Virus record (IMG/VR): IMGVR_UViG_3300008219_000029
Coordinates: 1 to 40,124 of that record
Origin: a virus
Strand: one strand, 5' to 3'
DNA: 40,124 nucleotides
The position numbers and the translations under genes were made by a program. Every line of letters starts with the position of its first letter. Position 1 is the stretch's first letter. Below the pieces are notes generated by a model. The model was given only the letters and a program-made list of their open reading frames with translations. It was not told the origin of the DNA and ran no database searches. This document shows, one piece after another, positions 1-40,124 of the stretch.

Positions 1-63
1 AACTGGTATATAAACGGTATGTGTGCAGTTCAAGACGGAATGACTACAACTCAAGCTAGTTAG
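1..63 (+). CDS. C-terminal end of a virion protein, possibly the major capsid protein (partial)
   Basis: Frame 1 is open from the window edge to a TAG at 61-63 and encodes the last 20 residues (ending MTTTQAS). A strong terminator follows immediately. The next genes are a conserved virion protein and a head-tail adaptor, which in podophages normally come right after the major capsid gene, so capsid protein is the likely identity. This is inferred from gene order only; 20 residues are too few to assign a family. Confidence 0.55.
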   Translation, partial: NWYINGMCAVQDGMTTTQAS

Positions 64-91
64 TCTATACTATAATTAGTAATTGAGTTTT

Positions 92-128
92 GCTAAACTA
101 GTCACAACGGCTAGTTTAGCTTTATTTT
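92..128 (+). terminator. Rho-independent terminator
   Basis: A perfect 10-bp inverted repeat (92-101 GCTAAACTAG with 111-120 CTAGTTTAGC) has a 9-nt loop and is followed by TTTATTTT. It lies between the partial upstream gene and the next start. That position is typical of the terminator limiting read-through from a highly expressed capsid gene. Confidence 0.85.
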
Positions 129-147
129 AACTAAAAGAGTGCTAATT

Positions 148-843
148 ATGACTGACGAAAAACAAATGCCTAAAAAAAGAGACCCTAAAAAGCTAAGCAT
201 GGCGGGTCTGAATAAAGACCTCGAACAATCTAACGAAGCGAATGCTCAAAAATTCGACAAGCTAGAAGACACAGTAAACAGTTTAGCCGCTGACTTGAAA
301 GAAGGTATGGGCGATGTGCTAAAAGCAATTAGCGCTAAAAATAACCCCGTACAAATCACCAAAGATGGTGCTCACTCTGAAGACGTCTACTTAAAAGAAG
401 ATTTAATAGATATCGAATTTAAGAAAGACGGCAACGTCCATGCAGACGTAGAGACTGTACGCCCTGGTATCACTTCCGTAGATAGTATGGAATTCATAGA
501 AAAAGCCGAACAAATGGCCTTTGATAATGAAAACATCGAAATCATGGTAATGCCATCATCTTCGACGTATCCTGATCATACTTTCTTTGTTGGTGTTAAT
601 GGCATTCAACGCTTAATCGTCCGTGGTCAAAAACAATGGCTACCTAGACGCTATGTTGAAGTATTACTACGCGCTAAGGTCTCTACTTATGGTAACTTCG
701 AAACGCGTAACACAACTACTAACGAGTTAGAAGTTAAAAACCCCGAAACAAAATCACATCGTTACCCTTTACAAATTCTAACGGATAAAAGCCCGTTAGG
801 TGCTAAATGGTTAAACCGTGTGACGAACGATACAAGGTGTTAA
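148..843 (+). CDS. Conserved podophage virion-module protein of unknown function
   Basis: A 231-residue protein. ATG 148 is preferred over the in-frame GTG at 139 because AAAAGAG (133-139) sits 8 nt upstream of it. The first ~60 residues are charged and probably helical (a KKRDPKK stretch, then a coiled-coil-like segment). The C-terminal half is compact, with an RRYVEVLLRAK motif and an ending of the form RYPLQILTDKSPLGAKWL. I recognise this arrangement from proteins encoded between the major capsid and tail-adaptor genes of podophages; their function is not established to my knowledge. It ends 4 nt before the adaptor gene. A virion or assembly role is inferred from position. Confidence 0.75.
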   Translation: MTDEKQMPKKRDPKKLSMAGLNKDLEQSNEANAQKFDKLEDTVNSLAADLKEGMGDVLKAISAKNNPVQITKDGAHSEDVYLKEDLIDIEFKKDGNVHADVETVRPGITSVDSMEFIEKAEQMAFDNENIEIMVMPSSSTYPDHTFFVGVNGIQRLIVRGQKQWLPRRYVEVLLRAKVSTYGNFETRNTTTNELEVKNPETKSHRYPLQILTDKSPLGAKWLNRVTNDTRC

Positions 844-847
844 ATTT

Positions 848-1573
848 ATGTCAACGTATCTACAACTTTGCCAAGATGTAGCCCGCGAATGTGGTGTAGC
901 CGGTGGTGCTGACGCAACACCTCGCCCACTTACAGTAGTCGGACAAGCAGGTGAATATAATCGTATAGTTAATTGGGTAGCTGACGCCTACGAAGAAATT
1001 CAAGGGTCTGAAAATTTCAGGTGGCTACGTAAAAGCTTTACTGTAGATACTGTAGATGGTACAGACACCTACGCATTTGGTGACTGTACCGACGTTGACG
1101 ATGCGGCTGTAATAAGCCGTTTCAAAACGTGGCACTTAAATGACCCAAGAAACCCGCCTAAAATATATTTGACGGCTACAGGTGTAAGCGCTCAGGTTTT
1201 ATTAACCTGGACCCCTTGGGACAATTTCGAATATTTGTATAAGACAGGTTCTTTACAAACTCAAACATCACAACCAGTTCATATAACCGTTAACCCTAAA
1301 GATGAAATTCAATTAGGGATAACGCCTAACGACGTTTACACGCTAACAGGCGATTATCATAAGTCGGCACAAATACTAGCCGCCGATAGCGATACGCCAG
1401 AAATGCCCGAAGCGTATCACAAGCTAATCATGTATCAAGCCATGGAATATTACGCGCTATTTGAATCAGCGCCAGAAATTCTAGCCCGTGCTGAACGTGG
1501 TATGAAAAGAATAACTAATCAGCTTAAACGTAATCAATCACAGCCGTTTAGAAAAAGTGGTCCTTTAGCATGA
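848..1573 (+). CDS. Head-tail adaptor protein (SU10-like phage adaptor family)
   Basis: A 241-residue protein whose opening (MSTYLQLCQDVARECG) and 'NRIVNWVADAYEEIQG' segment match the podophage adaptor type that docks under the portal and joins head to tail. The body is beta-rich and the C-terminal ~60 residues are helical (YHKLIMYQAMEYYALFESAPEI), as usual for T7 gp11/SU10-type adaptors. AAGGTG lies 8 nt upstream of the ATG. The stop overlaps the next ATG (ATGA), suggesting coupled translation with the probable nozzle gene, its expected partner. The family assignment comes from recognised sequence pattern and synteny. Confidence 0.75.
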   Translation: MSTYLQLCQDVARECGVAGGADATPRPLTVVGQAGEYNRIVNWVADAYEEIQGSENFRWLRKSFTVDTVDGTDTYAFGDCTDVDDAAVISRFKTWHLNDPRNPPKIYLTATGVSAQVLLTWTPWDNFEYLYKTGSLQTQTSQPVHITVNPKDEIQLGITPNDVYTLTGDYHKSAQILAADSDTPEMPEAYHKLIMYQAMEYYALFESAPEILARAERGMKRITNQLKRNQSQPFRKSGPLA

Positions 1574-3642
1574 AAAAAGTACAATTAGCAAAGCCTAAGT
1601 TCGATTATCTAAAATTTGCCGGTGGCTATGATACAGAATCTAAGCCATGGAACTTAGACGCCGGACACTTGCGGGAATCCCAGAATTACGAGGCGGCTAT
1701 TAACGGGCAAGGCTATACAGATATCCAAGGTTATGAACGGTTCGACGGGCAAGCAGCACCGTCCGACGCTATATATTACATAATCGACGTAAATATTACC
1801 GGTACTTTTAACGTGAATACTACAGTAACGCAATTAGTATCAGGCGCTACAGGCGTAGTACTCGCGGTTAACGGCGATGATACACCACAAACACTAGTAC
1901 TTACTAAGCTAACAGGCACCTTTAACGATTCTGACGACTTACAAGAAGCAGCCGTAACCCAAGGTACCGCGACGTCAACCGCTAGATTAGGCGGCGCGAC
2001 GACACGATTATTAGATGCTCAATACTTAAATTTAGCGGCAGACGAATACAGGGACGATATCGGCGCAGTCCCAGGGTCAGGCAGTATCTTAGGTATCCAT
2101 ATGTTAAACGATGTATGGTATGCGTTTAGAAACAACGCGGGCGATACGGCTGCAGACTTATACAAGTCAACTGCTTCGGGATGGACTCAAGTAGCCTTAG
2201 GCCGTGAGTTATCTTACACGTCTGCGGGTACTTATGAAGTCGCTGAAGGTGATACGATTACTGGGGCTATCTCAGGCGCTACGGCGACAATAACCCGCGT
2301 AATGCAAGAAACTGGGTCTCTTTTAGCTGGTGACGGTGCAGGACGTTACATATTTGCGTCCCAGACAGGCACATTTCAAGCTGAAAACCTCGACGTGGGG
2401 GGTAACCTTAACGTCGCAACTATCGCAGCCGACAGTACCGCTATAACGCTTGCAAAAGACGGGCGCTTTGAAATGGTGACAGAAAACTTCGGCGGTCAAG
2501 CCGGAGCGAAACGAATATACGGCGCAGATGGCGTGAACCGTGGTTTTGAGTTCGACGGTTCTGTATTTTGCCCGATTGAAACGGGTATGACTACCGACAC
2601 GCCTAAACATGTAATCGTGCATAATAAACATTTGTTCTTTTCTTTTGACGGTTCGGCGCAGCATTCAGGCTTAGGCTTTCCGTATAGATGGTCTCCTATA
2701 TTCGGCGCTGCAGAGTTAGCCACGGGCGATACGATAACCGGTTTTGTAAAAGAACCAGGATCACAAGAAAGCCCTGCGTTAACCATATACAACAGAAATA
2801 CGGTACATATGCTATATGGGACTTCGGCACTTGACTGGAATTTAGTTCAGTATCGTTCAGAAGTAGGCGCGTTAGAGTATACCATACAGCAATTAGACCA
2901 AACAATGCACTTAGACGACCGCGGTATTACCACATTTAGAACGGCTCAAGAATTTGGTAACTTCCAACACGCGACGATCTCAAGACATGTACAAAGATTC
3001 TTAGATACTAAACGTAATTTAGCTACGGCGTCTTGTATAGCTCGTATTAAAAACCAATATAGACTATTTTTCTCTGATAAATCAGCGTTGTATATTACTA
3101 CAGAGGGTCATAAGATATCAGCTATAATGCCTCAGGTATTTTCGGATGCTGTAGAGTGTATAACGTCCGTGGAAGACAGCACCGGCGTAGAAGCGATAAT
3201 GTTCGGGTCAACCGACGGGATAGTATACCATTTAGATAAAGGCACTTCTTTCGACGGTAATAATATAGAAGCATTTGTAAAAACATTTTTCCACTTCTCT
3301 AAGTCTATTAGGCACCTTAAAAAGTATTTAGGCGTGACTTTAGAGGCTTCAGGGTCAGGTTACGGAGAAATTAACTTTTCAACAGAATTAGGGTACAATG
3401 AGCAAGGTATACCACAACCGTTGACCCAAACCAATGAATTTAACTTAGGTCAATCGTTTTGGGACAGTTTCGTATGGGATACGTTCATATGGGACGGCGT
3501 AAACTTATCGCCATCAAATATTAAAATAGAGGGTAGCGCGGAAAATATTTCGTTAGTAATGCGAAAAGATAGCGACTACTTATCACCAGTGAATATAACA
3601 GGCGCGATGATTCGCTACACTCATAGACGACAGTTAAGATAG
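1570..3642 (+). CDS. Probable tail tube/nozzle protein
   Basis: A 690-residue protein starting in the ATGA overlap with the adaptor gene. Its N-terminus (FAGGYDTE, then LRESQNYE and GYERFDG) is a recurrent opening of large podophage tail proteins. Two embedded beta modules of the 'SGATGVVLAV... GTF' type lie at about residues 75-140 and 220-290; such modules are common in virion surface proteins. The C-terminal ~150 residues contain repeated FWDSFVWDTFIWDG aromatic strands. Position directly after the adaptor, and size similar to T7 gp12/SU10 nozzle proteins, support the nozzle call. No catalytic motif was seen. A tail-spike platform protein is an alternative. Confidence 0.55.
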   Translation: MKKVQLAKPKFDYLKFAGGYDTESKPWNLDAGHLRESQNYEAAINGQGYTDIQGYERFDGQAAPSDAIYYIIDVNITGTFNVNTTVTQLVSGATGVVLAVNGDDTPQTLVLTKLTGTFNDSDDLQEAAVTQGTATSTARLGGATTRLLDAQYLNLAADEYRDDIGAVPGSGSILGIHMLNDVWYAFRNNAGDTAADLYKSTASGWTQVALGRELSYTSAGTYEVAEGDTITGAISGATATITRVMQETGSLLAGDGAGRYIFASQTGTFQAENLDVGGNLNVATIAADSTAITLAKDGRFEMVTENFGGQAGAKRIYGADGVNRGFEFDGSVFCPIETGMTTDTPKHVIVHNKHLFFSFDGSAQHSGLGFPYRWSPIFGAAELATGDTITGFVKEPGSQESPALTIYNRNTVHMLYGTSALDWNLVQYRSEVGALEYTIQQLDQTMHLDDRGITTFRTAQEFGNFQHATISRHVQRFLDTKRNLATASCIARIKNQYRLFFSDKSALYITTEGHKISAIMPQVFSDAVECITSVEDSTGVEAIMFGSTDGIVYHLDKGTSFDGNNIEAFVKTFFHFSKSIRHLKKYLGVTLEASGSGYGEINFSTELGYNEQGIPQPLTQTNEFNLGQSFWDSFVWDTFIWDGVNLSPSNIKIEGSAENISLVMRKDSDYLSPVNITGAMIRYTHRRQLR

Positions 3643-3662
3643 AAATTAAGGACTTATAAACC

Positions 3663-4955
3663 ATGGCTAATGCATATTACGCACCTTCGGGGACTCCGGT
3701 AGCTAACTCGCAAGGTAGTTCATCCGATATGAGAGGCGAATTTAATACTATTGAAGATGGCTTCGACAAGCTACCTACGCTAACGGCTGATTATGTAGTC
3801 AAAGTTAACGCGGGCGGTACAGCCTTAGAAGCTGTACAAACCTTAGCAGTAGCCCAAGGCGGGACCGGTGCAGCATCACTAACCGACGGTGGTATATTAC
3901 TGGGATCAGGTACGGGCGCGATTACAGCAATGAGTGTATTAGCCGACGGCGAAATGATTGTAGGTGACGGGACTACCGACCCTGTAGCTGAATCAGGCGC
4001 AACGCTAAGAACGTCAATAGGTGTAGGCGCTACGGATACATTAACTATTCGAGGCATAACATCTGACGGCGTAATCGACCAGAATGACGCTACCGACTCT
4101 TCATCAACGATCACCGGTAGTATTCATACCGATGGCGGTTTAGGCGTAGTGAAAAACGTACATATAAACGGTAACCTAGTGACTACAGGCCCTACATTTA
4201 GTACGCGTATAGGCGTAGACGCGGGTACGCAATTTGCAAGTAACGATTTTAGTACAGCTTTCGGCTATAGAGCTTGTGAAGATGCTACAGGAACGAATGT
4301 CACGGGCCTTGGCTTCGAGGCTATGAAAAACGCATCTACAGGCAATAATACTACTGCAGTAGGTAGCGCCGCTTTATCAAGCCTTACAACGGGTCACGGC
4401 AATACGGGCGTAGGTCGAAGCTGTAACTCTGATTTATCTACAGGTAGTAATAATACTTGTATAGGTTTTTTAACTCAGACGGGTAGTACTTCAGCACAGC
4501 ACAGAATTTGTATAGGTCAGTCCGCGGAAACCGACCAGGATAACCAAGTCGCTATCGGTAAATCATCGGCACAGATTAAAAATGAATTTGATACCGATGC
4601 TGTATGGACTCAATCGAGTGACCTTAGAAAGAAAAATGTTATCGGTCCTACAGTACTAGGGCTAAAATTTATAAATGACCTAAAACCTATTTTATATACC
4701 ATGAAGCCTATGGAAGAATGGCCCGAAGAATGGGGCTTAGAACCTAGCAACATCAATACTAAGCGTGTCGTCCACGGTTTAGGTGCTCAAGATGTGCTAC
4801 AAGCTATTCAAGATTCCGGCGTAGACCCCGATACTTTCAGTGGTTGGGGCGAAGATAAACACGGGCAGCGCATATCTAAAGAAGCTATGGTAATCCCATT
4901 AATTAAAGCGGTTCAAGAGCTAACCGCAAGGATCGAAGAATTGGAGAACAACTAA
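3663..4955 (+). CDS. Tail fibre/spike with C-terminal Peptidase_S74 intramolecular chaperone
   Basis: A 430-residue protein. The N-terminal ~40 residues would attach it to the tail. Residues ~60-160 are Gly/Thr/Ala-rich beta repeats (AQGGTGAASL). Residues ~195-270 carry YadA-head-like repeats (TAFGYRACEDAT, TAVGSAALSSLTTG, NTCIGF). The last ~115 residues are an S74 chaperone: the SDLRKK signature puts the catalytic Ser-Asp at 319-320, HGLGAQDV is at 371-378, and a terminal coiled coil (QELTARIEELEN) follows. S74 domains trimerise fibres and then cleave themselves off before the Ser, so the mature fibre should end near residue 318. It is probably the receptor-binding protein. AAGGA lies 10 nt upstream of the ATG. 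Confidence 0.85.
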   Translation: MANAYYAPSGTPVANSQGSSSDMRGEFNTIEDGFDKLPTLTADYVVKVNAGGTALEAVQTLAVAQGGTGAASLTDGGILLGSGTGAITAMSVLADGEMIVGDGTTDPVAESGATLRTSIGVGATDTLTIRGITSDGVIDQNDATDSSSTITGSIHTDGGLGVVKNVHINGNLVTTGPTFSTRIGVDAGTQFASNDFSTAFGYRACEDATGTNVTGLGFEAMKNASTGNNTTAVGSAALSSLTTGHGNTGVGRSCNSDLSTGSNNTCIGFLTQTGSTSAQHRICIGQSAETDQDNQVAIGKSSAQIKNEFDTDAVWTQSSDLRKKNVIGPTVLGLKFINDLKPILYTMKPMEEWPEEWGLEPSNINTKRVVHGLGAQDVLQAIQDSGVDPDTFSGWGEDKHGQRISKEAMVIPLIKAVQELTARIEELENN

Positions 4956-4956
4956 A

Positions 4957-6573
4957 ATGCCTACTAATACAAGTCCTTTACAGATTCCCCAGTTACAGGG
5001 TGCGCCGTCGAATAACCCTTTAAATGACGACCCGTTAGATCCGAACGCGCCGCCAGCGGTTAACGGTGCGGTACCTGCGGGGCCTACCACGCCGCCTACC
5101 GCGTATACGCCTGACCAAATAGCGATTGACCCTGCTACCGATACGGTAGAAGGTCGCGTAGCTGGCATAACGGAGAAAGATAGTCCGCTACAACAGATAG
5201 CCGCGACAGGTGCTAGACAACGAGCACAGCAAAAAGGGCTACTAAATACGTCTATGGCTGTAGGTGCAGCGCAAAAAGCTAACATAGAATCAGCGTTACC
5301 AATAGCGCAGGAAGATGCACGTACATCGTTCGCAGCTAAACAAGCTAACATTACGGCTATCAACCGTGCTAAAGAACAAGAAGCGGCGTTCGGTCAACAA
5401 ACAGCGCTACAACGTGAGAAAGAACAGATCGACAAACGCTTATTAACAGCTAGTGCCGATGAACAAATACGCTTAATCGCACGAAAAGGCGAAGTAGATA
5501 CAGCATTACAAACCTTAGCCGGTGAACAAGCATTGGTACAAATAGGCGCGAGAGGCGAAGTCGAAACGGGCTTAATTAATCGTCGCGGTGAAATAGAGAA
5601 AGAACTTCAAGCGGCGGACGCTGAAACGAGAAAAGAATTAATAAAAGAACAAGGTAAAATTGACTATGATTTAGTTGTTGCGCGTAGTGAAGAAGAAATG
5701 AAGATACGCGAAAGACAATCAGAATTAGACCAAGAATTAGCAACATTAAGTGCTAGGTACAAGTCGCAAGACCTCGCTAGCCAACAGTTACATGAAACTA
5801 AGTTGAACAACGAACGTATGGACTTAGAAGAACGTATGACAGAGTTAAAAGCGGAGCAACAACTAGTATTGCAGAACTTACAAGGTCAACAAGCAGTACA
5901 GCTAGAAGACGTCCGAGGCTTTTACGACGGTCAAATCAGTACGCAAAAAAGCGCGGCTGTCTTGTATCAGTCTGCACAAAATGCGATAGCTCAAATGATG
6001 ATGAACCCTGACATGACGTCTACCGAACGAAACAACGCGGTACAGTATCAGATAGATAACCTCGAAGCGTCGTTAGGTGTATTAGGTGCTATGGGTGGCG
6101 TGAATATAAGCGCTATATTAGGTAATACGACGTTTAATCCTGCGCTTACCAGTCCGCCTATGCCAACGCAGTCGCCTAATTGGACGAAAAGCTCGAACGC
6201 TGCTGGCGGTACTACGTACTCCCCGTCATCGACAGTATCATCGGGCATACCAACACGTACGCATATCGACCCTGGCGAGTATAACGTTATCGCGCCGTCG
6301 GTACGCCCAACATCACCACCAGCTACTATGTCGCCGCCTAAGCCAACGCCTACGCCAACGCCTACGCCAACGTCTACGCCTAAGCCAGTATTCGACCCTA
6401 GAAAATGGATTACGCCTAAACGGTCAACGCCTAAGCCAGCGCCTAAGAAGAAGGTAGCGCCTAAGAAGCCAGCGCCTAAGAAGAAGGTAGCGCCTAAGAA
6501 GCCACCAATACGTCGCACCGGAGGCGGGGGCGGGGGCCGTAGAAATACCGGTTATGCATGGCAACACAGATAA
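4957..6573 (+). CDS. Coiled-coil virion protein with H1-like Pro/Lys-rich tail
   Basis: A 538-residue protein, function unrecognised. Residues 1-60 are Pro/Asn-rich. Residues 75-120 carry a pattern common in podophage virion proteins (SPLQQIAATGARQRAQQKG, then LLNTSMAVGAAQKA). Residues ~125-330 form a long charged coiled coil rich in Glu, Gln, Arg and Lys. After a short hydrophobic stretch, the C-terminal ~110 residues are low complexity: Pro/Thr repeats, then two copies of PAPKKKVAPKK, then a Gly run. The strongly basic tail resembles histone H1 or AlgP tails and could bind packaged DNA or polyanions; this is inference. GGAG (4943-4946) precedes the start, one base after the fibre gene. Confidence 0.6.
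   Translation: MPTNTSPLQIPQLQGAPSNNPLNDDPLDPNAPPAVNGAVPAGPTTPPTAYTPDQIAIDPATDTVEGRVAGITEKDSPLQQIAATGARQRAQQKGLLNTSMAVGAAQKANIESALPIAQEDARTSFAAKQANITAINRAKEQEAAFGQQTALQREKEQIDKRLLTASADEQIRLIARKGEVDTALQTLAGEQALVQIGARGEVETGLINRRGEIEKELQAADAETRKELIKEQGKIDYDLVVARSEEEMKIRERQSELDQELATLSARYKSQDLASQQLHETKLNNERMDLEERMTELKAEQQLVLQNLQGQQAVQLEDVRGFYDGQISTQKSAAVLYQSAQNAIAQMMMNPDMTSTERNNAVQYQIDNLEASLGVLGAMGGVNISAILGNTTFNPALTSPPMPTQSPNWTKSSNAAGGTTYSPSSTVSSGIPTRTHIDPGEYNVIAPSVRPTSPPATMSPPKPTPTPTPTPTSTPKPVFDPRKWITPKRSTPKPAPKKKVAPKKPAPKKKVAPKKPPIRRTGGGGGGRRNTGYAWQHR
6438..6503. repeat. 33-bp tandem repeat encoding a Lys-rich tail
   Basis: Two adjacent 33-bp copies (6438-6470 and 6471-6503), each encoding PAPKKKVAPKK in frame. 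The preceding 6340-6390 is also repetitive (CCTACGCCAACG units encoding Pro-Thr). Copy-number change would keep the frame and alter tail length. Confidence 0.9.
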
Positions 6574-6586
6574 AAGGTAACCGTCT

Positions 6587-7027
6587 ATGAGACTGATTCG
6601 AAAAGCAACGCCTAGTGACGTACCCGAAGTAGTAAGATTAGGCTTAGAAGCTTTAAAGCGGGATGCGTACGAAAATTTAAGAATAAGCGAAACGAAAGTA
6701 GTAGACATGGCTAAGGAATGTATATCCGCACCATGTCATTTTTGTTGGGTCGCTGAAAAAGATTCGAAAATAGTAGGTGCTGTAAGTGCCATGGTTCATC
6801 CCATGGCGTTTTATGAACGTAGCCAAGCTTCAGTAGTTCAATTTTATTGTGAAGACCCCGGGCAAGGCGTTAAGTTAATCAGAGAATTTTTAGCATGGGC
6901 TAAGTCTCGTCCAGCTATAAAAATGGTTTGTTTTACGTTAGAATGTAAAGCAGATAAAAGAATCGGTAAATTGTTAAGCCGTCTTGGTTTAGAAAACGAA
7001 TTACCAGTATACATGAGTACTTTATAA
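6587..7027 (+). CDS. GNAT-family N-acetyltransferase
   Basis: A 146-residue protein of normal single-domain GNAT size. It opens with the MRLIRKATPSDVPEV first strand and helix. A CFCWVAEKDSKIVGAV-like beta-strand pair lies at ~50-66. Acetyl-CoA motif A is at ~88-107, where EDPGQGVKLIREFL supplies the (Q/R)xxGx(G/A) pyrophosphate loop with G92 and G94. GNATs move acetyl from acetyl-CoA to an amine; the substrate cannot be read from sequence. AAGG lies upstream of the ATG. It sits inside the virion module, a placement I know from other podophages. It may modify a virion protein or a host target. Confidence 0.75.
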   Translation: MRLIRKATPSDVPEVVRLGLEALKRDAYENLRISETKVVDMAKECISAPCHFCWVAEKDSKIVGAVSAMVHPMAFYERSQASVVQFYCEDPGQGVKLIREFLAWAKSRPAIKMVCFTLECKADKRIGKLLSRLGLENELPVYMSTL

Positions 7028-7046
7028 GTACTAATAGGATCTAGAT

Positions 7047-7814
7047 ATGAGTAAAGTATTCAAAGGCATTACTAAAGCAGTTAAGAAAATCGCTAAGGGT
7101 ATTAAGAAAGTCGTCAAAAAGGTCGTAAAATCGAAGGTCTTTAAGATCGTATTAATCGCGGCGGCTGTCTATTTCGGAGGTGTAGCCTTAGGTATGTGGG
7201 GCGGTGCAGGTGCTGCAGCCGGTACAGCCGCTACCGGAGCTACAACCGCGGGTGCTGGTACTGCTGCTGCTACAACCGCGGGCGCTACAACTGCGGGTAC
7301 AACTGCTGCTGCTACAGGTAGTCAAGTTGCCGGAGCGCTTACAGGTGCCGGTACTACTGCGGGTACAACTGCTGCTACTGTTGGCGGCGCTGCTACAAGT
7401 GCCGAGATTGCCGCGGCTGTTGGTGGTGGTACTGCTGCGGGTACTACGGCTGCTACTACGGCTGCTGCGGCTGCGCCTGAGATTGCCGCGGCGTTGACTG
7501 CTGCACCAGCGGCGACCGCTGCCGCTGCTCCATCGTTCTTAGGAACTATCGGTGCTGGCGCGAAAGCAGTCGGAAGCTATTTAACAGCTAACCCGATGAT
7601 TGCCGCTATGGGTCTGAATGCTGTCTCAAGTGCTATGGCACCAGACGAAAAAGAATTAATGCAACTTCAAGAAGAATCGCGGAAACGTGAATTTGACGAA
7701 ACATTAGCCGCACGTAGAAAAAATTTAACCGGTTATGATACTCTGCCATTATTACATCAAGCGCGTGATAGTGGTAATAGCGGCGTGTGGAATAGACGCA
7801 CAGGAGGTAGTTAA
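7047..7814 (+). CDS. Virion protein with cationic amphipathic N-terminus and membrane segment
   Basis: A 255-residue protein. Residues 1-33 contain 13 lysines spaced with Val, Ile and Ala in a helical amphipathic pattern. A hydrophobic segment follows at ~34-52 (VFKIVLIAAAVYFGG). Residues ~53-180 are almost only Ala, Thr and Gly, and the C-terminal ~60 residues are a charged helix. Similar N-termini occur in small internal or ejected proteins of podophages, which are thought to contact the host membrane during DNA entry. Membrane insertion here is inference. AGGA precedes the start. The Ala/Thr/Gly stretch is encoded by GCT/ACT/GGT-rich DNA, which opens long meaningless frames on other registers. 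Confidence 0.6.
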   Translation: MSKVFKGITKAVKKIAKGIKKVVKKVVKSKVFKIVLIAAAVYFGGVALGMWGGAGAAAGTAATGATTAGAGTAAATTAGATTAGTTAAATGSQVAGALTGAGTTAGTTAATVGGAATSAEIAAAVGGGTAAGTTAATTAAAAAPEIAAALTAAPAATAAAAPSFLGTIGAGAKAVGSYLTANPMIAAMGLNAVSSAMAPDEKELMQLQEESRKREFDETLAARRKNLTGYDTLPLLHQARDSGNSGVWNRRTGGS

Positions 7815-7815
7815 G

Positions 7816-8385
7816 ATGCCAATGCAACCAAACAATCAAGGTTCACTAGCTAGTCAAGGTGCTGGCGGTGCTGCTCCCCAAGGTATGCCAGCCGAAGACG
7901 GACGAGAGTTAACCCAAGGTACTGAAGCCGCAACGCCTGAAGAACAAGACGCGTACGAACGCGTAGTACTAGCGGGCGACGAAATACTATTCGGTAGTTC
8001 AGAAGCGCGTGAAGCACTAGTCAAAAAAATGACCTTAGATGCGCCAAAACCAGCCGAGGCATTAGCCAACGCTACGGCGCTATTAGTCTTAAAACTTGAC
8101 GAACAGTCGGGCGGACAAATACCAGAAGAGATAATACTTCCGGTAGCTGCTGAACTTTTAGAACATGTGGGCGAGCTAGCGGAGAGTTTAAAACTTTTCC
8201 CTATTGATGAAGCTGTCGGCAACCATGCAGCACAATTAATGGTAGGCCATTTAGCCGAAGCTTACGGTATGACTGAAGAAGAAATAGCGGGCATGGTAAA
8301 CTCTGTCCCGCCTGAAGCTCAGCAACAAATAGCCCGTGAACAAGGCGAATACGCCATTAAACAACCACCTACTGAGGCGTTATAA
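7816..8385 (+). CDS. Acidic virion-module protein of unknown function
   Basis: A 189-residue protein. The start is ATG 7816, set by a perfect AGGAGG (7802-7807) 8 nt upstream; longer in-frame starts lie inside the previous gene and lack a site. Residues 1-45 are Gly/Ala/Gln-rich and probably disordered. Residues ~45-165 are mainly helical and acidic (AYERVVLAGDEILFG, AEALANATALLVLKLDEQ, AAQLMVGHLAEAYGMTEEEI). No motif was recognised. Its place between two internal-protein candidates suggests a minor virion or assembly protein. Confidence 0.65.
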   Translation: MPMQPNNQGSLASQGAGGAAPQGMPAEDGRELTQGTEAATPEEQDAYERVVLAGDEILFGSSEAREALVKKMTLDAPKPAEALANATALLVLKLDEQSGGQIPEEIILPVAAELLEHVGELAESLKLFPIDEAVGNHAAQLMVGHLAEAYGMTEEEIAGMVNSVPPEAQQQIAREQGEYAIKQPPTEAL

Positions 8386-8387
8386 TC

Positions 8388-9176
8388 ATGGCTAGTTTTC
8401 TTCAAAAATTCATACGCGGTGGCGCTGAAATGGGCGGTAAACTATTTGCCGACCAAGCTCGTGAACAAATGCGAGCCGATATCATGGCGAAACGCGATCA
8501 AGTACTAAATGATAATAGAATGTCGTTAGAGCAACAACGACAGGAATTTAGCACGGCGCAGCACCAAGAAGTTATGGCGCAAAAAGAACAACACTTTCAA
8601 CGTGAGCAAGAATCGCCACGGGCGAAAGCTGAAGGTATAGCACTAAGTAGCGCAGAGAATTTACAGTCTTTAAAAGAGAAGTATGCTAGCGCAGAGACCG
8701 ACGCCGAACGTGCAGACATAGCGAAGTTAATGGCTGCTGAACAAGGCAAGCCGATGGAAAACGTAGTCGGTAGTGGTTCGGGTCCTACTGCAGCGCAAAA
8801 AGAAGCTCGTGTATTAGCTCAGCTTGACGAATTCAAAGACGAAGCCGAAGCGCTGAAATTTTTGAAAAGTAAAGAAGGTAATATGACGCGTGAGCTATTT
8901 AAGGCAATGCAAGCTAAGCAGGAAAATGACTTAATCAGTCCTGACGATCCTAATTACCTTACATTAGAACAAATGCTAACGAAAGCGCGTGAAATATCAA
9001 AGTCAAAACCGGCTAATCCTGACACGAAAACGTCTGTAAGTCCTAAGGATGGCGGCAATGAGCACTTTAACACTACGAATAACCCAAGCGTAAGTACTCA
9101 AGAAGAATTCGACAAGCTCGAATCGGGTGCGCTATACTTTGATGTATTCGACGGTAAGTCATATAGGAAGCCATAA
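8388..9176 (+). CDS. Coiled-coil virion-module protein of unknown function
   Basis: A 262-residue, highly charged, Gln/Glu-rich protein. Residues ~20-80 look like one long helix (QQRQEFSTAQHQEVMAQKEQ). A linker rich in Gly and Ser lies near 125-130, and a Thr/Ser/Asn-rich C-terminal region includes a final motif (ALYFDVFDGKSYRKP) that looks like a small folded tail. GAGG of the preceding coding end serves as ribosome site. Its TAA overlaps the next ATG by one base (TAATG), so it is translationally coupled to the giant polyvalent protein and may be its partner or chaperone (inference). Confidence 0.6.
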   Translation: MASFLQKFIRGGAEMGGKLFADQAREQMRADIMAKRDQVLNDNRMSLEQQRQEFSTAQHQEVMAQKEQHFQREQESPRAKAEGIALSSAENLQSLKEKYASAETDAERADIAKLMAAEQGKPMENVVGSGSGPTAAQKEARVLAQLDEFKDEAEALKFLKSKEGNMTRELFKAMQAKQENDLISPDDPNYLTLEQMLTKAREISKSKPANPDTKTSVSPKDGGNEHFNTTNNPSVSTQEEFDKLESGALYFDVFDGKSYRKP

Positions 9177-12100
9177 TGGGTACGAACAGATTCGGCGGTC
9201 AAGCTGTCGGTAATGAGACTGCAGAGGCCAACCGTTTCGGTGGTATTGCTGTAGCAGAAGAAGTAGAAGTACCTAGCAGGTCATTCGCAGAATTAGGCGG
9301 CGATTTAGCGTCTAGTTTTGGTGCTGGTGCTAACTCACTATTAAAACTAGGTGGAGATTTATACGGATTATCTACCGGTGACATGGATAACTGGGCGTCT
9401 GAACAAGGCGAGCGCGGTATTCAGTTCTACGCAAAGCATAAATCCGACAAGTTAATAGCCTTAGAGCATAATCGAAAAGCTAAAATAGATAACGCCGACG
9501 GCGAATTCGCCAAAGCGGGTACAGCTTTTTGGGAAACTGTAACATCACCATCATTATTCGCCTCATTTGCTTTCGAACAAGCGCCTATGCTAATGGCTAC
9601 GGCTGGCGGTGGTACTGCTGTCGGTGCAGGTTTTAAAATGTTAGGTGCTGGCGCTAAAACTGCTGGTACTGCGGCTACTGCTGGCGCTGTTGGTACTGGT
9701 GGATTGATGCAAGGTGCCGACGTCGGTGCTGCAGCACATGAAAAACTAATCAATTTACCCGATCAAGTGTGGGAAGTTAACGAAAAATACCAAGAGAAAA
9801 TAGCCCAAAATATCGACCCTGAGACCGCTAAAAACGACATTTCGCTTGAATTATCGCGTGATAGTGCGCTAGCTGCAGGTATTGTATCAATAGGCTTAAA
9901 TTTGATTCCAGGGGCTGCTAAGCTAGAAAAAGCCTTAGTAGGTGCTAAACGTTCTGGTGCTGGTGGTTTACAAGGTTTCGCTAAAGGCTTTGCCGGTGAA
10001 GCTACCGCCGAAGGTTTAGAAGAGGGCGCGGGCGCTGTTATTAGCAACTTAGCCACTAAACAAATAGACCCTAGCCAAGACCTTATGGAAGGTGCGGGCG
10101 AATCCGCGGGTATGGGTGCTGCTGCTGGTATTTTTGGTGGCGTTGCAGGTATACAAGGCGGTGGTAAAAAATCAGACAGCGATATCATAGACGATTTAGC
10201 TAAAACAACTAACTCTATACAGTCCGCGCCGACTGTAGACGAAGCTATCGACGTAGGTAACGCTATTGTAGGCGGTGCAGTCGAAGCACATACAGGTAAT
10301 AAAGAAGCTGCCGAGGCTGTTAACGCTGCTGTCGAAGCCGTAGAACCTGTAGAAACTAAGATAGAACCAACTGTAGGTAATACTTTTGGTGGCTTAGATA
10401 TAGGTCCTGAACCAGCAATAACGCCAACCGCGCCACGTACTGAAGAAGAACGTATAGCGCAAGAAATTGACGTACAAACTAAAGCCCGTGCGCGTATAGA
10501 AGAAGAAAAACGCGAACAAGCGAAAGCCGCACCACAAGAGGCGGTTATCAGTGAGTTAACATTATCGAAAGACGTACCACAATTCAAAGCTGGTGCTGGT
10601 AAAGAAGGTGTAGTAGAGCCGTTAGGCGGTACTTTTGACCGTGCCGGTGTAGGCCCGATTCAAGTTTGGGTCAGAAAAGACGGCACTAAAGAAGTTATTA
10701 CAGGTCGCCATAGATTAGATTTAGCTAAACGTAGCGGTATGACTACGATACCTGCTCAGTTCCATAGAGAAGCCGACGGGTTCGACCTCAAACAAGCTAA
10801 AGGCTTAGACGCTACGCTAAATATCCGTGAAGGTCAGGGCCAGGTAAAAGATTACATTACCTTTGTTAAAGATTCGAACATGACTAAAGCTCAAGCCGAA
10901 GCCGAAGGAATATTAGCACGTCCTACAGGTCAACAGGCTTTCGCCATTGCCAAAAAAGGTAGCGATATTCTTATCGACGCCCATGGTCAGGACATAGTTA
11001 GCGACGGCGCTGCAGTTAAAATATCTGAAGCAGCACCAAATAACGAAGCCTTGCAAGTAGTTGGTCTAAAAGCGCTTGAACGCGGTAAGCCAGTTAGTGT
11101 AGCTGTTAATATGGTGAAAGCTGTTAGTACTATGGCACCGACTGAGAACCAAGAGGGCGATCTATTCGGCTTCGATACAGGTGCTATTAAACAAGCTGAA
11201 GGGATGGCGAAAGTCGCAGCCGCTAAACAAGCTGCAATACAACGTCAAATATCGTCTATTAAAGGCGCTGTTAAACGTCCTGAACTAGCCAAAGCTGAAG
11301 GTGTTAACGTTCAAAACCTAGCTAAGTCTAAGGCGAGTTTAGAGAAATTACGCGCTGAAAAAACTTCGTGGGATAACTGGCATACTAACCCTAAAAACAT
11401 TGCAGCGATTAAAGCTGAAATGGGTCAAAAACCCGTACAACAACCTGTACAACAACCTGTACAACAACCTGTACAGGCTAAGCCAATACCTAAGATTAAC
11501 CCAGACCGTACAGTCGTAGAGCATCCGGTAGATGTGAAGACTTTTAACACGTTTAAGACTGCTAAAGACGCCGTATCATGGGTAGCGGATAACGCTAAAG
11601 AACCCGTATTCAGGGCGATAGCTACTAAAATTAGAGATAATGACGCTATCGGCGCAGACGTAAAATTCGAAATGCGTGGCCCTGGTAAACGTGCAAACTT
11701 TACTCGTCGCGGTGTTTTTGAGTTCAGAAAAAACCGCATGACCGGTGAGGTTGCGGATCGTAAAGTGGCTATATTCCATGAAGGTAGACAAGAAGGTACC
11801 TTAACACATGAACTTATACACGCCGCCACTGCTGAAACGATAGTTAACCCTAAGACAGACGAACAGGTGAAAGCGGTCGAAGCGATTAAAAAGACTAAAC
11901 GCGATATAGACAGCATTATTAAAAATGACCTTGAGCAGTTCACTAAGTTAACACCTAAAGAACGTGGCGCGTTCATGTCTGTTGGTAACTCGCTAGATGA
12001 ATTCGTGACTTATACGTTAACTAATGAGCACTTTCAAGGTGCGCTTAAAAAGTTACACTTTAAAAACGATAAAGAAAGCTTATTCAACAAACTAAGTAGC

Positions 12101-12598
12101 TTGATTAAAGACTTACTAGGCGTTAAAGACGTACCTACTAATGTATTCGCCCGCGCTCTTGAAGTTACTTCGGGTCTCGTGGACGTAGCTAAAGATACCG
12201 CGTCGGTGATGGAATATACACCGCGAAAAACCCGCGCAGAAGTGAGCAGAGAACGCGCTCAAAAATTGCGAAAAGCAGCGTACGAGGCTACACTTAAAGG
12301 TACAGATAAATCGCCTACGAAGTCCGGTTACGCTAAGTTTATTACTGAAATGCGTAAGGCTTATAAAGAAGCTACCGACAAGCTACCACGCGAAACTATC
12401 CACGGTAGAGAAGATTTTACCCAATTTATCCAAGCTACAGTAGGTCAACGAGTATCACTATCCGATATTAAGTTAACTAGAAAAGTGAAGGGTAAAGATG
12501 GTAAGATGAACATAGCCCAAGGCACCGCGGACGTAGTACTAAGACAAACTAGAAAGAAACGTGACGTAGCGCTTAAACTATTAAGGTGTATCCAATGA
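9176..12598 (+). CDS. Polyvalent virion protein: DdrB-like ParB domain plus HELIH metallopeptidase domain
   Basis: An 1140-residue protein. Residues ~120-330 include several hydrophobic Gly/Ala stretches (for example APMLMATAGGGTAVGAG) that could contact membranes. Residues ~455-660 match a DdrB-like ParB/sulfiredoxin-fold domain: VITGRHRLDLAKR at ~507-519, IPAQF, then an NIREGQGQV segment. A four-fold QPVQ repeat forms a linker near 755. Residues ~790-1000 hold a zincin-like module with THELIHAAT; the HExxH zinc motif is H878-E-L-I-H882. The C-terminus is basic. Such multidomain proteins encoded among virion genes are known as polyvalent proteins and are thought to be ejected with the DNA and to act on host targets early. 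Substrates are unknown. Confidence 0.75.
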   Translation: MGTNRFGGQAVGNETAEANRFGGIAVAEEVEVPSRSFAELGGDLASSFGAGANSLLKLGGDLYGLSTGDMDNWASEQGERGIQFYAKHKSDKLIALEHNRKAKIDNADGEFAKAGTAFWETVTSPSLFASFAFEQAPMLMATAGGGTAVGAGFKMLGAGAKTAGTAATAGAVGTGGLMQGADVGAAAHEKLINLPDQVWEVNEKYQEKIAQNIDPETAKNDISLELSRDSALAAGIVSIGLNLIPGAAKLEKALVGAKRSGAGGLQGFAKGFAGEATAEGLEEGAGAVISNLATKQIDPSQDLMEGAGESAGMGAAAGIFGGVAGIQGGGKKSDSDIIDDLAKTTNSIQSAPTVDEAIDVGNAIVGGAVEAHTGNKEAAEAVNAAVEAVEPVETKIEPTVGNTFGGLDIGPEPAITPTAPRTEEERIAQEIDVQTKARARIEEEKREQAKAAPQEAVISELTLSKDVPQFKAGAGKEGVVEPLGGTFDRAGVGPIQVWVRKDGTKEVITGRHRLDLAKRSGMTTIPAQFHREADGFDLKQAKGLDATLNIREGQGQVKDYITFVKDSNMTKAQAEAEGILARPTGQQAFAIAKKGSDILIDAHGQDIVSDGAAVKISEAAPNNEALQVVGLKALERGKPVSVAVNMVKAVSTMAPTENQEGDLFGFDTGAIKQAEGMAKVAAAKQAAIQRQISSIKGAVKRPELAKAEGVNVQNLAKSKASLEKLRAEKTSWDNWHTNPKNIAAIKAEMGQKPVQQPVQQPVQQPVQAKPIPKINPDRTVVEHPVDVKTFNTFKTAKDAVSWVADNAKEPVFRAIATKIRDNDAIGADVKFEMRGPGKRANFTRRGVFEFRKNRMTGEVADRKVAIFHEGRQEGTLTHELIHAATAETIVNPKTDEQVKAVEAIKKTKRDIDSIIKNDLEQFTKLTPKERGAFMSVGNSLDEFVTYTLTNEHFQGALKKLHFKNDKESLFNKLSSLIKDLLGVKDVPTNVFARALEVTSGLVDVAKDTASVMEYTPRKTRAEVSRERAQKLRKAAYEATLKGTDKSPTKSGYAKFITEMRKAYKEATDKLPRETIHGREDFTQFIQATVGQRVSLSDIKLTRKVKGKDGKMNIAQGTADVVLRQTRKKRDVALKLLRCIQ
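11431..11476. repeat. 12-bp tandem repeat (QPVQ linker)
   Basis: About four copies of ACCTGTACAACA in frame in the polyvalent protein gene, the first copy differing by one base, encoding repeated QPVQ. They form a flexible linker between the ParB-like and metallopeptidase halves. Confidence 0.9.
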
Positions 12599-12918
12599 GT
12601 AGCAAACTAATACAAGACTTAGAAAACGATGGCTTTAGCATCTTTTCTGAAGAAGACTTAGACAAACGAAACCCAGCAAGCGACGAACCTATCGAACCTA
12701 CGGTAGTTGTTGTTGATACTAAAGAAGTACTAGCCGCGGTAGCTGAAACTAGCTTGACAGTTAAAGCCGGTATAGAAAATTCTAACCGTCAATTGCAAAG
12801 CAGCGTTAGCCAAATCGTCAACGCTATTAAAACTGAACAACCGACCAGCTTCACACTAGACATTAAGCGCGACGAACGCGGGTTCATGTCTAGCGTTGAA
12901 GTTAAAATAAACAAGTAA
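12595..12918 (+). CDS. Small virion-module protein of unknown function
   Basis: A 107-residue protein starting at ATG 12595, with AAGG 8 nt upstream; it overlaps the stop of the polyvalent gene by 4 nt (ATGA). It is acidic at the N-terminus (NDGFSIFSEEDLDK) with a helical middle (VLAAVAETSLTVKAGIENSN) and a C-terminal beta hairpin (FTLDIKRDERGFMSSVEVKI). That last hairpin pattern is common in small phage proteins. No function recognised. Coupling suggests co-expression with the large protein upstream. Confidence 0.65.
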   Translation: MSSKLIQDLENDGFSIFSEEDLDKRNPASDEPIEPTVVVVDTKEVLAAVAETSLTVKAGIENSNRQLQSSVSQIVNAIKTEQPTSFTLDIKRDERGFMSSVEVKINK

Positions 12919-12931
12919 GGAATTTTAGCCC

Positions 12932-13234
12932 ATGGCAACGTATTTAGAAATTAGAGACTTATTTAACGACGCGGACTTAACTAATCGTGTCGCTGTAGCT
13001 GTACTAGTATCTGTTAAAGATAAGCTAGCAGTTTCCCCAACAACTGCAGAAAAAGCATATGCGGCTAAAGTATTTGCCAATCCTCAAGCTGAAGCTAAAA
13101 AAGTTTTAAAGTACGTTTTAGCTGTAGATAACGGCTCAACCGTAGCCCAAATTCAAGGGACTTCAGACGCAGCTTTACAAACTAACGTCGATGCAGTCAT
13201 AGACGTATTAATCGACGCACTAGCAGGAGTATAA
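12932..13234 (+). CDS. Conserved small virion-module protein
   Basis: A 100-residue, Ala/Val-rich, mostly helical protein (MATYLEIRDLFNDADLTNRVAVAVLVSVKD start). It resembles a set of short phage proteins encoded among tail-decoration genes; I know no proven function. A good AAGGA site lies upstream. It is followed 4 bp later by the next virion gene, which has its own AGGAG. Confidence 0.65.
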   Translation: MATYLEIRDLFNDADLTNRVAVAVLVSVKDKLAVSPTTAEKAYAAKVFANPQAEAKKVLKYVLAVDNGSTVAQIQGTSDAALQTNVDAVIDVLIDALAGV

Positions 13235-13237
13235 TAT

Positions 13238-13693
13238 ATGGCTATCGGTACTGATTCCGCGGTAGAATTCTTCGGAACCCAAGACACCTTAGGTACTTCT
13301 AGTGCTACTGTTGCCGATGCAGCGTTTAGCATTGCGGGCGACCTTAGTACATGGACTAACGACGACGACGCGCCTATGGCTAGTGTTACAGCGCTTATAG
13401 ATTATGCGGTAGCGCCTGACGCGAATACGTCAGTTAATCTATACGTGAGATTACTTAATACGCAATCGACTAACGATAGCGAAATACCAGACGCTAACTA
13501 TCAACATAAATTCGTTGGTAGTTTTCCGGTGAACGATGTTACGACTAACCAATATATAACTATCGATATCGGATTACCTAATAGTAAAACGTCACAAGAG
13601 TACGAATTCTATATAGAAAACCGAACAGGTCAGACTATACAAGCTGGTTGGGATATCTATGTAACGCCTAAGACTATCGGTCCTCACGCGTAG
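13238..13693 (+). CDS. Beta-rich virion protein, possibly decoration or fibre accessory
   Basis: A 151-residue protein, strongly beta-strand in character (LYVRLLNT, HKFVGSFPVND, EYEFYIENRTG, GWDIYVTPKTIG) with few Cys, Lys or coiled segments. The composition is typical of a beta-sandwich appendage or decoration protein. AGGAG lies 8 nt before the ATG. It lies between a small helical protein and a LamG-like protein in a run of appendage genes. No family identified. Confidence 0.55.
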   Translation: MAIGTDSAVEFFGTQDTLGTSSATVADAAFSIAGDLSTWTNDDDAPMASVTALIDYAVAPDANTSVNLYVRLLNTQSTNDSEIPDANYQHKFVGSFPVNDVTTNQYITIDIGLPNSKTSQEYEFYIENRTGQTIQAGWDIYVTPKTIGPHA

Positions 13694-13705
13694 AAGGTTC
13701 GCTTT

Positions 13706-14581
13706 ATGGCTTTTATTAAATTACCTAAACAGTTCCATATAGATTTTCGCATTCCAGGCATGAAGCCTGTCGGCCCTGTAGAAATAGATTATACCAATCC
13801 GTTAGCCCGCAGCTTAGACATGTTTATGCTGTTCGATGGTTACGAAGCGACAAACTTAGTAGCGCCTAATAGGTTCAAATTCGGTAGTACTTACAAAGGT
13901 ATAGACGATTTAAAGGGTGGTGCAAAGGGTCTTGAAGCCCACATAGCCGCTTTAACTACCACCGGCGAAGTTTATAGAATCGTACCGGCGCGGAGCTTTA
14001 ACCAAGGTACTGCAATTTTTTCAGGCTGTTTTGAGAACTTTACTGGTGCTGGGGGTTTCTTCAGTCTTCGTACTGTTGATACATCACCTAACACTATATT
14101 TTTTAGGTTAGATAATAACTCTATAAGAGTTAGAATAAATGGTAGTACGATACAGCTTGACTCGCCTGTAGATGTATACGGCTCAACAACGGTGGTCGTT
14201 AAAACTATAACGTGGAATGAGGATACTAATACTCGTTCTCTTTATATTGACGGGGCTTTTGCGGATAGTGACGGTACCGCCTTTTCGTGGGTGGACCAAT
14301 CACCTAATGAATATTCATTATACGGCGACAATAGCGCGGGTGGTAACGTAGCGAATAGCTGGCAACGCTACGCTATGACGTTTGATAGAGAGTTAACGGA
14401 AGGTGAGGTAGCTAGTTTATATCGTGACCCTTACCAGCTTTTAAGACCTTTGGCACAGTCAGTATACATTACCTCTGACGCTCCACCGCCATCGGGTAGA
14501 ATAATGAGCAGTTTAGCGCATAACGGCGGTCTAGCCGGACTAGGCGGAATAGCAGGACCAGGCGGCGGATTAGCAGGATAA
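13706..14581 (+). CDS. LamG/concanavalin-like appendage protein
   Basis: A 291-residue protein. Residues ~70-250 have the laminin-G/concanavalin-like jelly-roll pattern: FFRLDNNSIRVRING, the paired SLYIDGAFADSDGTAF strand, and a closing WQRYAMTFDRELTEGEVASLYRDPYQ segment, which is the usual end of phage LamG domains. The N-terminus (IPGMKPVGPVEIDYTNPLARSL) is also typical. The last ~25 residues are Gly/Leu/Ala repeats (GGLAGLGGIAGPGGG). Such domains usually bind glycans, so this may recognise or decorate against host surface sugars; that is inference. AAGG precedes the start. Confidence 0.65.
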   Translation: MAFIKLPKQFHIDFRIPGMKPVGPVEIDYTNPLARSLDMFMLFDGYEATNLVAPNRFKFGSTYKGIDDLKGGAKGLEAHIAALTTTGEVYRIVPARSFNQGTAIFSGCFENFTGAGGFFSLRTVDTSPNTIFFRLDNNSIRVRINGSTIQLDSPVDVYGSTTVVVKTITWNEDTNTRSLYIDGAFADSDGTAFSWVDQSPNEYSLYGDNSAGGNVANSWQRYAMTFDRELTEGEVASLYRDPYQLLRPLAQSVYITSDAPPPSGRIMSSLAHNGGLAGLGGIAGPGGGLAG

Positions 14582-14587
14582 AATATT

Positions 14588-16759
14588 ATGAGTAGAGATA
14601 GAACAGTAGGTGATACCTTTTATATCGCTTTCACAACAAGGGCTTTCGCCACAGGTATTCCGACTACATTAGCGGGTACGCCTGTAATTTCAGCATATGA
14701 AGACGCGGGCTTAACGCAAATAACGGCGGGTCTAACCTTAGGCGTTGATCATGATGGCGTAACTGGCATGAACATGATTACTGTTGTAGCTACTGGTGGC
14801 AACGGCTTCGAAACCGGTAAAGATTACCAGCTAGTTATCACCACCGGCACTGTCGGCGGCGTATCAGTAGTAGGTGAAGTAGTGGGCCAATTCTCGCTAG
14901 GTCTTTCGGCTGCTGCTACTGAAATTGGTACAGCGGGTGCAGGTCTAACAGTCTTATCAACTCAGGCTAGCGTAGACACTATCGATACTAACGTTGATTC
15001 TATCCTTGTGGATACTGCAGAAATTGGCGCGGCTGGTGCAGGTTTAACAGCTTTAGCAACTCAGGCTAGTGTAAATACTATCGATACGAACGTTGATTCT
15101 ATCCTTGTGGATACTGCAGAAATTGGCGCGGCTGGTGCAGGTTTAACAGTCTTATCAACTCAGGCTAGCGTAGACACTATCGATACGAACGTTGATTCTA
15201 TCCTTGTGGATACCGCAGAAATTGGCGCGGCTGGCGCTGGTTTAACAGATATCACGATTAACGCGGCTAGTGTTGATGCTGTATGGGATGAAGTTTTAAC
15301 AGGTGCTACGCATAATGTTACCAACTCAGGCGGTAAGAGACTTCGCCAAGCTGCATCGCTTATATTTAATGATGGTACGGCGCAAGCAGGTACGGCGAAT
15401 ACTCTACAACTCGCAGCAGGGGCGGTAACTACCGACAATGAATTCGTACGCGCTAAAGTAATAATCGTAGGTGGTACGGGTGCCGGTCAAGAGGCTGTCA
15501 TAACTGATAGCGTGGCGTCTACAGATACTATAACGACAACGCCCGCATGGTTAACCACCCCCGACGCGACGTCAGAATACCAAGTATTACCAGGACAAGT
15601 TCATACCACAGTACAAAACGGCGGCTACGAGGGCGCTGCGGTATTTGTTGATACTGTAAACGGTACAGCGGGTACGCTAACTGGTGTGAACGGTACGAGT
15701 ACAAACCCTGTAGATAGCTTAGCCGACGCCTTTGTAATCGCTACAGCAAACAATATAACACGATTTAGGATACAAGCAGGTTCAGCCGTTACGCTTCCGG
15801 CTGATTCATCTAGCAGATTTTTTATAGGGCGTAACTGGTCATTAGCGCTAAACGGCTCAGATATTACATCGTCATTTTTTGAGGGCGCACTAACAACAGG
15901 AACCGCGACAGGTACAGTTAGTAACGATCCGACCTTTGTAGGCTGTTTATTCGGTGATGTAACTTTACCACCGAGTAACGGTTTTGAATGTGGTTTCTTC
16001 GGTACGTTTACGTTAGGTTCTGCAGGTAGTTACACATTCGGCGGTTCTGCCGATGTATTTGCATTAGGTCTTGTTATTGATTTTGGGGCTGGCCTAAACG
16101 CTTCAGGCTTCTTCATGCCTAGTTGGGGTGGTGGTCAAATCGAAATTCAAAACGCTGGCGCGGGAACTGGTACATACGTGTATGAAATGTCCGGTAACGG
16201 TGATTTAGTTATAAACGCGAACTGTTCGGCTACAACTAATGTAAAACTACGCGGTAATATCTGCCTAACGAATAACGCAAGCGGTATCACCATAGACGCT
16301 AACTCAAACTTTGAACTTGATAACATCATTTCAGATTCGGTAGCTTTCAAAGGCCAAGACGTCGCAGACATATTAGCCGATACCGCAGAAATTGGAACGG
16401 CTGGTGCTGGTTTAACTAATATAGGTACTATCGCAACAGTAACCGACGTCACGAACCAAGTAACCGCGGACGTTACAGCGATTAGCGGTGATAGTACGGC
16501 GGCTGATAACTTAGAAGCTTCGCTAGAAACGTTAGTACTCGGCACGGCTACAGGTTCGCCAACGACTACTACCATGCCTGACAGTGCATTAACTGAAGCA
16601 ACGAACGACCATTATAACGGTCGCGTGATAATTTGGAGAACTGGCGTACTAGCTGGTCAAGCTACTGATATCACGGGCTATAATGGCGGTACTAAGACAT
16701 TTACGTTTACCGCAACCACTGACGCGCCTGGCGCGGGTGATGCGTACGTTATCGTTTAA
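14588..16759 (+). CDS. Large appendage/tail-fibre-like protein with 33-residue tandem repeats
   Basis: A 723-residue protein. Residues ~1-105 form a beta domain of the upper-baseplate/fibre-base type (GDTFYIAFTTRAF... GKDYQLVITTG). Residues 112-221 hold three 33-residue repeats starting EIGAAGAGL and ending in SILVDTA, followed by a partial copy; this pattern is usual for helical or coiled shafts. Residues ~350-590 are Gly/Asn/Ser-rich beta repeats with pectate-lyase-like character, followed by another single copy of the repeat (~601) and a C-terminal beta domain ending GDAYVIV. It is a fibre, spike or appendage candidate. No enzymatic motif is visible. AGGA lies upstream. Confidence 0.6.
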   Translation: MSRDRTVGDTFYIAFTTRAFATGIPTTLAGTPVISAYEDAGLTQITAGLTLGVDHDGVTGMNMITVVATGGNGFETGKDYQLVITTGTVGGVSVVGEVVGQFSLGLSAAATEIGTAGAGLTVLSTQASVDTIDTNVDSILVDTAEIGAAGAGLTALATQASVNTIDTNVDSILVDTAEIGAAGAGLTVLSTQASVDTIDTNVDSILVDTAEIGAAGAGLTDITINAASVDAVWDEVLTGATHNVTNSGGKRLRQAASLIFNDGTAQAGTANTLQLAAGAVTTDNEFVRAKVIIVGGTGAGQEAVITDSVASTDTITTTPAWLTTPDATSEYQVLPGQVHTTVQNGGYEGAAVFVDTVNGTAGTLTGVNGTSTNPVDSLADAFVIATANNITRFRIQAGSAVTLPADSSSRFFIGRNWSLALNGSDITSSFFEGALTTGTATGTVSNDPTFVGCLFGDVTLPPSNGFECGFFGTFTLGSAGSYTFGGSADVFALGLVIDFGAGLNASGFFMPSWGGGQIEIQNAGAGTGTYVYEMSGNGDLVINANCSATTNVKLRGNICLTNNASGITIDANSNFELDNIISDSVAFKGQDVADILADTAEIGTAGAGLTNIGTIATVTDVTNQVTADVTAISGDSTAADNLEASLETLVLGTATGSPTTTTMPDSALTEATNDHYNGRVIIWRTGVLAGQATDITGYNGGTKTFTFTATTDAPGAGDAYVIV
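14921..15250. repeat. 99-bp tandem repeat array
   Basis: Three nearly identical 99-bp units (14921-15019, 15020-15118, 15119-15217) plus a partial fourth from 15218. All are in frame and encode the 33-residue shaft repeat. A degenerate single unit recurs near 16389. The first three units differ at a limited number of positions, which points to recent duplication or gene conversion. Confidence 0.95.
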
Positions 16760-16765
16760 TGTTAC

Positions 16766-16790
16766 ACTACCTAGTATTACACTAGGTAGT
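16766..16790. other. Perfect 10-bp inverted repeat (hairpin), possible processing site or weak terminator
   Basis: ACTACCTAGT (16766-16775) and ACTAGGTAGT (16781-16790) flank a 5-nt loop, just after the stop of the 723-residue gene. There is no T-run on either side, so a simple intrinsic terminator is unlikely. An RNA-stabilising or processing hairpin, or an operator, would fit. Confidence 0.7.
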
Positions 16791-16824
16791 ATCAAACTAA
16801 ACTAATACATAGAGGGTCACCCTA

Positions 16825-17232
16825 ATGGCGAATGCACTTTACGGCTTAGGCCGAGAAAAGTTTTTAGATGGTAGCATTGCCATCTTAACGGACAATATAA
16901 AATGCGTCCTAGTTGATACGGCTACATACACTGTAGCTATTGACACTGACGAGTTTTTAGACGATATCCCGTCTGGTGAGCGCGTTGCGACCTCAAGTAA
17001 CATGGGTACGAAGACTGCTACGTTAGGCGTGTTCGACGCTGCCGGCGTAACTTTTACCGCGGTAACGGGTGATGTTTCCGAAGCCTTAGTAATTTACAAA
17101 GATTCGGGCGTAGCTTCTACCAGTCCTTTAATCGCTTATATAGATACTGCCACTGGGTTACCTGTCACGCCGAACGGCGGTGATATTACCGTAACCTGGG
17201 ACTCAGGCGCTAATAAGATCTTTAAACTATAG
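16825..17232 (+). CDS. Conserved phage virion protein of unknown function
   Basis: A 135-residue beta-rich protein opening MANALYGLGREKFLDGSI and ending in a NGGDITVTWDSGANKIFKL segment. I recognise this as a widespread small phage structural-module protein, often found with tail-appendage genes; its exact place in the virion is not known to me. Its ATG is preceded by GAGGG, and an upstream hairpin at 16766-16790 separates it from the appendage gene. Near-consensus phrasing (ALVIYKDSGVASTSPLIAYIDTATGLPV) makes it one of the more conserved proteins in the window. Confidence 0.7.
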   Translation: MANALYGLGREKFLDGSIAILTDNIKCVLVDTATYTVAIDTDEFLDDIPSGERVATSSNMGTKTATLGVFDAAGVTFTAVTGDVSEALVIYKDSGVASTSPLIAYIDTATGLPVTPNGGDITVTWDSGANKIFKL

Positions 17233-17260
17233 ACAATAGCGCTAAGCTTAGGGATTTTTA

Positions 17261-17623
17261 ATGGCTAATATTACTCGTTTAGGTGCTTACGGTGGTGCTC
17301 GCCCCCTATACGGCGACTTTTCTGGTAAAGCTGAAGCCACAATAATAACACCTACAGGCATTGCCAGCGCGGAAGCGTTCGGTACTGCTGTCATTACCAC
17401 GGGCGTAGTCTACATAGTACCTACAGGCATAGCGGGCGCGGAAGCGTTCGGTACTGCTGTTATTACGGGTGGTGATACCACTACTGCAACAACCAACAAA
17501 TTCGGTAAAACTTTCTACGCTGACCAAGACAAGAAAAAGCGTAAAGCATTAACATTACAAATGCGCCAAGAAGATGAAGAAATCTTAGCGCTCGTTCAAA
17601 TTATAGGTAGGTTAGTATTATGA
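17261..17623 (+). CDS. Small repeat-containing virion protein
   Basis: A 120-residue protein with two copies of a PTGIA(S/G)AEAFGTAVIT motif at ~30-70, a repeat unit I know from phage appendage proteins. The C-terminal third is charged and helical (QDKKKRKALTLQMRQEDEEILALVQIIG). The N-terminus is Gly/Arg-rich. AGGG lies upstream of the ATG, and the TGA overlaps the ATG of the LPD38 gene by 4 nt. A structural or linker role is inferred. Confidence 0.6.
   Translation: MANITRLGAYGGARPLYGDFSGKAEATIITPTGIASAEAFGTAVITTGVVYIVPTGIAGAEAFGTAVITGGDTTTATTNKFGKTFYADQDKKKRKALTLQMRQEDEEILALVQIIGRLVL
17351..17466. repeat. Pair of 47-bp direct repeats, 69-bp period
   Basis: 17351-17397 and 17420-17466 are near identical, differing at a few positions, and both encode PTGIA(S/G)AEAFGTAVIT in frame. 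Confidence 0.85.
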
Positions 17624-20514
17624 GTAGCTTAGCATCGTGTCTAAAAAAGGCGGGTAAAGCATTGACTAAAGCTGAAATAGATACGGTAACTAATTCAGCG
17701 CGTCAGTATATGGATGATGGTTTTACTCCTAGTGAGGCCGCGAACAAAGCTGTTGAAGAACTCATAGACGCTACCCACAACACAGTATTAAAATATGAAA
17801 AAGAGATCCCCGCTAAAGGTGGTGACGTGCAAGCCGGTGACTATTCGATTGCCGATGAAATAGCGCATATTCGTGGTACTTACAGACCGTCAGGTTTAGA
17901 AACTAAGCTAGATAAAATGATAGCTAAAAAATCTGTTAAAGCTAAAAAGGTTACTCGTGAACTTTCCGACGATGAAATAGTATCATTAAATATGAAAGAC
18001 GAGGGCTACAGTCCTGAAGAAATCGACGTAATTAAAAAAGGTGGTTTCGGTAAAGAAACCGGCAAAGAAAAAGTCGAGAATCGCATAAAGAAAATAAATA
18101 AACATGTTAAAACTAGATTTAGACAACGTATCGTTGACCAGTTCGCATCATTTAAAGAGATCATGAAAGACGAACGGTCATGGATGCTATCACACCTTAC
18201 TAGTTCAGCTTCAGGTGCTATTGAAGCAGTCATGCACCACGGACAACCGAAGCTAGACGTATCGGGTGTTATCACTGTCGATACTAAAAAGAAAAGTTTA
18301 GATAAAATCCTTGAGCAATTAGGCCCTGACATGGACCGCTGGACTTACTGGATGGCGGGCAACCGTTCTAATCGTCTGATTAAAGAAGGTAAAGAAAGCT
18401 TATTTAACGAATCCGATATAGCAGTATTACGCGGACTGAACCAAGGTAAAGAACGTTTATTCGAAAAAGTTAGACAAGATTTTGAAGCACTTAACAACTC
18501 AGTAGTTGATATTGCTGTAAAAACCGGTCTTGTGAATGCTGAAGAAGCGGCGCAATGGGCGGAAGAAGGTTTCTACTTACCGTTCTACCGTGTATTAGAA
18601 GAGGGCGAGTCAAGAGGACCACGCGCTATAGCCCGTGGTGGTTTAGTTAGACAGGAAGCGTACAAAAAACTTACTGGTAGCGACGCTAAATTGCAAGACC
18701 TTATGGCTAACGCCGTGCTCAACTGGAATCATTTACTATCAGCGTCACTAAAAAATCAAGCGGCTAAGTCTGCTATTGATAGTGCTGTTGATTTAGGTAT
18801 GGCTACTGAAGTATCGCACCAAGATAAAAGTAAGGACGCGATCTTTATTCGTGAGGACGGTAAAGAAGTATGGTACGAAATAGAAGAACCTTTAGTACTG
18901 GAATCATTAGCCGCGTTAAACTGGGAAGGTTTAGGCGGTCCACTAATGAAAGTCGCCCGTGGCTTTAAACGTGCATTAACTTACGGTGTGACTGCTAGCC
19001 CTGAGTTTAAAGCGCGTAACTTAATTCGAGATTCGATTCACGCTATGGCTGTTACTGGTACTAGCGCTAACATCTTTAAAAATTTAGGCCAAGGCTTCAA
19101 GGCTACCGCTAAAGATAGCGAAGTAGCCGCGCAAATGTTATCTACTGGCGCGACGTTCGGTCAAACAGGTTACGTTCATGGTAGCGACCCTGACGCGATA
19201 AAACGTTTAGTTAGAAAAGGTATGGACGAAGCAAGCGCGAAAGCATCTATTTTAGATTCGCCTAAAAAATTAGCTAAAGTTTGGGACGCATACCAAGACT
19301 TCGGCGCTAGGTTGGAGAACGTTAACCGTTCTGCAGACTATACCCAAGCACTAGAACGCGGCGACAGTTTATTAGAAGCTGCTTTCAATTCTCGTGATCA
19401 CTTAGATTTTACACGCACCGGCACGTCGAATGCGATTAGGTTTATATCGCAGACAGTACCGTTTGTTAACGCTCGTATGCAAGGTTTAGATAAAGCGGCT
19501 CGTGCTGCCCCTGGGACGTTTAAAGAATGGATGAACCCTAAGGAAGCAGCGAAGTTTAAAGCTGTTATAGGCGTGTATTCTGCCATGTCTGTCGGGTTAT
19601 ACCTAGCCATGAAAGACGACGACGATTATAAAGCTGCTGAAGAGTGGGAAAAACGTACGTATCATCTAGTTAAAATTCCTGGTAGCGAAACAATGTACCG
19701 TATACCTAGACCGTTCGAAGTTGGCGCGATAGCCTATATGATGGAATCTGTCGCTCAACAAATGGTAGATGATAAAGTCCACGGTAGATTATTCGCTGAA
19801 CGTTTAGGCCATACGTTTACAGATACTTTCGCAATGAACCCGATACCTCAAGTGTTCAAACCTGGCGCTGAAATTGCTATGAATAAGAACATGTTTACCG
19901 GTAGACCTATCGAGTCACAAGCAATGAGAAGTTTGTCACCGGAAAACAGAAAAAGAGCGTGGACTAGTGAAACGGCTATCGCCGCGTCCGAGGGTTTCGC
20001 TAAAATAAGTTGGGGTAAAGTAGAGTTATCACCGGTACAAATTGAACATTTAGTACGTGGCTATTTAGGTTGGGCGGGCGCGACTGCGCTATCTGCAACT
20101 GATATGCTTATTACTAGGCCAGCGACAGGCGCACCGGCAGCGCCAACAACTAAGCTTGCTGAGTATCCTTTGATTAAAGCATTCGTTAAAGCAACGCCAG
20201 CTAAGAACACTCACTATACGACCATGTTTTATAAACGTCTTGAAGAAATCAACAACGCTTATGCGGATATCCGAGAAGCTAAAAAGATAAAAGACTTTGA
20301 TAAAGCGCGGGCGCTTATGGATGCAAGTAAAGATAAGTTAGCGCAACGTAAATTCTATAACAAGGCGCGTAATAAGTTGACCAAAATAAATCAGCGAATG
20401 AAACTTGTACGTTTAAGTTCCATGACCGCTGATAATAAACGTGCTGAACTGGATAGACTTACCTTTGCTAAAAATGAGCTTACTAAACGAGTGTTCGATA
20501 AGACTCAGGATTAA
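17620..20514 (+). CDS. Large polyvalent-type virion protein with LPD38-like domain
   Basis: A 964-residue protein starting in an ATGA overlap. Residues 1-420 are largely helical and charged, without a recognised catalytic motif. Residues ~440-800 match the large polyvalent protein-associated domain 38 pattern: RNLIRDSIHAMAVTG, then a VWDAYQDFGARLENVNRSADY segment, HLDFTRTGTSNAIRF, VPFVNARMQGLDKAAR at ~613-630, a hydrophobic helix at ~647-665, and a conserved IPRPFEVG. The C-terminal ~120 residues are basic coiled coil. LPD38 proteins are encoded in virion modules and are thought to be internal, often ejected. The domain's activity is unknown. Its end overlaps the convergent minus-strand gene by 4 bp. 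Confidence 0.7.
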   Translation: MSSLASCLKKAGKALTKAEIDTVTNSARQYMDDGFTPSEAANKAVEELIDATHNTVLKYEKEIPAKGGDVQAGDYSIADEIAHIRGTYRPSGLETKLDKMIAKKSVKAKKVTRELSDDEIVSLNMKDEGYSPEEIDVIKKGGFGKETGKEKVENRIKKINKHVKTRFRQRIVDQFASFKEIMKDERSWMLSHLTSSASGAIEAVMHHGQPKLDVSGVITVDTKKKSLDKILEQLGPDMDRWTYWMAGNRSNRLIKEGKESLFNESDIAVLRGLNQGKERLFEKVRQDFEALNNSVVDIAVKTGLVNAEEAAQWAEEGFYLPFYRVLEEGESRGPRAIARGGLVRQEAYKKLTGSDAKLQDLMANAVLNWNHLLSASLKNQAAKSAIDSAVDLGMATEVSHQDKSKDAIFIREDGKEVWYEIEEPLVLESLAALNWEGLGGPLMKVARGFKRALTYGVTASPEFKARNLIRDSIHAMAVTGTSANIFKNLGQGFKATAKDSEVAAQMLSTGATFGQTGYVHGSDPDAIKRLVRKGMDEASAKASILDSPKKLAKVWDAYQDFGARLENVNRSADYTQALERGDSLLEAAFNSRDHLDFTRTGTSNAIRFISQTVPFVNARMQGLDKAARAAPGTFKEWMNPKEAAKFKAVIGVYSAMSVGLYLAMKDDDDYKAAEEWEKRTYHLVKIPGSETMYRIPRPFEVGAIAYMMESVAQQMVDDKVHGRLFAERLGHTFTDTFAMNPIPQVFKPGAEIAMNKNMFTGRPIESQAMRSLSPENRKRAWTSETAIAASEGFAKISWGKVELSPVQIEHLVRGYLGWAGATALSATDMLITRPATGAPAAPTTKLAEYPLIKAFVKATPAKNTHYTTMFYKRLEEINNAYADIREAKKIKDFDKARALMDASKDKLAQRKFYNKARNKLTKINQRMKLVRLSSMTADNKRAELDRLTFAKNELTKRVFDKTQD

Positions 20515-20951
20515 TCACTCGTAACGGTTAGCGTACGTTCAATCTCATTAATAAAGTATTTCACCTTATTAATATCGTACTTTATATTAGTACCCGCTTT
20601 GCCAATACCTTTTTTAGCCTGGATAATTCGACGTAACGCTTTGATGATATTACCCGCGTCGAAGTCGTTATCAACTAACATACGTATTACGTCGCCCGTT
20701 TCAATGGTCGCAATTTCGCAATCTCGTTCTTGTCGAGCTAAGCGATTAAGTACATATTGAGGTACTTCTAATTCATAGTAGCTTGAGCTACCACCGTCAG
20801 ATTTTACCGCCTGTTTTTCAGCGGGTAGATGCTGGTCGATGTTGTTGTCTTCAGCCATGGTTTTAGTCTCCGGTGTGTCGTTATAAAATGTGAACATCAT
20901 AGCAAGCCTATGACAAATTTTCCGGTCGATACTGTTGCGGTACTCAGCCAT
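20511..20951 (-). CDS. Conserved phage protein, DUF3310-like (SaV-type) small protein
   Basis: A 146-residue product from ATG 20951 (AGGGG upstream, 9 bp after the preceding gene). An internal ATG at 20858 also has a good GGAG site and begins MAEDNNIDQHLPAEKQAVKSD, where homologous-looking phage proteins start, giving 115 residues. The 20858 start may well be the real one. The core (VIRMLVDNDFDAGNIIKALRR... DINKVKYFINEIERTL) fits the DUF3310-like pattern of small helical phage proteins encoded with replication genes; that family assignment is from memory of the pattern. Function unknown. It is the last gene of the minus-strand block and converges on the LPD38 gene. Confidence 0.65.
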   Translation of the reverse strand: MAEYRNSIDRKICHRLAMMFTFYNDTPETKTMAEDNNIDQHLPAEKQAVKSDGGSSSYYELEVPQYVLNRLARQERDCEIATIETGDVIRMLVDNDFDAGNIIKALRRIIQAKKGIGKAGTNIKYDINKVKYFINEIERTLTVTSD

Positions 20952-20960
20952 AGATAACCC

Positions 20961-21230
20961 CTAAGTGCTAGCGCCGATAAGTTTTTCTATCTTCATAGAG
21001 ACTTTAGCCCCGAAGATAGAACCACATACCGTACCTATGATATATGGAATAGCTAACATGTAATCAAGATCAGCTACGACTAGTTGATGCATCGTTAAGA
21101 ACCATAGCCCGTTACTAAACACCGAACAGATAGCATGATACGACATGTTATCTCGATTACGTGAACGGCTTACCATGGTAAATGATACGTTTTGAATGAA
21201 AGCTAAAAATAATATCGTGAGATATATCAT
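20961..21230 (-). CDS. Small integral membrane protein
   Basis: An 89-residue protein with three hydrophobic stretches: ~1-19 (MIYLTILFLAFIQNVSFTM), ~33-50 and ~58-75, the last containing GTVCGSIFGAKVSM, followed by a basic end. The phrases QNVSFTMVSRSRNR and HAICSVFSNGLWFL match a small phage membrane-protein family found beside replication genes; its role is not known to me. GGGGAA precedes the ATG. It lies between the metallophosphoesterase and DUF3310-like genes with gaps under 10 bp, so it is co-transcribed. Confidence 0.7.
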   Translation of the reverse strand: MIYLTILFLAFIQNVSFTMVSRSRNRDNMSYHAICSVFSNGLWFLTMHQLVVADLDYMLAIPYIIGTVCGSIFGAKVSMKIEKLIGAST

Positions 21231-21236
21231 ATAATT

Positions 21237-22433
21237 TTATTCCCCTTTAGAGTCTTCTAACATTTGCACGGTTACGTTTACTTTTGAAACTTCCCCATAT
21301 TTTTTGTGCCACGTTTCCGCGGTAATACTACGCCCTGCAGAATAACCACCACCAGCAGCGTAGGCGTCTTTACCTGCTAGCGTTCTGTATGTTTCCATTT
21401 CACAAATAGCGTTCTCAGTTACCGATTTATGGTGAACGTGGCCCATGTATATTTTACGGTGACGTGTGGCGATGTGTTCATCCATTATCTGCTTAGCGAA
21501 TATTTGATACAGACGGTCGCCTTTTATCTGGTGACCATGATGTGACATAAAGTAACAGTCGCCATGTTGCCAATAAAAAACATTACCCGCGTTGTTACCG
21601 ATAGTTACCCGCGGTTCATTTGCGAATACTACGGCTAGCATTTCTTGCATCCATAATGATCCTACATCGTTATGATTGCCAATCTCAGGTCTGAACGTTA
21701 CATGCTCAAATTTGTTTAGCGCCGCCTGGATATAGTAAAGAACGATTCGTATCGCAACACGTACGACTTTATGGTAACGACTATCCATATCAAGGACGTT
21801 ACCACTACGGGCGGTTTTACCTTCTAAGTTATCAGAGTGCATGAAGTCGCCTAAGTCGATAATCGTACAGTGCTTCGCTGCCGGTGTTTGATGTATTAGC
21901 ATATCAATAGCTCTACAATGCAGGTCTTTAGCTATCTTGAGGTCGTACTTATCGTTCGTTTCTTCTTCCCATGACAGCATACCGATATGCGCGTCGCCTA
22001 TAGGTATATTAATCATCAAGTCGTCTTCAAGTGGCGCGGTCGGTGCGGGCGTTGGTGCTACCGGTTCGACCCCTTCGAGTAATTCGGCTGATAGATCCTT
22101 GAGCATTTCAAGCATCTTAGCGCGTTCAGGTTCTTGTATGACCCATTGACGACTTACTTTCCCTTCATCATCGTAGAATGTCGATATACGCTTAGGTACG
22201 AACCCTTCCGCTATAGGTTTTGTCATACCAGCGTAAGGCGCGATACCTTTTTTCGCTGCACGGGAAAGTATACGATCCACCATTTTAGATACTGACGCTA
22301 TGTTCACGCCTAATTCTTTCGCGGCGGCCTTATATGTGTGGTGTCTACGCAAAAGATCTATATAATCTTTGTGCTTTTGCGTTAGGTCGTTGTATATCTG
22401 CTCGTCGATTAAACTTAGCTTGTATCTTGACAT
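21237..22433 (-). CDS. HTH-containing calcineurin-like metallophosphoesterase
   Basis: A 398-residue protein. Residues ~20-60 form a helix-turn-helix (HTYKAAAKELGVNIASVSKMVDR). Residues ~85-105 carry a conserved ISTFYDDEGKVSRQWVIQ strand, then a Pro-rich linker. The phosphoesterase domain holds all expected metal-binding motifs: GDAHIG 146-151, GDFMHSDN 195-202, GNHN 252-255, HHGH 298-301 and GHVHH 331-335. Such enzymes cleave phosphoesters with two metals; with an N-terminal DNA-binding domain and a place next to the polymerase, a nuclease or DNA-end role is plausible but unproven. AAGGAC lies 8 nt before the ATG. Confidence 0.8.
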   Translation of the reverse strand: MSRYKLSLIDEQIYNDLTQKHKDYIDLLRRHHTYKAAAKELGVNIASVSKMVDRILSRAAKKGIAPYAGMTKPIAEGFVPKRISTFYDDEGKVSRQWVIQEPERAKMLEMLKDLSAELLEGVEPVAPTPAPTAPLEDDLMINIPIGDAHIGMLSWEEETNDKYDLKIAKDLHCRAIDMLIHQTPAAKHCTIIDLGDFMHSDNLEGKTARSGNVLDMDSRYHKVVRVAIRIVLYYIQAALNKFEHVTFRPEIGNHNDVGSLWMQEMLAVVFANEPRVTIGNNAGNVFYWQHGDCYFMSHHGHQIKGDRLYQIFAKQIMDEHIATRHRKIYMGHVHHKSVTENAICEMETYRTLAGKDAYAAGGGYSAGRSITAETWHKKYGEVSKVNVTVQMLEDSKGE

Positions 22434-22461
22434 TGTTTATGTCCTTATTTTTTGGTTGTTT

Positions 22462-24522
22462 TTACTTGCCATATCTTAGCATAATTTCGGGCTTAGCTAC
22501 TAGTGGCAAGCCGTCTAGCCAATCTGGGGTATATTCCATAGTATCCTGAAGCATTTCTAACCCTTTGTCGGCGTCCGCTTCGTCTACTTCTAAGATTATT
22601 TCATCATGTACGTGGAAAACTACCGGTAACTTTCTTTCTTCACATTCAGCCCCACACTCGCGCAACAAAATAGAGCACGTAGCCTGGACCACGTTTTCTA
22701 GGAATATCCCACGCCATAACCCATGACGTGACCATTCTTTAACGTCGGCGCGTGGAGTGAACGCGGCTTTCAATGCGGTTAACTGAGGTCTTAATTCGGT
22801 CTCGTCCCATGGTACGGGCTTCATTTCGAAACGGCACTCAGGGTATCTCAATTTAGTAATACCGTCAGGCAACGTACAATATAACGCGCCGTCGTCGCTA
22901 TTGAATAAGTAACGAATTTTACCTGACTTTTGTTCTACGTCAGGTTGTAATACTGCACGTTGCGCCGCGGCTAATAATGAATCAGCACAAGCAACAATTT
23001 TAGGGTGTTTAGCTCGATAGCCTTTTACTATATTGTCTTCTTTGTCAGGGTCGATATACACGCGGTACTGAGCAGCCATCGACTTCAAAGCACCAACGCC
23101 GCCAAGGAAACCACACGCTAAATCAACTACTTTACCTACGTCACGTTCTTTAGGGTCGTTCGCTTTCGTTATCTTGCGCCCGTAGATACCTTCGGCGGCG
23201 TACTCGTAAGGGCAATCGCCACGCCTAAACATGTCTAATTTTTCTTCATCACCGGCTATCCATGCAGTCATACGACTTTCTACCGCGTTCCAATCGCCTA
23301 CGACGAATACTTTACCTTCAGCGGGTAAGATAGCCCCACGAAGTAATTTACCTAACGTATCCATTACCGGAATAATATTACCTTCTAAGTCTGTTAGCGG
23401 TTTATGTTTTAACATTAAGGCTCTTAGGTGCATGACTTCTTCATAACTAAAGGCGTCACGTCTAAAGTTATGGACTTGTAGCCCCATGGAGCTAAATCTC
23501 AGCGTCGAAGCTGCGCCAGCATAACGTATTACCCCACGGACTCTATCGTCGTCAGGGTCGGCGTTCTGGACCATTTTACCGAACTTGGAAACTGCGGACC
23601 CGCCCGCTTCATCCATTAGCTGTAACAACTCTAATATATCACCTGGTAAATGGAACTCGCTTTCATGGTGGCCCGCTAAGATATTAGCGCGTACGTTTTT
23701 ATCTGCCGAGTATTTTTTAGTAGTCACGCCGGTTTCTTTGTCTGTTTTGTATCGAGCCATTAACTTGACTACTTTGTCTAAGCCGTCGTCTTCTAAGCAT
23801 TCACGTAGCCAAGTAGCGACGCGCTTGTACTGTGTACACTTGGTAATATCACCGAAGGTAACTTCAGCAATTTTTTTATTAATCTCGCCGCGTTCTTCTT
23901 CGGCGTATTCTGTCGCTGCTAGTGCTAGTTCGCGGTCGATTCGTATACCGCGTTCGTTGATTCGTTCGGTTGCATGGTATTCGGCTAGCGCGTCAGGGGT
24001 CATTAGTGGGATCGACCTAGCGGCTTTATCCATTACCACGAAATCTTGTAAGCAGTACGCGCCTAAGTCCGCGTAGTCTTGCGGGTCCTGGCTGAATGGC
24101 GGAATGCAACATTTTTTAATTAGTGCGCTGCCGTTGTGGGACTTGCGTACTTTTAAGCCTAACGCTTTCGCGGTTTTATCTAGTGCGCTAGGTAGTCCGG
24201 CTATTCTGGCTTGTGCTTGGGTACAAAACCACTGTTCTAATGGGACAAAAGGAAAGCCGTGGTCTTCCGTGCATATGTTATTCCATATCTCACGGTCAAA
24301 CTTTGCGTTAGATGCGCCGATTAAACCACCGTTAACGATATGGTCTAAGATATCATTATCTAAAGGATCACCAGGCCACCACAATTTACCCTCGCCGCCT
24401 AAGAAGCCCCAACTCATACATAATGCGTGAGTATCTTCGTCCGAAGTGTACAGCGGGTTTTGAATCGGTACTCTTGCCTGAGTCTCAAAATCTATTAATA
24501 ATGGTGTTAAAGTGTGGTTCAT
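22462..24522 (-). CDS. polA: Family A DNA polymerase with 3'-5' exonuclease domain
   Basis: A 686-residue replicative polymerase. Proofreading domain: LLIDFETQ (D11, E13), GASNAKFD (D76) and YCLQD (Y156, D160). Polymerase domain: motif A VVGDWNAVESRM (D410), motif B R460-x3-K464 and following LACGFLGG, motif C HVHDEI (HDE 639-641). There is no 5' nuclease domain, as usual for phage enzymes. At the position of E. coli Phe762 (K+4 in motif B) it has Leu468. The start has AAGGCG upstream. A terminator-like hairpin separates it from the upstream SSB-like gene. It copies the phage genome, working with the primase-helicase encoded on the other strand. Confidence 0.95.
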   Translation of the reverse strand: MNHTLTPLLIDFETQARVPIQNPLYTSDEDTHALCMSWGFLGGEGKLWWPGDPLDNDILDHIVNGGLIGASNAKFDREIWNNICTEDHGFPFVPLEQWFCTQAQARIAGLPSALDKTAKALGLKVRKSHNGSALIKKCCIPPFSQDPQDYADLGAYCLQDFVVMDKAARSIPLMTPDALAEYHATERINERGIRIDRELALAATEYAEEERGEINKKIAEVTFGDITKCTQYKRVATWLRECLEDDGLDKVVKLMARYKTDKETGVTTKKYSADKNVRANILAGHHESEFHLPGDILELLQLMDEAGGSAVSKFGKMVQNADPDDDRVRGVIRYAGAASTLRFSSMGLQVHNFRRDAFSYEEVMHLRALMLKHKPLTDLEGNIIPVMDTLGKLLRGAILPAEGKVFVVGDWNAVESRMTAWIAGDEEKLDMFRRGDCPYEYAAEGIYGRKITKANDPKERDVGKVVDLACGFLGGVGALKSMAAQYRVYIDPDKEDNIVKGYRAKHPKIVACADSLLAAAQRAVLQPDVEQKSGKIRYLFNSDDGALYCTLPDGITKLRYPECRFEMKPVPWDETELRPQLTALKAAFTPRADVKEWSRHGLWRGIFLENVVQATCSILLRECGAECEERKLPVVFHVHDEIILEVDEADADKGLEMLQDTMEYTPDWLDGLPLVAKPEIMLRYGK

Positions 24523-24549
24523 ATGATTGTCGCCTTGAGTTATTATAAT

Positions 24550-24577
24550 AAAAAAGCGCCGTCCCTAGCGCTTTTTT
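24550..24577 (-). terminator. Terminator-type hairpin between SSB-like and polymerase genes
   Basis: AAAAAAGCGC (24550-24559) and GCGCTTTTTT (24568-24577) form a 10-bp stem with an 8-nt loop, with T-runs on both strands. On the minus strand it lies after the SSB-like gene stop and before the polymerase start. It could therefore act as a partial terminator lowering polymerase transcript. A 14-bp perfect palindrome (24582-24595) lies next to it. Confidence 0.8.
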
Positions 24578-24596
24578 CGGGAGCTTTTAAAAGCTT

Positions 24597-25412
24597 CTAT
24601 GCGGTACGACGACGACGGCGACGCGCTGGTTTTTCTTCTGCTTCGGGTTCTGCTGCTTCTGCTGCTTTGGCTGCTTTGGCTTCTGCTGCCTTAGCTTCTT
24701 TAGCTGCTTTGGCTTCACCTTTTGCTTGAGCTTTCGCTCGTGCTGCTTCTGATTCTGCGTCTAGCTGCGCTAATGCGCTGCTTGCGTCTTCCGCGGCTTC
24801 GGCTCCATCATCTTCCATATCAGATAATATATCGTTTAGTTCGGCTAATGACTTCCAGTCGTCAACATTTACCACGGGGGTAAAAATTTTACCGTGCTCT
24901 TTATGAATATAGTTATCGTTAGTAAGTTCGACTACAGGGCATACGTCACTAGCCCCGCTTGTTATCTGAGCTACAACGGCGTTAACAATTTTCTTGTATA
25001 CGCCACGTCCGCCCATTGAGCATGAGTTAAAGCTAACTTTCGTACCTTTATCCATACCGCTTAGACAAACCATTTGCATAGAAATTTGTTGCGCCCAAGA
25101 GCCTTTAACTTCAGGTAATCCGGCTTTAGGTGGTAAAGGATCAGTAGCTAGTACCATTTCTTCGCCTAACTTCTGTCCGTTCGTACCGTGTGCTTTATCG
25201 CCCCACGCTATCCAGCCATGCTGAAAGCCTTGCGGGTGTACTGCCCATAGTGCATCGTCTTCAACTTCCGTTTGTTCTGAACCCCAAACCCATTCACCAA
25301 ATTTAGTGAATTTCATAAAAGAACCGTCACCGCCAGCGTCAGAGCTTTGTGCGGATTGGGCTAAACCTTTTGCAAGGTTGGTCATTTCAGCTAGTTGAGT
25401 ATTATTCGACAT
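24597..25412 (-). CDS. Probable ssDNA-binding protein
   Basis: A 271-residue protein. The start is ATG 25412: AGAGGA lies 7 nt upstream, whereas the further in-frame ATGs are too close to it or lack a site. Residues ~30-200 form one beta-rich domain (FMKFTKFGEWVWG, the WIAWGDKA segment, PCPVVEL-like VCPVVELTNDNY, then KIFTPVVNVDDW). This matches a phage family encoded beside DUF2800 and polymerase genes and generally taken as SSB-like. The C-terminal ~65 residues are an Ala/Lys/Glu helix ending in a run of six arginines, unlike the acidic tail of bacterial SSB. Synteny supports the role; direct evidence for DNA binding is absent. Confidence 0.6.
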   Translation of the reverse strand: MSNNTQLAEMTNLAKGLAQSAQSSDAGGDGSFMKFTKFGEWVWGSEQTEVEDDALWAVHPQGFQHGWIAWGDKAHGTNGQKLGEEMVLATDPLPPKAGLPEVKGSWAQQISMQMVCLSGMDKGTKVSFNSCSMGGRGVYKKIVNAVVAQITSGASDVCPVVELTNDNYIHKEHGKIFTPVVNVDDWKSLAELNDILSDMEDDGAEAAEDASSALAQLDAESEAARAKAQAKGEAKAAKEAKAAEAKAAKAAEAAEPEAEEKPARRRRRRTA

Positions 25413-25425
25413 TTTCATTTCCTCT

Positions 25426-25445
25426 TTTCGTTTCGTTTCGTTTCG
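25426..25445. repeat. TTTCG pentanucleotide repeat (4 copies)
   Basis: Four perfect TTTCG copies plus a degenerate fifth (TTTAG), reading as GAAAC repeats on the minus strand. They lie between the nuclease stop and the Shine-Dalgarno site of the SSB-like gene. The array would make an unstructured A-rich leader and could slip in 5-base steps. Confidence 0.85.
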
Positions 25446-25446
25446 T

Positions 25447-26646
25447 TTAGTTTTCAAGTTGTTTTAGCGTTTCAGAAATGGCTTTCTGAGATACTACGGC
25501 TTCCCGCTTATCGCTTTCAAGGGCTATGGTAGTCCCTGAACTTTTGCTAATAGTTCTGCCATTCATACGTAGCGTAACTTTTAGCTTTTTGGCGACCTTT
25601 TCGGCTTGTGCTGGTGATATGACAGTGTATGTCATAGCGTTTTTAGCAGTAAGCTTGCGCTTTAAATATTCTGCCGTCGCGTCGGGGTCAATCCATTTTC
25701 TAGTAGCACGTTTATTTACTAACTTATACCCTGGGACTTCGTTACCTGCTTCTAATTGATCAAAAGCAAACGATCTTACGTCCTTAATCCATGGCTCCAA
25801 CTTCGAGGCTAATTCTAGCGCCTGTCCTAATTCTAGCACAGGTATGGTAAGTTCGGCACCTTTTTTCGATAACTCTTTGTTTTCGGTTATCAATTCGCCG
25901 TCGAGTAACGCTAAAGCGTTTCGTGCTGTCTTACCTTTTTCGGGACATATAGCCGCGGCAGGACAAAACTTACACCAGTCACCTTCATTTAAGTTTTCAC
26001 CTGGTTCTGATTCTTCAGCTACCGTAACAGCGTCAAGGAATCTGTCACCAAAGGCGTCTACTTCAGCGACGGTTGTTGACCAAACGTCTAAAGTTTCTTC
26101 GCGCTTATCCGACGGTTGGATGATGCCAAAATGAACCGGTGTTTCGGCGTCTATTTCAGTATCGAATAGGTCACTATCTAATGCTAGCCACACACAAAAG
26201 AACATCTGGTCGTTGTTGTCAGCGTAGACCATTACACCGTCGCCAAATTTGTAATCCGCACACGCTATAACACCGTCGCCATACGCTAAGATATCAGGCG
26301 TCCCGCCTATAACTTCGCTGAATTCTAACAATTCTTCGGTGATTACCGTAGTAAGGTTATAGTCCTCTACGAAATCTTCTAAAGATTCCATAGCCGGTAT
26401 GACTTTTTCTTCCAACAACTCAGGGGTTAGCTTGGCGTCGTTAAATTCTACGCCGCGTTCCAACAACTCGTCGTACTCTATACCTTCTTCTTCCAGTATT
26501 TCGCAGCAAGTGTGAAGCATAGTACCACGGTCCGCATGAACACTACCTTTATCTACACGGTCTATAGTGCTAGATAGAGCAGCCCAACCGGAGCAATTTA
26601 AAGTGCGCTTAGCGGTACTGCCGCCGTATTTATAGTGAAAACTCAT
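25447..26646 (-). CDS. DUF2800 Cas4/AddB-like PD-(D/E)XK nuclease with Fe-S motif
   Basis: A 399-residue protein. Nuclease motifs in order: GTMLHTCCE (His45, RecB-type), GGTPD (D118), then CADYK (D131-x-K133). Three cysteines in C225-x2-C228-x5-C234 together with Cys18 near the N-terminus form the four-cysteine pattern that holds a 4Fe-4S cluster in Cas4 and AddB nucleases. The C-terminal ~150 residues are helical and contain a basic motif (KRATRKWIDPDATAEYLK). It probably resects or processes phage DNA ends or supports recombination, together with the SSB-like protein just downstream. The family is DUF2800. AAGGAA lies upstream of the ATG. Confidence 0.8.
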   Translation of the reverse strand: MSFHYKYGGSTAKRTLNCSGWAALSSTIDRVDKGSVHADRGTMLHTCCEILEEEGIEYDELLERGVEFNDAKLTPELLEEKVIPAMESLEDFVEDYNLTTVITEELLEFSEVIGGTPDILAYGDGVIACADYKFGDGVMVYADNNDQMFFCVWLALDSDLFDTEIDAETPVHFGIIQPSDKREETLDVWSTTVAEVDAFGDRFLDAVTVAEESEPGENLNEGDWCKFCPAAAICPEKGKTARNALALLDGELITENKELSKKGAELTIPVLELGQALELASKLEPWIKDVRSFAFDQLEAGNEVPGYKLVNKRATRKWIDPDATAEYLKRKLTAKNAMTYTVISPAQAEKVAKKLKVTLRMNGRTISKSSGTTIALESDKREAVVSQKAISETLKQLEN

Positions 26647-26660
26647 AGTGTGTGTATTCC

Positions 26661-26927
26661 TTAATCTAGTTTAGATTCAGTTTCATAAGCAGGACCGCCA
26701 TCACCGTCTATCACAGACGTTTTTTGATAACAGCGAACTATTGCAGTGAGCACATCATTTTCTGATATTAGCTCGCCGACAATTTTCTTCTTAGGATCAG
26801 GCTTAATAGATAAACGCGCCGATTCGTCTTTAACGAATTCGATAACGTCGATAGGTAAATAGTACCCTTTGGTTTTTTTAATCACCTTTCTAGGTAATTC
26901 TTTTTCGAACTGTCGAACTTGTGACAT
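26661..26927 (-). CDS. Small protein of unknown function at head of replication operon
   Basis: An 88-residue, basic, Lys-rich protein (first gene of the minus-strand block). It opens MSQVRQFEKELPRKVIKKTKG and has a central YLPIDVIEFVKDESARL helix and a short EENDVLTAIVRCY-like helix (SENDVLTAIVRCYQK). The size and short strand plus two helices could fit a ribbon-helix-helix-like regulator, but no clear motif is present. AGGAGC lies 8 nt upstream of the ATG. Being first after the divergent promoter it might autoregulate the operon (inference). Confidence 0.6.
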   Translation of the reverse strand: MSQVRQFEKELPRKVIKKTKGYYLPIDVIEFVKDESARLSIKPDPKKKIVGELISENDVLTAIVRCYQKTSVIDGDGGPAYETESKLD

Positions 26928-27070
26928 ATTGTCTGCTCCTGTTTTAGCTTGTTTTCGTCTTACTAAATTTAATACTAGTATGACATTTCGAATATACCAA
27001 GTTTTTTATTTGTATTTTTTACATATAGTGCTATGCTTTAAAATACACCCACTTATAAAAGGCACACACA
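26928..27070. promoter_or_regulatory. Divergent promoter region between the replication blocks
   Basis: A/T-rich 143-bp gap between divergent genes. Minus strand: TTGGTA (complement of 26995-27000), 17-bp spacer, TAGTAT (complement of 26972-26977). Plus strand: TTTACA (27018-27023), 15-bp spacer, TAAAAT (27039-27044), followed by AAAGG at the plus-strand gene. Both are moderate matches to sigma70 sites. No operator repeat was obvious. Confidence 0.55.
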
Positions 27071-27319
27071 ATGGCTTTATTCACTAAAAAACCAAAGGTA
27101 GTAGAAGGGATACAATGGAACGGCGACAACTTAGCAGAGATTCAAAAACTCGTAGGTAGGACCGAAGCTTGCACCGACGAAGAAGGGGGCTTAATTGTTA
27201 CGGTACCGCACGGTCGTATGTACGTCACTCGCAGCCATTGGATACTTAAAGACCCAAGCGAGGGGGTATTAATACTGTCTGACTTTCATTTAAAGCTACG
27301 CTACAAAGCTAAGAAGTAA
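27071..27319 (+). CDS. Small phage protein of unknown function
   Basis: An 82-residue, mixed alpha/beta protein (VEGIQWNGDNLAEIQKLVG, then GLIVTVPHGRMYVTRSHWIL). This resembles a set of short phage proteins with a 'w.G.n..ei..lv' opening that are frequent in early regions; their function is not known to me. AAAGG lies 8 nt before the ATG. It is the first gene of the plus-strand early block, directly after the divergent promoter, so it is probably expressed early. Confidence 0.65.
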   Translation: MALFTKKPKVVEGIQWNGDNLAEIQKLVGRTEACTDEEGGLIVTVPHGRMYVTRSHWILKDPSEGVLILSDFHLKLRYKAKK

Positions 27320-27323
27320 GATT

Positions 27324-27626
27324 ATGGAATCTAAATTACAAGCCAAATGCATGAAGCTTGCCAAAGTTAATAAAGTTTTAGCGCGGAAGGTTAACGCTGA
27401 AGCTAGAAAAGGTTTTCCAGATCTGCTTTTAATATTTCCCATAACGGGAAAAACAGTATATGTAGAAATGAAACGCCCGAACGGTAAAGGGAAGCTGTCT
27501 AAGTTACAAGAGTTAGAATTAGACAGAATCCGCAAGCAAGGTGCAAGCGCGTATCAATGCGCGTCGTATGATAAGTTCGCTGAGATTATTCGAACTCACT
27601 TGATAACCTACTATACAAGTATCTAA
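27324..27626 (+). CDS. VRR-NUC domain nuclease
   Basis: A 100-residue, single-domain VRR-NUC protein. The motifs are Glu2 in the first helix, GFPD at 30-33 with D33, and VEMK with E48 and K50, followed by KLSKLQELELDRIRKQGA, the conserved basic helix. This is the PD-(D/E)XK nuclease fold; phage members are thought to cut branched or flapped DNA such as Holliday-junction intermediates. The neighbours (a NinH-like HTH and a SNF2 helicase) suggest DNA processing. The Shine-Dalgarno site is weak. Length equals the usual stand-alone phage form. Confidence 0.85.
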   Translation: MESKLQAKCMKLAKVNKVLARKVNAEARKGFPDLLLIFPITGKTVYVEMKRPNGKGKLSKLQELELDRIRKQGASAYQCASYDKFAEIIRTHLITYYTSI

Positions 27627-27629
27627 GTT

Positions 27630-27836
27630 ATGAAAGAATTAAAAGTCTATACAGTTCAAGAGTTGTTACTAACGCCTACCTTTATGGGTAATCAATGTAA
27701 GTTAGCTAACTATCTCAATATTCATAGAACAACACTTAAAAAATATATAGACGATAAGAATAACGAATTTCACTCTATATTAGCAATGAACGGCGGTTAC
27801 GTCTTTATGACTATACCGTCAACCGCAAGGAGATAA
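27630..27836 (+). CDS. NinH-like HTH protein
   Basis: A 68-residue protein with a Fis-type helix-turn-helix: GNQCKLANYLNIHRTTLKKY (~20-39), then IDDKNNEFHSIL. This follows the NinH pattern of lambdoid phages, a small DNA-binding protein of the nin region with no firm function. Length is as usual for NinH. Its Shine-Dalgarno site is weak, and it follows the VRR-NUC gene by 3 bp, so coupled translation is likely. It could regulate early transcription or shape DNA (inference). Confidence 0.65.
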   Translation: MKELKVYTVQELLLTPTFMGNQCKLANYLNIHRTTLKKYIDDKNNEFHSILAMNGGYVFMTIPSTARR

Positions 27837-27841
27837 TCATT

Positions 27842-28213
27842 ATGTCAAAAGAATCTAGTGGCCCATATGTTCCCGTGTGGATGAAAAAACAAAGATTAAC
27901 GCTTGACCTAATCGACCTTTTAAAATCGCGTATGAATTGTAGCTGCGGAGCTACAAAAAACGACGGCGTGATAAAGGCGATAGCTAAAGAAGTAATACAG
28001 CTTGGTTATCGTAAGCTAGTAAAGCCAGGCAAAGTACCTAAAGGTAAAGCTAACAGTGAAGTAGCTAAACGCGCAGCGTTAATCGAAGAACTGCATACCG
28101 CAATGCTACCGCGTATTAGCTATTGGATGCAAAGGAACCGCGCCGATGTTGTACGTGATGTGCTAGATGAAGTAATTTACTTAGGCTACCGCGTAGCAGT
28201 TGAGGCGGCATAA
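27842..28213 (+). CDS. Unknown protein with internal duplication
   Basis: A 123-residue protein made of two related halves. IKAIAKEVIQLGYRKLV (~45-61) and VVRDVLDEVIYLGYRVAV (~104-121) align well, and the preceding helices (LIDLLKSRMN and LIEELHTAML) also correspond. The first half has CSC at ~33-35 (weak metal-binding hint). AAGGAG is 10 nt from the ATG. No function recognised. The duplication suggests a two-fold protein or a binding surface used twice. Confidence 0.65.
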   Translation: MSKESSGPYVPVWMKKQRLTLDLIDLLKSRMNCSCGATKNDGVIKAIAKEVIQLGYRKLVKPGKVPKGKANSEVAKRAALIEELHTAMLPRISYWMQRNRADVVRDVLDEVIYLGYRVAVEAA

Positions 28214-28214
28214 T

Positions 28215-28406
28215 ATGACAGACTACGAACAGCTAACATTACAGCTAAAAATTTGTGAGATATCACTCGTTCAAATCGGCTTAGAATTACAGCACAACGG
28301 GCATTTGCACGTAGAAACTGAAGCAATATTAGAAGCTAGCCAAGAAAATATCAGTATTCTTGCTGCTAGTATTCAAGAGGCGACGGGTCATGTTGAAACT
28401 AAGTAA
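28215..28406 (+). CDS. Small helical protein of unknown function
   Basis: A 63-residue product starting at ATG 28215, with GAGG 9 nt upstream; an in-frame TTG further upstream lies in the previous gene. It is an alternating-charge helical protein (YEQLTLQLKICEISLVQIGLE) with no recognised motif. Its 3' end overlaps the helicase gene start by 17 nt. Confidence 0.6.
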   Translation: MTDYEQLTLQLKICEISLVQIGLELQHNGHLHVETEAILEASQENISILAASIQEATGHVETK

Positions 28407-29802
28407 CTTAAAAGAAACACAGCAATTAGCTATTGACCGTTTGTATGAAAGCGACGAGACAATGCTAATTGCGCCCAAGGGGTTCGGTAAATGTGTCGTA
28501 GGCTTCACCGCTATTCAAGACCTTATAAAAGATAACGTCTTGAAACGTGTACTAGTACTGTCTACCGCCCAAGTATGTAAAGAGGTATGGGCTAAAGAGG
28601 CTGAGAACTGGGAGCACTTACAAGGTGTTGACGCCGTTTGCCTTACAGGTAACGACATTAAAACACGTCATAGTTTAATGAAACAAAACTCTAAGATCGT
28701 TATCTGTAACTTTGAGCTAATGGAATGGTTATTCACTAACTATAAAGATCCTATCTTTGACGGTTTACTTGTAGACGAAATAACCAAGCTTAAATCAGTA
28801 GGCGGTACGGGCTTCAAGAAAATTCGTAAATTCCTCAAGCATTTTAGCTGGCGTGTTGGCATGACTGCCGACCCTGTAGCTCAAGAAAGTATAGAGATAT
28901 ACGGACAAATGCTAATAGTTGACCAAGGCAAGCGCTTAGGTCGTAACCGTGATAACTTCAAGCGTAAGTTTTTCATGCAAATGGATTACTTAGGGCATAA
29001 CTGGGACTTCCAACCAGGCGGGTTAGCAAGACTGACGGCGGTATTATCTGACGTTATGTACACTGTAGACAGCGCGGAATATGAAGAAGGTTTACCGGCA
29101 CTTGAAGATATAAAAGTACCTGTAAAACTACCTGAGATAGTACGCGGTTATTATACTGAAATGGTTAAGCATAATTTTGTTTATATAAAGCATCAAGCAT
29201 TAGAAGCACCTAACGAAGCAGCATTACAGAGTAAGCTATTTCAAATGTGCTGCGGTAGTGTGTACCGTACACCGGAAGACGACGCATACGGCGTACTTAA
29301 AACAGCTAAGAAAGAAGCTATATTCTTACATAGCGCTAAAATGAATGCCTTAGATAAATTAATTAAAACTATGACTACGCCAGTAATCGTAGCCTATCAA
29401 TTTTCTTTTCAACGCGACGAGTTAATAAAAAAATATAATGCGCCGGTTTTTAGTGCCACAAATTCTAAGAAGTATAACGACCAGCTAATGAACGATTGGA
29501 ACGCTGGCGTAGTACCTATACTATTATTGCATCCGAAGTCTGCGGGCCATGGTTTAAATTTACAGTACGGTAACTGTAGTACCTTAATATGTCTTTCGTA
29601 CTTTTGGTCTGCCGACGAATGGGATCAATTAATAGGGCGCATTCGAAGACGCGGACAACGGGCAAGTACAGTGACCCGATATACAATTTTCTGTACTGAC
29701 ACTATGGAGGATTGCGTAATGCAACCGAAGCTAGAACAGCGCGAAGAGTCCGCCGACTTATTCCACGAATACCTAGCAAAACAAAAAATACTAAACATTT
29801 AA
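28390..29802 (+). CDS. SNF2-type (SF2) DNA helicase/translocase
   Basis: A 470-residue protein, start ATG 28390 with AGAGG 9 nt upstream; the earlier in-frame start lies in the preceding gene. SF2 motifs in order: motif I APKGFGKC (K34), motif II LLVDEITKLK (DE 129-130), motif III GMTA (157-160), and motif VI QLIGRIRRRGQRAS near 413-426. It resembles the compact SNF2/DEAD helicases found in many phages. ATP-driven DNA unwinding or translocation is expected, perhaps with the VRR-NUC nuclease upstream (27324-27626). The position after GKC lacks the usual Thr/Ser of the Walker A end (Cys instead), as noted in the findings. Confidence 0.85.
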   Translation: MLKLSNLKETQQLAIDRLYESDETMLIAPKGFGKCVVGFTAIQDLIKDNVLKRVLVLSTAQVCKEVWAKEAENWEHLQGVDAVCLTGNDIKTRHSLMKQNSKIVICNFELMEWLFTNYKDPIFDGLLVDEITKLKSVGGTGFKKIRKFLKHFSWRVGMTADPVAQESIEIYGQMLIVDQGKRLGRNRDNFKRKFFMQMDYLGHNWDFQPGGLARLTAVLSDVMYTVDSAEYEEGLPALEDIKVPVKLPEIVRGYYTEMVKHNFVYIKHQALEAPNEAALQSKLFQMCCGSVYRTPEDDAYGVLKTAKKEAIFLHSAKMNALDKLIKTMTTPVIVAYQFSFQRDELIKKYNAPVFSATNSKKYNDQLMNDWNAGVVPILLLHPKSAGHGLNLQYGNCSTLICLSYFWSADEWDQLIGRIRRRGQRASTVTRYTIFCTDTMEDCVMQPKLEQREESADLFHEYLAKQKILNI

Positions 29803-29818
29803 CACAGGATATATTAAT

Positions 29819-30058
29819 ATGACTAGTCCATTTTCAATCCCAAACGACCCACGTAGAGATTCAGTTAATCGTATGATTAAAGCACTTATGAACCACCGCG
29901 ACGTAGTGTTACGCAGCAATAAGCCATTACCGAAATTTACTTCACATGGTAACCCTATCTACCCTACTCAAGAGGAAAAAGATCTCGCGGCGAAAAATTG
30001 GGCTAGACTTAATACTATAAATAATCTTATAGCTAAATTAGAAGCTATAGCATACTAA
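29819..30058 (+). CDS. Small protein of unknown function
   Basis: A 79-residue protein with a basic, Pro-containing N-terminus (PFSIPNDPRRDSVNRMIKALM) and two charged helices. No motif recognised. AGGAT lies about 10 nt upstream. The gene sits between the SNF2 helicase and a HAD hydrolase with short spacing, hence co-transcribed. Confidence 0.55.
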   Translation: MTSPFSIPNDPRRDSVNRMIKALMNHRDVVLRSNKPLPKFTSHGNPIYPTQEEKDLAAKNWARLNTINNLIAKLEAIAY

Positions 30059-30067
30059 GGGGGACTT

Positions 30068-30529
30068 ATGTTAAAAAGTCTAAAGGTATTACCTCCTACA
30101 GTGTTCGCGGTTGACTTTGACGGTACATGTACTGGCTTCGATTTTCCGAACATAGGTAAAGATATTGGCGCTGCGCCGGTGTTACGTGAATTAGTGGCTA
30201 ATGGTCACAAAATAATACTATTCACTATGCGGTCTGACAAAGCTAACCCGACTAGTGACGACCCTGAGATTATATGTCAGGAAGGTGCGGACACTAACTA
30301 CTTATCTCAAGCGGTAAGGTGGTTTAAGGAAAACAAAATACCGCTGTACGGCGTCAACTACAATCCAACTCAAGGGTCCTGGACCGATAGCCCTAAAACC
30401 TACGCGCACTATATTATTGACGATACCGCTTTAGGTTGTCCGACTATGATCGACCCTAAAATTAGTGACCGTCCTTTTGTTGATTGGATTCATATTCGCA
30501 TGATGTTAGAAGCGCGGGGGCTATTATGA
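30068..30529 (+). CDS. HAD-superfamily hydrolase/phosphatase
   Basis: A 153-residue single-domain HAD protein. Motif I VDFDGT has catalytic D16 and D18, motif II LFTMRS has T53, and motif IV IIDD has D118 and D119. Residues ~40-50 form the helix after motif I. The small size means no large cap domain. HAD enzymes of this kind usually dephosphorylate small substrates or nucleotides; a nucleotide-metabolism role in a phage early region fits but is inference. AAGGGGG lies before the ATG. It overlaps the next gene by 4 nt. Confidence 0.8.
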   Translation: MLKSLKVLPPTVFAVDFDGTCTGFDFPNIGKDIGAAPVLRELVANGHKIILFTMRSDKANPTSDDPEIICQEGADTNYLSQAVRWFKENKIPLYGVNYNPTQGSWTDSPKTYAHYIIDDTALGCPTMIDPKISDRPFVDWIHIRMMLEARGLL

Positions 30530-30759
30530 GTTGTGATTATTGCGAACGACGCGCTACATATAATTTTCTTCACGGTGAAAGTTTATGTAATAACTGCGCC
30601 CGTGAACTACCTTTCAACGCTTTAGAAGCTAGAAAGCTAATGGCTGAGCTTAGAAAATTAGTACATGAAATTCATGATACTAAAACAATAAAAGCTAAGA
30701 AAGCGCTACACGAAAAGCTAGCCAAGCTAATTTTAGGGGATTCTAATGGTAGAAGCTAA
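30526..30759 (+). CDS. Small zinc-ribbon protein
   Basis: A 77-residue protein starting at ATG 30526 (ATGA overlap with the HAD gene, GGGGG upstream). It carries CDYC at 3-6 and CNNC at 22-25, giving a four-cysteine zinc-binding knuckle of the type C-x2-C-x15-C-x2-C. The rest is a charged helix (ALEARKLMAELRKLVHEIHD) that could dimerise. Zinc ribbons in phage early proteins often bind nucleic acid or RNA polymerase. The function here is unknown. Confidence 0.65.
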   Translation: MSCDYCERRATYNFLHGESLCNNCARELPFNALEARKLMAELRKLVHEIHDTKTIKAKKALHEKLAKLILGDSNGRS

Positions 30760-30961
30760 CTACGTACTATTGTCCTCGTATCTGATCCTAGTGTTCTGCT
30801 ATACCTTATTAGCTTACATTGCTAACCATGGTAAAAAGAATCAATCGTTTCGTACACTAGTCGTTTTCACGATCACATTAATAAGCCCTTTAGTACTTGT
30901 ATACTGCTTAGCTAAGTTATACGTGTACTTAAAGGATACTGAGGTTAAACCGGATGAATGA
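30746..30961 (+). CDS. Small two-span membrane protein
   Basis: A 71-residue protein with two hydrophobic segments: ~6-26 (YVLLSSYLILVFCYTLLAYIA) and ~38-58 (LVVFTITLISPLVLVYCLAKL), separated by a basic loop (HGKKNQSF). This fits a hairpin inner-membrane protein. AGGGGA precedes the ATG. It overlaps the gene before and the primase-helicase gene after. No function recognised. Confidence 0.65.
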   Translation: MVEANYVLLSSYLILVFCYTLLAYIANHGKKNQSFRTLVVFTITLISPLVLVYCLAKLYVYLKDTEVKPDE

Positions 30962-33362
30962 TATTTCTAATAATATACACACATTTATACAAAATATATT
31001 CGGGACTTTAGACGAAGACGAGCAGGTACTTTACTGGGGTTCTGCAAGTCCTATTCCCGGGTTTCCAAAATCCGAAGCTGAATTTCAAAGGATAATATCA
31101 CGTCGCAGCGTGAAAAAAGCTTGTTACTTTAGTACGTCTACGATAACGCCTGACGCTGAAGGTAAGCTATACAACAGGCAATCGCTATTCTATCGTATGC
31201 ATTGCATAGTTTTAGATGATATTGGCTCTGGCCTTGGCTCTAAGTGTAAGGTATCTGAATTACCCGACGTTCTACGTTACGAATATTCATGGCGCACTGA
31301 AACGTCGCCCGATAACTATCAATATGGTTTTGTATTTGACGAACCTATAAAAAATATCCACGACGCTATACAGTTTATTAAAATAATATACGGTGCAGGT
31401 CCTTGGGATAGTGGCGGCGCTACGCCTAATAAACTAGTACGTTTACCTTGTGGTCTTAACTTAAAAGATAAATACGCGGTAGACGGCGAGCTATTTAGAA
31501 TAGGCGATGAAGCTAAACACGGGCTATTCACTAATGACCCGTTTAACACTTTTTCACCTAGCGAACTGCTAGAAATAGTACGCGCTGGTGTTACTTGGGA
31601 AGATATACAAAGCGGTAACGCTGGTAAACTCGACCCTAGACGGTCACAAGGTACGACCTCATGGCGTGAAGGTGTCTACCAAAGTAACATGGAAGGTGTG
31701 GTAGACGATGCATTAGAATGGCTTAACGAGCGTGAATTAATCGTTAACGAAAGTGGTGACTGGGTAGATGTTATTTGCCCGTGGCATAAGGATCATTCAG
31801 ACGGTGGTGGTAATACCGCAGGTTATAGTCCTTTAGGCCATGGGTCTGATCCAGTTAAAAGGTCATTCCATTGTTTTCATGACCACTGTAGCGATAAACA
31901 TTCTAATGAATTTTTACAATGGATTGCTGAAGAAGGTGGCCCGCTCGTACCATATCACGACCCCGTACCTTTACTAGTGGCTCAATGGGCTTTTGATAAG
32001 GTTAGTAGTTGTTTTATAGATTTAAGAGAACCCGACGCGGAGCCTGAGCCTCAACGGGGGTTTCAAACAGGTCATTTAACTAAGGTTTTTTGGGTGAATG
32101 CGGCGGGTAAGCCTGTTAAAGCCACGCAGTACGCTTGCATAACAGAATCCCCAGGGTTCTTAAAGTTATCAGGGTACCGTAATGTACCTGGGGGTCCGCG
32201 TGTCCTCGATTACAACGGTAAAAAACGCTTGAACTCTTGGAGTGTTCCAGGCTGGGAGACTGAAAGCTTAGACAAGTCACGCGACCACTGGGACATATTC
32301 ACTGAGTTTGTTAAATACCTAATGCCTAATGGCGACGATGCGTCATGGTTCCTAGACCACTTAGCAGCCAAAGCACAAGATCCTACATACCGTGGGCCGT
32401 GTGTTGTACTATCTACGCCAGCACAAGGGTCGGGTCGTGGTACGTTAGAAAAACTAATGGGCGATATCTGGGGTTCTTGGAACATGAAAACGACGGGGCT
32501 TAACGAATTAGTGGGCGGGCTAAGCGGAAGCGGTTTTAACGACTTTTTAGTGTGTACTTGGCTTACTGTGCCTGAAGCTATGGCGTCGCAGTTATCTAAG
32601 ACGGAAGATGCGAAAGCCTACGAGTCATTGAAAACAGGTATAGATCCTGAAATGACTAGCCATGTAATACGTAAAAAGTACGGATCGCAAAGTACACAAA
32701 GTGTATATAGCTCTGTGGTTATATGTACGAATCGTGTGGGGTGTTTAAATATACCAGTAAGTGACCGTCGATTTTTTGATATCGATTGTACTGTCCGACC
32801 TGCCACGCCTGAATACTTCAAAGAGCTTAATGCGTGGCGTAAAACTAATTGGTGTCCTGTCGTATGGAATGAGTTACGAACGCGTGACATATCACATCAT
32901 AGCGGTTTTTCACCTAAACGTTTACAGCGTGACGAAGAAGCCACGGAGATCGTTGTACGCGGTTTAGTAGGTCAACAACCGTTAGACCGTATTGCTTCGG
33001 CTGCGCTGTTATTTGCTGATCAAAACTGCGAAGGTTTAATTCATACGGGTACGATTGCCAATTGGGTCGCCTCGTATCCTGTACAATTAGGCGTACCAAG
33101 TTTTGATAATTGGACGGGTATACTTAAACGTTGTTTAGCTGACCAGACCAGCGAGGTTAAAGTTAACGGGGTGCGTAAATCGTATCGCTCCGGTAATGCT
33201 AAGTGCTATGTACGTCATACATTAAGTGATATTGGTCATGGTTCGTCGGATAAATTAGCTAACGAATGGTCTAGGGATACTATACAAAAGTTAGCCCATT
33301 CAGCCACGGCGGAAGAATTCAGGGACTTTGTACTTGATATCTTTAATGATGCCGGTGTATAG
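30954..33362 (+). CDS. Primase-like plus SF3 (DUF5906-type) helicase
   Basis: An 802-residue replication protein. Residues 1-200 contain an acidic primase-like core (CIVLDDIGSG at 84-93, then ETSPDNYQYGF at 116-126). Residues ~270-315 hold a zinc motif (CPWH at 275-278, CFHDHC at 307-312). Residues ~470-650 are the D5/DUF5906 SF3 helicase: P-loop G492-S-G-R-G-T497, with R495 where Lys is expected; DRRFF marks the usual arginine-containing motif. The C-terminus is a DNA-binding-like region. It would synthesise primers and unwind for the family A polymerase. GAGG lies before the ATG. Confidence 0.85.
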   Translation: MNDISNNIHTFIQNIFGTLDEDEQVLYWGSASPIPGFPKSEAEFQRIISRRSVKKACYFSTSTITPDAEGKLYNRQSLFYRMHCIVLDDIGSGLGSKCKVSELPDVLRYEYSWRTETSPDNYQYGFVFDEPIKNIHDAIQFIKIIYGAGPWDSGGATPNKLVRLPCGLNLKDKYAVDGELFRIGDEAKHGLFTNDPFNTFSPSELLEIVRAGVTWEDIQSGNAGKLDPRRSQGTTSWREGVYQSNMEGVVDDALEWLNERELIVNESGDWVDVICPWHKDHSDGGGNTAGYSPLGHGSDPVKRSFHCFHDHCSDKHSNEFLQWIAEEGGPLVPYHDPVPLLVAQWAFDKVSSCFIDLREPDAEPEPQRGFQTGHLTKVFWVNAAGKPVKATQYACITESPGFLKLSGYRNVPGGPRVLDYNGKKRLNSWSVPGWETESLDKSRDHWDIFTEFVKYLMPNGDDASWFLDHLAAKAQDPTYRGPCVVLSTPAQGSGRGTLEKLMGDIWGSWNMKTTGLNELVGGLSGSGFNDFLVCTWLTVPEAMASQLSKTEDAKAYESLKTGIDPEMTSHVIRKKYGSQSTQSVYSSVVICTNRVGCLNIPVSDRRFFDIDCTVRPATPEYFKELNAWRKTNWCPVVWNELRTRDISHHSGFSPKRLQRDEEATEIVVRGLVGQQPLDRIASAALLFADQNCEGLIHTGTIANWVASYPVQLGVPSFDNWTGILKRCLADQTSEVKVNGVRKSYRSGNAKCYVRHTLSDIGHGSSDKLANEWSRDTIQKLAHSATAEEFRDFVLDIFNDAGV

Positions 33363-33369
33363 AAGAAGT

Positions 33370-33422
33370 GCTACTTTTCACGAGGTATTTTAAGTTTAAG
33401 ACCTTTACCGTGGAAAAGTAGC
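33370..33422. other. Large bulged hairpin with pseudoknot-capable loop
   Basis: GCTACTTTTCACG (33370-33382) pairs with CGTGGAAAAGTAGC (33409-33422): 13 bp with a single bulged G and a 26-nt loop. The loop contains AGACCTT (33399-33405), which can also pair with AAGGTCT (33432-33438) downstream. No T-run follows, so it is not a simple terminator. Confidence 0.75.
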
Positions 33423-33431
33423 AAAATGCGT

Positions 33432-33456
33432 AAGGTCTCTAATTGAGACCTTTATT
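33432..33456 (+). terminator. Terminator-type hairpin after the primase-helicase gene
   Basis: AAGGTCTC (33432-33439) and GAGACCTT (33445-33452) form a perfect 8-bp stem with a 5-nt loop, followed by TATT. The U-run is weak. Its 5' arm can instead pair with the upstream loop, giving mutually exclusive structures. Confidence 0.65.
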
Positions 33457-33471
33457 CTGCCCTACTATAAT
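33443..33471 (+). promoter_or_regulatory. Sigma70-type promoter P1
   Basis: TTGAGA (33443-33448), 17-bp spacer, TATAAT (33466-33471): a near-consensus promoter. Its -35 overlaps the terminator's 3' arm. It reads towards the 33578 gene and the downstream accessory genes. Confidence 0.8.
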
Positions 33472-33473
33472 GT

Positions 33474-33515
33474 AAATGTCAATACAATACTTATATACAT
33501 TTTATATTGACATTT
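33474..33515. promoter_or_regulatory. 11-bp inverted repeat, candidate operator
   Basis: AAATGTCAATA (33474-33484) and TATTGACATTT (33505-33515) are perfect inverted copies with a 20-bp A/T-rich spacer. The left arm sits at the P1 start site and the right arm covers the P2 -35 box. That position suits a repressor-binding site. Confidence 0.7.
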
Positions 33516-33533
33516 CATTTCATTTCATTTAAT
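33507..33533 (+). promoter_or_regulatory. Sigma70-type promoter P2 with CATTT repeat in spacer
   Basis: A perfect TTGACA (33507-33512) is followed at 15 bp by TTTAAT (33528-33533), or at 17 bp by TAATCT. The spacer is made of CATTT repeats. Confidence 0.6.
33511..33530. repeat. CATTT pentanucleotide repeat (4 copies)
   Basis: Four perfect CATTT copies lie between the -35 and -10 of P2. Slippage would change promoter spacing in 5-bp steps. Confidence 0.9.
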
Positions 33534-33577
33534 CTATATCTCCACTAATAAATATTCTAGCTATACAGGGGCCTACT

Positions 33578-33982
33578 ATGAGTAGCAAACGACGTAAAAG
33601 TATAATGCGTGAAGCTCGTCGGTGTTTCGTACCTAATGAGGCCCCATGTTACACCTACAACGGTAAAACCCTTACTGGTGATTACGATAGAATGTGCTTT
33701 GCCGCAGGTTGGGCCCTAGAGCTAGACGAATTCGAATCTATGCGGAAGTGTAAAGGCGACGAATCCGAGGTTAAAACTTTTGGGTTAATCATACACGATG
33801 AATTCGACTTTCTATGTGTTGATGATGGCGTCGTCAAAACTGAAGCCGCGAATCATGAACAGGCTATGGGATATTTTCTTAGCCAGTACCAAGACGAATT
33901 AATAGGGCTAACGTTACAGACGTTTTGCTTCGATGATGAATCACAAAAATACGGCTACGAATACGCCATAATCGGGGGGTAA
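33578..33982 (+). CDS. Unknown acidic protein, first gene of the P1/P2 operon
   Basis: A 134-residue protein. The N-terminal ~20 residues are strongly basic (SSKRRKSIMREARR); the rest is acidic and beta-strand-like (TFGLIIHDEFDFLCVDDGVVKT), with several Cys that do not form a clear metal site. No family recognised. AGGGG lies before the ATG. It follows the dual promoter and inverted repeat at 33443-33533, so it is the first product of a probably strong early transcript. That position is typical for host-takeover proteins (inference). Confidence 0.6.
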   Translation: MSSKRRKSIMREARRCFVPNEAPCYTYNGKTLTGDYDRMCFAAGWALELDEFESMRKCKGDESEVKTFGLIIHDEFDFLCVDDGVVKTEAANHEQAMGYFLSQYQDELIGLTLQTFCFDDESQKYGYEYAIIGG

Positions 33983-33987
33983 ATAAT

Positions 33988-34200
33988 ATGGGTTATGCAC
34001 CACATATACATAAGCAGAAAAAAGGTTCACAAGTTTGGACCGAAGCTAAGCGCCGCAAACTCTTAGGAATGTGCGGTTACTTCACTAAAGAAGAAATGGC
34101 CTTAGAGTTAGGCGTAAAAGTTCAGCAAGTACTAGACATGGTTGGTCGTATGGGTGCTAGCTATCGAGTCACCAAAAACAAAGAGGATTACAAACCATGA
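33988..34200 (+). CDS. Small HTH-like protein
   Basis: A 70-residue, basic protein. WTEAKRRKLLGMCGYFTKEE at ~17-36, then MALELGVKVQQVLDMVGRMG, reads as a helix-turn-helix of the phage/SANT type, with a basic N-terminus (HIHKQKKGSQ). A DNA-binding regulator is likely, but its site is unknown. GGGGGG lies before the ATG. It overlaps the next membrane-protein gene by 4 nt (ATGA). Confidence 0.65.
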   Translation: MGYAPHIHKQKKGSQVWTEAKRRKLLGMCGYFTKEEMALELGVKVQQVLDMVGRMGASYRVTKNKEDYKP

Positions 34201-34421
34201 AAATGCCTAAATTTTTATTAACAACTATCGCACTATTAACGTTGATTGCTGTCGTCGCTGTCGGTGCATTGTTAGGTGTGTTCGCAGTTAGCCCATTATG
34301 GACGTTCACGATATGTACTACTATTAGCGTATGCGGTATCTATGCGGGCTACGAAGCCACATTACTAATCAGGTTTTATGTCTGGTCGGTACAAGCTAGC
34401 AAGGCGAATAAATATGATTGA
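34197..34421 (+). CDS. Small two-span membrane protein
   Basis: A 74-residue protein with hydrophobic stretches at ~6-31 (LLTTIALLTLIAVVAVGALLGVF) and ~34-59 (PLWTFTICTTISVCGIYAGYEA), with a basic start (MKMPKF) and a polar C-terminus. Probably an inner-membrane protein with two spans. It starts in the ATGA overlap with the HTH gene and overlaps the following small gene. It is the first of three consecutive small membrane proteins; no function recognised. Confidence 0.65.
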   Translation: MKMPKFLLTTIALLTLIAVVAVGALLGVFAVSPLWTFTICTTISVCGIYAGYEATLLIRFYVWSVQASKANKYD

Positions 34422-34551
34422 GGGTCTAGGCTGGTTATGCGTCGCTACGTTTATTTATCTGTTGTTGTGGGGTAGCGAGAAGGGTCACGGCTATGTCGGG
34501 TTCTTAATAGTAGCTATCGGCTGCGTAGCATTAGGACCTTTATTCGGGTAA
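34414..34551 (+). CDS. Tiny (45-residue) membrane protein
   Basis: ATG 34414 to TAA 34551. The product opens MIEGLGWLCVATFIYLLLWG, then has SEKGHGYVG and a second hydrophobic stretch FLIVAIGCVALGPLFG. Two short membrane segments are separated by a charged hinge. AAGG lies about 10 nt upstream, and the start overlaps the end of the preceding membrane gene. The fit to the operon (overlap, then 31 bp to the next gene) supports a real gene despite its size. Confidence 0.6.
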   Translation: MIEGLGWLCVATFIYLLLWGSEKGHGYVGFLIVAIGCVALGPLFG

Positions 34552-34582
34552 AAATTATACTATCTATTTGGAGATCAATATT

Positions 34583-34768
34583 ATGAGTACTTTCACTATT
34601 TTATTTTTGTTAAATCTGGCTGTGTTCGTTTTCTTTAGTATTAAACGTTCGCAAACTTCATTGTCTACTGACGCGGGTACTGCTGAGACCGCTAATTGTT
34701 GGCACATTATCCTTACTGCCTTGTCTGTTCCTGCTTGGTTAGTTTTCATAACGTTACAAGGTTTGTAA
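34583..34768 (+). CDS. Small two-span membrane protein
   Basis: A 61-residue protein, start ATG 34583 set by GGAG 9 nt upstream; the further in-frame TTG lies on top of that site. Hydrophobic segments: ~3-20 (TFTILFLLNLAVFVFFSI) and ~43-60 (CWHIILTALSVPAWLVFITL), with a polar Ser/Thr-rich linker. Third membrane protein in a row. A holin-like or exclusion role is conceivable, but no lysis gene was found nearby, so the role is open. Confidence 0.65.
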   Translation: MSTFTILFLLNLAVFVFFSIKRSQTSLSTDAGTAETANCWHIILTALSVPAWLVFITLQGL

Positions 34769-34769
34769 T

Positions 34770-35042
34770 ATGACTTCATGTTATGAAAGTATAATCGGTG
34801 ACGGTGGTATTCGACTTGAAATACTAGAACCTAAATGCCATACGGAGCTAGTAAGACGAACATGGGGCGAACGATTATTCTCTTTACCCTTTAAGCCTTT
34901 TACGTCACATAAGCGCGTACCGACTTGGACGCCTTTATTAAAGGATAATGAAGTACTAAAATGCGGTAACATTTATTATGTGAACGCTAAAACATGGCAC
35001 GAATACCGTGCTCGTTTAAAGAGTATCGATTACAAAGTATAA
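34770..35042 (+). CDS. Conserved small phage protein of unknown function
   Basis: A 90-residue protein. The RRTWGERLFSLPFKPFTSHK segment followed by a short strand (NIYYVNAKTWHEYRARL) matches the pattern of small phage proteins that couple a 'TW.ERL.s.P..P' motif to a final Y/H-containing helix; function unknown to me. It starts one base after the stop of the preceding membrane gene, so translation may depend on re-initiation. Confidence 0.6.
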   Translation: MTSCYESIIGDGGIRLEILEPKCHTELVRRTWGERLFSLPFKPFTSHKRVPTWTPLLKDNEVLKCGNIYYVNAKTWHEYRARLKSIDYKV

Positions 35043-35085
35043 ACTGTATTTATGAATTACAACATATAACCTGTAGGGGACTATC

Positions 35086-35322
35086 ATGCCAAGACCTTTA
35101 ACATTAGAATTTGACTGGTGTACGATAAAGTTACACAACGAAATCACATTTACCGCGGGGGTATCATTCACATTCGTACAAAAGAGCGATAACGAAAGTA
35201 ATATGTTACCTGAAGCTGAACGCCCTACATTTGTTCACGAATTAGACAATCATCAAGCATACGAATTAGCCATGTCGATACTATCTAGTATAAATGTAGC
35301 AGACACACGCGGCAGTCGTTAA
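35086..35322 (+). CDS. Small beta-rich protein of unknown function
   Basis: A 78-residue protein with an N-terminal strand pair (LTLEFDWCTIKLHNEITFTAG, VSFTFVQKS) and a C-terminal helix (NHQAYELAMSILSSINVA). No motif recognised. AGGGGA lies before the ATG. It lies 11 bp from the methyltransferase-like gene and is probably co-transcribed. Confidence 0.55.
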   Translation: MPRPLTLEFDWCTIKLHNEITFTAGVSFTFVQKSDNESNMLPEAERPTFVHELDNHQAYELAMSILSSINVADTRGSR

Positions 35323-35333
35323 CAGGGGCGCTT

Positions 35334-35987
35334 ATGAAAATATTAGTAGCATGTGAAGAAAGCCAAGCGGTAACTATAGAGTTACGCAACTTAGGTCATG
35401 AGGCGTTTAGCTGTGATACTGAGCCGTGTAGCGGTGGTCGTCCTGAATGGCACTTACAGCAAGACGTTTTAGGTATTTTAAACGACGGTTGGGATATGAT
35501 AATAGCTTTTCCGCCGTGTACGCATTTGTCTGCTGCTGGTGCTCCAAGTTGGAAACAAAAACAAGCTGACGGAAGACAACAAGCCGCACTAGACTTCGTG
35601 TATAAAATACGCGACGCGGACTGCGAACTAATAGCAATTGAAAACCCCACCGGCAAGCTGAATAGTGACTGGCGAAAGCCTGACCAGATCATACATCCGT
35701 TTCATTTTGGCGACCCTTATATGAAGCGTACTTGTCTATGGTTAAAAGGCTTACAGCCGTTAAGAAAAACTAACATAGTAGAACCGACACACCATTGGGG
35801 TTCGAACAGTACACAAGGCGGGCTGTTAAAAGATGGCACACGCCCAAAATCAAAACTACCGATTAGAAAATCTTGGAGCAGCGCAAAGGATAGAAGTAAA
35901 ACTTTTAAGGGTATCGCTCAAGCTATGGCTTTTCAATGGGCGGGAACATTACACACTAGTAACAGTACAGGGGCGGGATCATGGTAA
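35334..35987 (+). CDS. DNA cytosine methyltransferase-like protein
   Basis: A 217-residue protein of the phage 'MKILVACEESQAV' family. Cofactor region: LVACEESQAV at 4-13. Catalytic-type motif: AFPPC at 58-62 with C62, followed by THLSAAG. ENP at 103-105 is the counterpart of the ENV motif of cytosine-5 methyltransferases. It is short and lacks a clear target-recognition domain. It may methylate phage DNA to resist restriction, or may be a divergent enzyme acting on another base; the motifs support cytosine-5-like chemistry only. AGGGG lies before the ATG. Confidence 0.7.
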   Translation: MKILVACEESQAVTIELRNLGHEAFSCDTEPCSGGRPEWHLQQDVLGILNDGWDMIIAFPPCTHLSAAGAPSWKQKQADGRQQAALDFVYKIRDADCELIAIENPTGKLNSDWRKPDQIIHPFHFGDPYMKRTCLWLKGLQPLRKTNIVEPTHHWGSNSTQGGLLKDGTRPKSKLPIRKSWSSAKDRSKTFKGIAQAMAFQWAGTLHTSNSTGAGSW

Positions 35988-36157
35988 TTAAAGGTACGAA
36001 ATATAATAGTATTACTGAAGCCGAAGCACGTATAGCAGAAATTAAAATCGAAGCGCGTATGCTTGTCAATGAAGCACAACAATTACAGCGAGCTATTAAT
36101 GATATGAACGATTGTAATTATCAGAGCAGTACTGTAAATCAAACTAACCAATACTAA
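35981..36157 (+). CDS. Small (58-residue) helical protein
   Basis: ATG 35981 to TAA 36157, overlapping the end of the methyltransferase-like gene by 7 nt; GGGGCGGG lies just upstream of the ATG. The product opens MVIKGTKYNSITEAEARIAE and continues as one long charged helix (ARMLVNEAQQLQRAINDM) with a Gln/Asn-rich end. Function unknown. The strong ribosome site and coding-like, charged helix support a real gene. Confidence 0.6.
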   Translation: MVIKGTKYNSITEAEARIAEIKIEARMLVNEAQQLQRAINDMNDCNYQSSTVNQTNQY

Positions 36158-36171
36158 CAAGGGCTAATAGA

Positions 36172-36294
36172 ATGGATAATGAATCGGAGAATGATGCAAT
36201 CACCCCAGAATACCAAAAACATTTAGATAGTGGCGGTTGTCAATGCGGACATTGGCAATGCCTTGGCTGTGACGAAGAATATGACGGGGATTAA
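36172..36294 (+). CDS. Tiny (40-residue) Cys-rich protein
   Basis: ATG 36172 to TAA 36294, with AAGGG ~9 nt upstream. The product has an acidic start (MDNESENDAITPEY) and a CQCGHWQCLGC cluster at 23-33, spacing Cx1C x4 C x2 C plus His. That could bind zinc. The ending is DEEYDGD, acidic. It is followed 3 bp later by the outer-membrane protein gene. No function recognised. Confidence 0.55.
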   Translation: MDNESENDAITPEYQKHLDSGGCQCGHWQCLGCDEEYDGD

Positions 36295-36297
36295 ACT

Positions 36298-36765
36298 ATG
36301 ACAATAACAAAACGTAAATTACTGGTATCGGTTGCGGCAGTGTGGGCGCTTAGTTGTGCGTCTATGGCTGTTGCCTCTGATACTAAATTCGAGATCACGT
36401 ACTTAGCGTTATCTCAACATATAGAATCAGGCATTGACAGCACCACGGATTACAATGCTAACCATAATTTTATAGGTCTCGAATATCGGGCGGGTAAACA
36501 TGGCTATGCTGTGGCGTCGTTCCGTAACAGCTTTTACGAACAGTCATACTTGATTGACTACGCGCGTTACTGGAAATGGTCGGCTAATGTAGAACTCAGC
36601 GCTCGTATTGGTGCGGTTACAGGTTACGAACACCATCAAGACTATTGCGGTAAGGTCTGTTTGTTTTCGTCGGTAGGTGTAGCTTACACGGCGAATAAAA
36701 ATTTCATTCCCAAGTTATCTTTTGCACCTGGGGTTTTTGTTCTTAGCTTTTCAATAAGGTTTTAA
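36298..36765 (+). CDS. Predicted outer-membrane beta-barrel protein
   Basis: A 155-residue protein. Signal peptide: MTITKRK, hydrophobic core to ~20, then AVA-S as cleavage site (after A26). The mature part alternates strands typical of a small barrel (FIGLEYRAGKHGYAVASFRNS, SARIGAVTGYEHH) and ends in LSFSIRF, the C-terminal Phe signature used for BAM insertion. Two Cys (DYCGKVC) may form a disulfide. A phage-made outer-membrane protein often blocks receptors or alters the envelope, so superinfection exclusion is a good guess but only that. GGGG lies before the ATG. Confidence 0.65.
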   Translation: MTITKRKLLVSVAAVWALSCASMAVASDTKFEITYLALSQHIESGIDSTTDYNANHNFIGLEYRAGKHGYAVASFRNSFYEQSYLIDYARYWKWSANVELSARIGAVTGYEHHQDYCGKVCLFSSVGVAYTANKNFIPKLSFAPGVFVLSFSIRF

Positions 36766-36821
36766 ATTAAGGTACCTGTTTAATCAGGGATCAAAATTGT
36801 AAGGTGTTAAGGTGTTGTATT

Positions 36822-37028
36822 ATGTCGGAAAAAAGAAAGCCCTATGCGGTTTTGTTGCACAAAAAACAGGGCAAGACTAACAAAGTTGAAATGTTCCTCG
36901 CAAGTCAATGGGGGCGTTACGCTTTTGGTCGCTATCGGCTTAGAGTTAACGGCGTGTGGTTTCCGAAGGGTGAGACAATGTTTTTCACTAAAACCCAAGT
37001 AAAAGAAATGTTCTTTAAAAATATATAA
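36822..37028 (+). CDS. Small basic protein of unknown function
   Basis: A 68-residue, very basic protein (SEKRKPYAVLLHKKQGKTNK), start ATG 36822 with AAGG 9 nt upstream; an in-frame GTG at 36804 has no separate ribosome site. The middle (RYAFGRYRLRVNGVWFPKGE) and the end suggest a small beta fold. Nucleic-acid binding is possible from charge alone. No family recognised. Confidence 0.6.
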   Translation: MSEKRKPYAVLLHKKQGKTNKVEMFLASQWGRYAFGRYRLRVNGVWFPKGETMFFTKTQVKEMFFKNI

Positions 37029-37039
37029 GGTATTAAATT

Positions 37040-37297
37040 ATGAGTATGTCAAACGATGAAATAACACAAGTGGTAGCTGACTTAGAGCTTTGGTTTAATG
37101 GTAATAAAGATAATCTATACAAAGTCATAGCTGATATTGACGGTAAAAAAAGTTTGACCGTTGATTTTGGCGACGGTGTGGAATTCAAATTAAATTCTAA
37201 AGAAGAGGTAGTAGCGTATCGCCTTGGTATGCTGAGTGCAGTAGGCGCGTTCGGTGAGCTTCCTATAAGTATTGAGAAAAGAGAATCTGACGAATAA
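37040..37297 (+). CDS. Small acidic protein of unknown function
   Basis: An 85-residue protein, acidic, with a helical start (NDEITQVVADLELWFNG), a central SLTVDFGDGVEFKL strand pair and a helical end. No motif recognised. AAGG precedes the ATG. Close spacing places it in the same operon as its neighbours. Confidence 0.6.
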   Translation: MSMSNDEITQVVADLELWFNGNKDNLYKVIADIDGKKSLTVDFGDGVEFKLNSKEEVVAYRLGMLSAVGAFGELPISIEKRESDE

Positions 37298-37310
37298 ACG
37301 TGGGGTAATT

Positions 37311-37601
37311 ATGATTGAAATTAACTATATAGACGAACGTAGAAAGCTATGTACTAAAGAAGCGTTGATAACTACGCTACTAGGCTACGTTGACACGTCT
37401 TTCAACTTCTTAACCTGCGACCATGACGGATATCACTATAATATTTTCCGTGATGTTTCCACGGGTGACTGGTACATTCAAGTGAGTATCGTCGGTGTTA
37501 GCTGCGGGTCCGTTTATGATGGTTGGTATCTTGATTCAAAAGGTAAGCCTATAAGCGAGGCTGTTACGGAAGCTGTCAGGGTATCGGGTATACTAGACTA
37601 G
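37311..37601 (+). CDS. Small protein of unknown function, last of the plus-strand early block
   Basis: A 96-residue protein, start ATG 37311 with GGGG 6 nt upstream; an in-frame start further upstream lies inside the previous gene. Mixed alpha/beta (NFLTCDHDGYHYNIFRDVST, GDWYIQVSIVGVSC). No family recognised. It is the last gene of the plus-strand block and converges on minus-strand genes across a terminator. Confidence 0.6.
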   Translation: MIEINYIDERRKLCTKEALITTLLGYVDTSFNFLTCDHDGYHYNIFRDVSTGDWYIQVSIVGVSCGSVYDGWYLDSKGKPISEAVTEAVRVSGILD

Positions 37602-37606
37602 GAGAC

Positions 37607-37638
37607 AAAAAAATGCCCGACGAATAGGGTTGTCGGGC
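37607..37638 (-). terminator. Terminator for the minus-strand accessory block
   Basis: GCCCGAC (37615-37621) and GTCGGGC (37632-37638) form a 7-bp GC-rich stem with a 10-nt loop. On the minus strand it is followed by A then seven T (37607-37613). It therefore ends transcription coming from the 40 kb end of the window. Confidence 0.85.
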
Positions 37639-37697
37639 TATAAACACACACAGGGAACACACAATTTAAAAATATATACTACATAAATATAGCATAC

Positions 37698-38000
37698 CTA
37701 CCTAATTAACTCCACTTGATTCACTAAAAAATGTAAGCCTGTACCATTACACGGTGGAGATACTACCTCGAATTCTACTTCAGTACCTATGACCCTCCAT
37801 ACTTGGCCTACTTGAAACGTGTCTATTAATTCCCTAATCACTCTTTTTGATACACTAGAATGGTGCGTTAAATGGAACCCGCGGCACTTGTCACATTTAT
37901 AGGGGCTAAACTTGAAGACTAACCCCCGTGTTTTGAACCACTTGATCGCCTTTTTCGCACCCTGTCTGTCGTGATATCTTCTTTTAGTACATACAGGCAT
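37698..38000 (-). CDS. Zinc-finger-like small phage protein
   Basis: A 100-residue protein starting at ATG 38000 (GGAG 11 nt upstream); a longer TTG form would run into the Sel1 gene. Residues 1-45 are basic and contain CDKC at 36-39 with GFHLTHH following, plus Cys4 near the start. This is the pattern of small phage zinc-binding proteins (CpxC..H motif). The C-terminal part is beta-rich (VWRVIGTEVEFEVV). Nucleic-acid binding is likely; target unknown. It follows the Sel1 gene in the same direction. Confidence 0.6.
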   Translation of the reverse strand: MPVCTKRRYHDRQGAKKAIKWFKTRGLVFKFSPYKCDKCRGFHLTHHSSVSKRVIRELIDTFQVGQVWRVIGTEVEFEVVSPPCNGTGLHFLVNQVELIR

Positions 38001-38004
38001 AATC

Positions 38005-38970
38005 TTAGAATCTCCGTTGAATAGCTTTTTCAATGATTTTATCAATACGTTTAGCCGCTTCTCTTACTTGAGCTACGGTCATTCTAGGCATGATAATTCT
38101 AACTAACTTTTCCGCTTCTTTATGTCCTTGGTTCTGCGCCACCATTAACCACACGAAAGCATCTTCTAAAATTCTATCAGTGCCGGTGCCTACATAATAA
38201 CGTTTACCTAATTGATATTGAGCTTCAGAGAAACCACCTTCAGCCGATTTTTTAAATAGCTCTGTTGCCTTAACTTGGTCTTGGTCAACGCCTCTACCTA
38301 TGTCATATGATATCGCCGCATTATAAGCCGCGTAAGCGTGTCCGTTGCTCGCTGCCATTTCATACCACGCTAACGCTTTAGTGTGATTTTTATCTACGCC
38401 ATGGCCTAGCGCATACATAACGCCGATGTAATATTGTGCGGTTGTATGGTCTTGCTTAGCTGCGGCGGTAAACTGGTCTAGGGCTTTATTATAATTTTGA
38501 GCCGTGCCTTTTCCGCTGTAATACATTATACCTAGATTCAATTGACCTGCTGCTAAACCACCATCAGCCGCGCGTTTAAAATACATCATAGCCATTATAT
38601 TAGTCTGCTCATTAGCGCCATACTCTACTAATATCTCGCCTAGTAAGTTGCTCGCCTCAATATTACCGTTAGAGTGAGCTAAAGACAGCCATTTTACAGC
38701 TTTATTTACATCTTTACCCACTAGCATACCTTTAGCGTAATAGTAGCCTAATCGGAATTGTGCGGCTGTATTACCTGCTACGGCTTCGGCTTCTAACGCT
38801 TTTACTTTTCTCAGTAAGTCCATTAGATGCGCGGGACGTTCTACGCCATCGATACCATACGACTTGTCTTTTGCTACCTTAGACTGAGCAGGGGTCGCGA
38901 TAATAACCGCGGTTAATAGCAATGCTATATAAATTGATACGATTGTTAGTACTTTATATTTAGTTTTCAT
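38005..38970 (-). CDS. Secreted Sel1-repeat (TPR-like) protein
   Basis: A 321-residue protein. N-terminal hydrophobic signal (KVLTIVSIYIALLLTAVIIA) ends near TPAQS, so it should be exported; no lipobox Cys is seen. Residues ~70-290 hold six Sel1 repeats of about 36 residues (for example AGQLNLGIMYYSGKG and TAQYYIGVMYALGHG), each with the LG..Y..G.G turn; one repeat is short. Sel1 domains bind other proteins and usually mediate envelope or host interactions. This is unusual cargo for a phage and may have come from the host. GAGGTAA lies before the ATG. The periplasm is the expected location. Confidence 0.75.
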   Translation of the reverse strand: MKTKYKVLTIVSIYIALLLTAVIIATPAQSKVAKDKSYGIDGVERPAHLMDLLRKVKALEAEAVAGNTAAQFRLGYYYAKGMLVGKDVNKAVKWLSLAHSNGNIEASNLLGEILVEYGANEQTNIMAMMYFKRAADGGLAAGQLNLGIMYYSGKGTAQNYNKALDQFTAAAKQDHTTAQYYIGVMYALGHGVDKNHTKALAWYEMAASNGHAYAAYNAAISYDIGRGVDQDQVKATELFKKSAEGGFSEAQYQLGKRYYVGTGTDRILEDAFVWLMVAQNQGHKEAEKLVRIIMPRMTVAQVREAAKRIDKIIEKAIQRRF

Positions 38971-38975
38971 GATTC

Positions 38976-39251
38976 TTACCTCGAATGTGGGGTTTTAACT
39001 GGTACGACCCAAAGCGTGACTAATAATAGTCGCCATGCGCTGTACGGTATTTGTCTATGGTCTGCTTTTCCTTGGTCTGTCTCCCACTTGGCAACGGTAG
39101 ACGAACCTTTAGCATTCCAACTGACGCCCGTTATTTTTGCGACGTCGATTTGCGTTAACTTATAAAGTTCTCTTAACTCCTTTAGGTCGGTTGGTGTGGG
39201 TGGTGCGTACTGCGCATCAGTACACTTAAAAATGCATGGCTTCATAGGCAT
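38976..39251 (-). CDS. XRE-type HTH regulator
   Basis: A 91-residue protein. Residues ~22-70 form a Cro/CI-type helix-turn-helix (DLKELRELYKLTQIDVAKIT, then STVAKWETDQGK), followed by a YSAWRLLLVTLWVV helix. A Cys pair (CIFKC) lies near the start. GAGGTGA lies 6-7 nt before the ATG. It lies directly upstream of the Sel1 gene and may control this accessory block. The inverted repeat at 33474-33515 is one possible target, but no link can be shown from sequence. Confidence 0.7.
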   Translation of the reverse strand: MPMKPCIFKCTDAQYAPPTPTDLKELRELYKLTQIDVAKITGVSWNAKGSSTVAKWETDQGKADHRQIPYSAWRLLLVTLWVVPVKTPHSR

Positions 39252-39254
39252 AAG

Positions 39255-39368
39255 TCACCTCGTTACTTTAACTATGTATATGTGATGCTTGAAGCAGTAT
39301 TCTAAAGCACTGCAAAGCGTCGCAAAATACATATTCTTTTCTGGCTTATCATTAAAGTAGTAATACAT
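39255..39368 (-). CDS. Tiny (37-residue) protein of unknown function
   Basis: ATG 39368 to TGA 39255, filling the gap between the regulator and the zinc-binding protein. GGAG lies 8 nt upstream, and the ATG directly abuts the stop of the upstream gene (TAA-ATG). Its TGA overlaps the regulator's Shine-Dalgarno site (GAGGTGA). The product is aromatic-rich (MYYYFNDKPEKNMYF) with two Cys and a basic end. A small coupled gene is plausible, but with 37 residues chance cannot be excluded. Confidence 0.5.
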   Translation of the reverse strand: MYYYFNDKPEKNMYFATLCSALEYCFKHHIYIVKVTR

Positions 39369-39806
39369 TTAACGAACTCCTATACGGTCACATATATTAC
39401 AGCGCTTTAATTTATCGCCAGTTTCAGGGTCGCTACCAACAGAACGCCAGTCATGGCAAGTACAAAAATCGCCGTTTTGAACTGCTGACGTGCCTAGTAG
39501 CTGTTCTTCTTTGTCGTGTATAATCCGTTCAAGCTCATGTACATGGGCTTCTAAGCGGGTTATGTCTCGACCGTCCTTATCTGCTTGCATATTTAACTTA
39601 TGTATCTCACTATTACGAGAGTTGATAGTTTTTTCTAGCACTGATAAGGGGTCGATTATATGTAGCACTTTAGTATTTTTGGCTTTTATATTATTGACTT
39701 TTATTCCGGCGCTAGATTCCTCTAACGTCGTCTTTATATACTGCTCAAGTTTAGCGTTACTCATACTATGTGCGGTAGCTTTGATTATAACTTTAAAGCC
39801 TGTCAT
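39369..39806 (-). CDS. Coiled-coil protein with C-terminal zinc ribbon
   Basis: A 145-residue protein. Residues ~50-105 are a long coiled coil (RNSEIHKLNMQADKDGRDIT, EAHVHELERIIHDKEEQLL). The last ~35 residues carry CTCHDWRS and CNICDRIG, four Cys plus His, a small zinc ribbon. The N-terminal ~45 residues form a beta/helix unit (FKVIIKATAHSMSNAKLEQYI). AAGGAA lies upstream of the ATG. A dimeric nucleic-acid or protein-binding role is plausible. It starts one base before the end of the preceding gene. Confidence 0.6.
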   Translation of the reverse strand: MTGFKVIIKATAHSMSNAKLEQYIKTTLEESSAGIKVNNIKAKNTKVLHIIDPLSVLEKTINSRNSEIHKLNMQADKDGRDITRLEAHVHELERIIHDKEEQLLGTSAVQNGDFCTCHDWRSVGSDPETGDKLKRCNICDRIGVR

Positions 39807-40084
39807 TAGTGTAGTTCCTTAATAATTTGATGTGTCCCCATGTGAGCGTTCGCGCCTAAGATGTAGCCTATTAGCATATCTTGGCTGTTAAACACTTTGG
39901 TCTGTGCTGCTCTACCTTCAATGTCGTAGGCATGAATAGCACAAGTACCGTCGCCGTATACTGGCGTTAACTCTACTGACGAAAATTTACGGTCGGCAAA
40001 GCGGTCAGCGTACTTTTGTAATTGGTCTAAAACAAAACGACGATTAGCACCAGTTATCTTTAAGTTTAGTATATTGAGTTTCAT
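39806..40084 (-). CDS. Small protein of unknown function
   Basis: A 92-residue protein. Of two adjacent ATGs (40087, 40084) the second has better spacing (7 nt) from AGAGGA; a longer in-frame start upstream lacks a site. Mixed alpha/beta: LNILNLKITGANRRFVLDQL, a strand SVELTPVYGDGTCAIHAYD and a final helix. No family recognised. Its TAA overlaps the next ATG by one base, so the two genes are coupled. Its promoter lies at or beyond the window end. Confidence 0.6.
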   Translation of the reverse strand: MKLNILNLKITGANRRFVLDQLQKYADRFADRKFSSVELTPVYGDGTCAIHAYDIEGRAAQTKVFNSQDMLIGYILGANAHMGTHQIIKELH

Positions 40085-40124
40085 CATTTTTTCCTCTTGG
40101 TTGATAGATTGCTTCACATAGCCC

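Follow-up and report, generated by a model that had tools for sequence, protein, structure and literature searches.

The gap at positions 33363-33577 of a viral genome lies between an 802-aa primase-like gene and a 134-aa ORF, and its hairpins and repeats raise the question of whether it acts through RNA structure or through the initiation of transcription. The window of 40,124 bases takes in the entire virus record, which is classed as linear and is therefore possibly a fragment. The upstream gene (30954..33362, + strand) encodes a DUF5906/primase-helicase-like protein and is the final gene in a replication operon; it was assigned to PHROG 4861/1156 DNA primase, and its match to PF19263 was under the cut-off. 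On the other side of the gap, a Shine-Dalgarno-like AGGGG (33567..33571, +), read directly from the sequence, is located 6 nt upstream of the ATG of the first gene in a downstream small-gene cluster (33578..33982, +; 134 aa, no assigned function).

To date, the only close relative found is G001, a 62.5-kb IMG/VR phage contig with synteny across nearly all of the window and amino-acid identities mostly of 40-85%, and conservation of the gap is thus judged from two genomes. The C-terminal half of the 134-aa protein is kept in G001 (55%), and the adjacent 70-aa protein (33988..34200, +) is conserved there as well. The latter has a three-helix, HTH-like model (pLDDT 70) and is a candidate regulator; a fold search with this model gave no significant match. 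Nucleotide searches against phages, plasmids and E. coli genomes returned nothing or low-complexity AT matches only, and the DNA polymerase and the 134-aa and 70-aa proteins, used as queries, led to no gap relatives beyond G001.

Hairpins and a proposed competing pairing

The folding excess of the gap was pronounced on both strands, with z values of -4.5 to -4.7 (+ strand) and -4.8 to -5.6 (- strand), and its folding z was the lowest among the nine gaps in the window, in agreement with an earlier note that had singled it out as the most structured. Two hairpins occur together in the minimum-energy structure of the + strand, with a pair probability of ~0.92 each. H1 (33369..33423, +; dG -20.1) is a long bulged hairpin composed of an 11-bp outer stem and 2+4 inner pairs. 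The outer stem (33369-33379/33413-33423) is perfectly paired, its pairs reached ~0.92 in the folding ensemble, and a perfect inverted repeat of this length with at least 4 G+C appeared in 2/2000 shuffles of the gap. H1 lacks a U-tract and is possibly a 3'-end protecting or RNase III-type processing hairpin.

H2 (33432..33452, +; dG about -11.8) is a terminator-like hairpin with 8 perfect bp, a 5-nt loop and the tail TTTATTCT. Intrinsic terminators combine a G+C-rich hairpin with a U-tract and a d-score above 0, the usual threshold of the d-score formula for terminators. H2 fell short of this profile with a d-score of -5.1 and was not among the candidates listed by a standard terminator scan, although it was the best + strand terminator-like hairpin in the 20-40 kb part of the window. 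The sole hairpin with a positive terminator score in the same 20-40 kb interval was found on the - strand at 24555-24572, just past a leftward 286-aa gene (24597-25457) and ahead of the DNA polymerase gene.

The earlier note had proposed that AAGGTCT at 33432-33438 pairs either with AGACCTT in the H1 loop (33399-33405, +), forming a pseudoknot, or with AGACCTT at 33446-33452 in the 3' arm of H2, and that the gap is consequently an RNA switch or attenuator. All of these elements and pairings are present at the coordinates given. The rarity of the double complement varies with the strictness of the count: shuffles of the gap contained a 7-mer with two complements in 9.5% of cases when every 7-mer was admitted, and in 0.15% when at least 3 G+C were required. 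Mutual exclusivity holds only in part, between the loop pseudoknot and H2; H1 and H2 do not exclude each other, as their joint presence in the minimum-energy fold shows.

In such a switch, the H1-loop pseudoknot (antiterminator) and H2 (terminator) would together set how much transcription of the primase operon continues into the small-gene cluster; we regard it as very improbable. In its favour, the double complementarity is real and, by the stricter count, uncommon; furthermore, before the 3' arm of H2 exists, the pseudoknot with the full H1 stem would be favourable if steric limits of the loops are disregarded (-28.9 vs -20.9). Once H2 is available, however, the balance is reversed. Using the standard pseudoknot penalty of 9.6 kcal/mol, H1+H2 was roughly estimated at -32.7, compared with -28.9 for the pseudoknot on the full H1 stem and -21 to -22 when the top of H1 is opened. 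By this rough estimate the pseudoknot, which has one pair fewer than H2 (7 vs 8, the latter all local), is ~4-12 kcal/mol worse and does not compete energetically with H2, which dominates the ensemble. The best pseudoknot is also strained, since 8 nt must cross a 17-bp stem with zero linker between the stems, and a working pairing of the H1 loop is unsupported. Searches of the gap against Rfam at gathering and relaxed thresholds yielded nothing credible, and the exact H1 pattern had no match in viral contigs. Both hairpins are missing from G001, the sole close relative, and none was found in the other searches. A switch of this kind could act only on read-through RNA of the primase operon, because transcripts from the two promoters described below would begin downstream of H1 and H2 and carry neither. 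The switch reading is unsupported. A variant in which the H1-loop pseudoknot forms co-transcriptionally, delays H2 and tunes read-through of the replication operon while an operator controls initiation, giving a combined termination/initiation switch in this phage only, appears just as improbable.

Two predicted promoters and an inverted repeat

Two sequences with sigma-70-type -35 and -10 hexamers at a spacing within 16-18 nt, better than expected by chance, lie downstream of the hairpins or overlap their end. P1 (33443..33471, +; TTGAGA-17-TATAAT) matches the consensus at 11/12 positions, a score reached in 0.65% of shuffled gaps, and its -35 sits within H2. P2 (33507..33535, +; TTGACA-17-TAATCT) has a -10, TAATCT, that is a weak consensus match, and its sequence has no second copy in the window or in L001. 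Both are predicted to be active from these hexamers. The sequence CCTACTAT is present both at 33461-33468 (the P1 -10) and at 33572-33579, where it spans the start codon of the 134-aa gene.

An operator-like imperfect palindrome of 42 bp (33474..33515, +) lies between these promoters and runs into P2. Its left half-site, TGTCAATACAAT (33477-33488), and its inverted right half-site, TGTCAATATAAA (33501-33512), share the consensus TRTCAAYAnAA and measure 36 bp end to end; the P2 -35 falls within the right half-site. The palindrome score was reached in 1/1000 shuffles. The half-site pair occurs once per genome and is the best such pair in both the window and G001, with a 36-bp span in each; as the matrix was built from the same four half-sites, this ranking describes uniqueness and is not independent proof.

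Comparison with G001 separated the conserved part of the gap from the rest. In G001, the primase stop codon is followed by 3 nt and then by TATCAATACAATA...TTGACA-17-TAATCT, and a stretch of ~110 nt with H1, H2 and P1 is missing. Positions 33479-33538 align with G001 54592-54651 as a block of 60 nt without gaps, identical at 40/60 positions (67%), a score reached by 0/300 shuffle pairs. This block contains the TCAATACAATA half-site and both P2 hexamers, which the two genomes share without change in sequence, spacing, register or location. The two-fold symmetry is weaker in G001 (10/18 pairs, p about 0.012), and the overlap with the promoter is retained. The two promoters and the operator-like repeat suggested previously were confirmed as sequence features; of the gap as a whole, G001 conserves only P2 and the inverted repeat. 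In viral contigs, the operator pattern alone matched the G001 contig only; the combined operator and P2 pattern had no match, a zero that is uninformative since the pattern also missed G001, which should contain it. Elsewhere in the window, the divergent gap between two replication gene blocks (26928-27070) has a conserved promoter-like block, TTTGTATTTTTTACATATAGTGCTATGCT, in common with G001.

A probable operon boundary and its alternatives

The gap is probably an operon boundary, at which hairpins at the 3' end, acting as a weak terminator, are followed by host-type promoters that drive the small-gene cluster and are governed by an inverted-repeat operator with widely spaced half-sites. The primase would mark the end of the replication operon, and both hairpins would belong to the 3' untranslated end of its message as lineage-specific structures, H1 serving in protection or processing and H2 as an intrinsic terminator of low strength. 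Transcription would then restart for the small-gene cluster from P1 and/or P2. Judged from the sequence, the conserved function of the gap is most likely this initiation, with the inverted repeat as its operator. A putative DNA-binding protein, probably a phage-encoded dimer, would bind the two half-sites. Control would extend to both promoters, with repression as the simplest mode, since the P2 -35 is shared with the right half-site and the P1 start falls at the left one.

The inverted repeat could instead activate P2, as a binding site for an activator or as a UP-like element, with the bound protein compensating for the poor -10, as is the case for wide-spaced sites of other phages. We consider this unlikely, though less so than the other alternatives. 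The weak -10 fits it, as does the left half-site, ~53-63 bp upstream of the presumed P2 start, and the phi29 p4 sites are likewise inverted repeats with a 15-bp centre beside promoters (PMC3100819). Nevertheless, the right half-site holds the P2 -35, and a dimer bound there would normally block RNA polymerase. It is also highly doubtful that the AT-rich palindrome and the hairpins form a replication origin or single-strand initiation site. The adjoining primase gene, the AT-rich DNA and the strong hairpins on both strands would suit that role, but G001 lacks the hairpins, iterons are absent except for two CATTTCATTT copies, and the conserved part has promoter geometry. Moreover, GC skew tracks gene direction and makes no turn at the gap, on which ground an origin here was rejected.

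Known systems and distant primase relatives

The operon-boundary reading places the gap alongside the intergenic terminator-promoter/operator regions that tailed phages use with host sigma-70 polymerase. Like them, it has a hairpin past the upstream operon, near-consensus -35 and -10 hexamers with 17-bp spacing and an inverted repeat over a promoter; it differs in its terminator, which is weak by score, in widely separated half-sites (36 bp end to end) and in two promoters that flank and overlap the operator. For site geometry, the nearest analogue is phi29 p4, whose sites at promoters A2c/A2b/A3 are imperfect inverted repeats around a long A+T-rich centre that overlap the early-promoter -35 (PMC3100819). 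The same three traits are seen here; the half-site sequence and spacing are different and there is one site instead of four, so the likeness is offered as a resemblance, with no claim of membership. PreQ1-I type riboswitches are similar in that a possible H-type pseudoknot competes with a terminator hairpin, whereas the elements in this gap lie at the 3' end of the upstream message, ahead of the promoters, with no Rfam match, and are absent from G001.

The suggestion that the gap is a regulatory hub gained from eight distant primase relatives (L003, L004, L011-L016; 31-36% identity), in which a promoter recurs at the 3' end of the primase gene, reading TTGACG-17-TACTAT in seven and TGGACT-17-TACTAT in L014. 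A constant spacing of 17 combined with a variable offset from the stop codon (6, 9 or 15) points to a promoter and not to constraint on coding. In common with the present gap, these loci have a host-type promoter at the same gene junction, ahead of a small gene that it would drive. Unlike in the present gap, the -35 sits in the last primase codons, a palindrome is absent, and the next gene is a ribbon-helix-helix-like ORF of 51-55 aa; one such ORF had weak ribbon-helix-helix similarity and another weak MazE-like similarity, both under curated cut-offs. No comparable region past the primase was present in L002, L009, L010 and L021.

The gap reveals no new regulatory principle. It probably marks where the small-gene cluster is controlled, in a phage lineage for which the collection searched contains no close relative, and it supplies a specific half-site, TRTCAAYAnAA, with its 36-bp span. 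The recurrence of a host-type promoter right past this primase family in distant relatives should aid the annotation of such contigs. L017 has TTGACG-17-TAACAT at this position, and in L010, past 4493, a near-perfect hairpin, TGTGCCAAAAGTGATATTTCACTTTTGGCACA, lies immediately past the primase stop, with a similar copy ~255 nt onward.
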